From a virus: a DNA stretch of 37,037 bases. The notes beneath the pieces are model-generated. The model was not told where the DNA came from, ran no database searches, and saw only the letters and a program-made list of their open reading frames with translations. The stretch covers positions 1-37,037 of IMG/VR virus record IMGVR_UViG_3300020405_000008. One strand, written 5' to 3'. Below, one piece after another: positions 1 through 37,037 of the stretch (position 1 is the first letter of the stretch; every line of letters begins with the position of its first letter). The position numbers and the translations under genes are program-made.

Positions 1-103
1 AAAAACATCTTGGATCTATTTGTGTAGATAAGCTAACAAGAAAAGATATTAAAAATGTTTTTGGATCTATTTCAAAAAAAACAAAATCACAAGCAAACAA
101 ATT
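1..103. repeat. Contig-end overlap, left copy
   Basis: These 103 bases recur at 36935-37037 with a single difference: G at position 27 against A at 36961. Both copies lie in the same reading frame of the integrase. The contig therefore reads across a circle junction. The mismatch changes one integrase residue (Asp in this copy, Asn in the other) and suggests a population variant or a sequencing error. Confidence 0.95.
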
Positions 104-761
104 TCTTAAATTTATAGTAGCTAGTTTAAATTTTGCTATTGATGAAGAATGTTATGGTATAGAAAATAATATAGCCAGAAGTATAAAAGGTAATCCAGAA
201 AAGAAAATTACTACTAGCTATACCGAAAAAGAAAAGTTAAAAGTATTTAAAAAGCTAAATGAATTAGAAAACTTTGAGCCAGGAAAAATAAGGTCTATAT
301 CTTTTATATGGTTGCTCATACTAACAGGAGCTAGAAAAAGCGAAATAGCAAATGCACAAAGATCTTGGATAAAAGATAATAAAATTGTAATACCTTTTGA
401 CCAATACAAGACAGGTAAAAAAACCGGTAAAGACAGAATTATTTATTTATCAGATCATGCTATGAAAATTATAAATAAAATTATCGAAGTCTGTCCTAAT
501 GAAAAAACAATTACAGGTATAAAATCTCCGGAAAAAACTTGGGATAGAATTAGAAAAGAATGTGATTGTCCGCATTTAAGATTACATGATCTTAGGCACT
601 CATTCGCTACATATTGTTTGTCAGCAGGTTTGGGCCATAGACAAGTAGGAAATTTATTAGGACACCAGAGCTTATCTTCTATGCAAAGATACGGAGAGAT
701 TAGACAAGAAGTTTCTAAAAATAATGTAGAGTTAGCTAACAAGCTGATCTTGCTTAATTAA
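1..761 (+). CDS. int: Tyrosine recombinase (integrase), C-terminal part; continues from 36586
   Basis: This is the catalytic part of a phage integrase that would recombine attP with a bacterial attB. The frame is open from base 3 and joins the fragment at 36586-37037 once the contig is circularised, giving about 369 residues, a normal length. Numbered on the joined protein, the family residues are visible: Arg228 in TGARKSEI, His312 and Arg315 in HDLRHS, His338 in LGHQS and the nucleophile Tyr347 in QRYGEI. A core-binding SAM-like domain precedes them. The last 30 bases overlap the 3' end of the opposing nuclease gene. No att core could be identified. Confidence 0.95.
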   Translation, partial: KHLGSICVDKLTRKDIKNVFGSISKKTKSQANKFLKFIVASLNFAIDEECYGIENNIARSIKGNPEKKITTSYTEKEKLKVFKKLNELENFEPGKIRSISFIWLLILTGARKSEIANAQRSWIKDNKIVIPFDQYKTGKKTGKDRIIYLSDHAMKIINKIIEVCPNEKTITGIKSPEKTWDRIRKECDCPHLRLHDLRHSFATYCLSAGLGHRQVGNLLGHQSLSSMQRYGEIRQEVSKNNVELANKLILLN

Positions 762-1184
762 ATCTAAAGTATATTTTAAAGTTTCTTTTGAGTTTGCGTT
801 TTTAACTTCGTCGTCGTTAAAAGTTATTCTGGTTTTTTTTAAAAAAGGTACAAAGATTATGTTTTTGTAAGGAAGACAAACTAAAGCATAAAGATCTATA
901 TTGTGTGTACCTTTTGTACCATATCTTCTTTCTTTAGTATTGCCACCCCTTCTAATATCCCAACACCAACCGGTCCTATAATGTCTGCCGTTATGTTTAG
1001 ATATATATTTCTTTTTTTTAGTAACAGTTTTTACTTGGCATTTATACAAAATATTTTTGTATTCAAAAACTATATCCGCATGAGATCCGTGTGGCATTGT
1101 AACTAGATCTGATCCAAACGAGTAAAGAAAGGAAGCTGTTAAATGTTCTCCGCATTTCCCAACTCTTTCTGTAGGGCAGGGCAT
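732..1184 (-). CDS. PD-(D/E)XK-type endonuclease, possibly homing endonuclease-like
   Basis: This 150-residue protein is the last gene of the late operon. Its start overlaps the stop of the large ejection protein. Residues 12-52 show a restriction-endonuclease-fold pattern: Glu13, then GSHADIVFEYKN with Asp37, then the strand CQVKT with Gln50 and Lys52. The spacing resembles free-standing PD-(D/E)XK enzymes such as the I-Ssp6803I group and some Holliday-junction resolvases. A lysine-rich segment follows. The family assignment is by motif only. A role in DNA processing or as a selfish endonuclease is inference. The 3' end overlaps the opposing integrase gene by 30 bases. Confidence 0.65.
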   Translation of the reverse strand: MPCPTERVGKCGEHLTASFLYSFGSDLVTMPHGSHADIVFEYKNILYKCQVKTVTKKKKYISKHNGRHYRTGWCWDIRRGGNTKERRYGTKGTHNIDLYALVCLPYKNIIFVPFLKKTRITFNDDEVKNANSKETLKYTLDLIKQDQLVS

Positions 1185-4100
1185 TAATCCGTACTACGCT
1201 GTTCTTTCTCCCATTCCTTTCTCCAAGAAGGACTATATACCGGACTGTTTTCATCATACATGATAGCGTCAAGAGTCATTTGCCTTGCATTTTTTCTAAG
1301 CTCTCCCATTAATTGTTCAAATGCTTCCCTTCTAAATCTTGGTGGATCATTAGTAGAAAATGTTGTAATTAATGCTTCAAACTCCGATCTAGCGTTCATA
1401 AGATCTAATCTATCTAACATATATTCGTATTGTTTTTCGTTTAATTCTATTCCGTCTAATTTTCTATTCATTTTGCCTGGAAAATAATTTGCGTCAGCAA
1501 AAGCAGTTAATATGGGATCTGGTTCTGCTGATCCAACAGTTACAGGAGAAAAGACCTGCACACCTTGTTTTCTTCTTAACATTTTTTCTCCAAAAATATT
1601 TCTTCTAATAGGCATACCTTTATTGCTAAAGAAAGGCAGGTCGTCCATTATTTTATCTAGTGCTTGTCTGCTATCTCTTAAATACGGATCATTAACATCA
1701 TTAATGTTTCTAAACATTGTAGGCACAAAAGATCCCAAGAAATTATTTACATAAGTTTCTATACCTGTAGGAGTTTCTGAGTCTATAGCACTTACTAAAT
1801 CTGTAATACCTCTAAAGAAAGTTTTATCAGTTAAGTTTCTTTGTAAAGAATTAGTTAATCCTATTACCATATCAAACAAAAGAGTTCCCAACTTGTCCTG
1901 TAATAACTTTCCGTCTTCTCCGTAAAATTCTGGATTTCTATAAATTTCGTCCATTATTTGTTGCACATCAGCGGCAATTCCAAAAATCATAGCAGTAGGT
2001 TCAAACCTAAAAAACTCATAACTTTTGCCGTCTGATGTTTTAAATGAATAAGGAACATTAGATCTGTCTTGAAGCCATAATCTTCTTTCTTGTCTGTCTA
2101 TAGGCCCACCACCAACAATCTTTCCTTCTGACGCTAAATCATAAGCTAAATATGCCAAACCGGTTCCTAAAAGCGTTCTTGCTATTGCCGCATCTCGTTC
2201 AGCTCCTTGTTTTCTAAAGGCATTTACAACACCGGCAGGAGATCTTTCTAAATAATATTTAACAATATTTACCGGAGTTCTTACAAAAGGCACTACAAAT
2301 TTAAGAGCTTTTAATGGGCCGTTTAATTGTCTTTGAAAACTTCTTCCGGTAGGACCAAGATTGTTTGTAAATGTTTGATAGCGTCCTCGTTCTAATGCAA
2401 TTTCTTCAAAGTCTTTGCCTAGAACACCTGCTGTCGGATTTTTTCTGTGATCCATGACAAGACTATTTACTCTTTTCATAAATTTTATAGGATCTTTAAT
2501 TCCTTCTTTTCCCGCTATATCGAAGGCCTTGCCATAAACATTTTGATTGTAAGCTAGTTGTTTAAAAAACACATCTCCTGCTAATAAACCTCTGCCTGGC
2601 AATCTAATAGTATCTCCAATAATATCGTAACCAAAAACTTTTAATTTTGTATTGATTGATTTTTGCCTAGCTAATTCTAATTTTGTATTTGGATCTTTTA
2701 CTAAATCTGGATTGTAAAGTACTTTACCCGCTGTTTTTAAAGCATCTCTTAATCCATAAATAGTAGCAAAAGCGGTACCATTTGCTTCTGAAAAAGAGAG
2801 TCTTCTATCAGGATCTTTTCTTCTACCTGCTGAAATTGCCGCTTGAGCATACGCTTCTACAGGCCTAAAACCCGCTACTATGGCATTACTACCAAAATTT
2901 ACTGCTTGTGTAGGAATACCAGAAAGCAAAGCATTTATCCAAAATTCTTGTGCCATGTCTAAAATAGTTGGCGGTCTTACTGCACTTTGAGCATTAATAG
3001 CAATTTGTTCTGGAGTTTCTAATTTGGCCGCATTTCTTATTCTTGCTTCTATACTTCGCATACCTCTATCAGCAATCTCTCTCTGATTAACAATATCATC
3101 TACAAATTCTCTAGCTTGTTTTGGTGTTAAATTATCAACATCATATTTAAAAGAGTTTAGTAATTGACCTGCATAAGAAGTTTCTCCAACAAGTCTTTCT
3201 CCTACAGCTCCCAGATCCATTTCTAATAATTGAAAATTGTATAATTGTTTGTTAGAAGGCGTTTCTCCTGCATCAAACAATATAGTTAATTCATCTCCTA
3301 ATTCTTTTACTTGTTTTGCTAAATACTGCAACATCATTCTAGCGGCCATAAGTTCTTGCGGAGTAAATTTTATATTTTTAGGAGCATTAATAAATTTATC
3401 TATAGTCAATCCGGTAGTTAAAGCATCTTCTCTTAACAATTTTCCGTCAGGACCAAATTGCATTTGATTTCTAGCTTTAATCCAATCTCCATTTTTTATG
3501 GCCTGTCTAGTTAGAGCTTGTATATCTCCTTTAGAAAAATCATATTTTTCTAAATTAATATTTACTACTTTTTTAGGATCTCCAGGATCAAAGTCTGGCG
3601 GTGGCCCGTCGTCTGATCTAGGTGGTGGTGGCGGTCCAGGCGGAACATCAGGCCCTTCTCCTAATGACAATCCTTTATCTCCTCTTAAATTAGCAGGAAC
3701 AAGTGTTTTTAAAGCAGTTACTATTGGATCATCTGGCTCAAATCTTTCAGTAGTATTTTTTACAAAATTATCAATAACTTCGTCTAATTGTGCGTCTGTC
3801 AGTTCATCTGGATCAAAACCCAAGTCATTAATAAGTCTTCTTTCTTGATCTATGCCTTCTAATAATTGTTCGTATTCTAATAATTTAAGATCATCTTTTG
3901 GACTTGGAGCATCTTCTGCTATTAGTCTTGTTAAAAGCTCTTGTGCGTTTTCTTTGCCTGATGAGTCAAAAGCATCAAAAGGTACGCCTTCGTCCCTATA
4001 CAATCCGCTTAGTTCATAACCCCTTCGATCAAATTCTTCTGCAAGATCTGCCCAAAATTGAGAGTCTAAAACTGCACTTTCTTCCCTTTCTTCTCTTTGA

Positions 4101-5545
4101 AATTTTTGATTTTCTGTTTCGTATCTTGTGTCATAGTCTTTCTTTTTTATGTAAGCTAGACTTGGTTTTCCGTTTTTGTCAGTCAAACCTAAAGACTCTC
4201 CTATTTCGCCCATTTTTAATTGAGCATAAGTAAAAGGTTTTATTTGTCTTAAAATTTCTTTAGCAGTAGTTACTTTAGGATAATCTGGCTCTTGTAGTCT
4301 ATTGGTTGTAGGACTATCTGGTAGTTTTTTTGCTTTAAATTTTTGAAAATCTCTATTAGCTCTAATTTTAATTTTTGTAATTTCATCTGCTAAAAATTGT
4401 TTATTTAATGTTGGATCTTCAAACTTAAAAGCAGGATCAATGTCAGATCTAAACAAACGAGCATATCTTTCAAAAAGATTTTTAAATTTCTTACTATAAT
4501 CTCTAGTATCTAAAAATTTATTAAATTCAACATCATCTGGCCCATATACTTCTTTTTCTAAATATTTATTTGTATCTGAAACATCTACATCTAAAGATCC
4601 GTCTTCTCTATAAACAGGAGTATCTAATTTTTTTTCGTTTATAATTTTTTCTGATTGGCTAGTAGGCGGTTCTTCTGGCAATCTAGGACCAACAAATTCT
4701 TCTTCAAAGATTTGTTCTTTTTTTATTTTGTCAGCTATCTTTGCTTCTTGCTGTTTAACAGATCTAATATCAAAAGCTCTGCCTAAAAAACCAACAATAG
4801 GACTAAGAAGCGATCCTAAACCCGCTCCTTCTATAGCCATTTTAAATCTACTTTGAGCTACAGAGTCGTCTGGATCTGCTTTTAAATATTCAGCTACAGG
4901 GCCAACAACAAAAACATCTGGGCCAAAAGTATCATATAAAAGATTAGATAACCTTTCTTCTTCTGGATCAAAAGAAGTTTGTTCAGCAATACTACCTATA
5001 GTTCCATATCTTACAACATCAGATACAGCTCTATCCGCTATGTCTTTAACAGCTCCTACTTTATCAGTTTTGTAACCAGGAACCATAAGTCTATTATATA
5101 AACCTCTTAAAAAAGCAGGGCCTTGCGTTGTGGCGATTTGAGTACCTCTTATTGCTTTATCAAAACCAATAAAATCAGGAAGAAACTGAATAATATCTCT
5201 AGCAAAAGATCCGCCAAAATAAGTTGGTTCTGGTATTTCTGGTAATCCGTCTTCTCCATAAAGTCTTTTATTCACAGCATTTACTAATTGCATTTGTGTT
5301 ATGGGATTATTAATACCTGGAGCTAAAACATCACGATCTCCTATTTCAGCTATGTCTTCTATAGTGTTAAGTTTGGCTTGTGCAGAGTCCCTTAATCCAC
5401 CGAAAACTGTTCTATAAAAATTAGATAAAGGGCCAGGATTTACGGGATTTGTTTCTTGCTCGATTTGAGCTTGTTCTTCTATATTTGTTACGGGGATTTC
5501 TGAAACTTCAAGATTTCCTTCTAGCCAATCTTCATAAGCTCCCAT
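1184..5545 (-). CDS. Giant internal virion / DNA-ejection protein (1453 aa)
   Basis: This is the largest gene, encoding 1453 residues at the end of the virion gene cluster, where P22- and T7-like phages keep their ejection proteins. The N-terminal half is hydrophilic, with a Pro/Asp/Gly-rich linker near residues 635-655 (five prolines in a row). The C-terminal half contains segments such as FVVPFVRTPVNIVKYYLE and Gly/Ala-rich stretches that could insert in membranes. I see no lysozyme, transglycosylase or peptidase motif. The role follows from size and position: packaged in the capsid and delivered into the host envelope with the DNA. It is followed immediately by the small nuclease gene. Confidence 0.7.
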   Translation of the reverse strand: MGAYEDWLEGNLEVSEIPVTNIEEQAQIEQETNPVNPGPLSNFYRTVFGGLRDSAQAKLNTIEDIAEIGDRDVLAPGINNPITQMQLVNAVNKRLYGEDGLPEIPEPTYFGGSFARDIIQFLPDFIGFDKAIRGTQIATTQGPAFLRGLYNRLMVPGYKTDKVGAVKDIADRAVSDVVRYGTIGSIAEQTSFDPEEERLSNLLYDTFGPDVFVVGPVAEYLKADPDDSVAQSRFKMAIEGAGLGSLLSPIVGFLGRAFDIRSVKQQEAKIADKIKKEQIFEEEFVGPRLPEEPPTSQSEKIINEKKLDTPVYREDGSLDVDVSDTNKYLEKEVYGPDDVEFNKFLDTRDYSKKFKNLFERYARLFRSDIDPAFKFEDPTLNKQFLADEITKIKIRANRDFQKFKAKKLPDSPTTNRLQEPDYPKVTTAKEILRQIKPFTYAQLKMGEIGESLGLTDKNGKPSLAYIKKKDYDTRYETENQKFQREEREESAVLDSQFWADLAEEFDRRGYELSGLYRDEGVPFDAFDSSGKENAQELLTRLIAEDAPSPKDDLKLLEYEQLLEGIDQERRLINDLGFDPDELTDAQLDEVIDNFVKNTTERFEPDDPIVTALKTLVPANLRGDKGLSLGEGPDVPPGPPPPPRSDDGPPPDFDPGDPKKVVNINLEKYDFSKGDIQALTRQAIKNGDWIKARNQMQFGPDGKLLREDALTTGLTIDKFINAPKNIKFTPQELMAARMMLQYLAKQVKELGDELTILFDAGETPSNKQLYNFQLLEMDLGAVGERLVGETSYAGQLLNSFKYDVDNLTPKQAREFVDDIVNQREIADRGMRSIEARIRNAAKLETPEQIAINAQSAVRPPTILDMAQEFWINALLSGIPTQAVNFGSNAIVAGFRPVEAYAQAAISAGRRKDPDRRLSFSEANGTAFATIYGLRDALKTAGKVLYNPDLVKDPNTKLELARQKSINTKLKVFGYDIIGDTIRLPGRGLLAGDVFFKQLAYNQNVYGKAFDIAGKEGIKDPIKFMKRVNSLVMDHRKNPTAGVLGKDFEEIALERGRYQTFTNNLGPTGRSFQRQLNGPLKALKFVVPFVRTPVNIVKYYLERSPAGVVNAFRKQGAERDAAIARTLLGTGLAYLAYDLASEGKIVGGGPIDRQERRLWLQDRSNVPYSFKTSDGKSYEFFRFEPTAMIFGIAADVQQIMDEIYRNPEFYGEDGKLLQDKLGTLLFDMVIGLTNSLQRNLTDKTFFRGITDLVSAIDSETPTGIETYVNNFLGSFVPTMFRNINDVNDPYLRDSRQALDKIMDDLPFFSNKGMPIRRNIFGEKMLRRKQGVQVFSPVTVGSAEPDPILTAFADANYFPGKMNRKLDGIELNEKQYEYMLDRLDLMNARSEFEALITTFSTNDPPRFRREAFEQLMGELRKNARQMTLDAIMYDENSPVYSPSWRKEWEKEQRSTD

Positions 5546-5557
5546 AATGAAATACCA

Positions 5558-6646
5558 TTATCTAAGTCTTTCAAAGAAAGATCTTTGACTTGCAAAATTC
5601 AAAGCATCTCTTTCTGACTCAGTAACAAAAGATCCATTTATGTATCTATTTAAATTATCATCTCCTGTTGTAGTTTGTCTTCGTAGCAAACTATTAAAAT
5701 CAGTTTTTGATTTTTCGTTTTTTACATATTCGTCATAAGTAGTTTTACTCAATATATCTTTTATCATTTTGCCTTCTGCATCATCTGAAAATTTATTAAG
5801 ATTTTGTTGTAAAAAATTAAATGCGTTTGGACTTATTGTACTGGTTAAAACATAGTTATTTAATACATCTTCTGGTTCGTTGCCTTTTGCTTCTCTATTT
5901 CCGTATTGTAAAGCTACAGCATCATTATTCATAATAGCATTTAATCGTGAGTCTGAAAGAGTAGGATCATTTGGAGCTTGTGATCTTGCAAATGCTATTA
6001 TTGAAGCTCTATCCTGGTCTTTTAGCATTTGTGAGTTCATCAAATTTGTTTTGTATTGCATATCTAACATTTGCATAAGTTTTTTTGCGTCCATAGCATT
6101 TGGATCTTTGCCTTGTAAAGCTAAGCCAAACCTTCTTACTTTATCAAATGCTTCCCTTCTTTTAGCAAGTTTATTTTCTCTTTTATCAACAGCTCCTATA
6201 GTTTTTTCAAGATTGTCTGCTACAGCATTTTTGTTAATGTTTGTTCCCATAAGAATATTAGCCGACGCATTATTAGGATTTACACCGCTCATTAATGCAC
6301 TATAAGATTTTGTAACACCAGGTCTAGCAAAAATATCAGGTGTCATAGTAGGGTTTATAGTATTTCTAGGATCTGTTGTCATAGCTATATCTAATTCTGT
6401 TGCTAATTTTCTTCTTTGATTTTGTGGATCATACATACTTCCTTCTTGTGGCGGTATAAAAGTAGCATTAGTTGTTGGCTCTGGATTTGCAAAAGTGTTG
6501 CCAAATAAAACACTATTTCTCATTTTTAAAGCATCTTCTCCTTGTTGAATTCTTTTTCTGTGATTTCGAAAATCTGCAATCATATCTGGAGTAAGATAGT
6601 CCATATTAGCAATAGTAAGCATATCTTTAAATTTAGGATCTATCAT
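5558..6646 (-). CDS. Probable internal virion / ejection protein (362 aa)
   Basis: The protein has 362 residues, is rich in Asn, Gln, Met and Ala, and is predicted mostly helical. It has no membrane segment or enzyme motif that I recognise. Its start overlaps the stop of the 301-residue gene upstream, and it is followed after 12 bases by the giant 1453-residue gene. Three consecutive genes of this kind (301, 362 and 1453 residues) after the gp10-like tail gene match the three ejection proteins of P22-like phages in number and place. Function is inferred from synteny, not from sequence similarity. Confidence 0.6.
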   Translation of the reverse strand: MIDPKFKDMLTIANMDYLTPDMIADFRNHRKRIQQGEDALKMRNSVLFGNTFANPEPTTNATFIPPQEGSMYDPQNQRRKLATELDIAMTTDPRNTINPTMTPDIFARPGVTKSYSALMSGVNPNNASANILMGTNINKNAVADNLEKTIGAVDKRENKLAKRREAFDKVRRFGLALQGKDPNAMDAKKLMQMLDMQYKTNLMNSQMLKDQDRASIIAFARSQAPNDPTLSDSRLNAIMNNDAVALQYGNREAKGNEPEDVLNNYVLTSTISPNAFNFLQQNLNKFSDDAEGKMIKDILSKTTYDEYVKNEKSKTDFNSLLRRQTTTGDDNLNRYINGSFVTESERDALNFASQRSFFERLR

Positions 6647-7551
6647 TAGCTACCGCCACCGCCACCGCTTCCACCTAAGCCGCCTATTCCTGTTAATAAA
6701 GCTCCAATATCTGATAGAGATATTCCTTTAGAGCTACTTGTTCTGGTTCTACCGATTACGCTTGGACTAATTTGACCAGAAGCCGCCGCTAAAATTCCTA
6801 ATCTTTCTAGTGGTATATTTCTTTCTTCGTCAAATCTAGCTATATCTGCATCTATTAGTTGTTGGTCTAATCCCCTTCTTCTTGTTCCGAAATCATCTGA
6901 TAAATTAAGCAAGTTGTATTGATCTGCTAGTAAATCATTTAATAAACCAGATCTTCTATCTAAATTTTGAGCATAAAGATCAGCTCCAATTCTTCTGGAT
7001 TGATCTATTCTGTTTGTATCTGCTTCTAATCTATCCATAGCTCTATCAAAAGCAGACTCTCTTACTCCTGCTATTGTTTTAAGCATTTCTTCGTCTAAGG
7101 CCCTAGTGCCTTCTTGTTCAAAAATAGCAGATCTATTTCCGCCAAAAGCTCCGCTATTGATTGCATCATCTTGAATTTTTTGAACACGCATATCTCTTAC
7201 TCTGTCAAAATCATCAACAATAGTATTAATAAGTGGATTAGTAAATCTGTTTTCATAGGCGGTCATGTTCCCTTCTAACAAAGAAGCCGGATTGTAAGAA
7301 GGAGCATCTAAACCAATCATTTCCATTAAATTAGTTCTTGGATCATAAGCCATAGAAGTACCAAAAAGTCTTCTAGCTTCTGCTTCTGCTTCTATTTCTG
7401 CCGGAGTTAATCCTGCTACTCTATTACCAGAATATACAGACATATCTGCTCCTGCGGCTATTTGACCAAGATCAGAAGCATCTACATATAAATCTTCTAA
7501 ATAAGAAGGGACATTTGCGGTTTCTGTTTCTTTGCTTTTGCTTAAACTCAT
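6646..7551 (-). CDS. Probable internal virion / ejection protein (301 aa)
   Basis: The protein has 301 residues. The central part (about residues 90-250) is rich in Asp/Glu and Arg and looks like long helices. The C-terminus ends in a glycine tract (GGLGGSGGGGGS). The gene overlaps its upstream neighbour by four bases and abuts the 362-residue gene, so the three are probably translationally coupled. No catalytic motif is visible. Position in the cluster suggests an ejection or core protein. The glycine tail could be a flexible linker in the capsid. Confidence 0.6.
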   Translation of the reverse strand: MSLSKSKETETANVPSYLEDLYVDASDLGQIAAGADMSVYSGNRVAGLTPAEIEAEAEARRLFGTSMAYDPRTNLMEMIGLDAPSYNPASLLEGNMTAYENRFTNPLINTIVDDFDRVRDMRVQKIQDDAINSGAFGGNRSAIFEQEGTRALDEEMLKTIAGVRESAFDRAMDRLEADTNRIDQSRRIGADLYAQNLDRRSGLLNDLLADQYNLLNLSDDFGTRRRGLDQQLIDADIARFDEERNIPLERLGILAAASGQISPSVIGRTRTSSSKGISLSDIGALLTGIGGLGGSGGGGGS

Positions 7552-7928
7552 AATGTTTTTGTTAAAATAAAATCTCTTTTAAAACCTAAATGTTTTATTT
7601 TTCTATACCAACCTGGTCTGCCACCACCCATAAGTTTTGAACAACCTATAGCTCTAGCAAAAACCTCTATCTGTTCTATTATACCTTCTATTTCGTCATA
7701 TTTACCACCTGCAAAAAGCAAGTTATATACTCTTTCTTGCGGTAAATTTACTAATTCAGTAATCATGGCAGAGTTTTTTCCAGGCCATAAATGAAAAAAC
7801 CCATGTCTTATTTTATCTTCTATATCGTCTATAGTATAAGATTGTTGATATTTTATAGCAGGTTCTATAATTGGCTTACAATGGTCCCAATAAACTTCCC
7901 ATTCTTCTTTTTTAATCTCCTTTTCCAT
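7548..7928 (-). CDS. Small GNAT-like (acetyltransferase-like) protein
   Basis: The protein has 126 residues. The C-terminal half has an order typical of a GNAT fold: a helix with IEQIEVFARAIGCSKL, then GGGRPGWYRKIKHLGFKR, resembling the motif A/B region of phage acetyltransferase-like proteins found in tail gene clusters. The classical acetyl-CoA loop Q/RxxGxG/A is not clear, so catalysis is unproven. The gene overlaps both neighbours and is part of the virion operon, which hints at a structural or core-associated role. Confidence in the fold is moderate, in activity low. Confidence 0.55.
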   Translation of the reverse strand: MEKEIKKEEWEVYWDHCKPIIEPAIKYQQSYTIDDIEDKIRHGFFHLWPGKNSAMITELVNLPQERVYNLLFAGGKYDEIEGIIEQIEVFARAIGCSKLMGGGRPGWYRKIKHLGFKRDFILTKTL

Positions 7929-8277
7929 ACTCTACTAAACTAACAAAAACATTAATATTTGCATGGCTAACTTGTATTTTTAATGATTGTGCTGATTTTA
8001 AAACAAGATCTCTACTTAACAATTCAACAGTACCATTTGCCGATATATCTTTTTGTTTGAATAAAAAATGATTAGCAGATCCGGTAGTTACTACAAGATC
8101 TATAGTAGTTGCTTGACCATTATCATCTCCTACTAAAATAGACTCTATAACAGCAAAATCAAATTCAGTAGTACCTGGAGCTGTATATATTGTTTCAAAT
8201 GTTCCTGTGTTAGAAACATCTAATTTTGCATTTGTTACATTTTGTATGTATTGATTTTTACTAGCAGGTTGTATCAT
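7912..8277 (-). CDS. Small beta-rich virion-associated protein (121 aa)
   Basis: The protein has 121 residues with alternating hydrophobic strands: TGTFETIYTAPG, FDFAVIESILVGDD, ATTIDLVVTTGSAN, LKIQVSHANINVFVSLVEY. This pattern suggests a compact beta-sandwich, as in small tail or head-decoration proteins. It starts four bases inside the end of the gp10-like gene and overlaps the start of the GNAT-like gene by 17 bases. I do not recognise a named family. A structural role is inferred from fold pattern and operon position. Confidence 0.6.
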   Translation of the reverse strand: MIQPASKNQYIQNVTNAKLDVSNTGTFETIYTAPGTTEFDFAVIESILVGDDNGQATTIDLVVTTGSANHFLFKQKDISANGTVELLSRDLVLKSAQSLKIQVSHANINVFVSLVEYGKGD

Positions 8278-10046
8278 CTTCGACCTCTAGCTTTTACATC
8301 TAGTCTAATTTTTCCTACTTGAAAATCTTGAGTTACATCTCCTTCTATTTTCATTTGAATTTGTCTAGCTGAAAATCTAGCATCTGTATAACCACTAGCA
8401 TTAAAATTAAAACTGCCAAAATCAGTTTCAGCTCCTAATGGATTAAAACGACCTGTAAAACTTAAAGTTATTGCCGGTAAATTTGTAGTTTCTTCATCTG
8501 ATAATATTTGATTTATTTGAGCTACTTTATCTCCAGATCCTATTTCTAAAGGACCTGTTCTGCAAAAAGGTTTTCTTGAACCTAATCCTGGAGAGTTAAG
8601 TAATGGTCTTTTGTCATGTTCATAAATAAATCCATTACTATCTGTAGCCAAAGGATTTTTAAATACACCTTGATCTATCCAAGCTCCTCTATCTAATTCT
8701 CCTATACTCCAAACATTATCTAAATAATTCCAAATAATATATCTATTTGGAGATAACTGAGTTACTTCTCCAACAGGAAAAAACCACCAAATCTCATTAA
8801 AATCTATATTGTGAGCTCCGAAAGTAGCTTGTTGAGTATTAGTTTGTATATTGTCAAAAATAAAATCGTGAACATCTGATTTTAATTCTCTAAGTTGGCC
8901 GTTGTATGTAAAAAATGAGTTTTCACTTATCCAAGATAAAAAACCACCAGAAGATATAATTGATCTGGGACTTATTGCTTTACAGTTAATACCTGCGTCT
9001 TCAATACCATAAACAAAAGGACTTCCAACATAATAAAGTTTATTTATGCCTATATCTGTAAAAATAATTATGTCCTTGCCAAATCTGTAAGCAAAATTTG
9101 CTTTACCACCAGAAGCTAATTGTAAATTACCTGCTGTATTTCTAGCAGAAGCGGTCCAAGTAGTATTATCTTCTCTATCTGACCATGCTATTCTTCTAGG
9201 ATCTCCTAAAGATCCCAAAGCTATTAAATGTCTTTCGTTACTTACTACAAGGCCCTGACAACCTGTAGGAGAGTTAGGTATTTGTGTTGCTATAGTATCT
9301 GGAACACCGGTATTAGAATTAGGTCGCCATTGATATAACTTTCCGTCTGACGGAAAACAAAAAACTAAATGTTCTCCATAATTATCAAAAGAAAAACTTT
9401 TAGTATCAAATTGTATTTGTGATTGACTTCTTGCATCTCCCCAATCTTCTACTCCATAATGATAAGCTCCATAACCAACAGAAGTAATTACATCATCAGC
9501 TACAAAACCTGCCGGAGTTATGTCGTACCAAGTATCTTCATAAAAAACATTAACACCTGCCCTAGTTCCTACAGCTAAAATTTCTTCTCCATTGTTTGCA
9601 TTATAAGAATACATACCTATTGGCACACTAGGAATTATTATTCTAAAAGCCGAAGAAGTTGCAGAAGAAGTCGCAGATGTAGAAGTTGTAAAAGTAAGAG
9701 TTGTAGTGCTTGGAACAGAAACTATAGAAAAAGTTTGAGCATTAAGTTCTGTTCCAGGTATTCCGCCGGTAGCTGTATAGTTTTCTATAACAAAAGAAGT
9801 TCCTACTGCTAATCCATGTGCGACAGAAGTTGTCGCTGTTATGGTATTGCTTCCGCTAGTAGTAGTTATAGTTGCAGAAAAAAAAGTTCCTAAAGGATTG
9901 TTTCTAAATTTGGTCCAACCGCCAAGCGGTTTTAAGTAGCCATTTTCAAAGCGGACAAGATCTCCGTCCACAAATCTATTTTTATTTGCGTAATCAGTTC
10001 CGTTTTTAACTATTCCGGCAGGGGGAGTTACTTCTACTAAAGCCAT
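8274..10046 (-). CDS. P22 gp10-like tail accessory factor (packaged-DNA stabilisation)
   Basis: The protein has 590 residues. The N-terminus (MALVEVTPPAGIVKNGTD, then FVDGDLVRFENG and LGGW) is characteristic of P22 gp10-type proteins, which plug the portal after DNA packaging and connect to the tail needle and spikes. The length is a little over that of P22 gp10 (472). The excess includes a Thr/Ser-rich insertion at about residues 55-135, containing AHGLAVGTSFVIENYTATGG, which resembles a small beta domain common in marine phage tail proteins. The remainder has repeated aromatic-rich blades such as IAWSDREDNTTW. It lies between the fibre genes and the ejection cluster. Confidence 0.85.
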   Translation of the reverse strand: MALVEVTPPAGIVKNGTDYANKNRFVDGDLVRFENGYLKPLGGWTKFRNNPLGTFFSATITTTSGSNTITATTSVAHGLAVGTSFVIENYTATGGIPGTELNAQTFSIVSVPSTTTLTFTTSTSATSSATSSAFRIIIPSVPIGMYSYNANNGEEILAVGTRAGVNVFYEDTWYDITPAGFVADDVITSVGYGAYHYGVEDWGDARSQSQIQFDTKSFSFDNYGEHLVFCFPSDGKLYQWRPNSNTGVPDTIATQIPNSPTGCQGLVVSNERHLIALGSLGDPRRIAWSDREDNTTWTASARNTAGNLQLASGGKANFAYRFGKDIIIFTDIGINKLYYVGSPFVYGIEDAGINCKAISPRSIISSGGFLSWISENSFFTYNGQLRELKSDVHDFIFDNIQTNTQQATFGAHNIDFNEIWWFFPVGEVTQLSPNRYIIWNYLDNVWSIGELDRGAWIDQGVFKNPLATDSNGFIYEHDKRPLLNSPGLGSRKPFCRTGPLEIGSGDKVAQINQILSDEETTNLPAITLSFTGRFNPLGAETDFGSFNFNASGYTDARFSARQIQMKIEGDVTQDFQVGKIRLDVKARGRR

Positions 10047-10055
10047 AAATTAACA

Positions 10056-10988
10056 TTAAGATATTCTTTTCCACATTCTTACAACAATAGAAGGTTGTCT
10101 AGCGTCTAAAGTCATAGCTTGTTGTGATTGTAATGTTCCAGAGCTATTAAATACTGATGCTGATGTTGCAGGTGGACTATCAGAAGATCCAGAAATTCCG
10201 TCTGTATCACACCACCTGTTTATGCTGTTTGTTTGGCCAACATATCCATAAGCTAAATTATAATTTTGACAGTCAGAGTTCGGTACTCCGTGTTTGTGTG
10301 GCGGTAAATTATTAACATTAATAGTTTTGCTATAAGTTTCTTGACCTGTAGTAGATCCTAATACTCCGTATGTTCCTGATGTATTTTTACCTACTAAAAC
10401 TCTACCCTGCCCAAATTCTTCCCAAGTTCCTATGCCTAAATAAGTTCCAGGATTATTATTGTTAGTTGCATTTATATAAATAGATCCTACCGGATAAATT
10501 AAATCAAAAATATTTGTTCCGCTTTTTTGTATAGTTCCTAGTGTATTAAGATTTCCGGTAATTCCAACGCTACTAAAATTTCCTGTAGAAGCAGAATTAG
10601 CTCCAACAGGCGTTCCGTCTATAGCTCCGCCATTTATATCTACAGTAGGTAAAGTAGCAGTTCCAGAAACAGTAAGACTGTTTAGAGTAGCTAAACCATT
10701 AGTTCCTAAAGTAGTAAAAGATCCTGGAGCCGGTGTAGTAGCTCCAATAGTAGTGTTATCAATAGTTCCGCCTTCACAATCAATAGTTCCGTCAATATCT
10801 AAAGTTCCAGATACTTTTAAAGTTTTTCCTGTGCCTACATTTAAACCCACAGAAGTTCCTGCTCCTGCCGAGTTAAAAATAGCATCTACAGCGTCTAAAT
10901 TTGCATTGATCTTACCACCCCAAGTATTCGTACTTGCTCCTACTTCTGGCTTGGTTAAATTCAATATGTTGGTAAATGTGTCTGCCAT
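10056..10988 (-). CDS. Tail fibre with collar-type C-terminal domain
   Basis: The protein has 310 residues. The N-terminal 45 residues (KPEVGASTNTWGGKINANLD, then VDAIFNSAG) match the N-terminus of the S74 fibre at 12792-14195, so both probably dock on the same virion site. The middle is a repetitive beta-helical shaft with many SGTATL/GGTIDNT-like repeats. From about residue 165, IYPVGSIYINATNNNNPG followed by GTWEEFGQGRVLVG and NLPPHKH is the tail-collar / T4 gp10-gp12 C-terminal type, which forms receptor-binding tips. A probable receptor-binding protein. There is no obvious Shine-Dalgarno sequence at the start. Confidence 0.8.
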   Translation of the reverse strand: MADTFTNILNLTKPEVGASTNTWGGKINANLDAVDAIFNSAGAGTSVGLNVGTGKTLKVSGTLDIDGTIDCEGGTIDNTTIGATTPAPGSFTTLGTNGLATLNSLTVSGTATLPTVDINGGAIDGTPVGANSASTGNFSSVGITGNLNTLGTIQKSGTNIFDLIYPVGSIYINATNNNNPGTYLGIGTWEEFGQGRVLVGKNTSGTYGVLGSTTGQETYSKTINVNNLPPHKHGVPNSDCQNYNLAYGYVGQTNSINRWCDTDGISGSSDSPPATSASVFNSSGTLQSQQAMTLDARQPSIVVRMWKRIS

Positions 10989-11003
10989 AGGTTAAATTAT
11001 ATC

Positions 11004-11108
11004 TTAGTTATGGAATTTTTTTTTAAATTCTTTTCTTAACAGTCTTTCTTGTTCTAGTTTTTTATAGAATTTTTCGTCAATTTTTTTTGTATCTAGTTTT
11101 ATAGCCAT
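11004..11108 (-). CDS. 34-residue basic helical peptide
   Basis: This short frame starts at an ATG inside the last codons of the 342-residue gene (overlap of 10 bases) and fills the otherwise empty gap before the collar fibre. The product begins MAIKLDTKKIDEKFYKK and ends in FKKKFHN. It is rich in Lys/Glu/Leu and likely one amphipathic helix. Reading-frame overlap and filling of the gap support it. No homologue is recognised. It is placed between fibre genes, so a structural or assembly accessory role is possible. Confidence 0.5.
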   Translation of the reverse strand: MAIKLDTKKIDEKFYKKLEQERLLRKEFKKKFHN

Positions 11109-12127
11109 TCGCTTTCATCTGTAGGATAACGAACATATCCCTTAACTTGTTTTATTTCTAAAGTATTTTTGTCATATACAAAACCATAAATCCAAACAAA
11201 ATCATCTTCTCTACTTTCCGGCATAGGAAAAGCCAAACCTTTTTTTTCACAAAAATCTTTCATAATTTCTTTTGTGGTTACAAAAAAAACATCATATTCA
11301 TCTGCTTCTGTTCCGTCTTCATTAAATATTTTTGCAAAAAAGAAAGAACGATACTTAGCAGAATATATAGGCACTTCCGGTCTAGGAATAAAAGTATCGG
11401 GGTGTTTTTGGTAATCGCTTGTATATTCGTTGTTAGATATTACAACTTTTAATTGTTTTTTTGCAGTAACAACATTGTACTTTATAGAGTGCCAAACATG
11501 ATAATCATAGCCAACATTAGGCACTTTAAATTCTTCTAATAATTCATCAGAAGGTTTGTTATAAACATTGTACCAACTATAAGTTTTTTCGTGTGTATAT
11601 GGCGGTCTTAGGGGAGCGTCTTCGTGAGCTGTATAAGTTCCAATAATATTAAATCTATTGCCTTTCCAATCCTGATCTTTGCCAAAAACTTTTTCTATTT
11701 CATCTATAAGCGGTTTAGCTTGATGTAAGCCAATATTATAATCAGTTCTAACTAATTTTTTATTTACATACACTTCATCATAAGTATTTGTAGTTTTTGG
11801 AACAGCGTAAGGATCTTCTACACCATAACCAAGATCTCCTTCTTTTGCATCAACTAAAGTAGATTGTTCTAAAAAAAAACTATATTCAGTAGCGGCCCAA
11901 TGATTTTTTAAATATTCAATATTATTTTCTTCAATATAAACTCCGTCTTCTTTTTCTGTTAAAACATCTTTGCTATCTGCTTTATTAAATTCCATATACA
12001 AATTTTCTTTAGTAACAGGGTGTGTAAGATTTAAAGTTAATTTGTTAAAAGGTTTGTCTTCGGCATCTATATCAGCACTTGTGCCTACATCTGCTGTATT
12101 TGATTTTTCTAATTTAATTTCGCTCAT
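11099..12127 (-). CDS. Unknown tail-region protein (342 aa)
   Basis: The protein has 342 residues, is acidic, and is rich in Tyr, Trp, Glu and Lys, including FIPRPEVPIYSAKYRSFFF and WNVYNKP-like aromatic clusters. It looks globular with no membrane segment and no catalytic motif I recognise. The first four bases overlap the stop of the 222-residue gene. Its place between two fibre-type genes suggests a tail or receptor-binding component, or a chaperone for one. The unusual aromatic content could fit a carbohydrate-facing surface, but that is speculation. Confidence 0.55.
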   Translation of the reverse strand: MSEIKLEKSNTADVGTSADIDAEDKPFNKLTLNLTHPVTKENLYMEFNKADSKDVLTEKEDGVYIEENNIEYLKNHWAATEYSFFLEQSTLVDAKEGDLGYGVEDPYAVPKTTNTYDEVYVNKKLVRTDYNIGLHQAKPLIDEIEKVFGKDQDWKGNRFNIIGTYTAHEDAPLRPPYTHEKTYSWYNVYNKPSDELLEEFKVPNVGYDYHVWHSIKYNVVTAKKQLKVVISNNEYTSDYQKHPDTFIPRPEVPIYSAKYRSFFFAKIFNEDGTEADEYDVFFVTTKEIMKDFCEKKGLAFPMPESREDDFVWIYGFVYDKNTLEIKQVKGYVRYPTDESEWL

Positions 12128-12792
12128 CTTGATCTGCGAAAAGTTATAGTTATGCTTCCACCTGGAGCTCCAAATGGAAAAAAAGAAGCTGTATTAATAT
12201 TAGTTGTAGGTATGGTTTGGCCTGTTAAACTCCAAGTCCAACGAGAAAAAGCTCTGCTTGTGTTGCTTTGAGAAAAAGAAGCGTCAGCTCTGTTATAAGT
12301 ATTGTTATTAATTACTACACTTTTAAAAGCAAGATCATCATTAGTAAGTCCACCGCTAAATACATTTAATGCAAGTGTAGTAGTTTCGTTTCCGGGATTA
12401 GGAGTAACCGGAACCGCCGCTTGAACATGGAGAGAGTCTATTATAGAGCTTCCAAAATAATCCGAGTCTGAGTAATCACTTTGACTACCAAAACCGCCAG
12501 AAGGTTGAGATGCTTGTATGGTGGTTGAAGTCATATAACCTCTAAAAAGAATAGTGGTAGATATATATTGTCCTGGAACCACGACTGTTCCATGCCCTAC
12601 ACTCATTGTGTAAGACCAATCTTGAGCTCTGTTGTAATATTCAGAAAAACTTGCTTGTGCTTGAAATGCTTTATTAGCAATTTGTCTTATATCAGAGTCA
12701 GATAAAGAACAAGTAGTGTTAGTAACACCGGTCCCTCCGGCTTCTACATGAATATCATTTAAGGTAATTGCTCCAGATGCCGGTGTTGCCAT
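12124..12792 (-). CDS. Marine-phage tail/fibre-associated protein (222 aa)
   Basis: The protein has 222 residues. The N-terminus contains ITLNDIHVEAGGTG, then CSLSDSDIRQIANK and SFSEYYNRA, a head piece that recurs in tail proteins of marine phages. The rest is Ser/Thr/Asn-rich beta structure ending in PGGSITITFRRSR. It starts directly on the stop of the S74 fibre gene (one shared base) and overlaps the next gene by four. Likely a virion surface protein working with the fibres. The exact role is unknown. Confidence 0.6.
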   Translation of the reverse strand: MATPASGAITLNDIHVEAGGTGVTNTTCSLSDSDIRQIANKAFQAQASFSEYYNRAQDWSYTMSVGHGTVVVPGQYISTTILFRGYMTSTTIQASQPSGGFGSQSDYSDSDYFGSSIIDSLHVQAAVPVTPNPGNETTTLALNVFSGGLTNDDLAFKSVVINNNTYNRADASFSQSNTSRAFSRWTWSLTGQTIPTTNINTASFFPFGAPGGSITITFRRSR

Positions 12793-14195
12793 TATTTATT
12801 TTCTAATTCTTTGACTCTAGCTGATAGCTCTTTAATTGCTTCTATTAAAACTGAAGTAATTTTTCCATAATCTACAGATTTAGTACCCATTTCATCATTT
12901 GCTGTTAATACTATTTCTGGCAAGATTTTTTCTACTTCTTGAGCTATAACCCCTATTTCTTTTTTGTTTTCTCTGGTGTAGGTAACACCCCTTAACTGTT
13001 CTACTTTATCTAAACCATTTTCTAAAGTTTGTATGTTATCTTTTAATCTTTCATCAGAAAAAGCTGTAACATTGGCCGTAAATGTTCCATTACCTGCATT
13101 ATCAACAACAAATCTATCATTTCCGGTGTTATTTCTAACTATAAAATTAGTGGTGTATTGAAGATAAAGACTATTGCTATGTGCTTGAATTTTAAATGAT
13201 TTTTCTCCGGACCAAGTTCCTGAGTTTAATTGAATATCAGTATTAGCAGGTAAAGCAATACCGCCATTAAAATTAGCTCTACCTGCATCAGACATATCAA
13301 GAGTAAGAGCAGTAATGGTCGCAGATCCGTCCACACCATTAAATTTTATGTCTTTATCTGCTGTTATTTGGCTAAATATTACATCTGAATTAGAGTCCTG
13401 TATTAATCTTGCATAAGTAGATCCTGCATCTTGAAAGTTTATAGTGCCGTCGCTACCTGCATTAAGCATTAATTCATTTGCCGCTTTTAACTCTAAATGA
13501 CTGCTTAATTTTTCTAAAGTTCCAACACTTCCAGATCCGCCTGTATAGGTCAAATCTGTTTCAGCTTCTAAAGTGTCTGCCGTTGAGCTTCCGGTAATTA
13601 TTCTGTTATCAGCATTATTATTAACAGTAGTTCCACCACCGCCGATAGCTCCCCAAGCATTGTTTTGATAACCTTCAAATTCATTTGTTGTGGTGTTGTA
13701 TCGAAACATTCCATTAACAGGAGATCCGTTTCTTTGAGCTGTAGTTCCGGCAGAAACTTTAATTGAGTCGGTCCCATTTAGAACCATATCTCCTGAGATC
13801 GTTACTCCATTTGCAGTAGTTTCTAATTTTTTAACATTATCGTAATATAAATCTACTGCTCCATTGTCGGCCATGCAGATAAAATTTTCATCATGCGTTC
13901 CGTTTTGCAGACAAAAAGTATCTGCTCCAATATACAAACCACCTGATCCGTTATGAGTAAATTTAGTGTTGTTTCCGTCATGTCTTATATTGGCATCATC
14001 ATCTGTGCCAAAATTAATTTGTTTAGTATCATCAAAATTAGCAGAATTAAATCTCATATTTACTTCTGTTCCGCCAGAAGCAAAGATTGCATCTATATCG
14101 TCTAAGTTAGAGTTTAGCGAAATTCCCCAAGTATTTTCCGCCGCTCCAGGTTCCGGCTTTATTAAATTTAAGTTGGTAGTCTGTGTATCTGCCAT
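12792..14195 (-). CDS. Tail fibre with S74 intramolecular chaperone domain
   Basis: The protein has 467 residues. The N-terminal 40 residues (INLIKPEPG-like block, ENTWGISLNSNLDDIDAIF) are shared with the collar fibre and probably attach to the tail. A repetitive beta-rich shaft (NGTDSIKVSAGTTAQRNG and similar) follows. The last 88 residues are a classic peptidase S74 domain: AFSDERLKDNI with the cleavage-site Ser380-Asp381, then LRGVTYT, IGVIAQEVEKILPEIV and a C-terminal coiled coil. S74 domains trimerise the fibre and cut themselves off before this Ser. Hence a receptor-binding fibre or spike with self-release is expected. Confidence 0.9.
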   Translation of the reverse strand: MADTQTTNLNLIKPEPGAAENTWGISLNSNLDDIDAIFASGGTEVNMRFNSANFDDTKQINFGTDDDANIRHDGNNTKFTHNGSGGLYIGADTFCLQNGTHDENFICMADNGAVDLYYDNVKKLETTANGVTISGDMVLNGTDSIKVSAGTTAQRNGSPVNGMFRYNTTTNEFEGYQNNAWGAIGGGGTTVNNNADNRIITGSSTADTLEAETDLTYTGGSGSVGTLEKLSSHLELKAANELMLNAGSDGTINFQDAGSTYARLIQDSNSDVIFSQITADKDIKFNGVDGSATITALTLDMSDAGRANFNGGIALPANTDIQLNSGTWSGEKSFKIQAHSNSLYLQYTTNFIVRNNTGNDRFVVDNAGNGTFTANVTAFSDERLKDNIQTLENGLDKVEQLRGVTYTRENKKEIGVIAQEVEKILPEIVLTANDEMGTKSVDYGKITSVLIEAIKELSARVKELENK

Positions 14196-14196
14196 A

Positions 14197-14724
14197 TCAA
14201 TCCTGCTCGGTCCATGTTTCAGAAGAAATATTTACCGGAGTCCAAGACTCAGTAGGTATTACTTGTTCAGTCCATGTTTCAGTTGTTAAAGTTTCTGGCT
14301 CCCATTTTAACCTACCGGTAGCTGTAAAACTACTAACAGCGTTAATAATAGAAGATCCTAATTTTATAATAGTGCCATTAACTTCTACCTGTGAAACAGC
14401 ATTAACAATGCTGTGTCCTAAATAAATGCAAGTTGGGTGTGCATGAATAGAAGCAACAGCTTCTATATTAGCAGTTGATGTTCTAACTCTTTGTCCGGCA
14501 GAAATAAATTGAGAGTTTGCTTGAACAAAAGCAGATCCTAAAAAGATTTTTGTACCTACAACACTAGCATCAGAAACAGCATTAATAACACTAGCGGCAG
14601 AAACTATTATTGCTCCTTGAGCTTGTGCAGAGCTAACAGCAGTAACAATAGCTCTACCTTGAAAAGCTAAGTCATTCCATTTTGATCTGCTGTAATAACC
14701 TTCGTTATAGCCGATTGTGGCCAT
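14197..14724 (-). CDS. Repeat-rich virion protein (175 aa)
   Basis: The protein has 175 residues. It begins MATIGYNEGYYSRSKWNDLAF, then carries about five repeats of roughly 22-24 residues with a pattern like S-A-x-x-x-A-V-S-x-x-x-x-x-G-x-x-I (INAVSDASVVGTKIFLG, VNAVSQVEVNGTIIKLG, INAVSSFTATGRLKWE). The last 27 residues hold three repeats of about ten residues built on T-E-x-W-T. This suggests a beta-solenoid shaft with a repetitive tail. It sits between the fibre gene and a small tail protein. A tail adaptor or fibre-connecting role is inferred. Confidence 0.65.
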   Translation of the reverse strand: MATIGYNEGYYSRSKWNDLAFQGRAIVTAVSSAQAQGAIIVSAASVINAVSDASVVGTKIFLGSAFVQANSQFISAGQRVRTSTANIEAVASIHAHPTCIYLGHSIVNAVSQVEVNGTIIKLGSSIINAVSSFTATGRLKWEPETLTTETWTEQVIPTESWTPVNISSETWTEQD

Positions 14725-14728
14725 GATG

Positions 14729-15118
14729 TTATGTTAGTCTGATGTCAAAATCTCCGGCGTTTATACGGAATACATCTCCTGCATCAATAGTTTTATTAGT
14801 TGTTAAGGTTGAGTAAGCTAATAAATTGCCACCGGTTAATGCGTCAAAAACTCCTACAGCTAATACTGTTCCATAACTAGCTGTGGCAGTTGGATATTCT
14901 ATAGAAGCAACATTACTAGCTTCGGTAGGATTTGTACCAGATACATTAAAAGTAGCAGTTTGCCTAGCGTAAGCTCCACCAGAAACTTCTGTGCCACCGC
15001 CGGTATCAGAAGGAGCAACAGTAAATAAAGCTACATACAAAGTAGAAGGAGCTGTAAAAGCGTTACCGCCAAATACATGATCTAAAACTTTGTCTTCTAA
15101 ATAATCACTAAATGCCAT
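14729..15118 (-). CDS. Small tail-associated beta protein (129 aa)
   Basis: The protein has 129 residues. It starts MAFSDYLEDKVLDHVFGG, then TLYVALFTVAPSDTGGGTEV, then beta strands rich in Ala/Thr and an ending DAGDVFRINAGDFDIRLT. This arrangement is typical of small tail-fibre or tail-accessory proteins found beside the connector in marine and soil podoviruses. No enzyme motif is present. It is four bases from the repeat-rich gene and eleven bases from the connector gene in the same operon. Assigned as virion structural from composition and position. Confidence 0.7.
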   Translation of the reverse strand: MAFSDYLEDKVLDHVFGGNAFTAPSTLYVALFTVAPSDTGGGTEVSGGAYARQTATFNVSGTNPTEASNVASIEYPTATASYGTVLAVGVFDALTGGNLLAYSTLTTNKTIDAGDVFRINAGDFDIRLT

Positions 15119-15129
15119 AATAATACCTT

Positions 15130-15777
15130 CTAGTTTTTAAAATAATATGTTTGTTTTTTTGCTTTACCATATTTTTTTCTTCTTGGGATCAGCGAACCTA
15201 CTCCAAAAGAAGCTCTTTCTTGTTGCAATCTTACTTCTTCTAATGCTTTGTCAAAAAGAGTTTGAAACATTCTTACTCTTTCATCTTCCATTAAAAAAAC
15301 AGAAGCGTGTTTGCAACACCCATATATATAAACATCTGGAAACTTATCACTAACAACATTTGTTGTATTAGTTGAGCTTAGCTCCGGTATGTTTGCATAA
15401 TATGTTAATTGTAACTCATAATTTGTGTCTGGTGTGGGACAAAGTTCTATAGCATTATCGGTAATTGCAAAATATTCTGGCCTTCCAGATACATTATCTA
15501 TAGAAGTTCTTTTTAAATCCAAAGACTCTGTAGATTGTTGTAATAAAGTAGTGTGATCGGAAGTGTTTAATTCAACATTTATAACCCTAGACCAATCACT
15601 AGGTAATTGTGTGTACTGTGTTTCTGCGACAGCGTTAGCTCTTTTTATAAGATCCTGGTGTTTAATAACTTTGTTTATGTCAGACTCAGTAAGATCTATG
15701 AACATATCCATTTGGGAAGTTAAATCAGTTCTGTTTAAGTATTCTGCTACTTTTGTTTTTATTTCGTCATAAGTCAT
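15130..15777 (-). CDS. Head-to-tail connector / adaptor (SU10-adaptor, P22 gp4-like)
   Basis: The protein has 215 residues. The opening MTYDEIKTKVAEYLNR, then FIDLTESDINK, QLPSDWSRVINVEL and EYFAITDNAIELCPTPD, is the pattern of phage adaptor proteins that form a 12-fold ring beneath the portal and complete the head. The C-terminus is very basic (PRRKKYGKAKKQTYYFKN). It follows the small 96-residue gene with a four-base overlap and lies downstream of the capsid gene, as expected for the connector. Confidence 0.75.
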   Translation of the reverse strand: MTYDEIKTKVAEYLNRTDLTSQMDMFIDLTESDINKVIKHQDLIKRANAVAETQYTQLPSDWSRVINVELNTSDHTTLLQQSTESLDLKRTSIDNVSGRPEYFAITDNAIELCPTPDTNYELQLTYYANIPELSSTNTTNVVSDKFPDVYIYGCCKHASVFLMEDERVRMFQTLFDKALEEVRLQQERASFGVGSLIPRRKKYGKAKKQTYYFKN

Positions 15778-16064
15778 ATCTTACCTTTCCATGTCCTAAA
15801 ACATTCGTTATCTTTGTTGTTGAGCCATTCTTTCCATTTAGCTTGGTCATTGGCCCACCCCTCTAGTATAGCTTTTTCCCAGATAACTTTGGGGATTTCT
15901 GCAACATGACGAAAATCTTTTTGTGCTTTTTGTTCTGATAAATATTTTGCATGGTCAATAACATTCTTAACATTTTGAACAGAATGAATTATTGATTTGT
16001 CGTCTTCTGTTACAAAAGAAGATGAATAACCTGTTTCGTGATTTATAAGAGTTGTCTTTGCCAT
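15774..16064 (-). CDS. Small unknown protein after the capsid gene (96 aa)
   Basis: The protein has 96 residues beginning MAKTTLINHETGYSSSF, and is rich in Lys, Trp and Glu (AILEGWANDQAKWKEWLNN). It is the first gene after the capsid terminator hairpin and overlaps the adaptor gene by four bases. It could be a head-completion or decoration factor by position. I do not recognise the family, and no motif is visible. Confidence 0.6.
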   Translation of the reverse strand: MAKTTLINHETGYSSSFVTEDDKSIIHSVQNVKNVIDHAKYLSEQKAQKDFRHVAEIPKVIWEKAILEGWANDQAKWKEWLNNKDNECFRTWKGKI

Positions 16065-16074
16065 TTTTAAATAA

Positions 16075-16094
16075 GGGAGAGCCGAAGCTCTCCC
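16075..16094 (-). terminator. Hairpin terminator after the major capsid gene
   Basis: A perfect 8-bp stem, GGGAGAGC and GCTCTCCC, closes a four-base loop that reads TTCG on the transcribed strand, a very stable tetraloop. It lies 22 bases beyond the capsid stop and is followed by TTATTT. The weak U-tract suggests partial termination or 3'-end protection, which would keep capsid mRNA more abundant than the downstream tail genes. Confidence 0.8.
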
Positions 16095-16116
16095 AATATT
16101 TGTTGCCTACAAATTA

Positions 16117-17058
16117 TTAAGCAGTTAAGTCGGCTACAATTCCGTGTGCCGCTTCGTTGCTCATTTCTAAGCCGTACTCAGCTAAGATCATTTTTGTATC
16201 AGCATCTCCAATTTTAGCAATATCCATTGTTTGGAAATTTCTTAAGTAAGCTACTTTAGCGTACTCAGGATCTACTAATAGCAAAGATCTATCTCTGCTT
16301 CTGTTTGAAGGTACGATTTGTAACTCTCCAAAATCGGAAGCATAGACTGAAATACTAGCACTTACTGTATCAGCAGATACATTTTGTCTAGTGTTTGCTC
16401 TACCTGTAAAACCAGAGATAACTCCTTTATTTACCGGACCGGCTATAGCCATTTTAGGTTCAGCTCCGTTAGTGAACATAGACTGTAAAACACCTTTTAA
16501 AAGTGCTTCGGTTAATGCCCTTCTGTTTCCTGTAGTCGCATCAGTAGCCGCCGCAGAAGCAGATCCGTCAGCTCCGCCTGTACCTCTACTTTTGTTAGTA
16601 GTGATCCACGCTTCGAAAGAACGAGTCTGTCTAGCAGTAGTAGCATTACCTGCATTTTTAGCAGTATTTTGACATAGAGCTACTTCCATATCTCTTTTTA
16701 ATGCTTTAGACATTAAGGCCATTTGATGTGCCAATTCCTGCTTTTTACCGGCAGGATCAGAAGCATCTTGTGAACCAGATACAGTTGCATCTCTTGATGA
16801 AATTTGAGCCACATTGGACTCCCTAGTAGTCGCTGTACTTGTAGCACGAGAAAGTTCAAAACCTTCTAATTGACCTGTTCCGCTAGGAGTAGGTAAATTT
16901 TCAGTTTGCCAATCGAACACAACATTTGTGATGTTTTTAGATCCGATAGCACTCATAAATGGAGTAGCAGTTGGATCTATATTGTAAATTACATTCGAAA
17001 GGTCTTCTCTGTTAGAAGTAGCGTCGTATGATGTAAAAGAATTTGTAACTTTTGCCAT
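16117..17058 (-). CDS. Major capsid protein, SU10 type
   Basis: The protein has 313 residues. The N-terminus with TSYDATSNREDLSNVIYNID, PTATPFMSAIGS and the VFDWQTENLP segment is typical of the SU10-like major capsid family (HK97 fold, formerly DUF5309). Ala/Ser/Thr-rich loops and a C-terminal part with LQIVPSNRSRDRSLLLVDPEY and AYLRNFQTMDIAKIGD complete the pattern. It follows the scaffold gene by 17 bases and is followed by a strong hairpin. It forms the icosahedral shell. The start ATG is supported by the N-terminal family match. Confidence 0.92.
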   Translation of the reverse strand: MAKVTNSFTSYDATSNREDLSNVIYNIDPTATPFMSAIGSKNITNVVFDWQTENLPTPSGTGQLEGFELSRATSTATTRESNVAQISSRDATVSGSQDASDPAGKKQELAHQMALMSKALKRDMEVALCQNTAKNAGNATTARQTRSFEAWITTNKSRGTGGADGSASAAATDATTGNRRALTEALLKGVLQSMFTNGAEPKMAIAGPVNKGVISGFTGRANTRQNVSADTVSASISVYASDFGELQIVPSNRSRDRSLLLVDPEYAKVAYLRNFQTMDIAKIGDADTKMILAEYGLEMSNEAAHGIVADLTA

Positions 17059-17075
17059 TTTATTTAACCTCTAAA

Positions 17076-18119
17076 TTAGATTATTTTTTCAAAATAATTG
17101 GCCGCATCAGACACTCTGCCTGTTTTAGCCACCCTTTGTTGAGCTTTCTTAACAGCAGATGTTGGTTTAATCCTATTAGAAGTTCCTGGCTTAGCTACTT
17201 TTGTTCTGGCCTTCGCTTGTGTTGGTTTTTTCTTTAATGCTGTTTTTTGCTTGTTATATAAACTTGCATCTCTCAACAAAAGAATAAAGCGATAGTCAGT
17301 TACAGAAGCAACCTCTGCTTTAGTAAAACCTAGACTCTCAGCAGTTTTGGTTATTTCTGAAATTTCTTCCATTTTAACCTTTTCATCTTTCCATTCCGGG
17401 AGAAGATCTGATAATTTCTGTTGGCTATCTAATAATTGTTTCTTGAGCTGTTCTTGCTTTTCAGCGTTTTCTTGCTCAATAACACGATTATATTCAGCAT
17501 CTACAGACTTTATCTTATTAAGATGTTCGTCCCATTCTTGTTTTTTGGTCAGATACTCTACCTGGTCCTGTTCCTTTAAAGACTCCCAATTTGGTTCTTC
17601 TACAAAACCATTTTGTAACATGGCTTTGATTTTAGGTAACATTTCTCTGTATTCTGCTCGTTCACGAGTTAAATCAGACAAGTTATTATCAAGTTCAGAC
17701 TGTTTATTATCCAAGTCTTTTCTTAATTCAGATAACTCCTGAGTTTTTCGTGTGTAATCACTATTCCGACTGTAACCATTGATTAATTCTTCTTGGGTTA
17801 CTTCTATTTCTTCGCCGCCAACTTTGACGACATAGGTTTGAAGTTCCTCAGTTTCATCAACTTCTACTTGATCTTCTTGTAATTCTTGTTCTTCTTCTTC
17901 TTCGGCTTCTTCTTCTATTTCAGCTTCGGCTTCATCTTCTTCGATTTCTTCCTGTGCTTCTATTTCAGTTTCAGCTTCCGTTTCATCAGAAACTTCTTCA
18001 ACATCAGTATTTTCTTCGATTGCTTCTTGCTCCTCTGGGGGAGTGAGCATTTCTTCAAATGCCTGTGTTGCTTTGCTTATATCAGTTTCAAAACCATTCG
18101 GCTTGGCGTTGTTGGTCAT
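17076..18119 (-). CDS. Capsid scaffolding protein
   Basis: The protein has 347 residues directly upstream of the capsid gene. Residues about 30-95 are almost entirely Glu/Asp/Ala. Residues about 125-235 form a long charged coiled coil with many Lys/Glu/Gln. The last 60 residues are strongly basic (LKKKPTQAKARTKVAKPG). Acidic N-terminus, coiled coil and basic C-terminus are the classic scaffold layout, the basic tail binding the inner face of capsid subunits. No protease motif is seen. A TTGACA-containing promoter candidate lies just upstream. Confidence 0.85.
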   Translation of the reverse strand: MTNNAKPNGFETDISKATQAFEEMLTPPEEQEAIEENTDVEEVSDETEAETEIEAQEEIEEDEAEAEIEEEAEEEEEQELQEDQVEVDETEELQTYVVKVGGEEIEVTQEELINGYSRNSDYTRKTQELSELRKDLDNKQSELDNNLSDLTRERAEYREMLPKIKAMLQNGFVEEPNWESLKEQDQVEYLTKKQEWDEHLNKIKSVDAEYNRVIEQENAEKQEQLKKQLLDSQQKLSDLLPEWKDEKVKMEEISEITKTAESLGFTKAEVASVTDYRFILLLRDASLYNKQKTALKKKPTQAKARTKVAKPGTSNRIKPTSAVKKAQQRVAKTGRVSDAANYFEKII

Positions 18120-18151
18120 ATTTTCTACCTTTATAATTTATTTGCGTTTAT

Positions 18152-18180
18152 TTTATCTTAAAAACATACATTTTTGTCAA
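18152..18180 (-). promoter_or_regulatory. Candidate sigma70-like promoter before scaffold and capsid genes
   Basis: On the minus strand, a consensus -35 TTGACA (18180-18175) is followed after 17 bases by GATAAA (18157-18152), 33 bases before the scaffold ATG. The gap 18120-18185 is one of the few non-coding gaps in the late operon. An internal promoter here would boost scaffold and capsid expression. The -10 match is only partial. Confidence 0.45.
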
Positions 18181-18185
18181 AATGT

Positions 18186-18449
18186 TTATTTAAAAGATCT
18201 AATTCTATTGAATTGTGTTTTAGCAATTTTTCCTTTTTCTACAATAATTCTTAGATGTCTTTCGACTTCTGGAATAATTTTTATTGCCTGGTAAATTGCT
18301 TCTCTTAAATCCTGATCTTTTTCAACATCTGAATTTATCCATTTTGCAATATATTCAGCAGTTAAATTTTTAACTGCGTCTTTGAATACATCACTATTTA
18401 ACAATGCTTCTGCTTGTGTAGAAGCATCTATCTCCTTTTGTGTTGCCAT
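18186..18449 (-). CDS. Small unknown protein (87 aa) before the scaffold
   Basis: The protein has 87 residues beginning MATQKEIDASTQAEALLNSDVF. It is all-helical and charged, with a basic end (EKGKIAKTQFNRIRSFK). No membrane segment or enzyme motif is present. It is the last gene of the lysis group, three bases after the holin-like gene and just upstream of the scaffold promoter candidate. Function is unknown. A head-assembly or lysis-control role would both fit the position. Confidence 0.6.
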   Translation of the reverse strand: MATQKEIDASTQAEALLNSDVFKDAVKNLTAEYIAKWINSDVEKDQDLREAIYQAIKIIPEVERHLRIIVEKGKIAKTQFNRIRSFK

Positions 18450-18452
18450 ATA

Positions 18453-18674
18453 TTATCCTATTGCTTGATAAATAATTTCTTGAAATAAAAATCCGGTGAT
18501 CCCTAAAAAAATTGTAACTATGAATAATAATGTATTTCTGATTGTTTTATTTACTGACGCAATACCATTTTCAATAGCTTCTAAACGCCTGTAATTTTCT
18601 TTCCACCTTTGCTCACAGGCCGCTTCGTGAGAGCTTAAACGCTTATCTATTTCTGTAACTGTAGCTCTTGCCAT
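18453..18674 (-). CDS. Holin-like / hemolysin XhlA-like small membrane protein
   Basis: The protein has 73 residues starting at MARATVTEIDKRL. This ATG shares a base with the endolysin stop and has a GGAG sequence six bases upstream, so I prefer it to the ATG four codons earlier. The N-terminal 45 residues are a charged helix with a heptad pattern. Residues about 47-68 (LLFIVTIFLGITGFLF) form one membrane helix. This layout resembles XhlA-type proteins that cooperate with holins. Next to an endolysin and a 3TM holin, it could be a second holin, antiholin or spanin substitute. Confidence 0.65.
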   Translation of the reverse strand: MARATVTEIDKRLSSHEAACEQRWKENYRRLEAIENGIASVNKTIRNTLLFIVTIFLGITGFLFQEIIYQAIG

Positions 18675-19057
18675 TAATAACTCCAAATATGCGGTCTTGG
18701 TCTATTATTGTTTCCTTTATAAGTATCTAAATGTATAAATCTACTATTTCCTTTTTGATTAACACCTATACCGGTAAAACCGAAACTAGATGCTAATGTA
18801 ACTATGTTAAATGCTTTTTCGTGAGAACACAAAACATCTACAGCAAGTCCTAAAGTATGTATGCCTGGAGTTTTTTTATTTACTTCTACAGGGTGTTTCG
18901 GACAACGATAAGCAGATGTAATAACAAAAGAAAAACCACAACAAGTTCTGAGATCCTGTAGCTTTTGCAAAAAATCATAATCCATTTTTTGTTCGCCACA
19001 ATGAGAACAGGCAAACTCCTCTGGTTTAAAATTCAAGAAATCCCAATCCTTCATCAT
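18674..19057 (-). CDS. Endolysin, peptidase M15 family (zinc D,L-/L,D-endopeptidase)
   Basis: The protein has 127 residues with no signal peptide, so the holin must let it reach the wall. The M15 signature is clear: SAYRCPKHP, then HTLGLAVDV with His67 and Asp74, FIHLD with His109, and the terminal RPHIWSY. These residues bind zinc and cut peptide cross-links in peptidoglycan. Two extra cysteine pairs (C17-x-x-C20 and C39-C40) are unusual for the family. The start overlaps the 66-residue gene by 32 bases. Holin and endolysin lie together in the late operon. Confidence 0.88.
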   Translation of the reverse strand: MMKDWDFLNFKPEEFACSHCGEQKMDYDFLQKLQDLRTCCGFSFVITSAYRCPKHPVEVNKKTPGIHTLGLAVDVLCSHEKAFNIVTLASSFGFTGIGVNQKGNSRFIHLDTYKGNNNRPRPHIWSY

Positions 19058-19226
19058 CTAAAGATTTTATGCTTTGCATATATTCGCCTACTATTCTTAA
19101 ATCGCTGTTCATTGTTTTTGCTTTTAATTTTGCTTCTCTAAGTGTTTTGGCAGTAATAATAGGTCCTTCATGTGTTTCTATTTTTCCTTCGATAGTCTGT
19201 ATGTCTATCTCAGTTATAAACATCAT
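19026..19226 (-). CDS. Small unknown protein (66 aa) in the lysis cassette
   Basis: The protein has 66 residues beginning MMFITEIDIQTIEGKIETHE. A beta strand is followed by a helix with LREAKLKAKTMN and a second strand RIVGEYMQSI. The fold pattern resembles the 59-residue protein at 20734-20913 (strand, then an EA-rich helix, then strand). It overlaps the holin stop by four bases and the endolysin start by 32. No known family is recognised. Confidence 0.55.
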   Translation of the reverse strand: MMFITEIDIQTIEGKIETHEGPIITAKTLREAKLKAKTMNSDLRIVGEYMQSIKSLDDEGLGFLEF

Positions 19227-19603
19227 TTCGTATCTGTCCTCTTTAATTTATCGTAAGATCTAAGTCCGGACATTCCTAACAATGCCATTAGGATTGCGGA
19301 TAATTGTGAAAAATCAAACTCTGGCATATCTATTTGTACTCCAGAAGTTTTAATAACAACTTCTATGATAGGAGCTAAAATGAAATGATAACCAAGAGCA
19401 AAAGAACAAATCCAACCGACAGAAGGCCGCCAATTTCGTTGAAACGGAGATCCTTTTGCTTCTATTTTATTTACTTCTATTTGTGCAAGATTTGCTTGAT
19501 GAAATAAAGTAGCTAGTTCGTGATCTAATTGTGCTTGTAGATCTTTGTCTTTTACAAACTTACCTACTATGTCGCTAACAGGTTTTATTAATTTATCAAA
19601 CAT
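19223..19603 (-). CDS. Holin, GTA 3TM type
   Basis: The protein has 126 residues. The segment KGSPFQRNWRPSVGWICSFA followed by LGYHFILAPIIEVVI and QLSAILMALLGMSGLRSYDK matches the 3TM holins of gene-transfer agents and phages of alphaproteobacteria (GTA_holin_3TM). The N-terminal 45 residues are an amphipathic charged helix (LQAQLDHELATLFHQANLA). It permeabilises the inner membrane to release the endolysin encoded nearby. It overlaps the MscS-like gene by eight bases. Confidence 0.85.
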   Translation of the reverse strand: MFDKLIKPVSDIVGKFVKDKDLQAQLDHELATLFHQANLAQIEVNKIEAKGSPFQRNWRPSVGWICSFALGYHFILAPIIEVVIKTSGVQIDMPEFDFSQLSAILMALLGMSGLRSYDKLKRTDTK

Positions 19604-19958
19604 CTTTATCTCCTCTTAGGATTTTTTCTAGTTTTAATTTTTTTTCTTCTATTGTGTCTGCGTGTAAATCTTTATCAACTATTTTTTCTAATTTAAGACT
19701 TTCTATTTTGTTGTTACTAATATATCTCCAAGTATATCCGTCTTTGCCATACACACCAAATATAGTAGTGCCTAGACCAATCTTTATAATCATGGCCTGT
19801 TCGCCGTCTAATATTACTTTTTCGCCTTCTTTAAATTGTGAATTTAATTTGAATTTTAGGCCTTTAATAAATGAAATCGAATAGTCTTTGAGAGCTAATC
19901 CTGCTAAAACAGAAGCTATAAAAATGGATAATTCAAGATAATATTGTTCAAAATTCAC
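19596..19958 (-). CDS. Miniature MscS-like membrane protein
   Basis: The protein has 120 residues. One membrane helix at residues about 7-25 (ELSIFIASVLAGLALKD) is followed by a small beta domain with FKEGEKVILDG (42-52), IKIGLGTT (58-65) and YISNNKI (79-85). The order matches the beta domain of small-conductance mechanosensitive channels (FxxGDxV...IGLRsT...PNxxL). The rest of a channel (further membrane helices, alpha/beta C-terminal domain) is missing, and a charged tail replaces it. It is directly upstream of the holin and probably works in lysis or membrane sensing. The resemblance is by eye. Confidence 0.5.
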   Translation of the reverse strand: MNFEQYYLELSIFIASVLAGLALKDYSISFIKGLKFKLNSQFKEGEKVILDGEQAMIIKIGLGTTIFGVYGKDGYTWRYISNNKIESLKLEKIVDKDLHADTIEEKKLKLEKILRGDKDV

Positions 19959-19961
19959 TTT

Positions 19962-20123
19962 TCATTTGCCAACTTTTTTCATAGCGATTTTATGCGACTC
20001 TGTAAATGTTTTACCTCGTCGCATTAATCTTTTCATTTCGGCCATGTGTTTAGCCGTATGATGTTTGCTATGCCTTTTCAAAGTATCTTTTTGTCTTTGA
20101 GTAAGCTGTTTAGTTTTATTCAC
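19962..20123 (-). CDS. Small basic protein (53 aa), LTQRQKDTL type
   Basis: The 53-residue frame starts at GTG, immediately after the stop of the 12-residue frame. The product includes QLTQRQKDTLKRHSKHHT and KHMAEMKRLMRRGKTFTES, ending AMKKVGK. It is rich in Lys, Arg and His and probably helical. Proteins of this kind recur in marine phages near portal and lysis genes. A role in nucleic-acid binding or head filling is inferred from charge. GTG is the only start with a good position. Confidence 0.65.
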   Translation of the reverse strand: MNKTKQLTQRQKDTLKRHSKHHTAKHMAEMKRLMRRGKTFTESHKIAMKKVGK

Positions 20124-20162
20124 TTATTTTTTTTTCTTTTTCTTTTTCTTATGATAAGGCAT
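20124..20162 (-). CDS. 12-residue poly-lysine micro-ORF
   Basis: This is a very short frame of MPYH followed by eight lysines. Its ATG shares a base with the stop of the 38-residue gene, and its stop is followed at once by the GTG of the 53-residue gene. The exact coupling on both sides suggests that it is translated, either as a peptide or as a bridge for translational coupling. It could also be chance in a lysine-rich region. Confidence 0.35.
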   Translation of the reverse strand: MPYHKKKKKKKK

Positions 20163-20278
20163 TATTTTTTCCTCTTTTTCTTTCTAAGTTTTTTAAAATC
20201 TGCTCCGGTAATTTTATTTCTAGGCGGAGCGACTCTAGCAATCTTTTTTTGCTTTTTAGATAATTTTTTTCCTGGCAT
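20162..20278 (-). CDS. 38-residue strongly basic protein
   Basis: The frame encodes a product starting MPGKKLSKKQKKIARVAPP, then RNKITGADFKK and a C-terminus of Lys/Arg. It lies one base beyond the stop of the 55-residue basic gene and overlaps the micro-ORF by one base. Codon structure and tight coupling support it. The composition, about 40 percent Lys/Arg, suggests binding to nucleic acid or an acidic partner. Homologues are familiar in marine phages, but no function is known to me. Confidence 0.65.
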   Translation of the reverse strand: MPGKKLSKKQKKIARVAPPRNKITGADFKKLRKKKRKK

Positions 20279-20279
20279 T

Positions 20280-20447
20280 TTATTTCCTTTTCTTTTTAGG
20301 TTTTTTTGCCGTCTTGGCCGCTTGTTTAAATTGTTTAGCCGTTGGAGCTCCTTTGCTTCCTGGCTTTCTCATTTTTTCTCCAGATCCGGCTTTTATTCTT
20401 TTGCGTTTAGCATGAATATTAGCGTACAGTCCTTTCTTTTTTTTCAT
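20280..20447 (-). CDS. 55-residue basic phage protein, KKGLYANIHAKRKRI type
   Basis: The product starts MKKKKGLYANIHAKRKRIK, continues GSGEKMRKPGSKGAPT and ends in a lysine tail. I choose the ATG at 20447 because GAGG lies six bases before it; an in-frame ATG five codons earlier sits inside the end of the previous gene. The sequence type is widespread in phages and phage-like elements as a small conserved protein of unknown function. Its position next to the portal suggests a head or packaging role. Confidence 0.7.
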   Translation of the reverse strand: MKKKKGLYANIHAKRKRIKAGSGEKMRKPGSKGAPTAKQFKQAAKTAKKPKKKRK

Positions 20448-20455
20448 AGATACCT

Positions 20456-20734
20456 CTACCATTTAGTGCGGTTGGCCCAATAGGCCGCCGACATTTTACC
20501 TTTAGATATGTTTTTGGCATGACGAGCTTTGAAGGATTTTCTTCGAGCTTTATCTTTTTTGCTCTTAGGATTTTTTCCTGCTCCGCTTACGCCTTGCTGA
20601 CCAAACCTTATAGTCTTTATTTTACTACCTTCTTTAGCAACTACAACATGAGATTTTGTTGGGTGGTTAGGAGTTCTTTTAGGTTTATTGTAACCAGATA
20701 CTCCTGCCCTTTTTAATCTTGAGTCTTTTGACAT
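20456..20734 (-). CDS. Small basic conserved phage protein (92 aa)
   Basis: The protein has 92 residues: MSKDSRLKRAGVSGYNKPKR, then TPNHPTKSHVVVAKEGSK, IKTIRFGQQGV and ARRKSFKARHAKNI, ending AAYWANRTKW. This conserved pattern is common in marine phages beside the portal gene and belongs to a family of unknown function, as far as I know. It is highly basic with a short central beta segment. It shares one base with the upstream 59-residue gene and is followed by other basic proteins. A role as a DNA-associated virion component is possible. Confidence 0.75.
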   Translation of the reverse strand: MSKDSRLKRAGVSGYNKPKRTPNHPTKSHVVVAKEGSKIKTIRFGQQGVSGAGKNPKSKKDKARRKSFKARHAKNISKGKMSAAYWANRTKW

Positions 20735-20913
20735 TAGTGTATAGTGTTTTCGCTTACAATTAAAAAAATAGTATTCTTGTTTATCTTTTCGCCAAAAACT
20801 AACTTCATGGTTTTTACTGCTTCTTCTTCGTTTCTAGCTTTAACATCTGTGCCAACTAAAATGTGTTCATCAGACATAGCTTCTATATGATAAAGTTTTT
20901 TAGCTTCCTTCAT
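20734..20913 (-). CDS. 59-residue unknown protein after the portal
   Basis: The frame starts inside the 3' end of the portal gene (14-base overlap) and its stop overlaps the ATG of the next gene. The product, starting MKEAKKLYHIEAMSDEHILV, has a strand, then an acidic helix (ARNEEEAVKTMKLVFG), then a strand (NTIFLIVSENTIH). It fills the only gap in this part of the operon. The layout resembles the 66-residue protein at 19026-19226. Function is unknown. Confidence 0.65.
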   Translation of the reverse strand: MKEAKKLYHIEAMSDEHILVGTDVKARNEEEAVKTMKLVFGEKINKNTIFLIVSENTIH

Positions 20914-23035
20914 TTTTAAACAATCCTTGTGCTTCTGCTTTTTGCATGGCTCTTAACTCGTCGTTATTCTGCTCCAGGATTTGTTTAACTTCGTCTAAAT
21001 TAACGGCATTTTGACCATACTTGCCGTATAGCTCTGCCATTCGTAATTTAGTGCTTACTAAAAATTTATCTCTTTCCAGGTCGTCATTCATAACAACTTT
21101 CATACGATCAGTTTCAGCATCTACTTCAATTTTCCTAGCTTGTGCCTGTGCTTTCATAGTTTCTGCCATAGCTAATTGATCTTCTGGTTTTGGTTTTTTA
21201 CTATTAGGATCTTCTGGCGGTAAAGGTGGTATTTGAGAGTTAATAAACTGCGAAGTATCTTTAAATCCTGCCATTTCTATAACTTTTGTAATGGTATTTG
21301 CGTATTGTTGTAGAGAAACCATAGGATTTCTTGGTCCTAAAGTCTGTATTATTTGCTCTTGTTTTTGCAATAATCTAGTCAAAGTAGCTAATTGTTCTTC
21401 GTCGCTAGACTTACTAATGGCTACATTACACACCATATCTTTATCCGTGTCCCAATATCTAGGATCTATCTCAACAAATTCATTATTTAGTCTAATTATT
21501 TCGGCTTTGTCTTGGTTTTTTATAGACAGATTGTTAATTAAACCAAATAAATCCTTCATACCCTCTGCAAAATGACGGCATATAAGCTCAATACGGCCCT
21601 GTGCGGCGGACATTGTGGCCGCAACGGCAGTTTTTGTCGAACTTTGTAAAGCGTCTGCGTTAAGACCTGCACTTGCCTTAGAAACGCCTGTGCGATTTTC
21701 TTTTTGTTCGTCTAAATACTGTAAAAACGGGAACGCTTCTTTACCGCTAAACGGAACAGAAAAAGGTTGTACTGCTCCTGGTTGTCGCATACGGATAGGT
21801 TGTCCTATATCATTGTTTAGAACATCATCTATATTAACTTGGCCTTCAACTATTCCCATTCTGGGAAAAATAGAATGACCTAGCGAGTCTAAACTATCTC
21901 TAATTATTTGCGATTTAATATCTTGTATAGGTTTTAAGTAATCTGCCGGGCAAGATCCTATTGCTGTGTGCGGTTCTGGATCCGGACAAAACATTACGAT
22001 TGGCAAGTCGTCCCATGCTTCACAATTTACTATTTCTAGGCCGTCCCCGATTGTGCAAACTTTGAGTAATTCGTTAATGCCGTCTTGATCTTTGTCATAT
22101 CTGACATAATGTTCAATATATAAAATTTGCTGTCCGGTTACATCTGTCCTGTCTGGATCATTTATTTCATGTAATGGATTTCTAGCTTTTCTTTCGTCTT
22201 CGTTAGAAGCGTCGTTGCCGTAATTTGCGTACTGCTCTACTTCTTCTTTGTCATATCCCATAGCAACTAGATCCGAAACACTAACAATCATTCTGTGTGC
22301 AACATAAGGCGAGTCATGTAAAGATCTGGAGTTTCTGGATATTAAAATTTCTTCTGGTGGTACTGCTTCAATACAAACTTTTTCAGAAGATTTTACTTTT
22401 CTAACTTTTAGGTTGTAAGCAACTACTACTTCTTCTGAGTCTTTGTTGCCGTCTTGATTAACTATTGTCCTGCTTTCCATAATTGGATTTTCTTCTAGGA
22501 CCTCTATATCTTCATCTGTCATTATTGCGATATATTGTTCAACAGATAAATTTTTGTATTCGTGTGTAGTCGTATCTATGCTTGAGTCGTAAAATGCTTT
22601 TACAAAACCTGCTTTTCTAATCAATGCGTCTTTAAATACAGAATATAAAATATTAAATCCTGGATTTTTTTGATTAAAAATATAATTTACATAGTCTGTT
22701 TGTTGTTGTGCCGCAGGTATATCTTCCTGGTTTTTAGGTACAAATTCGACAACTTTGCTTGTGCCGAAAAAAGTACGCATTAGCGAAGGCATTATGTGTA
22801 AAACAGCATCTCTAACATCTGTAGAAACATACTCAGACTGAATATCGCTTCCGCCTTCCGGAGAATTGCCTAGATAGTATTCGGTGGACTCAGCTCTCTC
22901 GTCGCCGAGCTGATCTATAAAATCTTTAGCGTCGTCTAATTCTGATTTTAAAACGCTTTGTAATTCTTCTTCATCAAATTCGTCTTCTACAACTTCTGTA
23001 GAAACGCTTACAGATGTTTCTTTTTTATATTCCAT
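20900..23035 (-). CDS. Portal protein, P22-like
   Basis: The protein has 711 residues, close to P22 gp1 (725). Typical segments are visible: EYYLGNSPEGGSDIQSEYVS and the following DVRDAVLHIMPSLMRTFF near the N-terminus, HYVRYDKDQDGINELLKV in the middle, and LDSLGHSIFPRMGI with ENRTGVSKASAGLNADAL in the core. The last 150 residues are Lys/Glu/Gln-rich and could form a barrel-like extension. It forms the dodecameric ring through which DNA enters and leaves the head. The gene starts four bases after the large terminase stop. Confidence 0.93.
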   Translation of the reverse strand: MEYKKETSVSVSTEVVEDEFDEEELQSVLKSELDDAKDFIDQLGDERAESTEYYLGNSPEGGSDIQSEYVSTDVRDAVLHIMPSLMRTFFGTSKVVEFVPKNQEDIPAAQQQTDYVNYIFNQKNPGFNILYSVFKDALIRKAGFVKAFYDSSIDTTTHEYKNLSVEQYIAIMTDEDIEVLEENPIMESRTIVNQDGNKDSEEVVVAYNLKVRKVKSSEKVCIEAVPPEEILISRNSRSLHDSPYVAHRMIVSVSDLVAMGYDKEEVEQYANYGNDASNEDERKARNPLHEINDPDRTDVTGQQILYIEHYVRYDKDQDGINELLKVCTIGDGLEIVNCEAWDDLPIVMFCPDPEPHTAIGSCPADYLKPIQDIKSQIIRDSLDSLGHSIFPRMGIVEGQVNIDDVLNNDIGQPIRMRQPGAVQPFSVPFSGKEAFPFLQYLDEQKENRTGVSKASAGLNADALQSSTKTAVAATMSAAQGRIELICRHFAEGMKDLFGLINNLSIKNQDKAEIIRLNNEFVEIDPRYWDTDKDMVCNVAISKSSDEEQLATLTRLLQKQEQIIQTLGPRNPMVSLQQYANTITKVIEMAGFKDTSQFINSQIPPLPPEDPNSKKPKPEDQLAMAETMKAQAQARKIEVDAETDRMKVVMNDDLERDKFLVSTKLRMAELYGKYGQNAVNLDEVKQILEQNNDELRAMQKAEAQGLFKNEGS

Positions 23036-23039
23036 ACAA

Positions 23040-24572
23040 TTATCCTACTCTATAGATTTTGGATTTTATTGGTCGTTTAAAATTATACCCCATAAATGAG
23101 CTTCCGCCACCAAGAACGGCAGAAGTAGAAGCAAAAGTTAAAGCTAATGCGTCTGCTTTGTCTGGAGATTTAATACCTCTCTTTTTCATTTCTTCTTTGC
23201 TTTCTAATTTTACTTTTCCGGTAGATGTATATTTATATATTGGAGAAACTAATTGTTGTACTAATTCATCATCACTAGGCAAGAAAACATCTCGGCCAGA
23301 TAGCCATTCTTTAATTTTAAACCATAGTTCAGCTCGGAGATTTAAGTAATTCTTTTTGCTAGAAGGCGACTCTCCTACATTAACGCCGATAACCGGCAAG
23401 TTTAGTTCAGATAATCTATCTACTACGCCGGATCCTACACCAATTACATCTACTAATATTTCTTGTGGCTTTTCTAAAACAGTAGCATCATCATATTCAT
23501 TTTTTATTGCTCCGCACAATGACATTAGATCCATAGAATTATATGTTTTCATTTCTAAAACAGTATTTCCTTGTCTTTTGCATAGTGCAGAATTGTCGCC
23601 ACCAAACCTGGCTACATCAATTCCCCAAACTATCGGCTCAGAAGCAGTTAAATCTACTTCTCGCATAACAGCAGAACGACATAATTCCATAGGTATAACT
23701 GTGTCATTGTCATAACTAGGAAACTCTCCTAATACTTCTACTCTAGCAACAGTAGAGTCTTCGCCATATTGCTCTAACATACTTTGAAATAGCTTTTGAT
23801 CTGTGCCTTCTACAGTTCTTGAGTCTATTTGTTCGTTTTTCCAAAAAGATCTTTTGCCATGAAAGCTATCGAAAAACGGCCCACTATTCCTTCTAGGGTT
23901 CGAAAATGTGAACCAATACCTGTCTTTTGTTGGTTCAGAGAAAAATCCCTCAGAAACGCTGTAAATCGGTCCTGGAATACCTGATGCTTCGTCCATAATT
24001 AGACAAACTCCATAACTAGAGTGAATACCGGCAAATGCGTCTGGATTTTCTTCTGACCATAATTGAGCTTGTGCATAATAATAGCCGGTGTCTATCTTTA
24101 AATCCTTTTGTAATGCTTCTTCAAACCATTTTGCAGGTTTTATTGTTGTTGCTGTTTTTTCCCACCAATGATTATTTACAGATAGAGTTAGCCACTTTCC
24201 TAGTTCCGCCCATGTTCTTGATCTTAATTGTTGCTCGGTGTTTGCAGTTACAATTATGGTAGATCCTAGTCTAGTAGATAAAAACCATAGTATTAACCAA
24301 GACACTAAAGCAGATTTGCCAATACCACGACCACTAGCAACTGCTAGTCTATACATTTCCGGAAAATCTACTGTTTCATTTCTAGCTATATGATTTGCAA
24401 TATCTTTTAAAATTTTTTCTTGCCACTTTCTAGGGCCTTTAAAATGCTCAAGGGGGGTATCTTCTTGCTCCCAAGCAAAACAATATTTAACAAAATTGTA
24501 CGGATTGTCTTTGATGTTCAAAGACCAAAGATCTGACATTAATTGTTTTTCTTCTTCTGGCTTGTATTTCAT
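23040..24572 (-). CDS. terL: Terminase large subunit
   Basis: The protein has 510 residues. The N-terminal ATPase shows Walker A SGRGIGKSA at residues about 82-90, a coupling region TANTEQQLRSRT, and Walker B VCLIMDEAS. The C-terminal RNase H-like nuclease has GIDVARFGGDNSAL, ILVDVIGVGSGVVD and SPDKADALALTF, supplying the acidic metal ligands. It cuts and pumps DNA into the prohead. Unlike most phages, the gene is separated from the small terminase gene by 200 non-coding bases. No strong Shine-Dalgarno sequence precedes the ATG. Confidence 0.95.
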   Translation of the reverse strand: MKYKPEEEKQLMSDLWSLNIKDNPYNFVKYCFAWEQEDTPLEHFKGPRKWQEKILKDIANHIARNETVDFPEMYRLAVASGRGIGKSALVSWLILWFLSTRLGSTIIVTANTEQQLRSRTWAELGKWLTLSVNNHWWEKTATTIKPAKWFEEALQKDLKIDTGYYYAQAQLWSEENPDAFAGIHSSYGVCLIMDEASGIPGPIYSVSEGFFSEPTKDRYWFTFSNPRRNSGPFFDSFHGKRSFWKNEQIDSRTVEGTDQKLFQSMLEQYGEDSTVARVEVLGEFPSYDNDTVIPMELCRSAVMREVDLTASEPIVWGIDVARFGGDNSALCKRQGNTVLEMKTYNSMDLMSLCGAIKNEYDDATVLEKPQEILVDVIGVGSGVVDRLSELNLPVIGVNVGESPSSKKNYLNLRAELWFKIKEWLSGRDVFLPSDDELVQQLVSPIYKYTSTGKVKLESKEEMKKRGIKSPDKADALALTFASTSAVLGGGSSFMGYNFKRPIKSKIYRVG

Positions 24573-24772
24573 TACTTAGTCGGCAGGAGTAAAAGTGAGG
24601 AGAATATATAGTGCGTGATACTCCTGCCTATGATATTTGCAAGTGTCAAGGAGAGAACAAATATCATTTTAAAAAAAATTAAAAAAATTTATTTGAACAG
24701 TATATCGTACATACACCCCCGATTTGCAAAAAAGGGGGGATCTGGCCTGTTCTTTTTGTTTTTGCTTTTTGT
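24573..24772 (-). promoter_or_regulatory. Structured non-coding gap between terS and terL
   Basis: No frame fills this gap. It holds several inverted repeats: GGCAGGAGTA at 24582-24591 with TACTCCTGCC at 24619-24628; ATGATATTTG at 24630-24639 with CAAATATCAT at 24658-24667; and CCCCC at 24716-24720 with GGGGGG at 24734-24739, nested within GAACAG at 24695-24700 and CTGTTC at 24747-24752. On the transcribed strand the last pair is followed by long T-tracts, as in a terminator. A TTGACA box lies at 24649-24644. It could hold a terminator, a mRNA processing signal or part of the packaging site. Confidence 0.6.
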
Positions 24773-25399
24773 TCATTTGTTATGATCTCGGGCCGGATCA
24801 GATCCTTTTATGATCTCGTTGTGATCTCGGGCCGGATCTGCCTTTTTATTTTGTGGCCCGTTATGATCCGGGATCTTGCTTGTACCTGGTAAAGCTCTAT
24901 TCTTTTTAGGGAGTCCGCCTGGTTGTTTAGATCCTTGATCTTTGGCCCTTGTACCTGGTAAAGCTCGATCCGGGATCGTACCGGGATCTATACCTGGTAG
25001 CTCGACGCTTCCGGGAAGATCTATAACTCTGGCCCGTGCATCTTTTAGAACGGATCCTAAGTTCAGATCTACATTTAAAGACAGATCCTTTTCCGCCCAT
25101 TGTCCTTGCTCTCCACGATTAGATAAAAAGAATTTGACGGCGTGTATATTGGGATCTTCTTTAGTCGCAGATCTAAACAAGCTATTTGCTACCGCACTTA
25201 TGGCCTTCGATCTTCCCGCTTCCATTCTACTAGCAAAACTAGCAGATCTTAATTTGTTCCTATGTAGCGTATGCCATGAAACGCCCAAGTTATCAGCTAT
25301 TTGCTTTTCGCTTAATCCCAAACCGGCTAGGCGTTCTACTTCATCAAGATCTATATTTAATCTTTTACGGCCACCTTTATTGATCTTTTGATCTTTCAT
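24773..25399 (-). CDS. terS: Terminase small subunit
   Basis: The protein has 208 residues. Residues about 15-55 form a helix-turn-helix (DEVERLAGLGLSEKQIADNL, then WHTLHRNK) typical of small terminases that recognise pac DNA. A helical oligomerisation region follows (AISAVANSLFRSATKEDPNI). The C-terminal 75 residues are disordered and repetitive: RALPGT occurs twice and DPARDHN twice. The gene opens the late operon and is divergent from the early promoter. It has a richer GC content and many more GATC sites than its neighbours. Assignment rests on the HTH, length and position before terL. Confidence 0.85.
   Translation of the reverse strand: MKDQKINKGGRKRLNIDLDEVERLAGLGLSEKQIADNLGVSWHTLHRNKLRSASFASRMEAGRSKAISAVANSLFRSATKEDPNIHAVKFFLSNRGEQGQWAEKDLSLNVDLNLGSVLKDARARVIDLPGSVELPGIDPGTIPDRALPGTRAKDQGSKQPGGLPKKNRALPGTSKIPDHNGPQNKKADPARDHNEIIKGSDPARDHNK
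24783..24966. repeat. Direct repeats in the 3' part of terS (candidate pac region)
   Basis: TGATCTCGGGCCGGATC occurs at 24783-24799 and again at 24822-24838. CTTGTACCTGGTAAAGCTC occurs at 24879-24897 and again at 24948-24966, with a partial third copy near 24992. Offsets of 39 and 69 bases are multiples of three, so the repeats also repeat the protein tail. In P22 the pac site lies inside the small terminase gene, so these repeats are candidates for it. Confidence 0.6.
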
Positions 25400-25430
25400 A
25401 GGCCTATTTTAATCTATTATTCTTTTTTCT

Positions 25431-25457
25431 ATGTCTTCGTATGTCTTGCTATGTCTT
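25431..25457 (+). repeat. Three ATGTCTT repeats, 10-bp period
   Basis: ATGTCTT occurs at 25431-25437, 25441-25447 and 25451-25457, so the copies lie exactly one DNA helical turn apart on the same face. They overlap the -35 box of the early promoter and lie between the divergent terS and early operons. This arrangement suits cooperative binding of a regulator. Confidence 0.75.
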
Positions 25458-25474
25458 TTTATATTCTTTAAAAT
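25446..25474 (+). promoter_or_regulatory. Probable early promoter, sigma70 type
   Basis: TTGCTA (25446-25451) and TAAAAT (25469-25474) are separated by 17 bases. Transcription would start near 25481, with GGAGA at 25488-25492 and the first ATG at 25500. The promoter faces the plus-strand operon and overlaps the ATGTCTT repeats, so it is probably regulated. Confidence 0.6.
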
Positions 25475-25499
25475 GGGTTTTTTTAACGGAGAATTAGAA

Positions 25500-25706
25500 A
25501 TGCAACAAACAAAAATGAAACAGATCAAAGAAGAAATTCAAGATCTATTAAGTAAAGCTCATATCCTAGAAACTGTTTATAAGATCCACGAAAAAAAGAA
25601 CGATCTTGACAAGTGCATCAAGTACCGGGAAGGCCTTGAAAATGTCCTTGAAAAACTTTGGGATCTTAACGAACAATACGAAGATCTAAAGAAGGCCCAA
25701 CAATGA
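25500..25706 (+). CDS. Small coiled-coil early protein (68 aa)
   Basis: The protein has 68 residues starting MQQTKMKQIKEEIQDLLSKA. I choose the ATG at 25500, which has GGAGA seven bases upstream; the longer frame would run through the promoter. The sequence is almost wholly charged helix with heptad Leu/Ile (LENVLEKLWDLNEQYEDLKK), so a dimeric coiled coil is likely. It overlaps the methyltransferase gene by four bases. As first gene of the early operon, it could be a regulator or host-takeover factor. No family is recognised. Confidence 0.7.
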   Translation: MQQTKMKQIKEEIQDLLSKAHILETVYKIHEKKNDLDKCIKYREGLENVLEKLWDLNEQYEDLKKAQQ

Positions 25707-26350
25707 GCAAGATTTTAATTGGTTGCGAAACTTCCGGGATTGTAAGAAATGCCTTTCTTGATCTGGGCCACGACGCTTGGAGTTGTGATCTTCTGCCGAG
25801 TGATGATCTTACAAATAGACATATTCAAGATGACATTAGGAATGTTCTTAAATATGAAAGTTGGGATCTTTTAATGGTGGCCCACCCGCCTTGTACCCGT
25901 CTTTGCAATTCTGGAGTCCGTTGGCTAGACAATCCGCCACCTAATAAGACAGTTGAGCAAATGTACCAAGAGTTAGAAGAAGGAGCGTCTTTATTCTCGG
26001 ATCTTTGGAATTGTGAAGTGCCACACCTGGCTATAGAAAATCCAATTATGCACAAACACGCAAAAGCAAGGATCCGCAATTTTGAGAAACAATCTCAAAC
26101 TATTCAACCTTATGAATTTGCAGAACATATTGACGCTGAAGACAATGTCTCTAAAAGAACTTGTCTTTGGTTAAGGAACTTGCCTTTATTAAGAAAGACG
26201 GGATCTTTAACAAAAGAAACTGCAAGACATGATATTCACAACTGTCCGCCTGGCAAAGATCGTTGGAAAATCAGAAGCAAATTCCATGTAGGAATTGCGA
26301 AAGCTATGGCGGACCAATGGACCGAATTTTTAAACCAAACGGAGAAATAA
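25703..26350 (+). CDS. Short cytosine-C5 DNA methyltransferase-like protein
   Basis: The protein has 215 residues. Motif I is IGCETSGIVR (residues 6-15), the catalytic Pro-Cys motif IV is HPPCTRLC with Cys64, and motif VI is IENP (111-114). These place it with C5 cytosine methyltransferases, but it is much shorter than usual (over 300). I cannot see the QxRxR motif VIII or a full target-recognition domain. No restriction gene is adjacent, so it would be an orphan enzyme, perhaps for protecting phage DNA from host restriction. The surrounding DNA is rich in GATC and GGCC, both known targets of C5 enzymes. The actual target is unknown. Confidence 0.75.
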   Translation: MSKILIGCETSGIVRNAFLDLGHDAWSCDLLPSDDLTNRHIQDDIRNVLKYESWDLLMVAHPPCTRLCNSGVRWLDNPPPNKTVEQMYQELEEGASLFSDLWNCEVPHLAIENPIMHKHAKARIRNFEKQSQTIQPYEFAEHIDAEDNVSKRTCLWLRNLPLLRKTGSLTKETARHDIHNCPPGKDRWKIRSKFHVGIAKAMADQWTEFLNQTEK

Positions 26351-26352
26351 AA

Positions 26353-26754
26353 ATGAAAAATGAAAAAGTAAAAAGCAAGATCCAAATATCTTTGGATCCT
26401 GTGGACTTATCCTTTTATAAGTTATCCGGGATCATAAATAATTATGATCTTGGCTATGATGAATATAGGGAGATCGTAAGCGAGATCTTAAACGAGATCA
26501 TAAGGCCTATGGCGGATCAATTAGCAGAAGAAAAAGCTAGATCTAAAGCTAAGACTTATCTTCTTGATAATCTTGTGCATGAAGCCAATGAAGTTTTAGA
26601 CATAGGTATTGCAAGATCACAAAAGGAAGTTGGCCAAATGCACATGGCCCAAAAATTTTTGATGATCGTTTCATCTGCTGTGAGAAAAACAAATTTTGAA
26701 CTATTACAGGCCAAACAAAACGGGCCGGGAGAAAGTGAAAAAAATGAAGTGTAA
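26353..26754 (+). CDS. Helical early protein (133 aa)
   Basis: The protein has 133 residues from the ATG at 26353, which follows a GGAGA box; the longer frame begins inside the methyltransferase gene without one. The product is helical, starting MKNEKVKSKIQISLDPVDLS, with EEKARSKAKTYLLDNLVHEA and QMHMAQKFLMIVSSAVRKTN. No domain is recognised. It overlaps the next zinc-ribbon gene by eleven bases. Codons are dominated by GATC-containing pairs, as in its neighbours. Confidence 0.65.
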   Translation: MKNEKVKSKIQISLDPVDLSFYKLSGIINNYDLGYDEYREIVSEILNEIIRPMADQLAEEKARSKAKTYLLDNLVHEANEVLDIGIARSQKEVGQMHMAQKFLMIVSSAVRKTNFELLQAKQNGPGESEKNEV

Positions 26755-26923
26755 TACTTGTTATGACGACGGCGTATATATGCACAAGGGCAAGTTTAAA
26801 AAATGTTCTTGTGAAATAGGCCGTTCAATCAATCAATCTTATGTAGAAGATCTAAATGCGGATCTTTTCTTAAATAATCTATGGAGATCTAAAAATGTTA
26901 AATTCAGAAACCAGAACATATAA
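26744..26923 (+). CDS. Small zinc-ribbon protein (59 aa)
   Basis: The protein has 59 residues starting MKCNTCYDDGVYMHKGKF, then KKCSCEIG. Cys3-x-x-Cys6 and Cys20-x-Cys22 form a probable zinc knuckle of the kind found in small phage proteins and DnaJ-like zinc centres. The second half is polar (NADLFLNNLWRSKN). It overlaps the following gene by 29 bases. Partner binding or nucleic-acid binding is likely, but the function is unknown. Confidence 0.6.
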   Translation: MKCNTCYDDGVYMHKGKFKKCSCEIGRSINQSYVEDLNADLFLNNLWRSKNVKFRNQNI

Positions 26924-27587
26924 TTTTATAAAGTGTCCGTCTTGCGACTCTAAAAGCGAGATCTTGAAACTTGAATATAAAACTATCAATCCAGAATTTT
27001 TGCAGGATCAGGAAGCGGAAAGAGATCCTAAGAAGATCCTTAAAAAGACGGCCCGACTTGATACAAGGGCAGTTAGACATTTTGGACCTGCAATTCATGT
27101 CTGTAATTCTTGCGGTCAAGATCTAGGAAGGGATATTGAGAAATACAAATATCAAGGAACTTTCAAAAAAGGATCTTTAGACGATTATTATGCTTTAGGC
27201 CATAACAAGATCATAAGCCATACAGAAAATTTTCTCAGGCGTTGTGATCTTACTTTGTATAACGATTTTTTAGAGCAAGAGTATTGGTACGAAGAAGTTG
27301 AAAATTATTATCCAATGAATGAAGACGGAGAAGAAGACGAAGAAGGAGAGTACCCGGAAATCTTTCAGGCCTTCATAGTTGATTATTGTTTTTATAAAGA
27401 TCTTCAAGAAGCAAATGAAGTGGTCGCAGAAAGTGGACCGCATTATATCTGGGGACGCTGTTCTTTTGGCCAAGCAATTTCTATGGATCGAGTCATACAA
27501 GATATTGCTTATAAATTTGCAGATCCGGAAAAACTTCCGGATCTTTGGACGCTTGAAAAAGAACAACGCCTGGACGATCTAAAATGA
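26895..27587 (+). CDS. Zinc-ribbon protein of unknown function (230 aa)
   Basis: The protein has 230 residues. Cys14-x-x-Cys17 (IKCPSCDSK) and Cys70-x-x-Cys73 (VCNSCGQD) probably hold one zinc ion. The middle is rich in aromatic and acidic residues, with an acidic stretch (NEDGEEDEEGEYPEIF). The C-terminal half is helical (AISMDRVIQDIAYKFADPEK). It is the largest protein of the early operon after none of known fold. It might act on host transcription or translation machinery, but no motif proves this. Confidence 0.65.
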   Translation: MLNSETRTYNFIKCPSCDSKSEILKLEYKTINPEFLQDQEAERDPKKILKKTARLDTRAVRHFGPAIHVCNSCGQDLGRDIEKYKYQGTFKKGSLDDYYALGHNKIISHTENFLRRCDLTLYNDFLEQEYWYEEVENYYPMNEDGEEDEEGEYPEIFQAFIVDYCFYKDLQEANEVVAESGPHYIWGRCSFGQAISMDRVIQDIAYKFADPEKLPDLWTLEKEQRLDDLK

Positions 27588-27787
27588 CAGATCAAAAAAA
27601 TTATTTTCCGGAAATTAATGACTATGTTCAGATCTCCGGTAGAGATCTTTTTGGGATCTATTGCGGATCTTACAAAGGAAAGGCCCGGATTTTTTTAGAT
27701 GAACCAATCATTAAAAAAGGACGGGCCAAGTATATTTATTTAACTAACTATAAAAATATAAGGAGTGCCAACAAATATGAAAACTAA
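27584..27787 (+). CDS. Small beta-rich early protein (67 aa)
   Basis: The protein has 67 residues: MTDQKNYFPEINDYVQISG, RDLFGIYCGSYKGKARIFL, KYIYLTNYKNIRSANKYEN. The strand pattern looks like a small SH3- or KOW-like barrel. It overlaps the previous stop by four bases (ATGA) and the next gene by eleven. No family is recognised. Binding to RNA or to a protein would suit the fold, as an inference only. Confidence 0.6.
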   Translation: MTDQKNYFPEINDYVQISGRDLFGIYCGSYKGKARIFLDEPIIKKGRAKYIYLTNYKNIRSANKYEN

Positions 27788-27980
27788 CGGAAAGCTATTT
27801 TTAAATAGCCATATTAAATATAAAGGTGTTTGGATCAAGTGCCTAACATTACAGGCCAATGAGAAACAGAAATTTTATTGTCCTATGTTAGATCCTTACA
27901 ATGAAATCTATTTTGAACACAAGTACCAAGCCAAAAGACTAATTAATAAACTAATGGAGAAAAACAAATGGAAAAAATAA
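27777..27980 (+). CDS. Small basic early protein (67 aa)
   Basis: The protein has 67 residues from MKTNGKLFLNSHIKYKGVWI. AAGGAG lies eleven bases before this ATG; the GTG four codons earlier overlaps that ribosome site and is less likely. The protein is basic with beta strands (KFYCPMLDPYNEIYFEHKY) and a basic helical end. It overlaps both neighbours by 11 and 13 bases. Function is unknown. Confidence 0.6.
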   Translation: MKTNGKLFLNSHIKYKGVWIKCLTLQANEKQKFYCPMLDPYNEIYFEHKYQAKRLINKLMEKNKWKK

Positions 27981-28264
27981 ACTATGATGAATGGAGCAAT
28001 AAATATCGTGAAGCGTCAGCGGATCCGTTGGCCCGTTTTTTAGTGGATCGGTATATACCAACAACCAAAGCAAATCAGATCTCAAAAGCTATCGGAGATC
28101 TTCACACGGCCTTTTGTCAAATAGATCCGTCCCGCCTTAATTGGATAGCTGAAAATCTACCGGAATTATATGACACGGCCTGTTTATATACGGACATTCA
28201 CGGAGAGCCAAACAAGGATCTAAGAAAAGTTCTATCAGAATATCGTTGGGAGAAGCTCAAATGA
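27968..28264 (+). CDS. Helical early protein (98 aa)
   Basis: The protein has 98 residues beginning MEKINYDEWSNKYREASADP, with AIGDLHTAFCQIDPSRLNWI and NKDLRKVLSEYRWEKLK. It is mostly helical, soluble and slightly acidic. The ATG follows a GGAGAAAAACA ribosome site. It overlaps the following gene by four bases. No domain is recognised. It lies in the GATC-dense part of the operon. Confidence 0.6.
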   Translation: MEKINYDEWSNKYREASADPLARFLVDRYIPTTKANQISKAIGDLHTAFCQIDPSRLNWIAENLPELYDTACLYTDIHGEPNKDLRKVLSEYRWEKLK

Positions 28265-28524
28265 CAGAAGGTTTATTTGTAATGGGTGGCCTGGTTATGT
28301 TTTTTGCATTAGCCGGGTTCATCTTTGACAGTTTTTGGTCAGTCAAAAAAATTACCAAAAAGCAATTAGATCCTTTTGTGCATGATCTCTGGATCAATTA
28401 CCAGAAAGAATATGACAAAGGCACTTGGCCTGGATCGAAAAAAAAGTACCAAACAAAAGAAGAATTTATAAACAATAACTTACCTTTCATCATCAATAAA
28501 GCGACTGAGAAAGGTTTAATTTAA
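28261..28524 (+). CDS. Small single-pass membrane protein (87 aa)
   Basis: The protein has 87 residues from MTEGLFVMGGLVMFFALAGF; this ATG overlaps the previous stop as ATGA. Residues about 4-24 form one membrane helix, followed by a basic stretch (SVKKITKKQ) that should stay in the cytoplasm. The soluble part is helical and charged (HDLWINYQKEYDKGTW). A role in changing the host membrane or in superinfection exclusion is possible but unproven. Confidence 0.6.
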   Translation: MTEGLFVMGGLVMFFALAGFIFDSFWSVKKITKKQLDPFVHDLWINYQKEYDKGTWPGSKKKYQTKEEFINNNLPFIINKATEKGLI

Positions 28525-28537
28525 CGGAGAAAAAAAT

Positions 28538-28696
28538 ATGAATAAATTACCTAAAACAATAGTAGCTAATCAAATATCTATTCAATGGAATGACAATCCT
28601 AAATTAGTGGTCCTTATGCACGATATGCCGGAGTATGTCAGAGAACCATTTGACGCATGGTTAAGCGAGATAGAAGCACAGGAGAATGAAAAATGA
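28538..28696 (+). CDS. Small acidic early protein (52 aa)
   Basis: The frame begins after a GGAGA site at 28526-28530 and ends in an ATGA overlap with the next gene. The 52-residue product starts MNKLPKTIVANQISIQWNDN and has LVVLMHDMPEYVREPFDAWL in the middle, with an acidic end. A beta-alpha arrangement is likely. No family is recognised. The regular spacing and coupling support it as real. Confidence 0.6.
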   Translation: MNKLPKTIVANQISIQWNDNPKLVVLMHDMPEYVREPFDAWLSEIEAQENEK

Positions 28697-29004
28697 GTCC
28701 AGAAGAATATAAAGAAAGATACGAAAAAGAACTGAAAAAAGTTAGAAATATAAAAGACGGATTGATAAATAAAGTTGTTGAAGACTTTACCGACTATGCA
28801 ATACACACACACTATTATTTTTCTAATGGTGTAGATCTTATAGTTTGTAGGGAGCTTTATCCGTTTTCCTTTTTATTTTTAAGAACTAATAAAACTTATA
28901 CTTTTTGCACGGAAGATGAATTACCCAAGTTTATTCATAAGGAGATCTCATTACAGGCATTAAAAGAGTATGAAGCATTTATACAATCTCAGGGAATACT
29001 ATGA
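28693..29004 (+). CDS. Unknown early protein (103 aa), paralogue of the 29404 gene
   Basis: The protein has 103 residues. A helix rich in Lys/Glu (residues 1-30) precedes a domain with VVEDFTDYAIHTHYYFSN, DLIVCRE, FLFLRTNKTYTFCTEDELPK and LQALKEYEAFIQS. The same order of blocks (VEDF, YFF, DIL/DLI, FVLKKDHTW, LxxLxxxDL, EY) appears in the 84-residue protein at 29404-29658. The two may have arisen by duplication. It is coupled by ATGA overlaps on both sides. Function is unknown. Confidence 0.6.
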   Translation: MSPEEYKERYEKELKKVRNIKDGLINKVVEDFTDYAIHTHYYFSNGVDLIVCRELYPFSFLFLRTNKTYTFCTEDELPKFIHKEISLQALKEYEAFIQSQGIL

Positions 29005-29153
29005 CAGATTATTTTAAAAGAATGGCCAATCTAAAAAAGGCCTTACGCAGATCTAAAAATATTGAATTTCAAAATATGTGGATCAAACAAATTAACCGAC
29101 TAAAACATAAAAGGCACTTATACGAAAAGAGATGCCAGGAGAAAAGCCAATGA
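29001..29153 (+). CDS. Small basic early protein (50 aa)
   Basis: The frame starts in an ATGA overlap with the previous stop and ends in another with the next gene. The 50-residue product (MTDYFKRMANLKKALRRSKN, then RLKHKRHLYEKRC) is strongly basic and helical. It might bind RNA or DNA. The exact coupling and complete use of the space support it. Confidence 0.55.
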   Translation: MTDYFKRMANLKKALRRSKNIEFQNMWIKQINRLKHKRHLYEKRCQEKSQ

Positions 29154-29407
29154 AACTATATCAAATTGATTATATAAATTCTTACGGAGAAAAAGAATTT
29201 GTAGCTATTACAAATGATCCTAATGAATGGTTGAAAGATAATAACAAGCAAAGAATAGGCGACGGAGAAGAACCGGAAAAAATTACCGACTTTGAAATAC
29301 ACCTACTTTTTTACACTACTGATAAGAAAAAGAGAAAAACTTATAAGATCTACAACACTAGATCGGAAATAAAACCGCATCTTTATAACAAGGAGAAAAG
29401 CCAATGA
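29150..29407 (+). CDS. Small early protein (85 aa)
   Basis: The protein has 85 residues from MKLYQIDYINSYGEKEFVAI; this ATG overlaps the previous stop and has GGAGAAAAG seven bases upstream. It has a beta strand, an acidic middle (DPNEWLKDNNKQRIGDGEEP) and a second beta region (FEIHLLFYTTDKKKRKTYKI). It may be an alpha/beta fold like other small regulators. It overlaps the next gene by four bases. No family is recognised. Confidence 0.6.
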   Translation: MKLYQIDYINSYGEKEFVAITNDPNEWLKDNNKQRIGDGEEPEKITDFEIHLLFYTTDKKKRKTYKIYNTRSEIKPHLYNKEKSQ

Positions 29408-29658
29408 GATTTACGATAGATCAAATTAAAAATACTATTGTTGAAGATTTTAACGAATTGCAATTAACAGACAGTTATTTTTTTGCAGATAGTGAAACGG
29501 ATATTTTATGGATTGATAAGCATGATCTTTTCTTTGTTTTAAAAAAAGATCATACCTGGAAATCTTACGAACCCGGAGATTTAATAGACGCATTAGACGA
29601 TCTTACAAAAAAAGATCTGCAAGAATATATGAAAGATTTACACGGAGTTAAATTATGA
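29404..29658 (+). CDS. Unknown early protein (84 aa), paralogue of the 28693 gene
   Basis: The protein has 84 residues starting MRFTIDQIKNTIVEDFNELQ. The blocks VEDF, SYFFADSETDILW, FFVLKKDHTWKSYE and TKKDLQEYMKDLHG align in order with the 103-residue protein encoded 400 bases upstream, though identity is low. It lacks the N-terminal Lys/Glu-rich helix of the latter. It is coupled on both sides by ATGA overlaps. A retained duplication suggests a variable partner, as seen with anti-host proteins. Function is unknown. Confidence 0.6.
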   Translation: MRFTIDQIKNTIVEDFNELQLTDSYFFADSETDILWIDKHDLFFVLKKDHTWKSYEPGDLIDALDDLTKKDLQEYMKDLHGVKL

Positions 29659-29831
29659 ATGATGAAGATATGTTGAGATTAATTTTATGGTTAAATGATT
29701 TACCAGAATACAGAAAAAAACAAATTGCTATTTTATTAATGAGTACCTGTTTAAATACTTTAGCTCAAGACGAATTAGCCGGTTTTATGTCTGGCCTGGC
29801 CCGTGAAATAGTAGAAAAAAAACCAGAATAA
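29655..29831 (+). CDS. Small helical early protein (58 aa)
   Basis: The frame starts in an ATGA overlap. The 58-residue product (MNDEDMLRLILWLNDLPEYR, then KKQIAILLMSTCLNTLAQD) is amphipathic helix with many Leu/Ile. It might associate with membranes or oligomerise. The end is GFMSGLAREIVEKKPE. No family is recognised. Confidence 0.55.
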   Translation: MNDEDMLRLILWLNDLPEYRKKQIAILLMSTCLNTLAQDELAGFMSGLAREIVEKKPE

Positions 29832-29863
29832 TAATAAAATTAAAAATCAAAGGAGATATATAT

Positions 29864-30184
29864 ATGAAAGTTAAAGTTCAAGAAACTATTTACCACCATA
29901 AAGAAACTGACAAAGGTTATCACAAAGACAAAACCATAGTTGAAGTTGCAGAAAATGGTAATCTAAAAATGATTGAAACTATAGATGTGCAAGAACAATG
30001 GTTTGATACAGAAGCAGAAAGAGATACTGCCTACCTGGAAAGTTATGATAACTGCGTAAAAGCAAAAACCTATATTTTAGGAAATAAAGACTTTGCTTTT
30101 TTTGAGTTTGTAGAAGATCTGGAAGAAGTAGAAAGAGATATACAAACTCAAAATGAAAATTATGGAAAGGTAATAGATGTCTAA
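29864..30184 (+). CDS. Acidic early protein (106 aa)
   Basis: The protein has 106 residues starting MKVKVQETIYHHKETDKGYH, with an AAAGGAGAT ribosome site about eight bases before the ATG, the strongest of this operon. A beta-rich front half (TIVEVAENGNLKMIETIDVQ) is followed by an acidic helical half (FVEDLEEVERDIQTQNENYG). The strong site after a 32-base gap suggests high expression. It overlaps the next gene by eight bases. Function is unknown. Acidic early proteins sometimes mimic DNA, but the sequence does not prove this. Confidence 0.65.
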   Translation: MKVKVQETIYHHKETDKGYHKDKTIVEVAENGNLKMIETIDVQEQWFDTEAERDTAYLESYDNCVKAKTYILGNKDFAFFEFVEDLEEVERDIQTQNENYGKVIDV

Positions 30185-30296
30185 TTATATTAATCAGCTT
30201 ATGCTTGATAGACTCGTCGAAGAAGGATTAGAGAAGGGACTAACCCAAAAACAAGCAGAAGACTACGCAAACAGAATATTTTTTAGTAAAGATTAG
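30177..30296 (+). CDS. Last small protein of the early operon (39 aa)
   Basis: The frame overlaps the previous stop by eight bases and ends just before the terminator region. The product starts MSNYINQLMLDRLVEEGLEK and has GLTQKQAEDYANRIFFSKD. It is a helical pair, perhaps with a small HTH-like arrangement, but too short to assign. Confidence 0.5.
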   Translation: MSNYINQLMLDRLVEEGLEKGLTQKQAEDYANRIFFSKD

Positions 30297-30341
30297 ATTA
30301 GCTCGATAATTCTCCCCTTCCCAAAAAAGCAAGAGCTAATC
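30296..30341. repeat. Long inverted repeat between convergent operons
   Basis: GATTAGCTC at 30296-30304 is the exact reverse complement of GAGCTAATC at 30333-30341, with 28 bases between. It lies just upstream of the terminator hairpin. It may form a 3'-end structure of the early mRNA that protects it from exonucleases. Confidence 0.6.
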
Positions 30342-30344
30342 GGG

Positions 30345-30370
30345 AAAAGGCCTATTAATTTAGGCCTTTT
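30345..30370. terminator. Bidirectional intrinsic terminator
   Basis: AAAAGGCCTA at 30345-30354 pairs perfectly with TAGGCCTTTT at 30361-30370 around the six-base loop TTAATT. The stem ends in an A-run on one side and a T-run on the other, so it works in both directions. It ends the early plus-strand operon and the opposing replication operon. The stop codon of the winged-helix gene lies within it. Confidence 0.88.
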
Positions 30371-30824
30371 CTTTATCAGCTTCTAGCTTCTTGTCTAAAG
30401 CGTAGCCAATGCCAACCAAGAGAATATGTTTTTTAAATCTTTTCTGAGCTTCTAGTTTCTTTTTAGCTCTCGGTGTAGATCCTTCTACAGCTATAACAAT
30501 CAATCCTGCCTTAGATAAGTTATTAACCGCCATAGCTACTGTTTTTCTATTCATACCTGTAGCTTTACCAAGATAAATATAACTATCCCAACATGAAAAA
30601 GAAACTCCTTTTACCCTTTCGCAAATAATCCACAAAATAATCTTTTCCCTAGATCCTAGATCTCTGCGATCTAGTTTAGATCTAAACCAGGTCCAGATTA
30701 CCGCCTTTAGTTTAGTATAGTTTGTAAATTTTAATGCCGTTGCTAAGTTTATATAAGGACTGTCTATGCTTGTATATTCTGTACTAATCCACCAATAATT
30801 TTTAAATTTTTCCTTCCTTTTCAT
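30360..30824 (-). CDS. Winged-helix DNA-binding protein (replication or control)
   Basis: The protein has 154 residues. Residues about 85-115 hold a winged-helix motif: SYIYLGKATGMNRKTVAMAV, then NNLSKAGLIVIAVEG. The N-terminal part is basic and aromatic (FKNYWWISTEYTS). The C-terminus is basic (TPRAKKKLEAQKRFKKHI). It is the last gene of the replication operon and is separated from the helicase gene by 153 bases with several dyads, which may be its binding sites. It could be a replication initiator, an O-like protein, or a repressor. The sequence does not decide between these. Confidence 0.65.
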   Translation of the reverse strand: MKRKEKFKNYWWISTEYTSIDSPYINLATALKFTNYTKLKAVIWTWFRSKLDRRDLGSREKIILWIICERVKGVSFSCWDSYIYLGKATGMNRKTVAMAVNNLSKAGLIVIAVEGSTPRAKKKLEAQKRFKKHILLVGIGYALDKKLEADKEKA

Positions 30825-30869
30825 TTCTTAGATCAGATTTGTTTTACCCGTCTTCATTTTGTTTTATAT

Positions 30870-30965
30870 GGGAGAACCTTTGTTCTCCCTATATATGTAT
30901 ATATAAGTCTGTATGACCATACGCCTACCCAGAAACGCATAGCTCTATGGGAGTACCTATGGTCA
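30870..30965. promoter_or_regulatory. Dyad array between primase-helicase and winged-helix genes
   Basis: GGGAGAAC (30870-30877) and GTTCTCCC (30882-30889) form a tight hairpin. Farther on are GTATG-AC-CATAC (30911-30922) and CATAG-CT-CTATG (30938-30949), two dyads of the same size with centres 27 bases apart. A wider repeat, TGACCATA at 30914-30921 with TATGGTCA at 30958-30965, encloses the second. It may be an operator for the adjacent winged-helix protein or part of a replication origin. Confidence 0.6.
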
Positions 30966-30977
30966 GAAACTAATGTA

Positions 30978-32834
30978 TTAATCCCAATTAATATCATTAA
31001 CAGATCCCTTTTTTTCGTCTAAAAGCTCAAGTTCAAATCCTTTTCTAATTAAAGTTTTGATACTCATATCAGCTTCACTATTGGCTTTTACTAGAGCAGA
31101 CTTGACTACTGCTAACCTGTTAAATGGAATACCTTGTTCAAAACAAATTTGCTCTGTGTTTTCTTCTGAGTCCAGGAACATAACAAAAACTGCCCTATGG
31201 CTATCAGTTAATGCTGTAGCTCCCCTGATTGAGCTTCTGGCAGATAAAACATCATTTGTATTAGACAATGCACTTTTATTGAGATGATGTACCGAGAGTA
31301 CGCTACAACCAAATTTAGCGGACAATGACGCTACATATTGTGCGTAGAGTTGTGCTACTTCATTGTCATTTAATTGTGCAGACACGACAGATTGTACCGG
31401 ATCTATGACTATCAATTTTAAATCTTCAATATCTTCTAAAGAATTAGAAAGCTCTATTGCTTCCGGAGTTATATGCAATCCATTGATAGCATCTTGTTTT
31501 ATCAATGTTAATGGCTTACCCATTTCGCTAGTACACATAACAAAAGTATCGTATTCAGTTTCAAATCTTCTGTTATCTCTATCTAATAACGCTATTCTCC
31601 TTCTAACTTCGTCAGTATCATCTTCGCTAGATAAGATAATACAATTACCCTTATCCATAATTTTATTACCCAGAAAATTACCATGACCTTGATTTATGTC
31701 TAAACAGGCCTTCAAAGTTATACCAGACTTACCTATACCACCTATAGAACATAACAAGGATATTTTAGATAGCTCTAAACTTTGATCTACTAACCACCTT
31801 CTAGGCGGTGGAGTACCTACAAAGTTTTTTATTGAGTATTGTGAAAACTTATAACCTTTGCTGAGGATTTCACTTTTGACTGCATTAGGTCCTTCTTCCT
31901 GGTACAAGTCATTATAATCTCCCACCTTACTAGGTATTCTTATCAAGCAAGAGCTAAGTGAAGCACAAATCTCTTTAGCTTTTGCCTGTCCTATGCCATT
32001 CTGGTCATGGTCAAAGCAGATCAAGAACTCCGCATTACAAAACTTTCTAATGTTCTCAAGAGCTACTAATCCAAAATTTGCAGAAAACACACATATTGTC
32101 GGAAGACCTGTACTCTCATAAACGCTCAGACAGGTGGCGAGTCCTTCCGTGACCGCTATGGTTTTTATATTGGACCAATCGTTCCAACCTATGCCTACTG
32201 TGTATATTCCAGACTTAACCTCAGAAGCAGAAGCAAAACGCTTAGACTCTGTTGTTATATATTGCAGACTTCTTAATTCTTTTTTTGTATTTTGTGTAGA
32301 ATACACCGGACAAAGAAGTGATCCGTTCATCTCTGTCAATCCATAATTATTTTTTAACCCTTTACTTGATAGGTATTCATGCTCATTAACTATTTTAGAA
32401 CTTTCAAAAATTCTCTCACATTCCTTCGCAACTTCATTATTCTTTTTCTCCCTTTCTTTCTTGGCCCTTTGCAGATTTATTTCTATTTCTTTATTTAATT
32501 CTGTTTGCTGTTCCGGAGTAAGCTCTTTTATAGAATTGCTGTAGAACTTCCATTGTTGATTTGTTCTCCAATTACCATATACAGAAATCCAATGTTCATT
32601 ATTTTGATGAAAAAAATACCAACCAGATTTTTCTCCGGTAGAAGTTTTATCATCTCTTGATATAGCTGTAGCTTTTACCGGAACTCTTACAATCCCGCCA
32701 GAAGTATCAATGCTATCCACTAACAATCCGTCAGCGTTCATCTGTTTTATAAGATCAGATATATCTGCTTTTTGTTGTGTAAGTTTTTTTTCTTTTGATT
32801 TTCTCTTTTCAAAGAGCTGTTTGTAATTAGCCAC
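30978..32834 (-). CDS. TOPRIM primase / RecA-fold helicase
   Basis: The protein has 618 residues. Residues about 1-130 form a charged lead region with Trp-rich strands (GWYFFHQNNEHWISVYGNW). A TOPRIM domain follows: Glu230 in AVTEGLATCLSVYE, Asp275 and Asp277 in FDHDQNGIG, and DYND at 306-309. The C-terminal half is a RepA-like AAA ATPase with Walker A SIGGIGKSG (363-371) and Walker B LIVIDP (Asp478). It should unwind the fork and may prime it. No zinc-binding primase domain is visible at the N-terminus. It is the main replication gene here, in a genome without a DNA polymerase. Confidence 0.88.
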   Translation of the reverse strand: MANYKQLFEKRKSKEKKLTQQKADISDLIKQMNADGLLVDSIDTSGGIVRVPVKATAISRDDKTSTGEKSGWYFFHQNNEHWISVYGNWRTNQQWKFYSNSIKELTPEQQTELNKEIEINLQRAKKEREKKNNEVAKECERIFESSKIVNEHEYLSSKGLKNNYGLTEMNGSLLCPVYSTQNTKKELRSLQYITTESKRFASASEVKSGIYTVGIGWNDWSNIKTIAVTEGLATCLSVYESTGLPTICVFSANFGLVALENIRKFCNAEFLICFDHDQNGIGQAKAKEICASLSSCLIRIPSKVGDYNDLYQEEGPNAVKSEILSKGYKFSQYSIKNFVGTPPPRRWLVDQSLELSKISLLCSIGGIGKSGITLKACLDINQGHGNFLGNKIMDKGNCIILSSEDDTDEVRRRIALLDRDNRRFETEYDTFVMCTSEMGKPLTLIKQDAINGLHITPEAIELSNSLEDIEDLKLIVIDPVQSVVSAQLNDNEVAQLYAQYVASLSAKFGCSVLSVHHLNKSALSNTNDVLSARSSIRGATALTDSHRAVFVMFLDSEENTEQICFEQGIPFNRLAVVKSALVKANSEADMSIKTLIRKGFELELLDEKKGSVNDINWD

Positions 32835-33192
32835 TATCTACTCCATTACTTGCTTTTGCTTTCTCGCAATCAAGATAACAGAGAATTAGTGTTCTAAAAA
32901 ACTTTTTTCTTTCTTCTCCTTCCCACTTATGAAGCTCGTATGTTTTGTTTTTTTTTGCTAACTGTTGATACAATGACTTTACTTCCGCTATTGCATAATC
33001 AACACTTTTATAATTTAAGTTAGACTGCCTGGTTATTTCCATTTTGTTTCCCACTCTTGTTTTGATTTCTTCTATATGATGTCCGTTATTACAGACGCCA
33101 TAATACTTATCATCTATTTGCAATAAAATTGCTCCAGAAGGTTTTAAACAACAGGCACATAAAGAAGGCCTGTTGTTTTTTATATCAAACAA
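32827..33192 (-). CDS. Small zinc-binding protein of the replication operon (121 aa)
   Basis: The protein has 121 residues. Near the N-terminus are Cys12, Cys14 and Cys15 (SLCACCLKPSG), then Cys34 and His38/His39 (GVCNNGHHIE), a probable zinc site. The rest is basic and helical (LYQQLAKKNKTYELHKWEG, then KKFFRTLILCYLDCEKAKAS). The stop overlaps the start of the helicase-primase gene by eight bases. A zinc-binding module next to a primase lacking one suggests that this could supply the missing function in trans; this is inference. Confidence 0.6.
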   Translation of the reverse strand: MFDIKNNRPSLCACCLKPSGAILLQIDDKYYGVCNNGHHIEEIKTRVGNKMEITRQSNLNYKSVDYAIAEVKSLYQQLAKKNKTYELHKWEGEERKKFFRTLILCYLDCEKAKASNGVDSG

Positions 33193-33195
33193 GAT

Positions 33196-33801
33196 TTAGA
33201 AAGGGATTTCTTCGTCAAACTCCTCAGTCTTTGTTTCTACAGGAGCAGGAGCTTCTTCTTTTTTCTCAATTTTTTCTTCTTCAAAAGATCCAAGACTAGA
33301 AATATCAATGTGTTTTTCATCTCCGACAACTTTCCAATTTTGTCCCGCAAAATCTTCGTCAAGATCCAATGTAGATTTTTTTTGTCCGTTGCTTTCGTAT
33401 TCTCTTTTTTTCAAAAGACAAGTAGCACTTTTACCCTGCAACACTTGATTAAACTGCTCTATGCTTTCCGGAAAGTCTTCTGGTTTGACACCCATAGCCA
33501 TAAGAATATTTTGCAACTTCATAGTACCACTCAAGGCCGCTTTATGCAGTTTATCTTCTCCAGAATTTTCCTTGTCATAGGCAGTAAAGTATCTTGATTT
33601 AAGAGTCTTATTTTCCCAACCTTCTACATGAAACTCTATATCAGTAGCATCATAGGTTTTACCCGATTTAGATACAAAGTCTGTAATTTCATCTGCTTGA
33701 ACAAAATTAATCAAGTATCTACCTTCTGGATATTCTACAAAATCAGACATAGAAGAATTTTCTTCTTCTGCCTGTTCTATTAAGTTTTTGAAATTAGTCA
33801 T
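33196..33801 (-). CDS. SSB-like protein, DUF669 family
   Basis: The protein has 201 residues. The block GRYLINFVQADEITDFVSKS, then TYDATDIEFHVEGWENK and LQNILMAMGVKPEDFPES match DUF669 proteins, found beside recombination genes in phages. After residue 165 comes an acidic, disordered tail ending EEFDEEIPF, very like the C-terminal tip of SSB (DDDIPF) that recruits partner proteins. Binding of single-stranded DNA and recruitment of the helicase, nuclease and Sak4-like ATPase of this operon would follow. Confidence 0.8.
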   Translation of the reverse strand: MTNFKNLIEQAEEENSSMSDFVEYPEGRYLINFVQADEITDFVSKSGKTYDATDIEFHVEGWENKTLKSRYFTAYDKENSGEDKLHKAALSGTMKLQNILMAMGVKPEDFPESIEQFNQVLQGKSATCLLKKREYESNGQKKSTLDLDEDFAGQNWKVVGDEKHIDISSLGSFEEEKIEKKEEAPAPVETKTEEFDEEIPF

Positions 33802-33818
33802 ATTTACCTCGCTTTTTA

Positions 33819-34034
33819 CTAATGTTCTTCGTTGTTATCAAAAAATTCAGATCTGCCACTTAGAGTTTCAGAAATTTCTGTTTCTAAGTCTTCTATTTCT
33901 AGCAAACATTTCATCAATGCTTTATCTAGTAGATCGCTAGATCCTATTTTTTCTTTGATAATTCCTTTTACTCTGCCGAGTATTTGATCGTAACCTTCAT
34001 AAGAAGGCAGTCTTCTTTTCATTGGCTCAATCAT
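33819..34034 (-). CDS. Small unknown protein (71 aa)
   Basis: The protein has 71 residues beginning MIEPMKRRLPSYEGYDQILG, with a helical core (VKGIIKEKIGSSDLLDKALM) and an acidic end. It overlaps the Sak4-like gene by eight bases and precedes the DUF669 gene by 17. No motif is recognised. It may be an accessory factor to its recombination neighbours. Confidence 0.6.
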   Translation of the reverse strand: MIEPMKRRLPSYEGYDQILGRVKGIIKEKIGSSDLLDKALMKCLLEIEDLETEISETLSGRSEFFDNNEEH

Positions 34035-34812
34035 TTTTATCTCCGGATAGTGCTTTTTTAAGCTCTTGTTCCAATGTTTTCCATACCTTACCCTTTTCTA
34101 CTTGTATTTCTGGCGGTAAGTTATATCTATTTTTAGCAAAATGACTTATACAATCTTCCGTAAAGAAATACCTTTCTTTAGACTGTGTAACTTTAGTTTT
34201 AAGAGATCCTTTGTCGTCTTGTGTTTTAACTTCTCCATATTTGTAGTTATAAAACAAAACCATATCTAAATACTCTTTAACTTTTTCTCCAAAACCGGTC
34301 CTAAGTTTAAGCTCGTATTTTTGATAATCTTTGAGTCCTGGTTTCTCTTTTCGGTCTTCTTTGACATGACATATAAAAACAACACGCATTTTTCTTTTAT
34401 CTCTGATCTGATCTAAAAGGTCAAAAACTTGTGTCAATGTTTCTTTTGCTTTTGAATATCCTGTCCCCCATTCAAAATCAACAATAGACTCTTTGCCGTC
34501 TTTTTCTGCTACATACTTTTCAACAAGAGTTTCTAGCCAATCTAAAGAGTCAATCGCTAAAGTTTTTCTGCTTTTATAATCGTCGTTATCTCTTATTTCT
34601 TCTAAGTATTCTATAAATTCCGGAAAACTTTCAATAGGTTCTGTATTCCAAATGTTTTGATCTGTCTGTGTGATTAGGCCTTCTTCTAATGTAAGTATCA
34701 TTGGATCTGGCATTTCACAAACCATAGTTGTTTTACCTATTGCCGAAGGGCCATATATAGCCATACGCATAGGATTTTTACTAGCTCCTTTTCTAATTGC
34801 TTTAATTGTCAT
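34027..34812 (-). CDS. Sak4-like RecA-fold ATPase (single-strand annealing)
   Basis: The protein has 261 residues. Walker A is GPSAIGKT (21-28). Walker B is LAIDSLDW (85-92). VVFICHVKED corresponds to the sensor strand of this family. The overall layout with KPGLKDYQKYELKLRTGFGE near residue 170 fits the AAA_24 phage ATPases that include the Sak4 recombinases. It would anneal or exchange single DNA strands during replication or recombination. The operon supplies a nuclease and an SSB-like protein to go with it. Confidence 0.8.
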   Translation of the reverse strand: MTIKAIRKGASKNPMRMAIYGPSAIGKTTMVCEMPDPMILTLEEGLITQTDQNIWNTEPIESFPEFIEYLEEIRDNDDYKSRKTLAIDSLDWLETLVEKYVAEKDGKESIVDFEWGTGYSKAKETLTQVFDLLDQIRDKRKMRVVFICHVKEDRKEKPGLKDYQKYELKLRTGFGEKVKEYLDMVLFYNYKYGEVKTQDDKGSLKTKVTQSKERYFFTEDCISHFAKNRYNLPPEIQVEKGKVWKTLEQELKKALSGDKND

Positions 34813-35146
34813 TTTTTTCTCCTTTTTCTAATGTTACTCTTAATAACTCAAATGAATAATTACGCAAAAACTCAAAAGATTGTTTTAACTGTGTAAGTTG
34901 TTCAATCTTTCTTGCTTGTGTAATTTGTTCCGAGTCTTGCTCAAGTTGTGCTAAACCATTTATCGTCCAGGCACAAATCTCAGCTAAAGCTAACTGATTA
35001 CCTTTAACTGTAATTTCTTGTTCAGCATCTACTAGATTGCTTTTGTAGATATTCTTCTTTACTCCGTCTTGCTCGTAAGACAGATAAGGTTTTTCTTCGC
35101 TATCTGTTGTAGATTGCTCTTTTAGTTCGTTGTTTTTTTCGCTCAA
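34802..35146 (-). CDS. Unknown recombination-operon protein (114 aa)
   Basis: I place the start at TTG (35146), with AGGAG four bases upstream, giving MSEKNNELKEQSTTDSEEK. The longer frame has a hydrophobic front end that overlaps the nuclease gene by about 150 bases and looks spurious. The protein is acidic, with beta strands (KPYLSYEQDGVKKNIYKS) then a long helix (LAQLEQDSEQITQARKIEQL). It overlaps the Sak4-like gene by eleven bases. It may be a partner of the nuclease or ATPase. Confidence 0.6.
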   Translation of the reverse strand: MSEKNNELKEQSTTDSEEKPYLSYEQDGVKKNIYKSNLVDAEQEITVKGNQLALAEICAWTINGLAQLEQDSEQITQARKIEQLTQLKQSFEFLRNYSFELLRVTLEKGEKNDN

Positions 35147-35888
35147 TGTACTCCTCACTAAGTAGATACTCTTTATGTGTATCGCAATTAAGTTTATGCG
35201 GACAAAAGACACAATGATCTCCGGCCACAAAAACAGGTTCATCTTCAAAACAAGCGTCTATTTTTGGTTTTAACCAATCAAACGCCCAATTTACCAAGTT
35301 TTCAGAAGAAATCTCTGTAGATCTTATTGGCCCGTCTTTGTGCCACGCTCTAGGTTGCACTATAACCATTTCTACTTTTGTTTTTTCTGAATATTTTGAT
35401 AAAGCCATAAGAGCATAAGCTCTTAGCTGTAAATTATTTTCTACTTCTACCGGATATTTACCATTTTTATAATCAATAATAATTATTTTGTCTTTTTGCA
35501 ATATTAAAATATCTGTTGTTCCCCATAGGTCCGGGTGGATCTCATGTCCGTCTAATCTTTCTTCTATATAAAGTTTTGATTTTTCTTCTTCATTTTTTCT
35601 TTTAACGACATATTCACAATATAAATTAGACGCTTCTATCATTTCTGCATCTACTTTAACTGTATGACCTTCAAATTCTACTTCTCTGCCTAGCCAATAT
35701 TCTTTGAAATCAACACCTTTAAATCTTCCTTGTAATCTCATTTCATTCATTTCGTGTACTACACTACCAATACGAGAAGCGTCGCTACTGCTAGAAGGAT
35801 AACCTTCTGATGCTTTTGGTGATGCAGGGCATTTTGTATATCTATCCAATCCAGACGGAGCAATCTTTGCATGATGTATGACAGGCAT
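35100..35888 (-). CDS. Cas4/RecB-like nuclease, DUF2800 family
   Basis: The protein has 262 residues. The PD-(D/E)XK core is visible: His45 in GSVVHEMNE, Asp126 in LWGTTDILI, Asp139 and Lys141 in IIIIDYKNG, and Gln154 in NLQLRAYAL. Four cysteines (Cys20, Cys226, Cys229, Cys235) have the order seen in Cas4 and AddB, where they bind an iron-sulphur cluster. It should trim DNA ends for the annealing proteins of the operon. It is the second gene of the operon, four bases after the excisionase-like gene. Confidence 0.85.
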   Translation of the reverse strand: MPVIHHAKIAPSGLDRYTKCPASPKASEGYPSSSSDASRIGSVVHEMNEMRLQGRFKGVDFKEYWLGREVEFEGHTVKVDAEMIEASNLYCEYVVKRKNEEEKSKLYIEERLDGHEIHPDLWGTTDILILQKDKIIIIDYKNGKYPVEVENNLQLRAYALMALSKYSEKTKVEMVIVQPRAWHKDGPIRSTEISSENLVNWAFDWLKPKIDACFEDEPVFVAGDHCVFCPHKLNCDTHKEYLLSEEYIERKKQRTKRAIYNR

Positions 35889-35891
35889 TTT

Positions 35892-36083
35892 CTAATAAGT
35901 AATAATTTTTTGACTATCCAAGTAATTCTCAATATCTTGCTCCTCATACTTTACTGCTTTTTGTATCTTGTAATAACTAGGTCCTTCTCCAGAAAAACGC
36001 CAACGATCAAGTGTTCTCACGCTAACACCGATCCTTTCAGCACACTCTTGCCTGGATAAAAATGTCTTCTGATTGCTAGACAC
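35892..36083 (-). CDS. Excisionase-like HTH protein (63 aa)
   Basis: The protein has 63 residues from a GTG; an in-frame stop lies four codons upstream and there is no ATG alternative. Residues about 8-38 hold a MerR/AlpA-type winged HTH (LSRQECAERIGVSVRTLDRW, then RFSGEGPSYYKI). Proteins of this kind act as excisionases or small transcription regulators. It is the first gene of the replication operon and is divergent from the integrase unit, a typical place for Xis. A weak AGGA lies about 14 bases upstream. Confidence 0.75.
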   Translation of the reverse strand: MSSNQKTFLSRQECAERIGVSVRTLDRWRFSGEGPSYYKIQKAVKYEEQDIENYLDSQKIITY

Positions 36084-36149
36084 GACTAGATATTATTCCT
36101 CATAACCATTATGATATACAGATGTTAAGGAATTGCAAACATTAATTGA
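36084..36149. promoter_or_regulatory. Divergent promoter region (lysogeny switch candidate)
   Basis: This 66-base gap lies between the Xis-like gene and the integrase unit. On the minus strand TTGCAA (36138-36133), 16 bases and TATCAT (36116-36111) form a sigma70-like promoter. On the plus strand TGATATACA (36112-36120) resembles an extended -10. The two -10 elements overlap, so polymerase could not use both at once. The plus-strand call has no good -35. Confidence 0.4.
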
Positions 36150-36278
36150 ATGAGAAAGGACGAAGAAATTACTATTGAAAATATTTATAAGGCCCGTTGG
36201 GTATGGTATCACTCCATACTAGCAGGAGAAATTTTCATAACTAATGTCTTATTGATTGCCATTCTCACAAAAATCTAA
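36150..36278 (+). CDS. Small single-pass membrane peptide (42 aa)
   Basis: The frame begins 72 bases from the GTG of the divergent gene and ends in TAATG shared with the next start. The product has MRKDEEITIENIYKARWVWY, then a hydrophobic C-terminal half (EIFITNVLLIAILTKI). One membrane helix with the N-terminus in the cytoplasm is likely. It is the first gene of the integrase unit. Function is unknown. Exclusion or lysogenic-conversion roles would be reasonable guesses. Confidence 0.55.
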   Translation: MRKDEEITIENIYKARWVWYHSILAGEIFITNVLLIAILTKI

Positions 36279-36403
36279 TGTCAAAAGGATCAGATCCTCG
36301 TCCAATGAAAGTTGATAAAAAAACTTTTGAAAAAAATTGGGACAAAATATTTAAAAAAAATGTCAAGAAAACCAAAAACTTTAAAAAAACAAGTAGCAGG
36401 TAA
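36278..36403 (+). CDS. Small conserved phage protein (41 aa), MSKGSDPRP type
   Basis: The frame starts on the stop of the membrane peptide (TAATG). The product starts MSKGSDPRPMKVDKKTFEKN and continues WDKIFKKNVKK. Short proteins beginning in this way (MSxGSxxRP...FxxNWDxIF) are frequent in phages, often just before DUF3310. It overlaps the DUF3310 gene by 44 bases in another frame. The function is unknown. Confidence 0.7.
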   Translation: MSKGSDPRPMKVDKKTFEKNWDKIFKKNVKKTKNFKKTSSR

Positions 36404-36602
36404 TCACTACAAGAAACTAGGCATAGAGCCAATAGAATATATATTGGCTAACAAACTATCTTATTGTTGTGGTAATGCTGTTAAATATATTAGTAGAGAT
36501 AAAGGCAGTAGGATTGATGATCTTAATAAAGCAATACATTACTTAGAAATGGAAATAGAATTAGTGCATAAAAAAGGAGAAAAACATGGAAGAAAAAGAT
36601 AG
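36360..36602 (+). CDS. DUF3310 family protein (80 aa)
   Basis: The protein has 80 residues from MSRKPKTLKKQVAGNHYKKL. The conserved pattern Q-V-x-G-x-H-Y, IEPIEYILANKL, GNAVKYISRDKG and DLNKAIHYLEMEIE is characteristic of DUF3310, common in phages and sometimes labelled nucleotide kinase without proof. I use this ATG because the family begins here; a longer frame adds only a lysine-rich leader that overlaps the MSKGSDPRP gene. Its stop lies inside the integrase start (17-base overlap). Confidence 0.85.
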   Translation: MSRKPKTLKKQVAGNHYKKLGIEPIEYILANKLSYCCGNAVKYISRDKGSRIDDLNKAIHYLEMEIELVHKKGEKHGRKR

Positions 36603-37037
36603 ACATATAGCTGATAAAAAATTTAATAAATTAAAAACTAGATATAGAAACGGATCTAAATACTATTATTTGATCTGGCACAACAAAGGTAAAAAAATCA
36701 AAAGAAAAATAGAAGCTCGTTATCCAGATGAAAGTATTACTGAGATACGCAAGAGAGCTATTAAAATTTATTCTCATTACAAAGATATAGAAGAAGGCCT
36801 AGTAGAAGATCCAAAAGACACGAAACAAATTAAGTATGATGTTTTGTTTTCTGAATACATTGAAGACTGTAAGGCAAGAGATGTAAAAGAAACTACAATA
36901 AAACAATATCAATCTTTGTATCAAAATTATGCACAAAAACATCTTGGATCTATTTGTGTAAATAAGCTAACAAGAAAAGATATTAAAAATGTTTTTGGAT
37001 CTATTTCAAAAAAAACAAAATCACAAGCAAACAAATT
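36586..37037 (+). CDS. int: Tyrosine integrase, N-terminal part; continues at base 1
   Basis: This ATG lies 17 bases before the DUF3310 stop and has AAAGGAG about nine bases upstream. The product starts MEEKDRHIADKKFNKLKTRY; the N-terminal arm with DNA-binding strands (KYYYLIWHNKGKKIKRKIEA) should bind arm-type sites. The core-binding domain starts near residue 83 (YDVLFSEYIEDCKA). The frame runs off the contig and is completed by bases 1-761. The last 103 bases repeat the window start with one base changed. Confidence 0.93.
   Translation, partial: MEEKDRHIADKKFNKLKTRYRNGSKYYYLIWHNKGKKIKRKIEARYPDESITEIRKRAIKIYSHYKDIEEGLVEDPKDTKQIKYDVLFSEYIEDCKARDVKETTIKQYQSLYQNYAQKHLGSICVNKLTRKDIKNVFGSISKKTKSQANK
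36935..37037. repeat. Contig-end overlap, right copy
   Basis: This copy matches bases 1-103 except for A at 36961 against G at 27. Trimming one copy gives a circle of 36,934 bp and restores a single intact integrase gene. Confidence 0.95.

Follow-up and report, generated by a model that had tools for sequence, protein, structure and literature searches.

How does one segment of an uncultured phage's genome come to be packed with GATC and GGCC, and what keeps these tetramers there? The window analysed here is the whole 37,037-nucleotide stretch of IMG/VR virus record IMGVR_UViG_3300020405_000008, for which a preliminary description had reported, from hand counts, about 24 GATC in 24781-25400, about 58 in 25500-28480 and about 30 GGCC across the two. 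These counts are exact, and the crowding is real and stronger than had been stated. The block 24781-28480 contains 82 GATC and 30 GGCC, the remaining 33.3 kb of the window 178 and 62, and one further GATC lies just outside the block at 24739. Local expectations for GATC are 12.6 from base composition, 16.4 from a first-order and 34.2 from a second-order Markov model; the last predicts 16 GGCC. The excess holds over the segment originally proposed, but its edges are sharper than described, with a first site at 24739 and a last dense site at 28433. The flanks of the 82 sites are mixed (AGATCT 18, GGATCT 14, TGATCT 12), and neither helical phasing nor fixed spacing of the block sites was seen. 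A milder GATC excess, of about 9 per kb, reappears at 29.0-30.2 kb.

An origin of these counts in codon usage, amino-acid content or base composition is vanishingly improbable. The block has a slightly higher GC content (37.5% versus 34%) and GAT codons are common, but shuffles, Markov models and opportunity counts lead us to reject such causes, and codon choice that depends on context argues the same way. The coding genes of the block hold 79 GATC against 40.5±3.5 in 1000 synonymous-codon shuffles (maximum 51), and 28 GGCC against 12.4±2.4 (maximum 19), which bears out the earlier remark that the excess is not the codon bias of one protein. Given the protein sequence, 79 of 115 possible GATC (69%) are realised in the block and 119 of 526 (23%) outside it; in frame 0 the block realises 46 of 48. 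CTN codons for leucine stand at 23:1 after Asp and at 36:50 for the other leucines. Even amino-acid order is skewed: D is followed by L, P, H, Q or R 48 times in the block (21.1±3.7 when shuffled) and 118 times outside it (113.5±8.4). Two outcomes named beforehand as possible refutations did not occur: Markov and codon-shuffle models fall short of the counts, and the density is absent from homologous genomes that lack the methyltransferase.

The density is bounded by a cassette and not by strand, gene or frame. Comparison with relatives shows the block to be assignable to one allele, A, of an exchangeable terS-early cassette (24741-28690, delimited by homology breaks and by k-mer and Markov statistics), and the borders of the density match those of the cassette, which supports the shared origin of the block suggested earlier. 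Type A comprises terS and rightward early genes, is GATC-saturated and GGCC-enriched, and stands where sister phages carry the type-B cassette. Homology to B-type relatives, at about 95% identity through the terS-terL gap common to A- and B-type phages (24573-24740), ends at 24741 and picks up at 28739 (80%) and 29632 (94%). Sister-phage backbones are 94-98% identical, yet carry allele B; in what amounts to a cassette swap, the A-type phage L001 has a backbone 97.6% identical to that of L167 (B) and 94.8% identical to that of the window (A). Allele B realises only 1 of 72 possible GATC and avoids GATC and CCGG in the terS-early region alone: its cassette holds 3 GATC where a Markov model expects 10.5, whereas 2.8 kb of backbone beside terL hold 13 and 12 in B carriers and 14 and 13 in A carriers. 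Contig ends near terL hint at physical ends of the genome; assembly breaks at the cassette border explain them equally.

Are the sites merely present, or are they kept? Two distinct A-type sequences enter this comparison, the window and L001, the cassette of L002 being identical to that of L001. Across these 91%-identical cassettes, 63 of 70 GATC are kept as against 89 of 150 other orderings of the same letters (P=2e-6), so GATC is being maintained in the A cassette. With the two most conserved stretches removed the figures are 53 of 59 and 82 of 141, and outside the block no excess GATC retention was found between the A copies. The pressure towards GATC, and less strongly towards GGCC, is strong and continuing inside the cassette and is not seen in the flanking backbone.

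The sites are densest within terS (24773-25399, minus strand), which encodes a small terminase subunit of 208 aa (phrog_309, E=4e-18) with N-terminal helices and a disordered C-terminal tail (pLDDT below 50 for residues 92-201 of an AlphaFold model); searches of annotated phages returned remote matches only. Of its 29 possible GATC, 24 are realised. The 3' tail of the gene forms a candidate pac-like core at 24738-24990, delimited by site density (14 GATC in 253 bp, or 55 per kb), repeats and an identical run. It carries two 21-nt repeats 39 bp apart, each containing GATCTCGGGCCGGATC, and two 22-nt repeats 69 bp apart. The 144 nt at 24822-24965 are identical in the window and L001, the longest such run of the cassette and longer than in any of 2000 shuffles of the cassette mismatches (maximum 138). 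The tail is thus predicted to be disordered, yet combines the longest identical run with the top GATC density. Several relatives have GCGC/CGCG clusters at the same position, with 6-19 GCGC in 420 bp against 2-7 per kb.

Allele A also encodes a C5-type DNA methyltransferase-like phage protein (25703-26350, plus strand; 215 aa, PPC and ENP motifs; phrog_757, E=5e-55). As the preliminary description had it, this is the sole methyltransferase of the window, here among 30 proteins scanned, and none was found in the B-type and other terL relatives compared. A link between this protein and the sites is plausible because the gene lies inside the block, is the only one found and is confined to allele A. 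As for the regulatory role proposed earlier, one of promoter type is not favoured: the divergent promoter gap and leader (25394-25522) contain no GATC, and the block sites occupy all three reading frames of the genes in which they lie. With 8 of 18 possible GATC realised, the methyltransferase gene is less saturated than its neighbours, solved structures gave no usable match for its product, and GATC shows no excess near homologous methyltransferases in other phages (20% near, 19% far). The other early genes, all on the plus strand, are g1 (25500-25706, taken from the first ATG that follows a sequence resembling a ribosome-binding site; the mechanical ORF call begins at 25431), g3 (26353-26754, 133 aa, 11 GATC), g5 (26895-27587, 230 aa, acidic, with Cys pairs, 13 GATC and a weak phrog_26364 match), g6 (27584-27787), g7 (27777-27980), g8 (27968-28264) and g9 (28261-28524). 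Gene g3 is missing from L001, and no relative was found in the searches, annotated phages included. The B-type homologue of g5 has 182 aa and is about 35% identical, and annotated phages yielded none; g6 and g9 also have B-type homologues. A search of bacterial genomes for the host gave remote terL matches only, and no host was found.

What could read these sites? By analogy with phage P1, we tentatively favour a reading in which GATC provides cis sites for a cassette-linked factor (the methyltransferase, TerS or both) and terS contains a pac-like core. The factor that reads GATC and GGCC would then be a product of the cassette itself, most likely the A-specific methyltransferase of C5 type together with an allele-specific TerS, and the terS tail would be the core packaging site. 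The extra sites across the cassette may raise the odds that the phage's own genome is marked and packaged over a co-infecting B-type genome. Sites would accumulate inside the cassette only, where they are linked to the factor reading them, because A and B have presumably diverged too far for recombination within the cassette, whereas backbone sequence is exchanged between their carriers. Against this, about 200 bp would suffice for a pac site where 3.7 kb are filled here, the methyltransferase homologues elsewhere lack a local GATC excess, the methyltransferase gene is less saturated than its neighbours, and a GATC-favouring TerS-A predicts that B genomes gain sites, yet allele B avoids them (1 of 72).

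In P1, seven GATC-containing TGATCA/G hexamers in 161 bp of pacA regulate cleavage through Dam (PMC10028697). Here too a GATC cluster with repeats lies within the small-terminase gene of a phage that carries a methyltransferase gene, and the terS tail would be a denser relative of that array. However, the 82 sites are spread through many genes along 3.7 kb, GGCC is crowded as well, the TGATCA/G unit is absent and flanks vary, the methyltransferase is by its motifs C5-type and not an N6-adenine enzyme such as Dam, and the packaging role is a candidate only. Another unexplained GATC excess in phages is that of subcluster B3 mycobacteriophages, in which GATC/GGATCC is about fourfold over-represented (PMC4841201). 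That excess is genome-wide, whereas here it is limited to one cassette allele and the other allele shows the opposite. HIP1 (GCGATCGC), the highly iterated palindrome of cyanobacteria linked to orphan methyltransferases (PMC4390886), likewise contains GATC and has a possible methyltransferase link, but it is an octamer spread genome-wide through cellular genomes, whereas here the word is a tetramer alone, concentrated in a single phage cassette (69% of possible GATC realised there, 23% outside).

Alternatively, the block may have been imported from a donor lineage saturated with GATC and GGCC genome-wide, its density being a donor signature only. Cassette and density borders coincide, other k-mers differ as well (CCCG 24 versus 2.9), and the B3 mycobacteriophages show that a fourfold genome-wide excess occurs (PMC4841201). 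However, GATC is 90% conserved while other tetramers decay, and evolution in place suffices for the divergence of the A copies (9.1%), which is close to the 8.2% separating B copies whose backbones are about as far apart. No GATC-saturated, low-GC donor was found among the loci fetched, and a search with the terS-tail repeat gave two copies only in the same lineage and single matches elsewhere, on GC-richer contigs. We regard import as possible but doubtful. A bias of mutation or repair, Vsr-like or methylation-directed, that turns near-matches into GATC or GGCC is very unlikely. It fits AATC and GATA, each one step from GATC, being the most depleted cassette tetramers under the cassette's own Markov model, but within a single genome the effect goes no further than the cassette border, and GATC gains and losses include transversions and multi-base changes; in its simple form this early suggestion is disfavoured.

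The first-step-transfer DNA of phage T5, the first to enter, avoids restriction sites. A related proposal here is that the cassette enters first and that its two alleles have adapted in opposite directions to host systems that act on GATC and GGCC, B dodging cut sites and A supplying many self-marking sites, for example for phosphorothioation or methylation. Site avoidance is similarly local in type B (GATC and CCGG), sparing the backbone, although early entry is assumed here and type A is the reverse, saturated. Restriction pressure seems strong because the whole window lacks ACGT, CGCG and GCGC, and phosphorothioation motifs on record include G*ATC, G*GCC and C*CGG. Yet the phosphorothioation motifs GAAC (20 versus 18.7 expected) and GAGC (11 versus 17.8) are not enriched, and restriction-enzyme sites would harm the phage if marking came late. 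Defence as the driver is unlikely on this balance. Enrichment of all known G*NNC (Dnd) motifs can be rejected: in the wider GNNC/phosphorothioation set checked in the cassette only GATC and GGCC are clearly enriched, and a two-motif system is possible. A GTAC signal in the cassette is partly due to repeats.

In conclusion, a four-letter word is favoured strongly enough to override codon choice, and even protein sequence, in one cassette allele only; the sister allele, carried by a genome that is otherwise nearly the same, serves as a built-in control. More speculatively, and with rather low probability, the opposite and strongly selected tetramer codes (A saturated with GATC/GGCC, B avoiding GATC) could form a packaging 'greenbeard' across coding sequence, by which the marking and packaging factors linked to a cassette would recognise own genomes among those of co-infecting rivals, with GCGC/CGCG in this role in other lineages. 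If packaging or self-marking is the true function, the cassette would show how phages distinguish their own from rival genomes in co-infection; if host defence drives it, it would be a positive counterpart to restriction-site avoidance.

The block formed by terS, the small terminase subunit gene (24773..25399, minus strand), and the early genes runs from 24741 to about 28.7 kb and holds 82 GATC at 24781-28480, where its own trinucleotide content predicts 34, as well as 30 GGCC against 16 expected on the same basis. The preliminary description had reported this crowding from hand counts, which were exact on recount, and the Markov expectation leaves the excess unexplained. Synonymous shuffling within genes does not reproduce it either, as 1000 trials gave 40.5±3.5 GATC with a maximum of 51, compared with 79 observed. 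Where the encoded proteins permit a GATC, the block uses 79 of 115 places and the genes outside it 119 of 526 (p=1.5e-20); frame-0 places in the block are used in 46 of 48 cases. GGCC follows the same trend more weakly (34% of possible sites used in the block versus 8% outside).

Codon choice in the block genes is context-dependent, as the Leu and Asp codon ratios differ with the neighbouring residue. Leu directly after Asp is encoded 23 times by CTN and once by TTR, compared with 36 to 50 for the remaining Leu residues of the same genes, and GAT is the Asp codon by 46 to 2 before Leu, Pro, His, Gln or Arg and by 16 to 17 before other residues. The amino-acid order in the block is itself bent toward GATC: Asp is followed by one of these five residues 48 times, versus 21.1±3.7 in shuffled proteins, an excess that the same shuffle test did not find in proteins outside the block.

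The window is apparently the complete, circularly mapping genome of a podovirus-like phage of about 36.9 kb, judging from a repeat of about 103 bases with one mismatch at its ends (1-103 and 36935-37037). It encodes terL, portal, scaffold, head, tail-fibre and internal virion proteins, primase/helicase, SSB-like and Sak4-like proteins and an exonuclease, and its terL shares <50% identity with its nearest relatives in public phage records. The genome of a close relative, L001 (36,534 bases), corresponds to it in circularly permuted form. Where the region is readable, phages whose terL matches that of the window at 95-98% identity fall into two types: type A carries the dense block (window, L001, L002, L003) and type B does not (L005, L008, L166, L167, L168). 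Type B homology to the window ends where the dense block starts, at 24741, and restarts just beyond the block at 28739 (80%) and 29632 (94%), and corresponding cassette genes share about 35-67% protein identity (terS 55%). The right-hand backbone of L001 (type A) is nearer to L167 (type B; 97.6% identical) than to the window (type A; 94.8%), which indicates that cassettes have been exchanged between backbones.

Type B avoids GATC, using 1 of 72 possible sites in L008 and holding 3 versus 10.5 expected in the L167 cassette. The backbone adjoining terL has 12-13 GATC per 2.8 kb in type B and 13-14 in type A; the right-hand backbone has 17 and 14 per 5.7 kb in type B and 26 and 23 in type A, far below the A cassette density. 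Nor is the density common to homologous genomes, a possibility the preliminary description had raised: the excess is absent from all of the more remote terL relatives that include the upstream sequence (about 38). The C5-type-like methyltransferase gene (25703..26350, plus strand) was found only in type A and is absent from all other terL relatives examined.

Comparison of the window with L001, whose A cassettes are 91% identical, indicates that the GATC sites are being maintained. The two cassettes have 63 of 70 GATC in common, compared with 89 of 150 for the tetramers obtained by permuting these letters (p=2e-6); without the two most conserved stretches the figures are 53 of 59 and 82 of 141. 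No excess retention was seen outside the cassette (60/71, 44/52 and 23/31, with controls of 0.80, 0.87 and 0.80). Third codon positions inside cassette GATC are 95% identical, compared with 81% for the remaining third positions of the cassette (p=0.0007); those in GATC outside it do not differ from other third positions. This test is modest by itself because conservation of GAT codons is high regardless of context, and the weight of evidence rests on the tetramer test. Turnover does occur, with 10 sites in L001 lacking an aligned counterpart in the window and 7 the reverse, multi-base differences included. Cassette divergence is 9.1% within type A and 8.2% within type B at similar backbone distance, so two imports of the cassette need not be assumed.

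GATC density peaks at 24738-24990 (55 per kb). This segment includes a pair of 21-nt repeats containing GATCTCGGGCCGGATC and lying 39 bp apart, which is present in each of the four A-type sequences, and a second pair, of 22 nt, lying 69 bp apart. The C-terminal tail encoded there is predicted to be disordered (residues 92-201, pLDDT <50, in a model from four sequences only) and is partly absent from type B. LPG-containing and DPARDH units recur in this low-complexity tail (24773-25020), which seems to be shaped by its own DNA sequence. Within it, 144 consecutive nt are identical in the window and L001, a run length that none of 2000 shuffles of the cassette mismatches reached; since mismatches cluster and a second identical run of 139 nt lies at the right cassette border, this supports but does not prove a core in the terS tail. 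The adjoining terS-terL gap (24520-24741) is highly conserved, with 173 bases identical to L001. A CCCCC/GGGGGG hairpin in the gap ends at the cassette border, and CCCC is enriched at this position in most relatives; the element is probably a terminator.

In several more distant relatives GCGC/CGCG clusters replace GATC at the terS-tail position, so dense short palindromes recur near the end of terS with different letters. These clusters lie just upstream of terL, in the last part of terS and in the terS-terL gap, in L080, L081, L040, L041, L049, L054, L055 and L074; the 420 bp before terL hold 19 GCGC in L081 and 9-10 in L040, L041, L049, L054 and L055. L080 and L081 have a second such island inside a 147-aa gene; the L080 clusters are at 4800-5100 and 1236-1677. 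The window itself (1-37037) contains no ACGT, CGCG or GCGC (first-order Markov expectation about 54, 21 and 36), and L001 has one ACGT and neither of the others; CCGG is over-represented in the window. Avoided sets differ among relatives, L065 and L066 lacking GATC and L011-L014 lacking GGCC. GTAC is nearly missing from the terS-early region of L028, L029, L034, L036, L042 and L071 and normal elsewhere in the same contigs, a scarcity mostly not significant after composition modelling.

Highly iterated palindromes have been linked to methyltransferases in cyanobacteria (PMC4390886), and subcluster B3 mycobacteriophages show an unexplained, fourfold genome-wide GATC excess (PMC4841201). In contrast to the latter, the excess described here is limited to one cassette allele. 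Within the open-access papers searched, we know of no case of a GATC excess that is confined to one cassette allele, opposed by the other allele and bending protein sequence.

What maintains the sites? The pressure acts at the DNA level, on palindromes in all frames and on both strands, and it is tied to one allele, ending at the allele borders inside one genome, which excludes host-wide causes unless these are position-dependent. We favour the reading that GATC and GGCC are putative cis sites for a factor encoded by the cassette. However, a pac site needs no 3.7 kb, relatives of the methyltransferase elsewhere lack surrounding GATC, and a packaging advantage alone would not predict that type B avoids GATC. 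The contrast between A and B would be better accounted for by defence, with the cassette as the first-entering DNA, although this explains the saturation less well than cis sites do. Import from a GATC-saturated donor would account for the density borders, but leaves the maintenance of the sites unexplained. For the favoured cis sites, the C5-type methyltransferase and the allele-specific TerS are the candidate factors, linkage would explain why sites gather in the cassette only, and the terS tail may be a pac-like core. Phage P1 provides a model, as its pac site lies within pacA and carries seven hexamers that contain GATC, with cutting governed by their methylation (PMC10028697), comparable to the GATC peak inside terS here.
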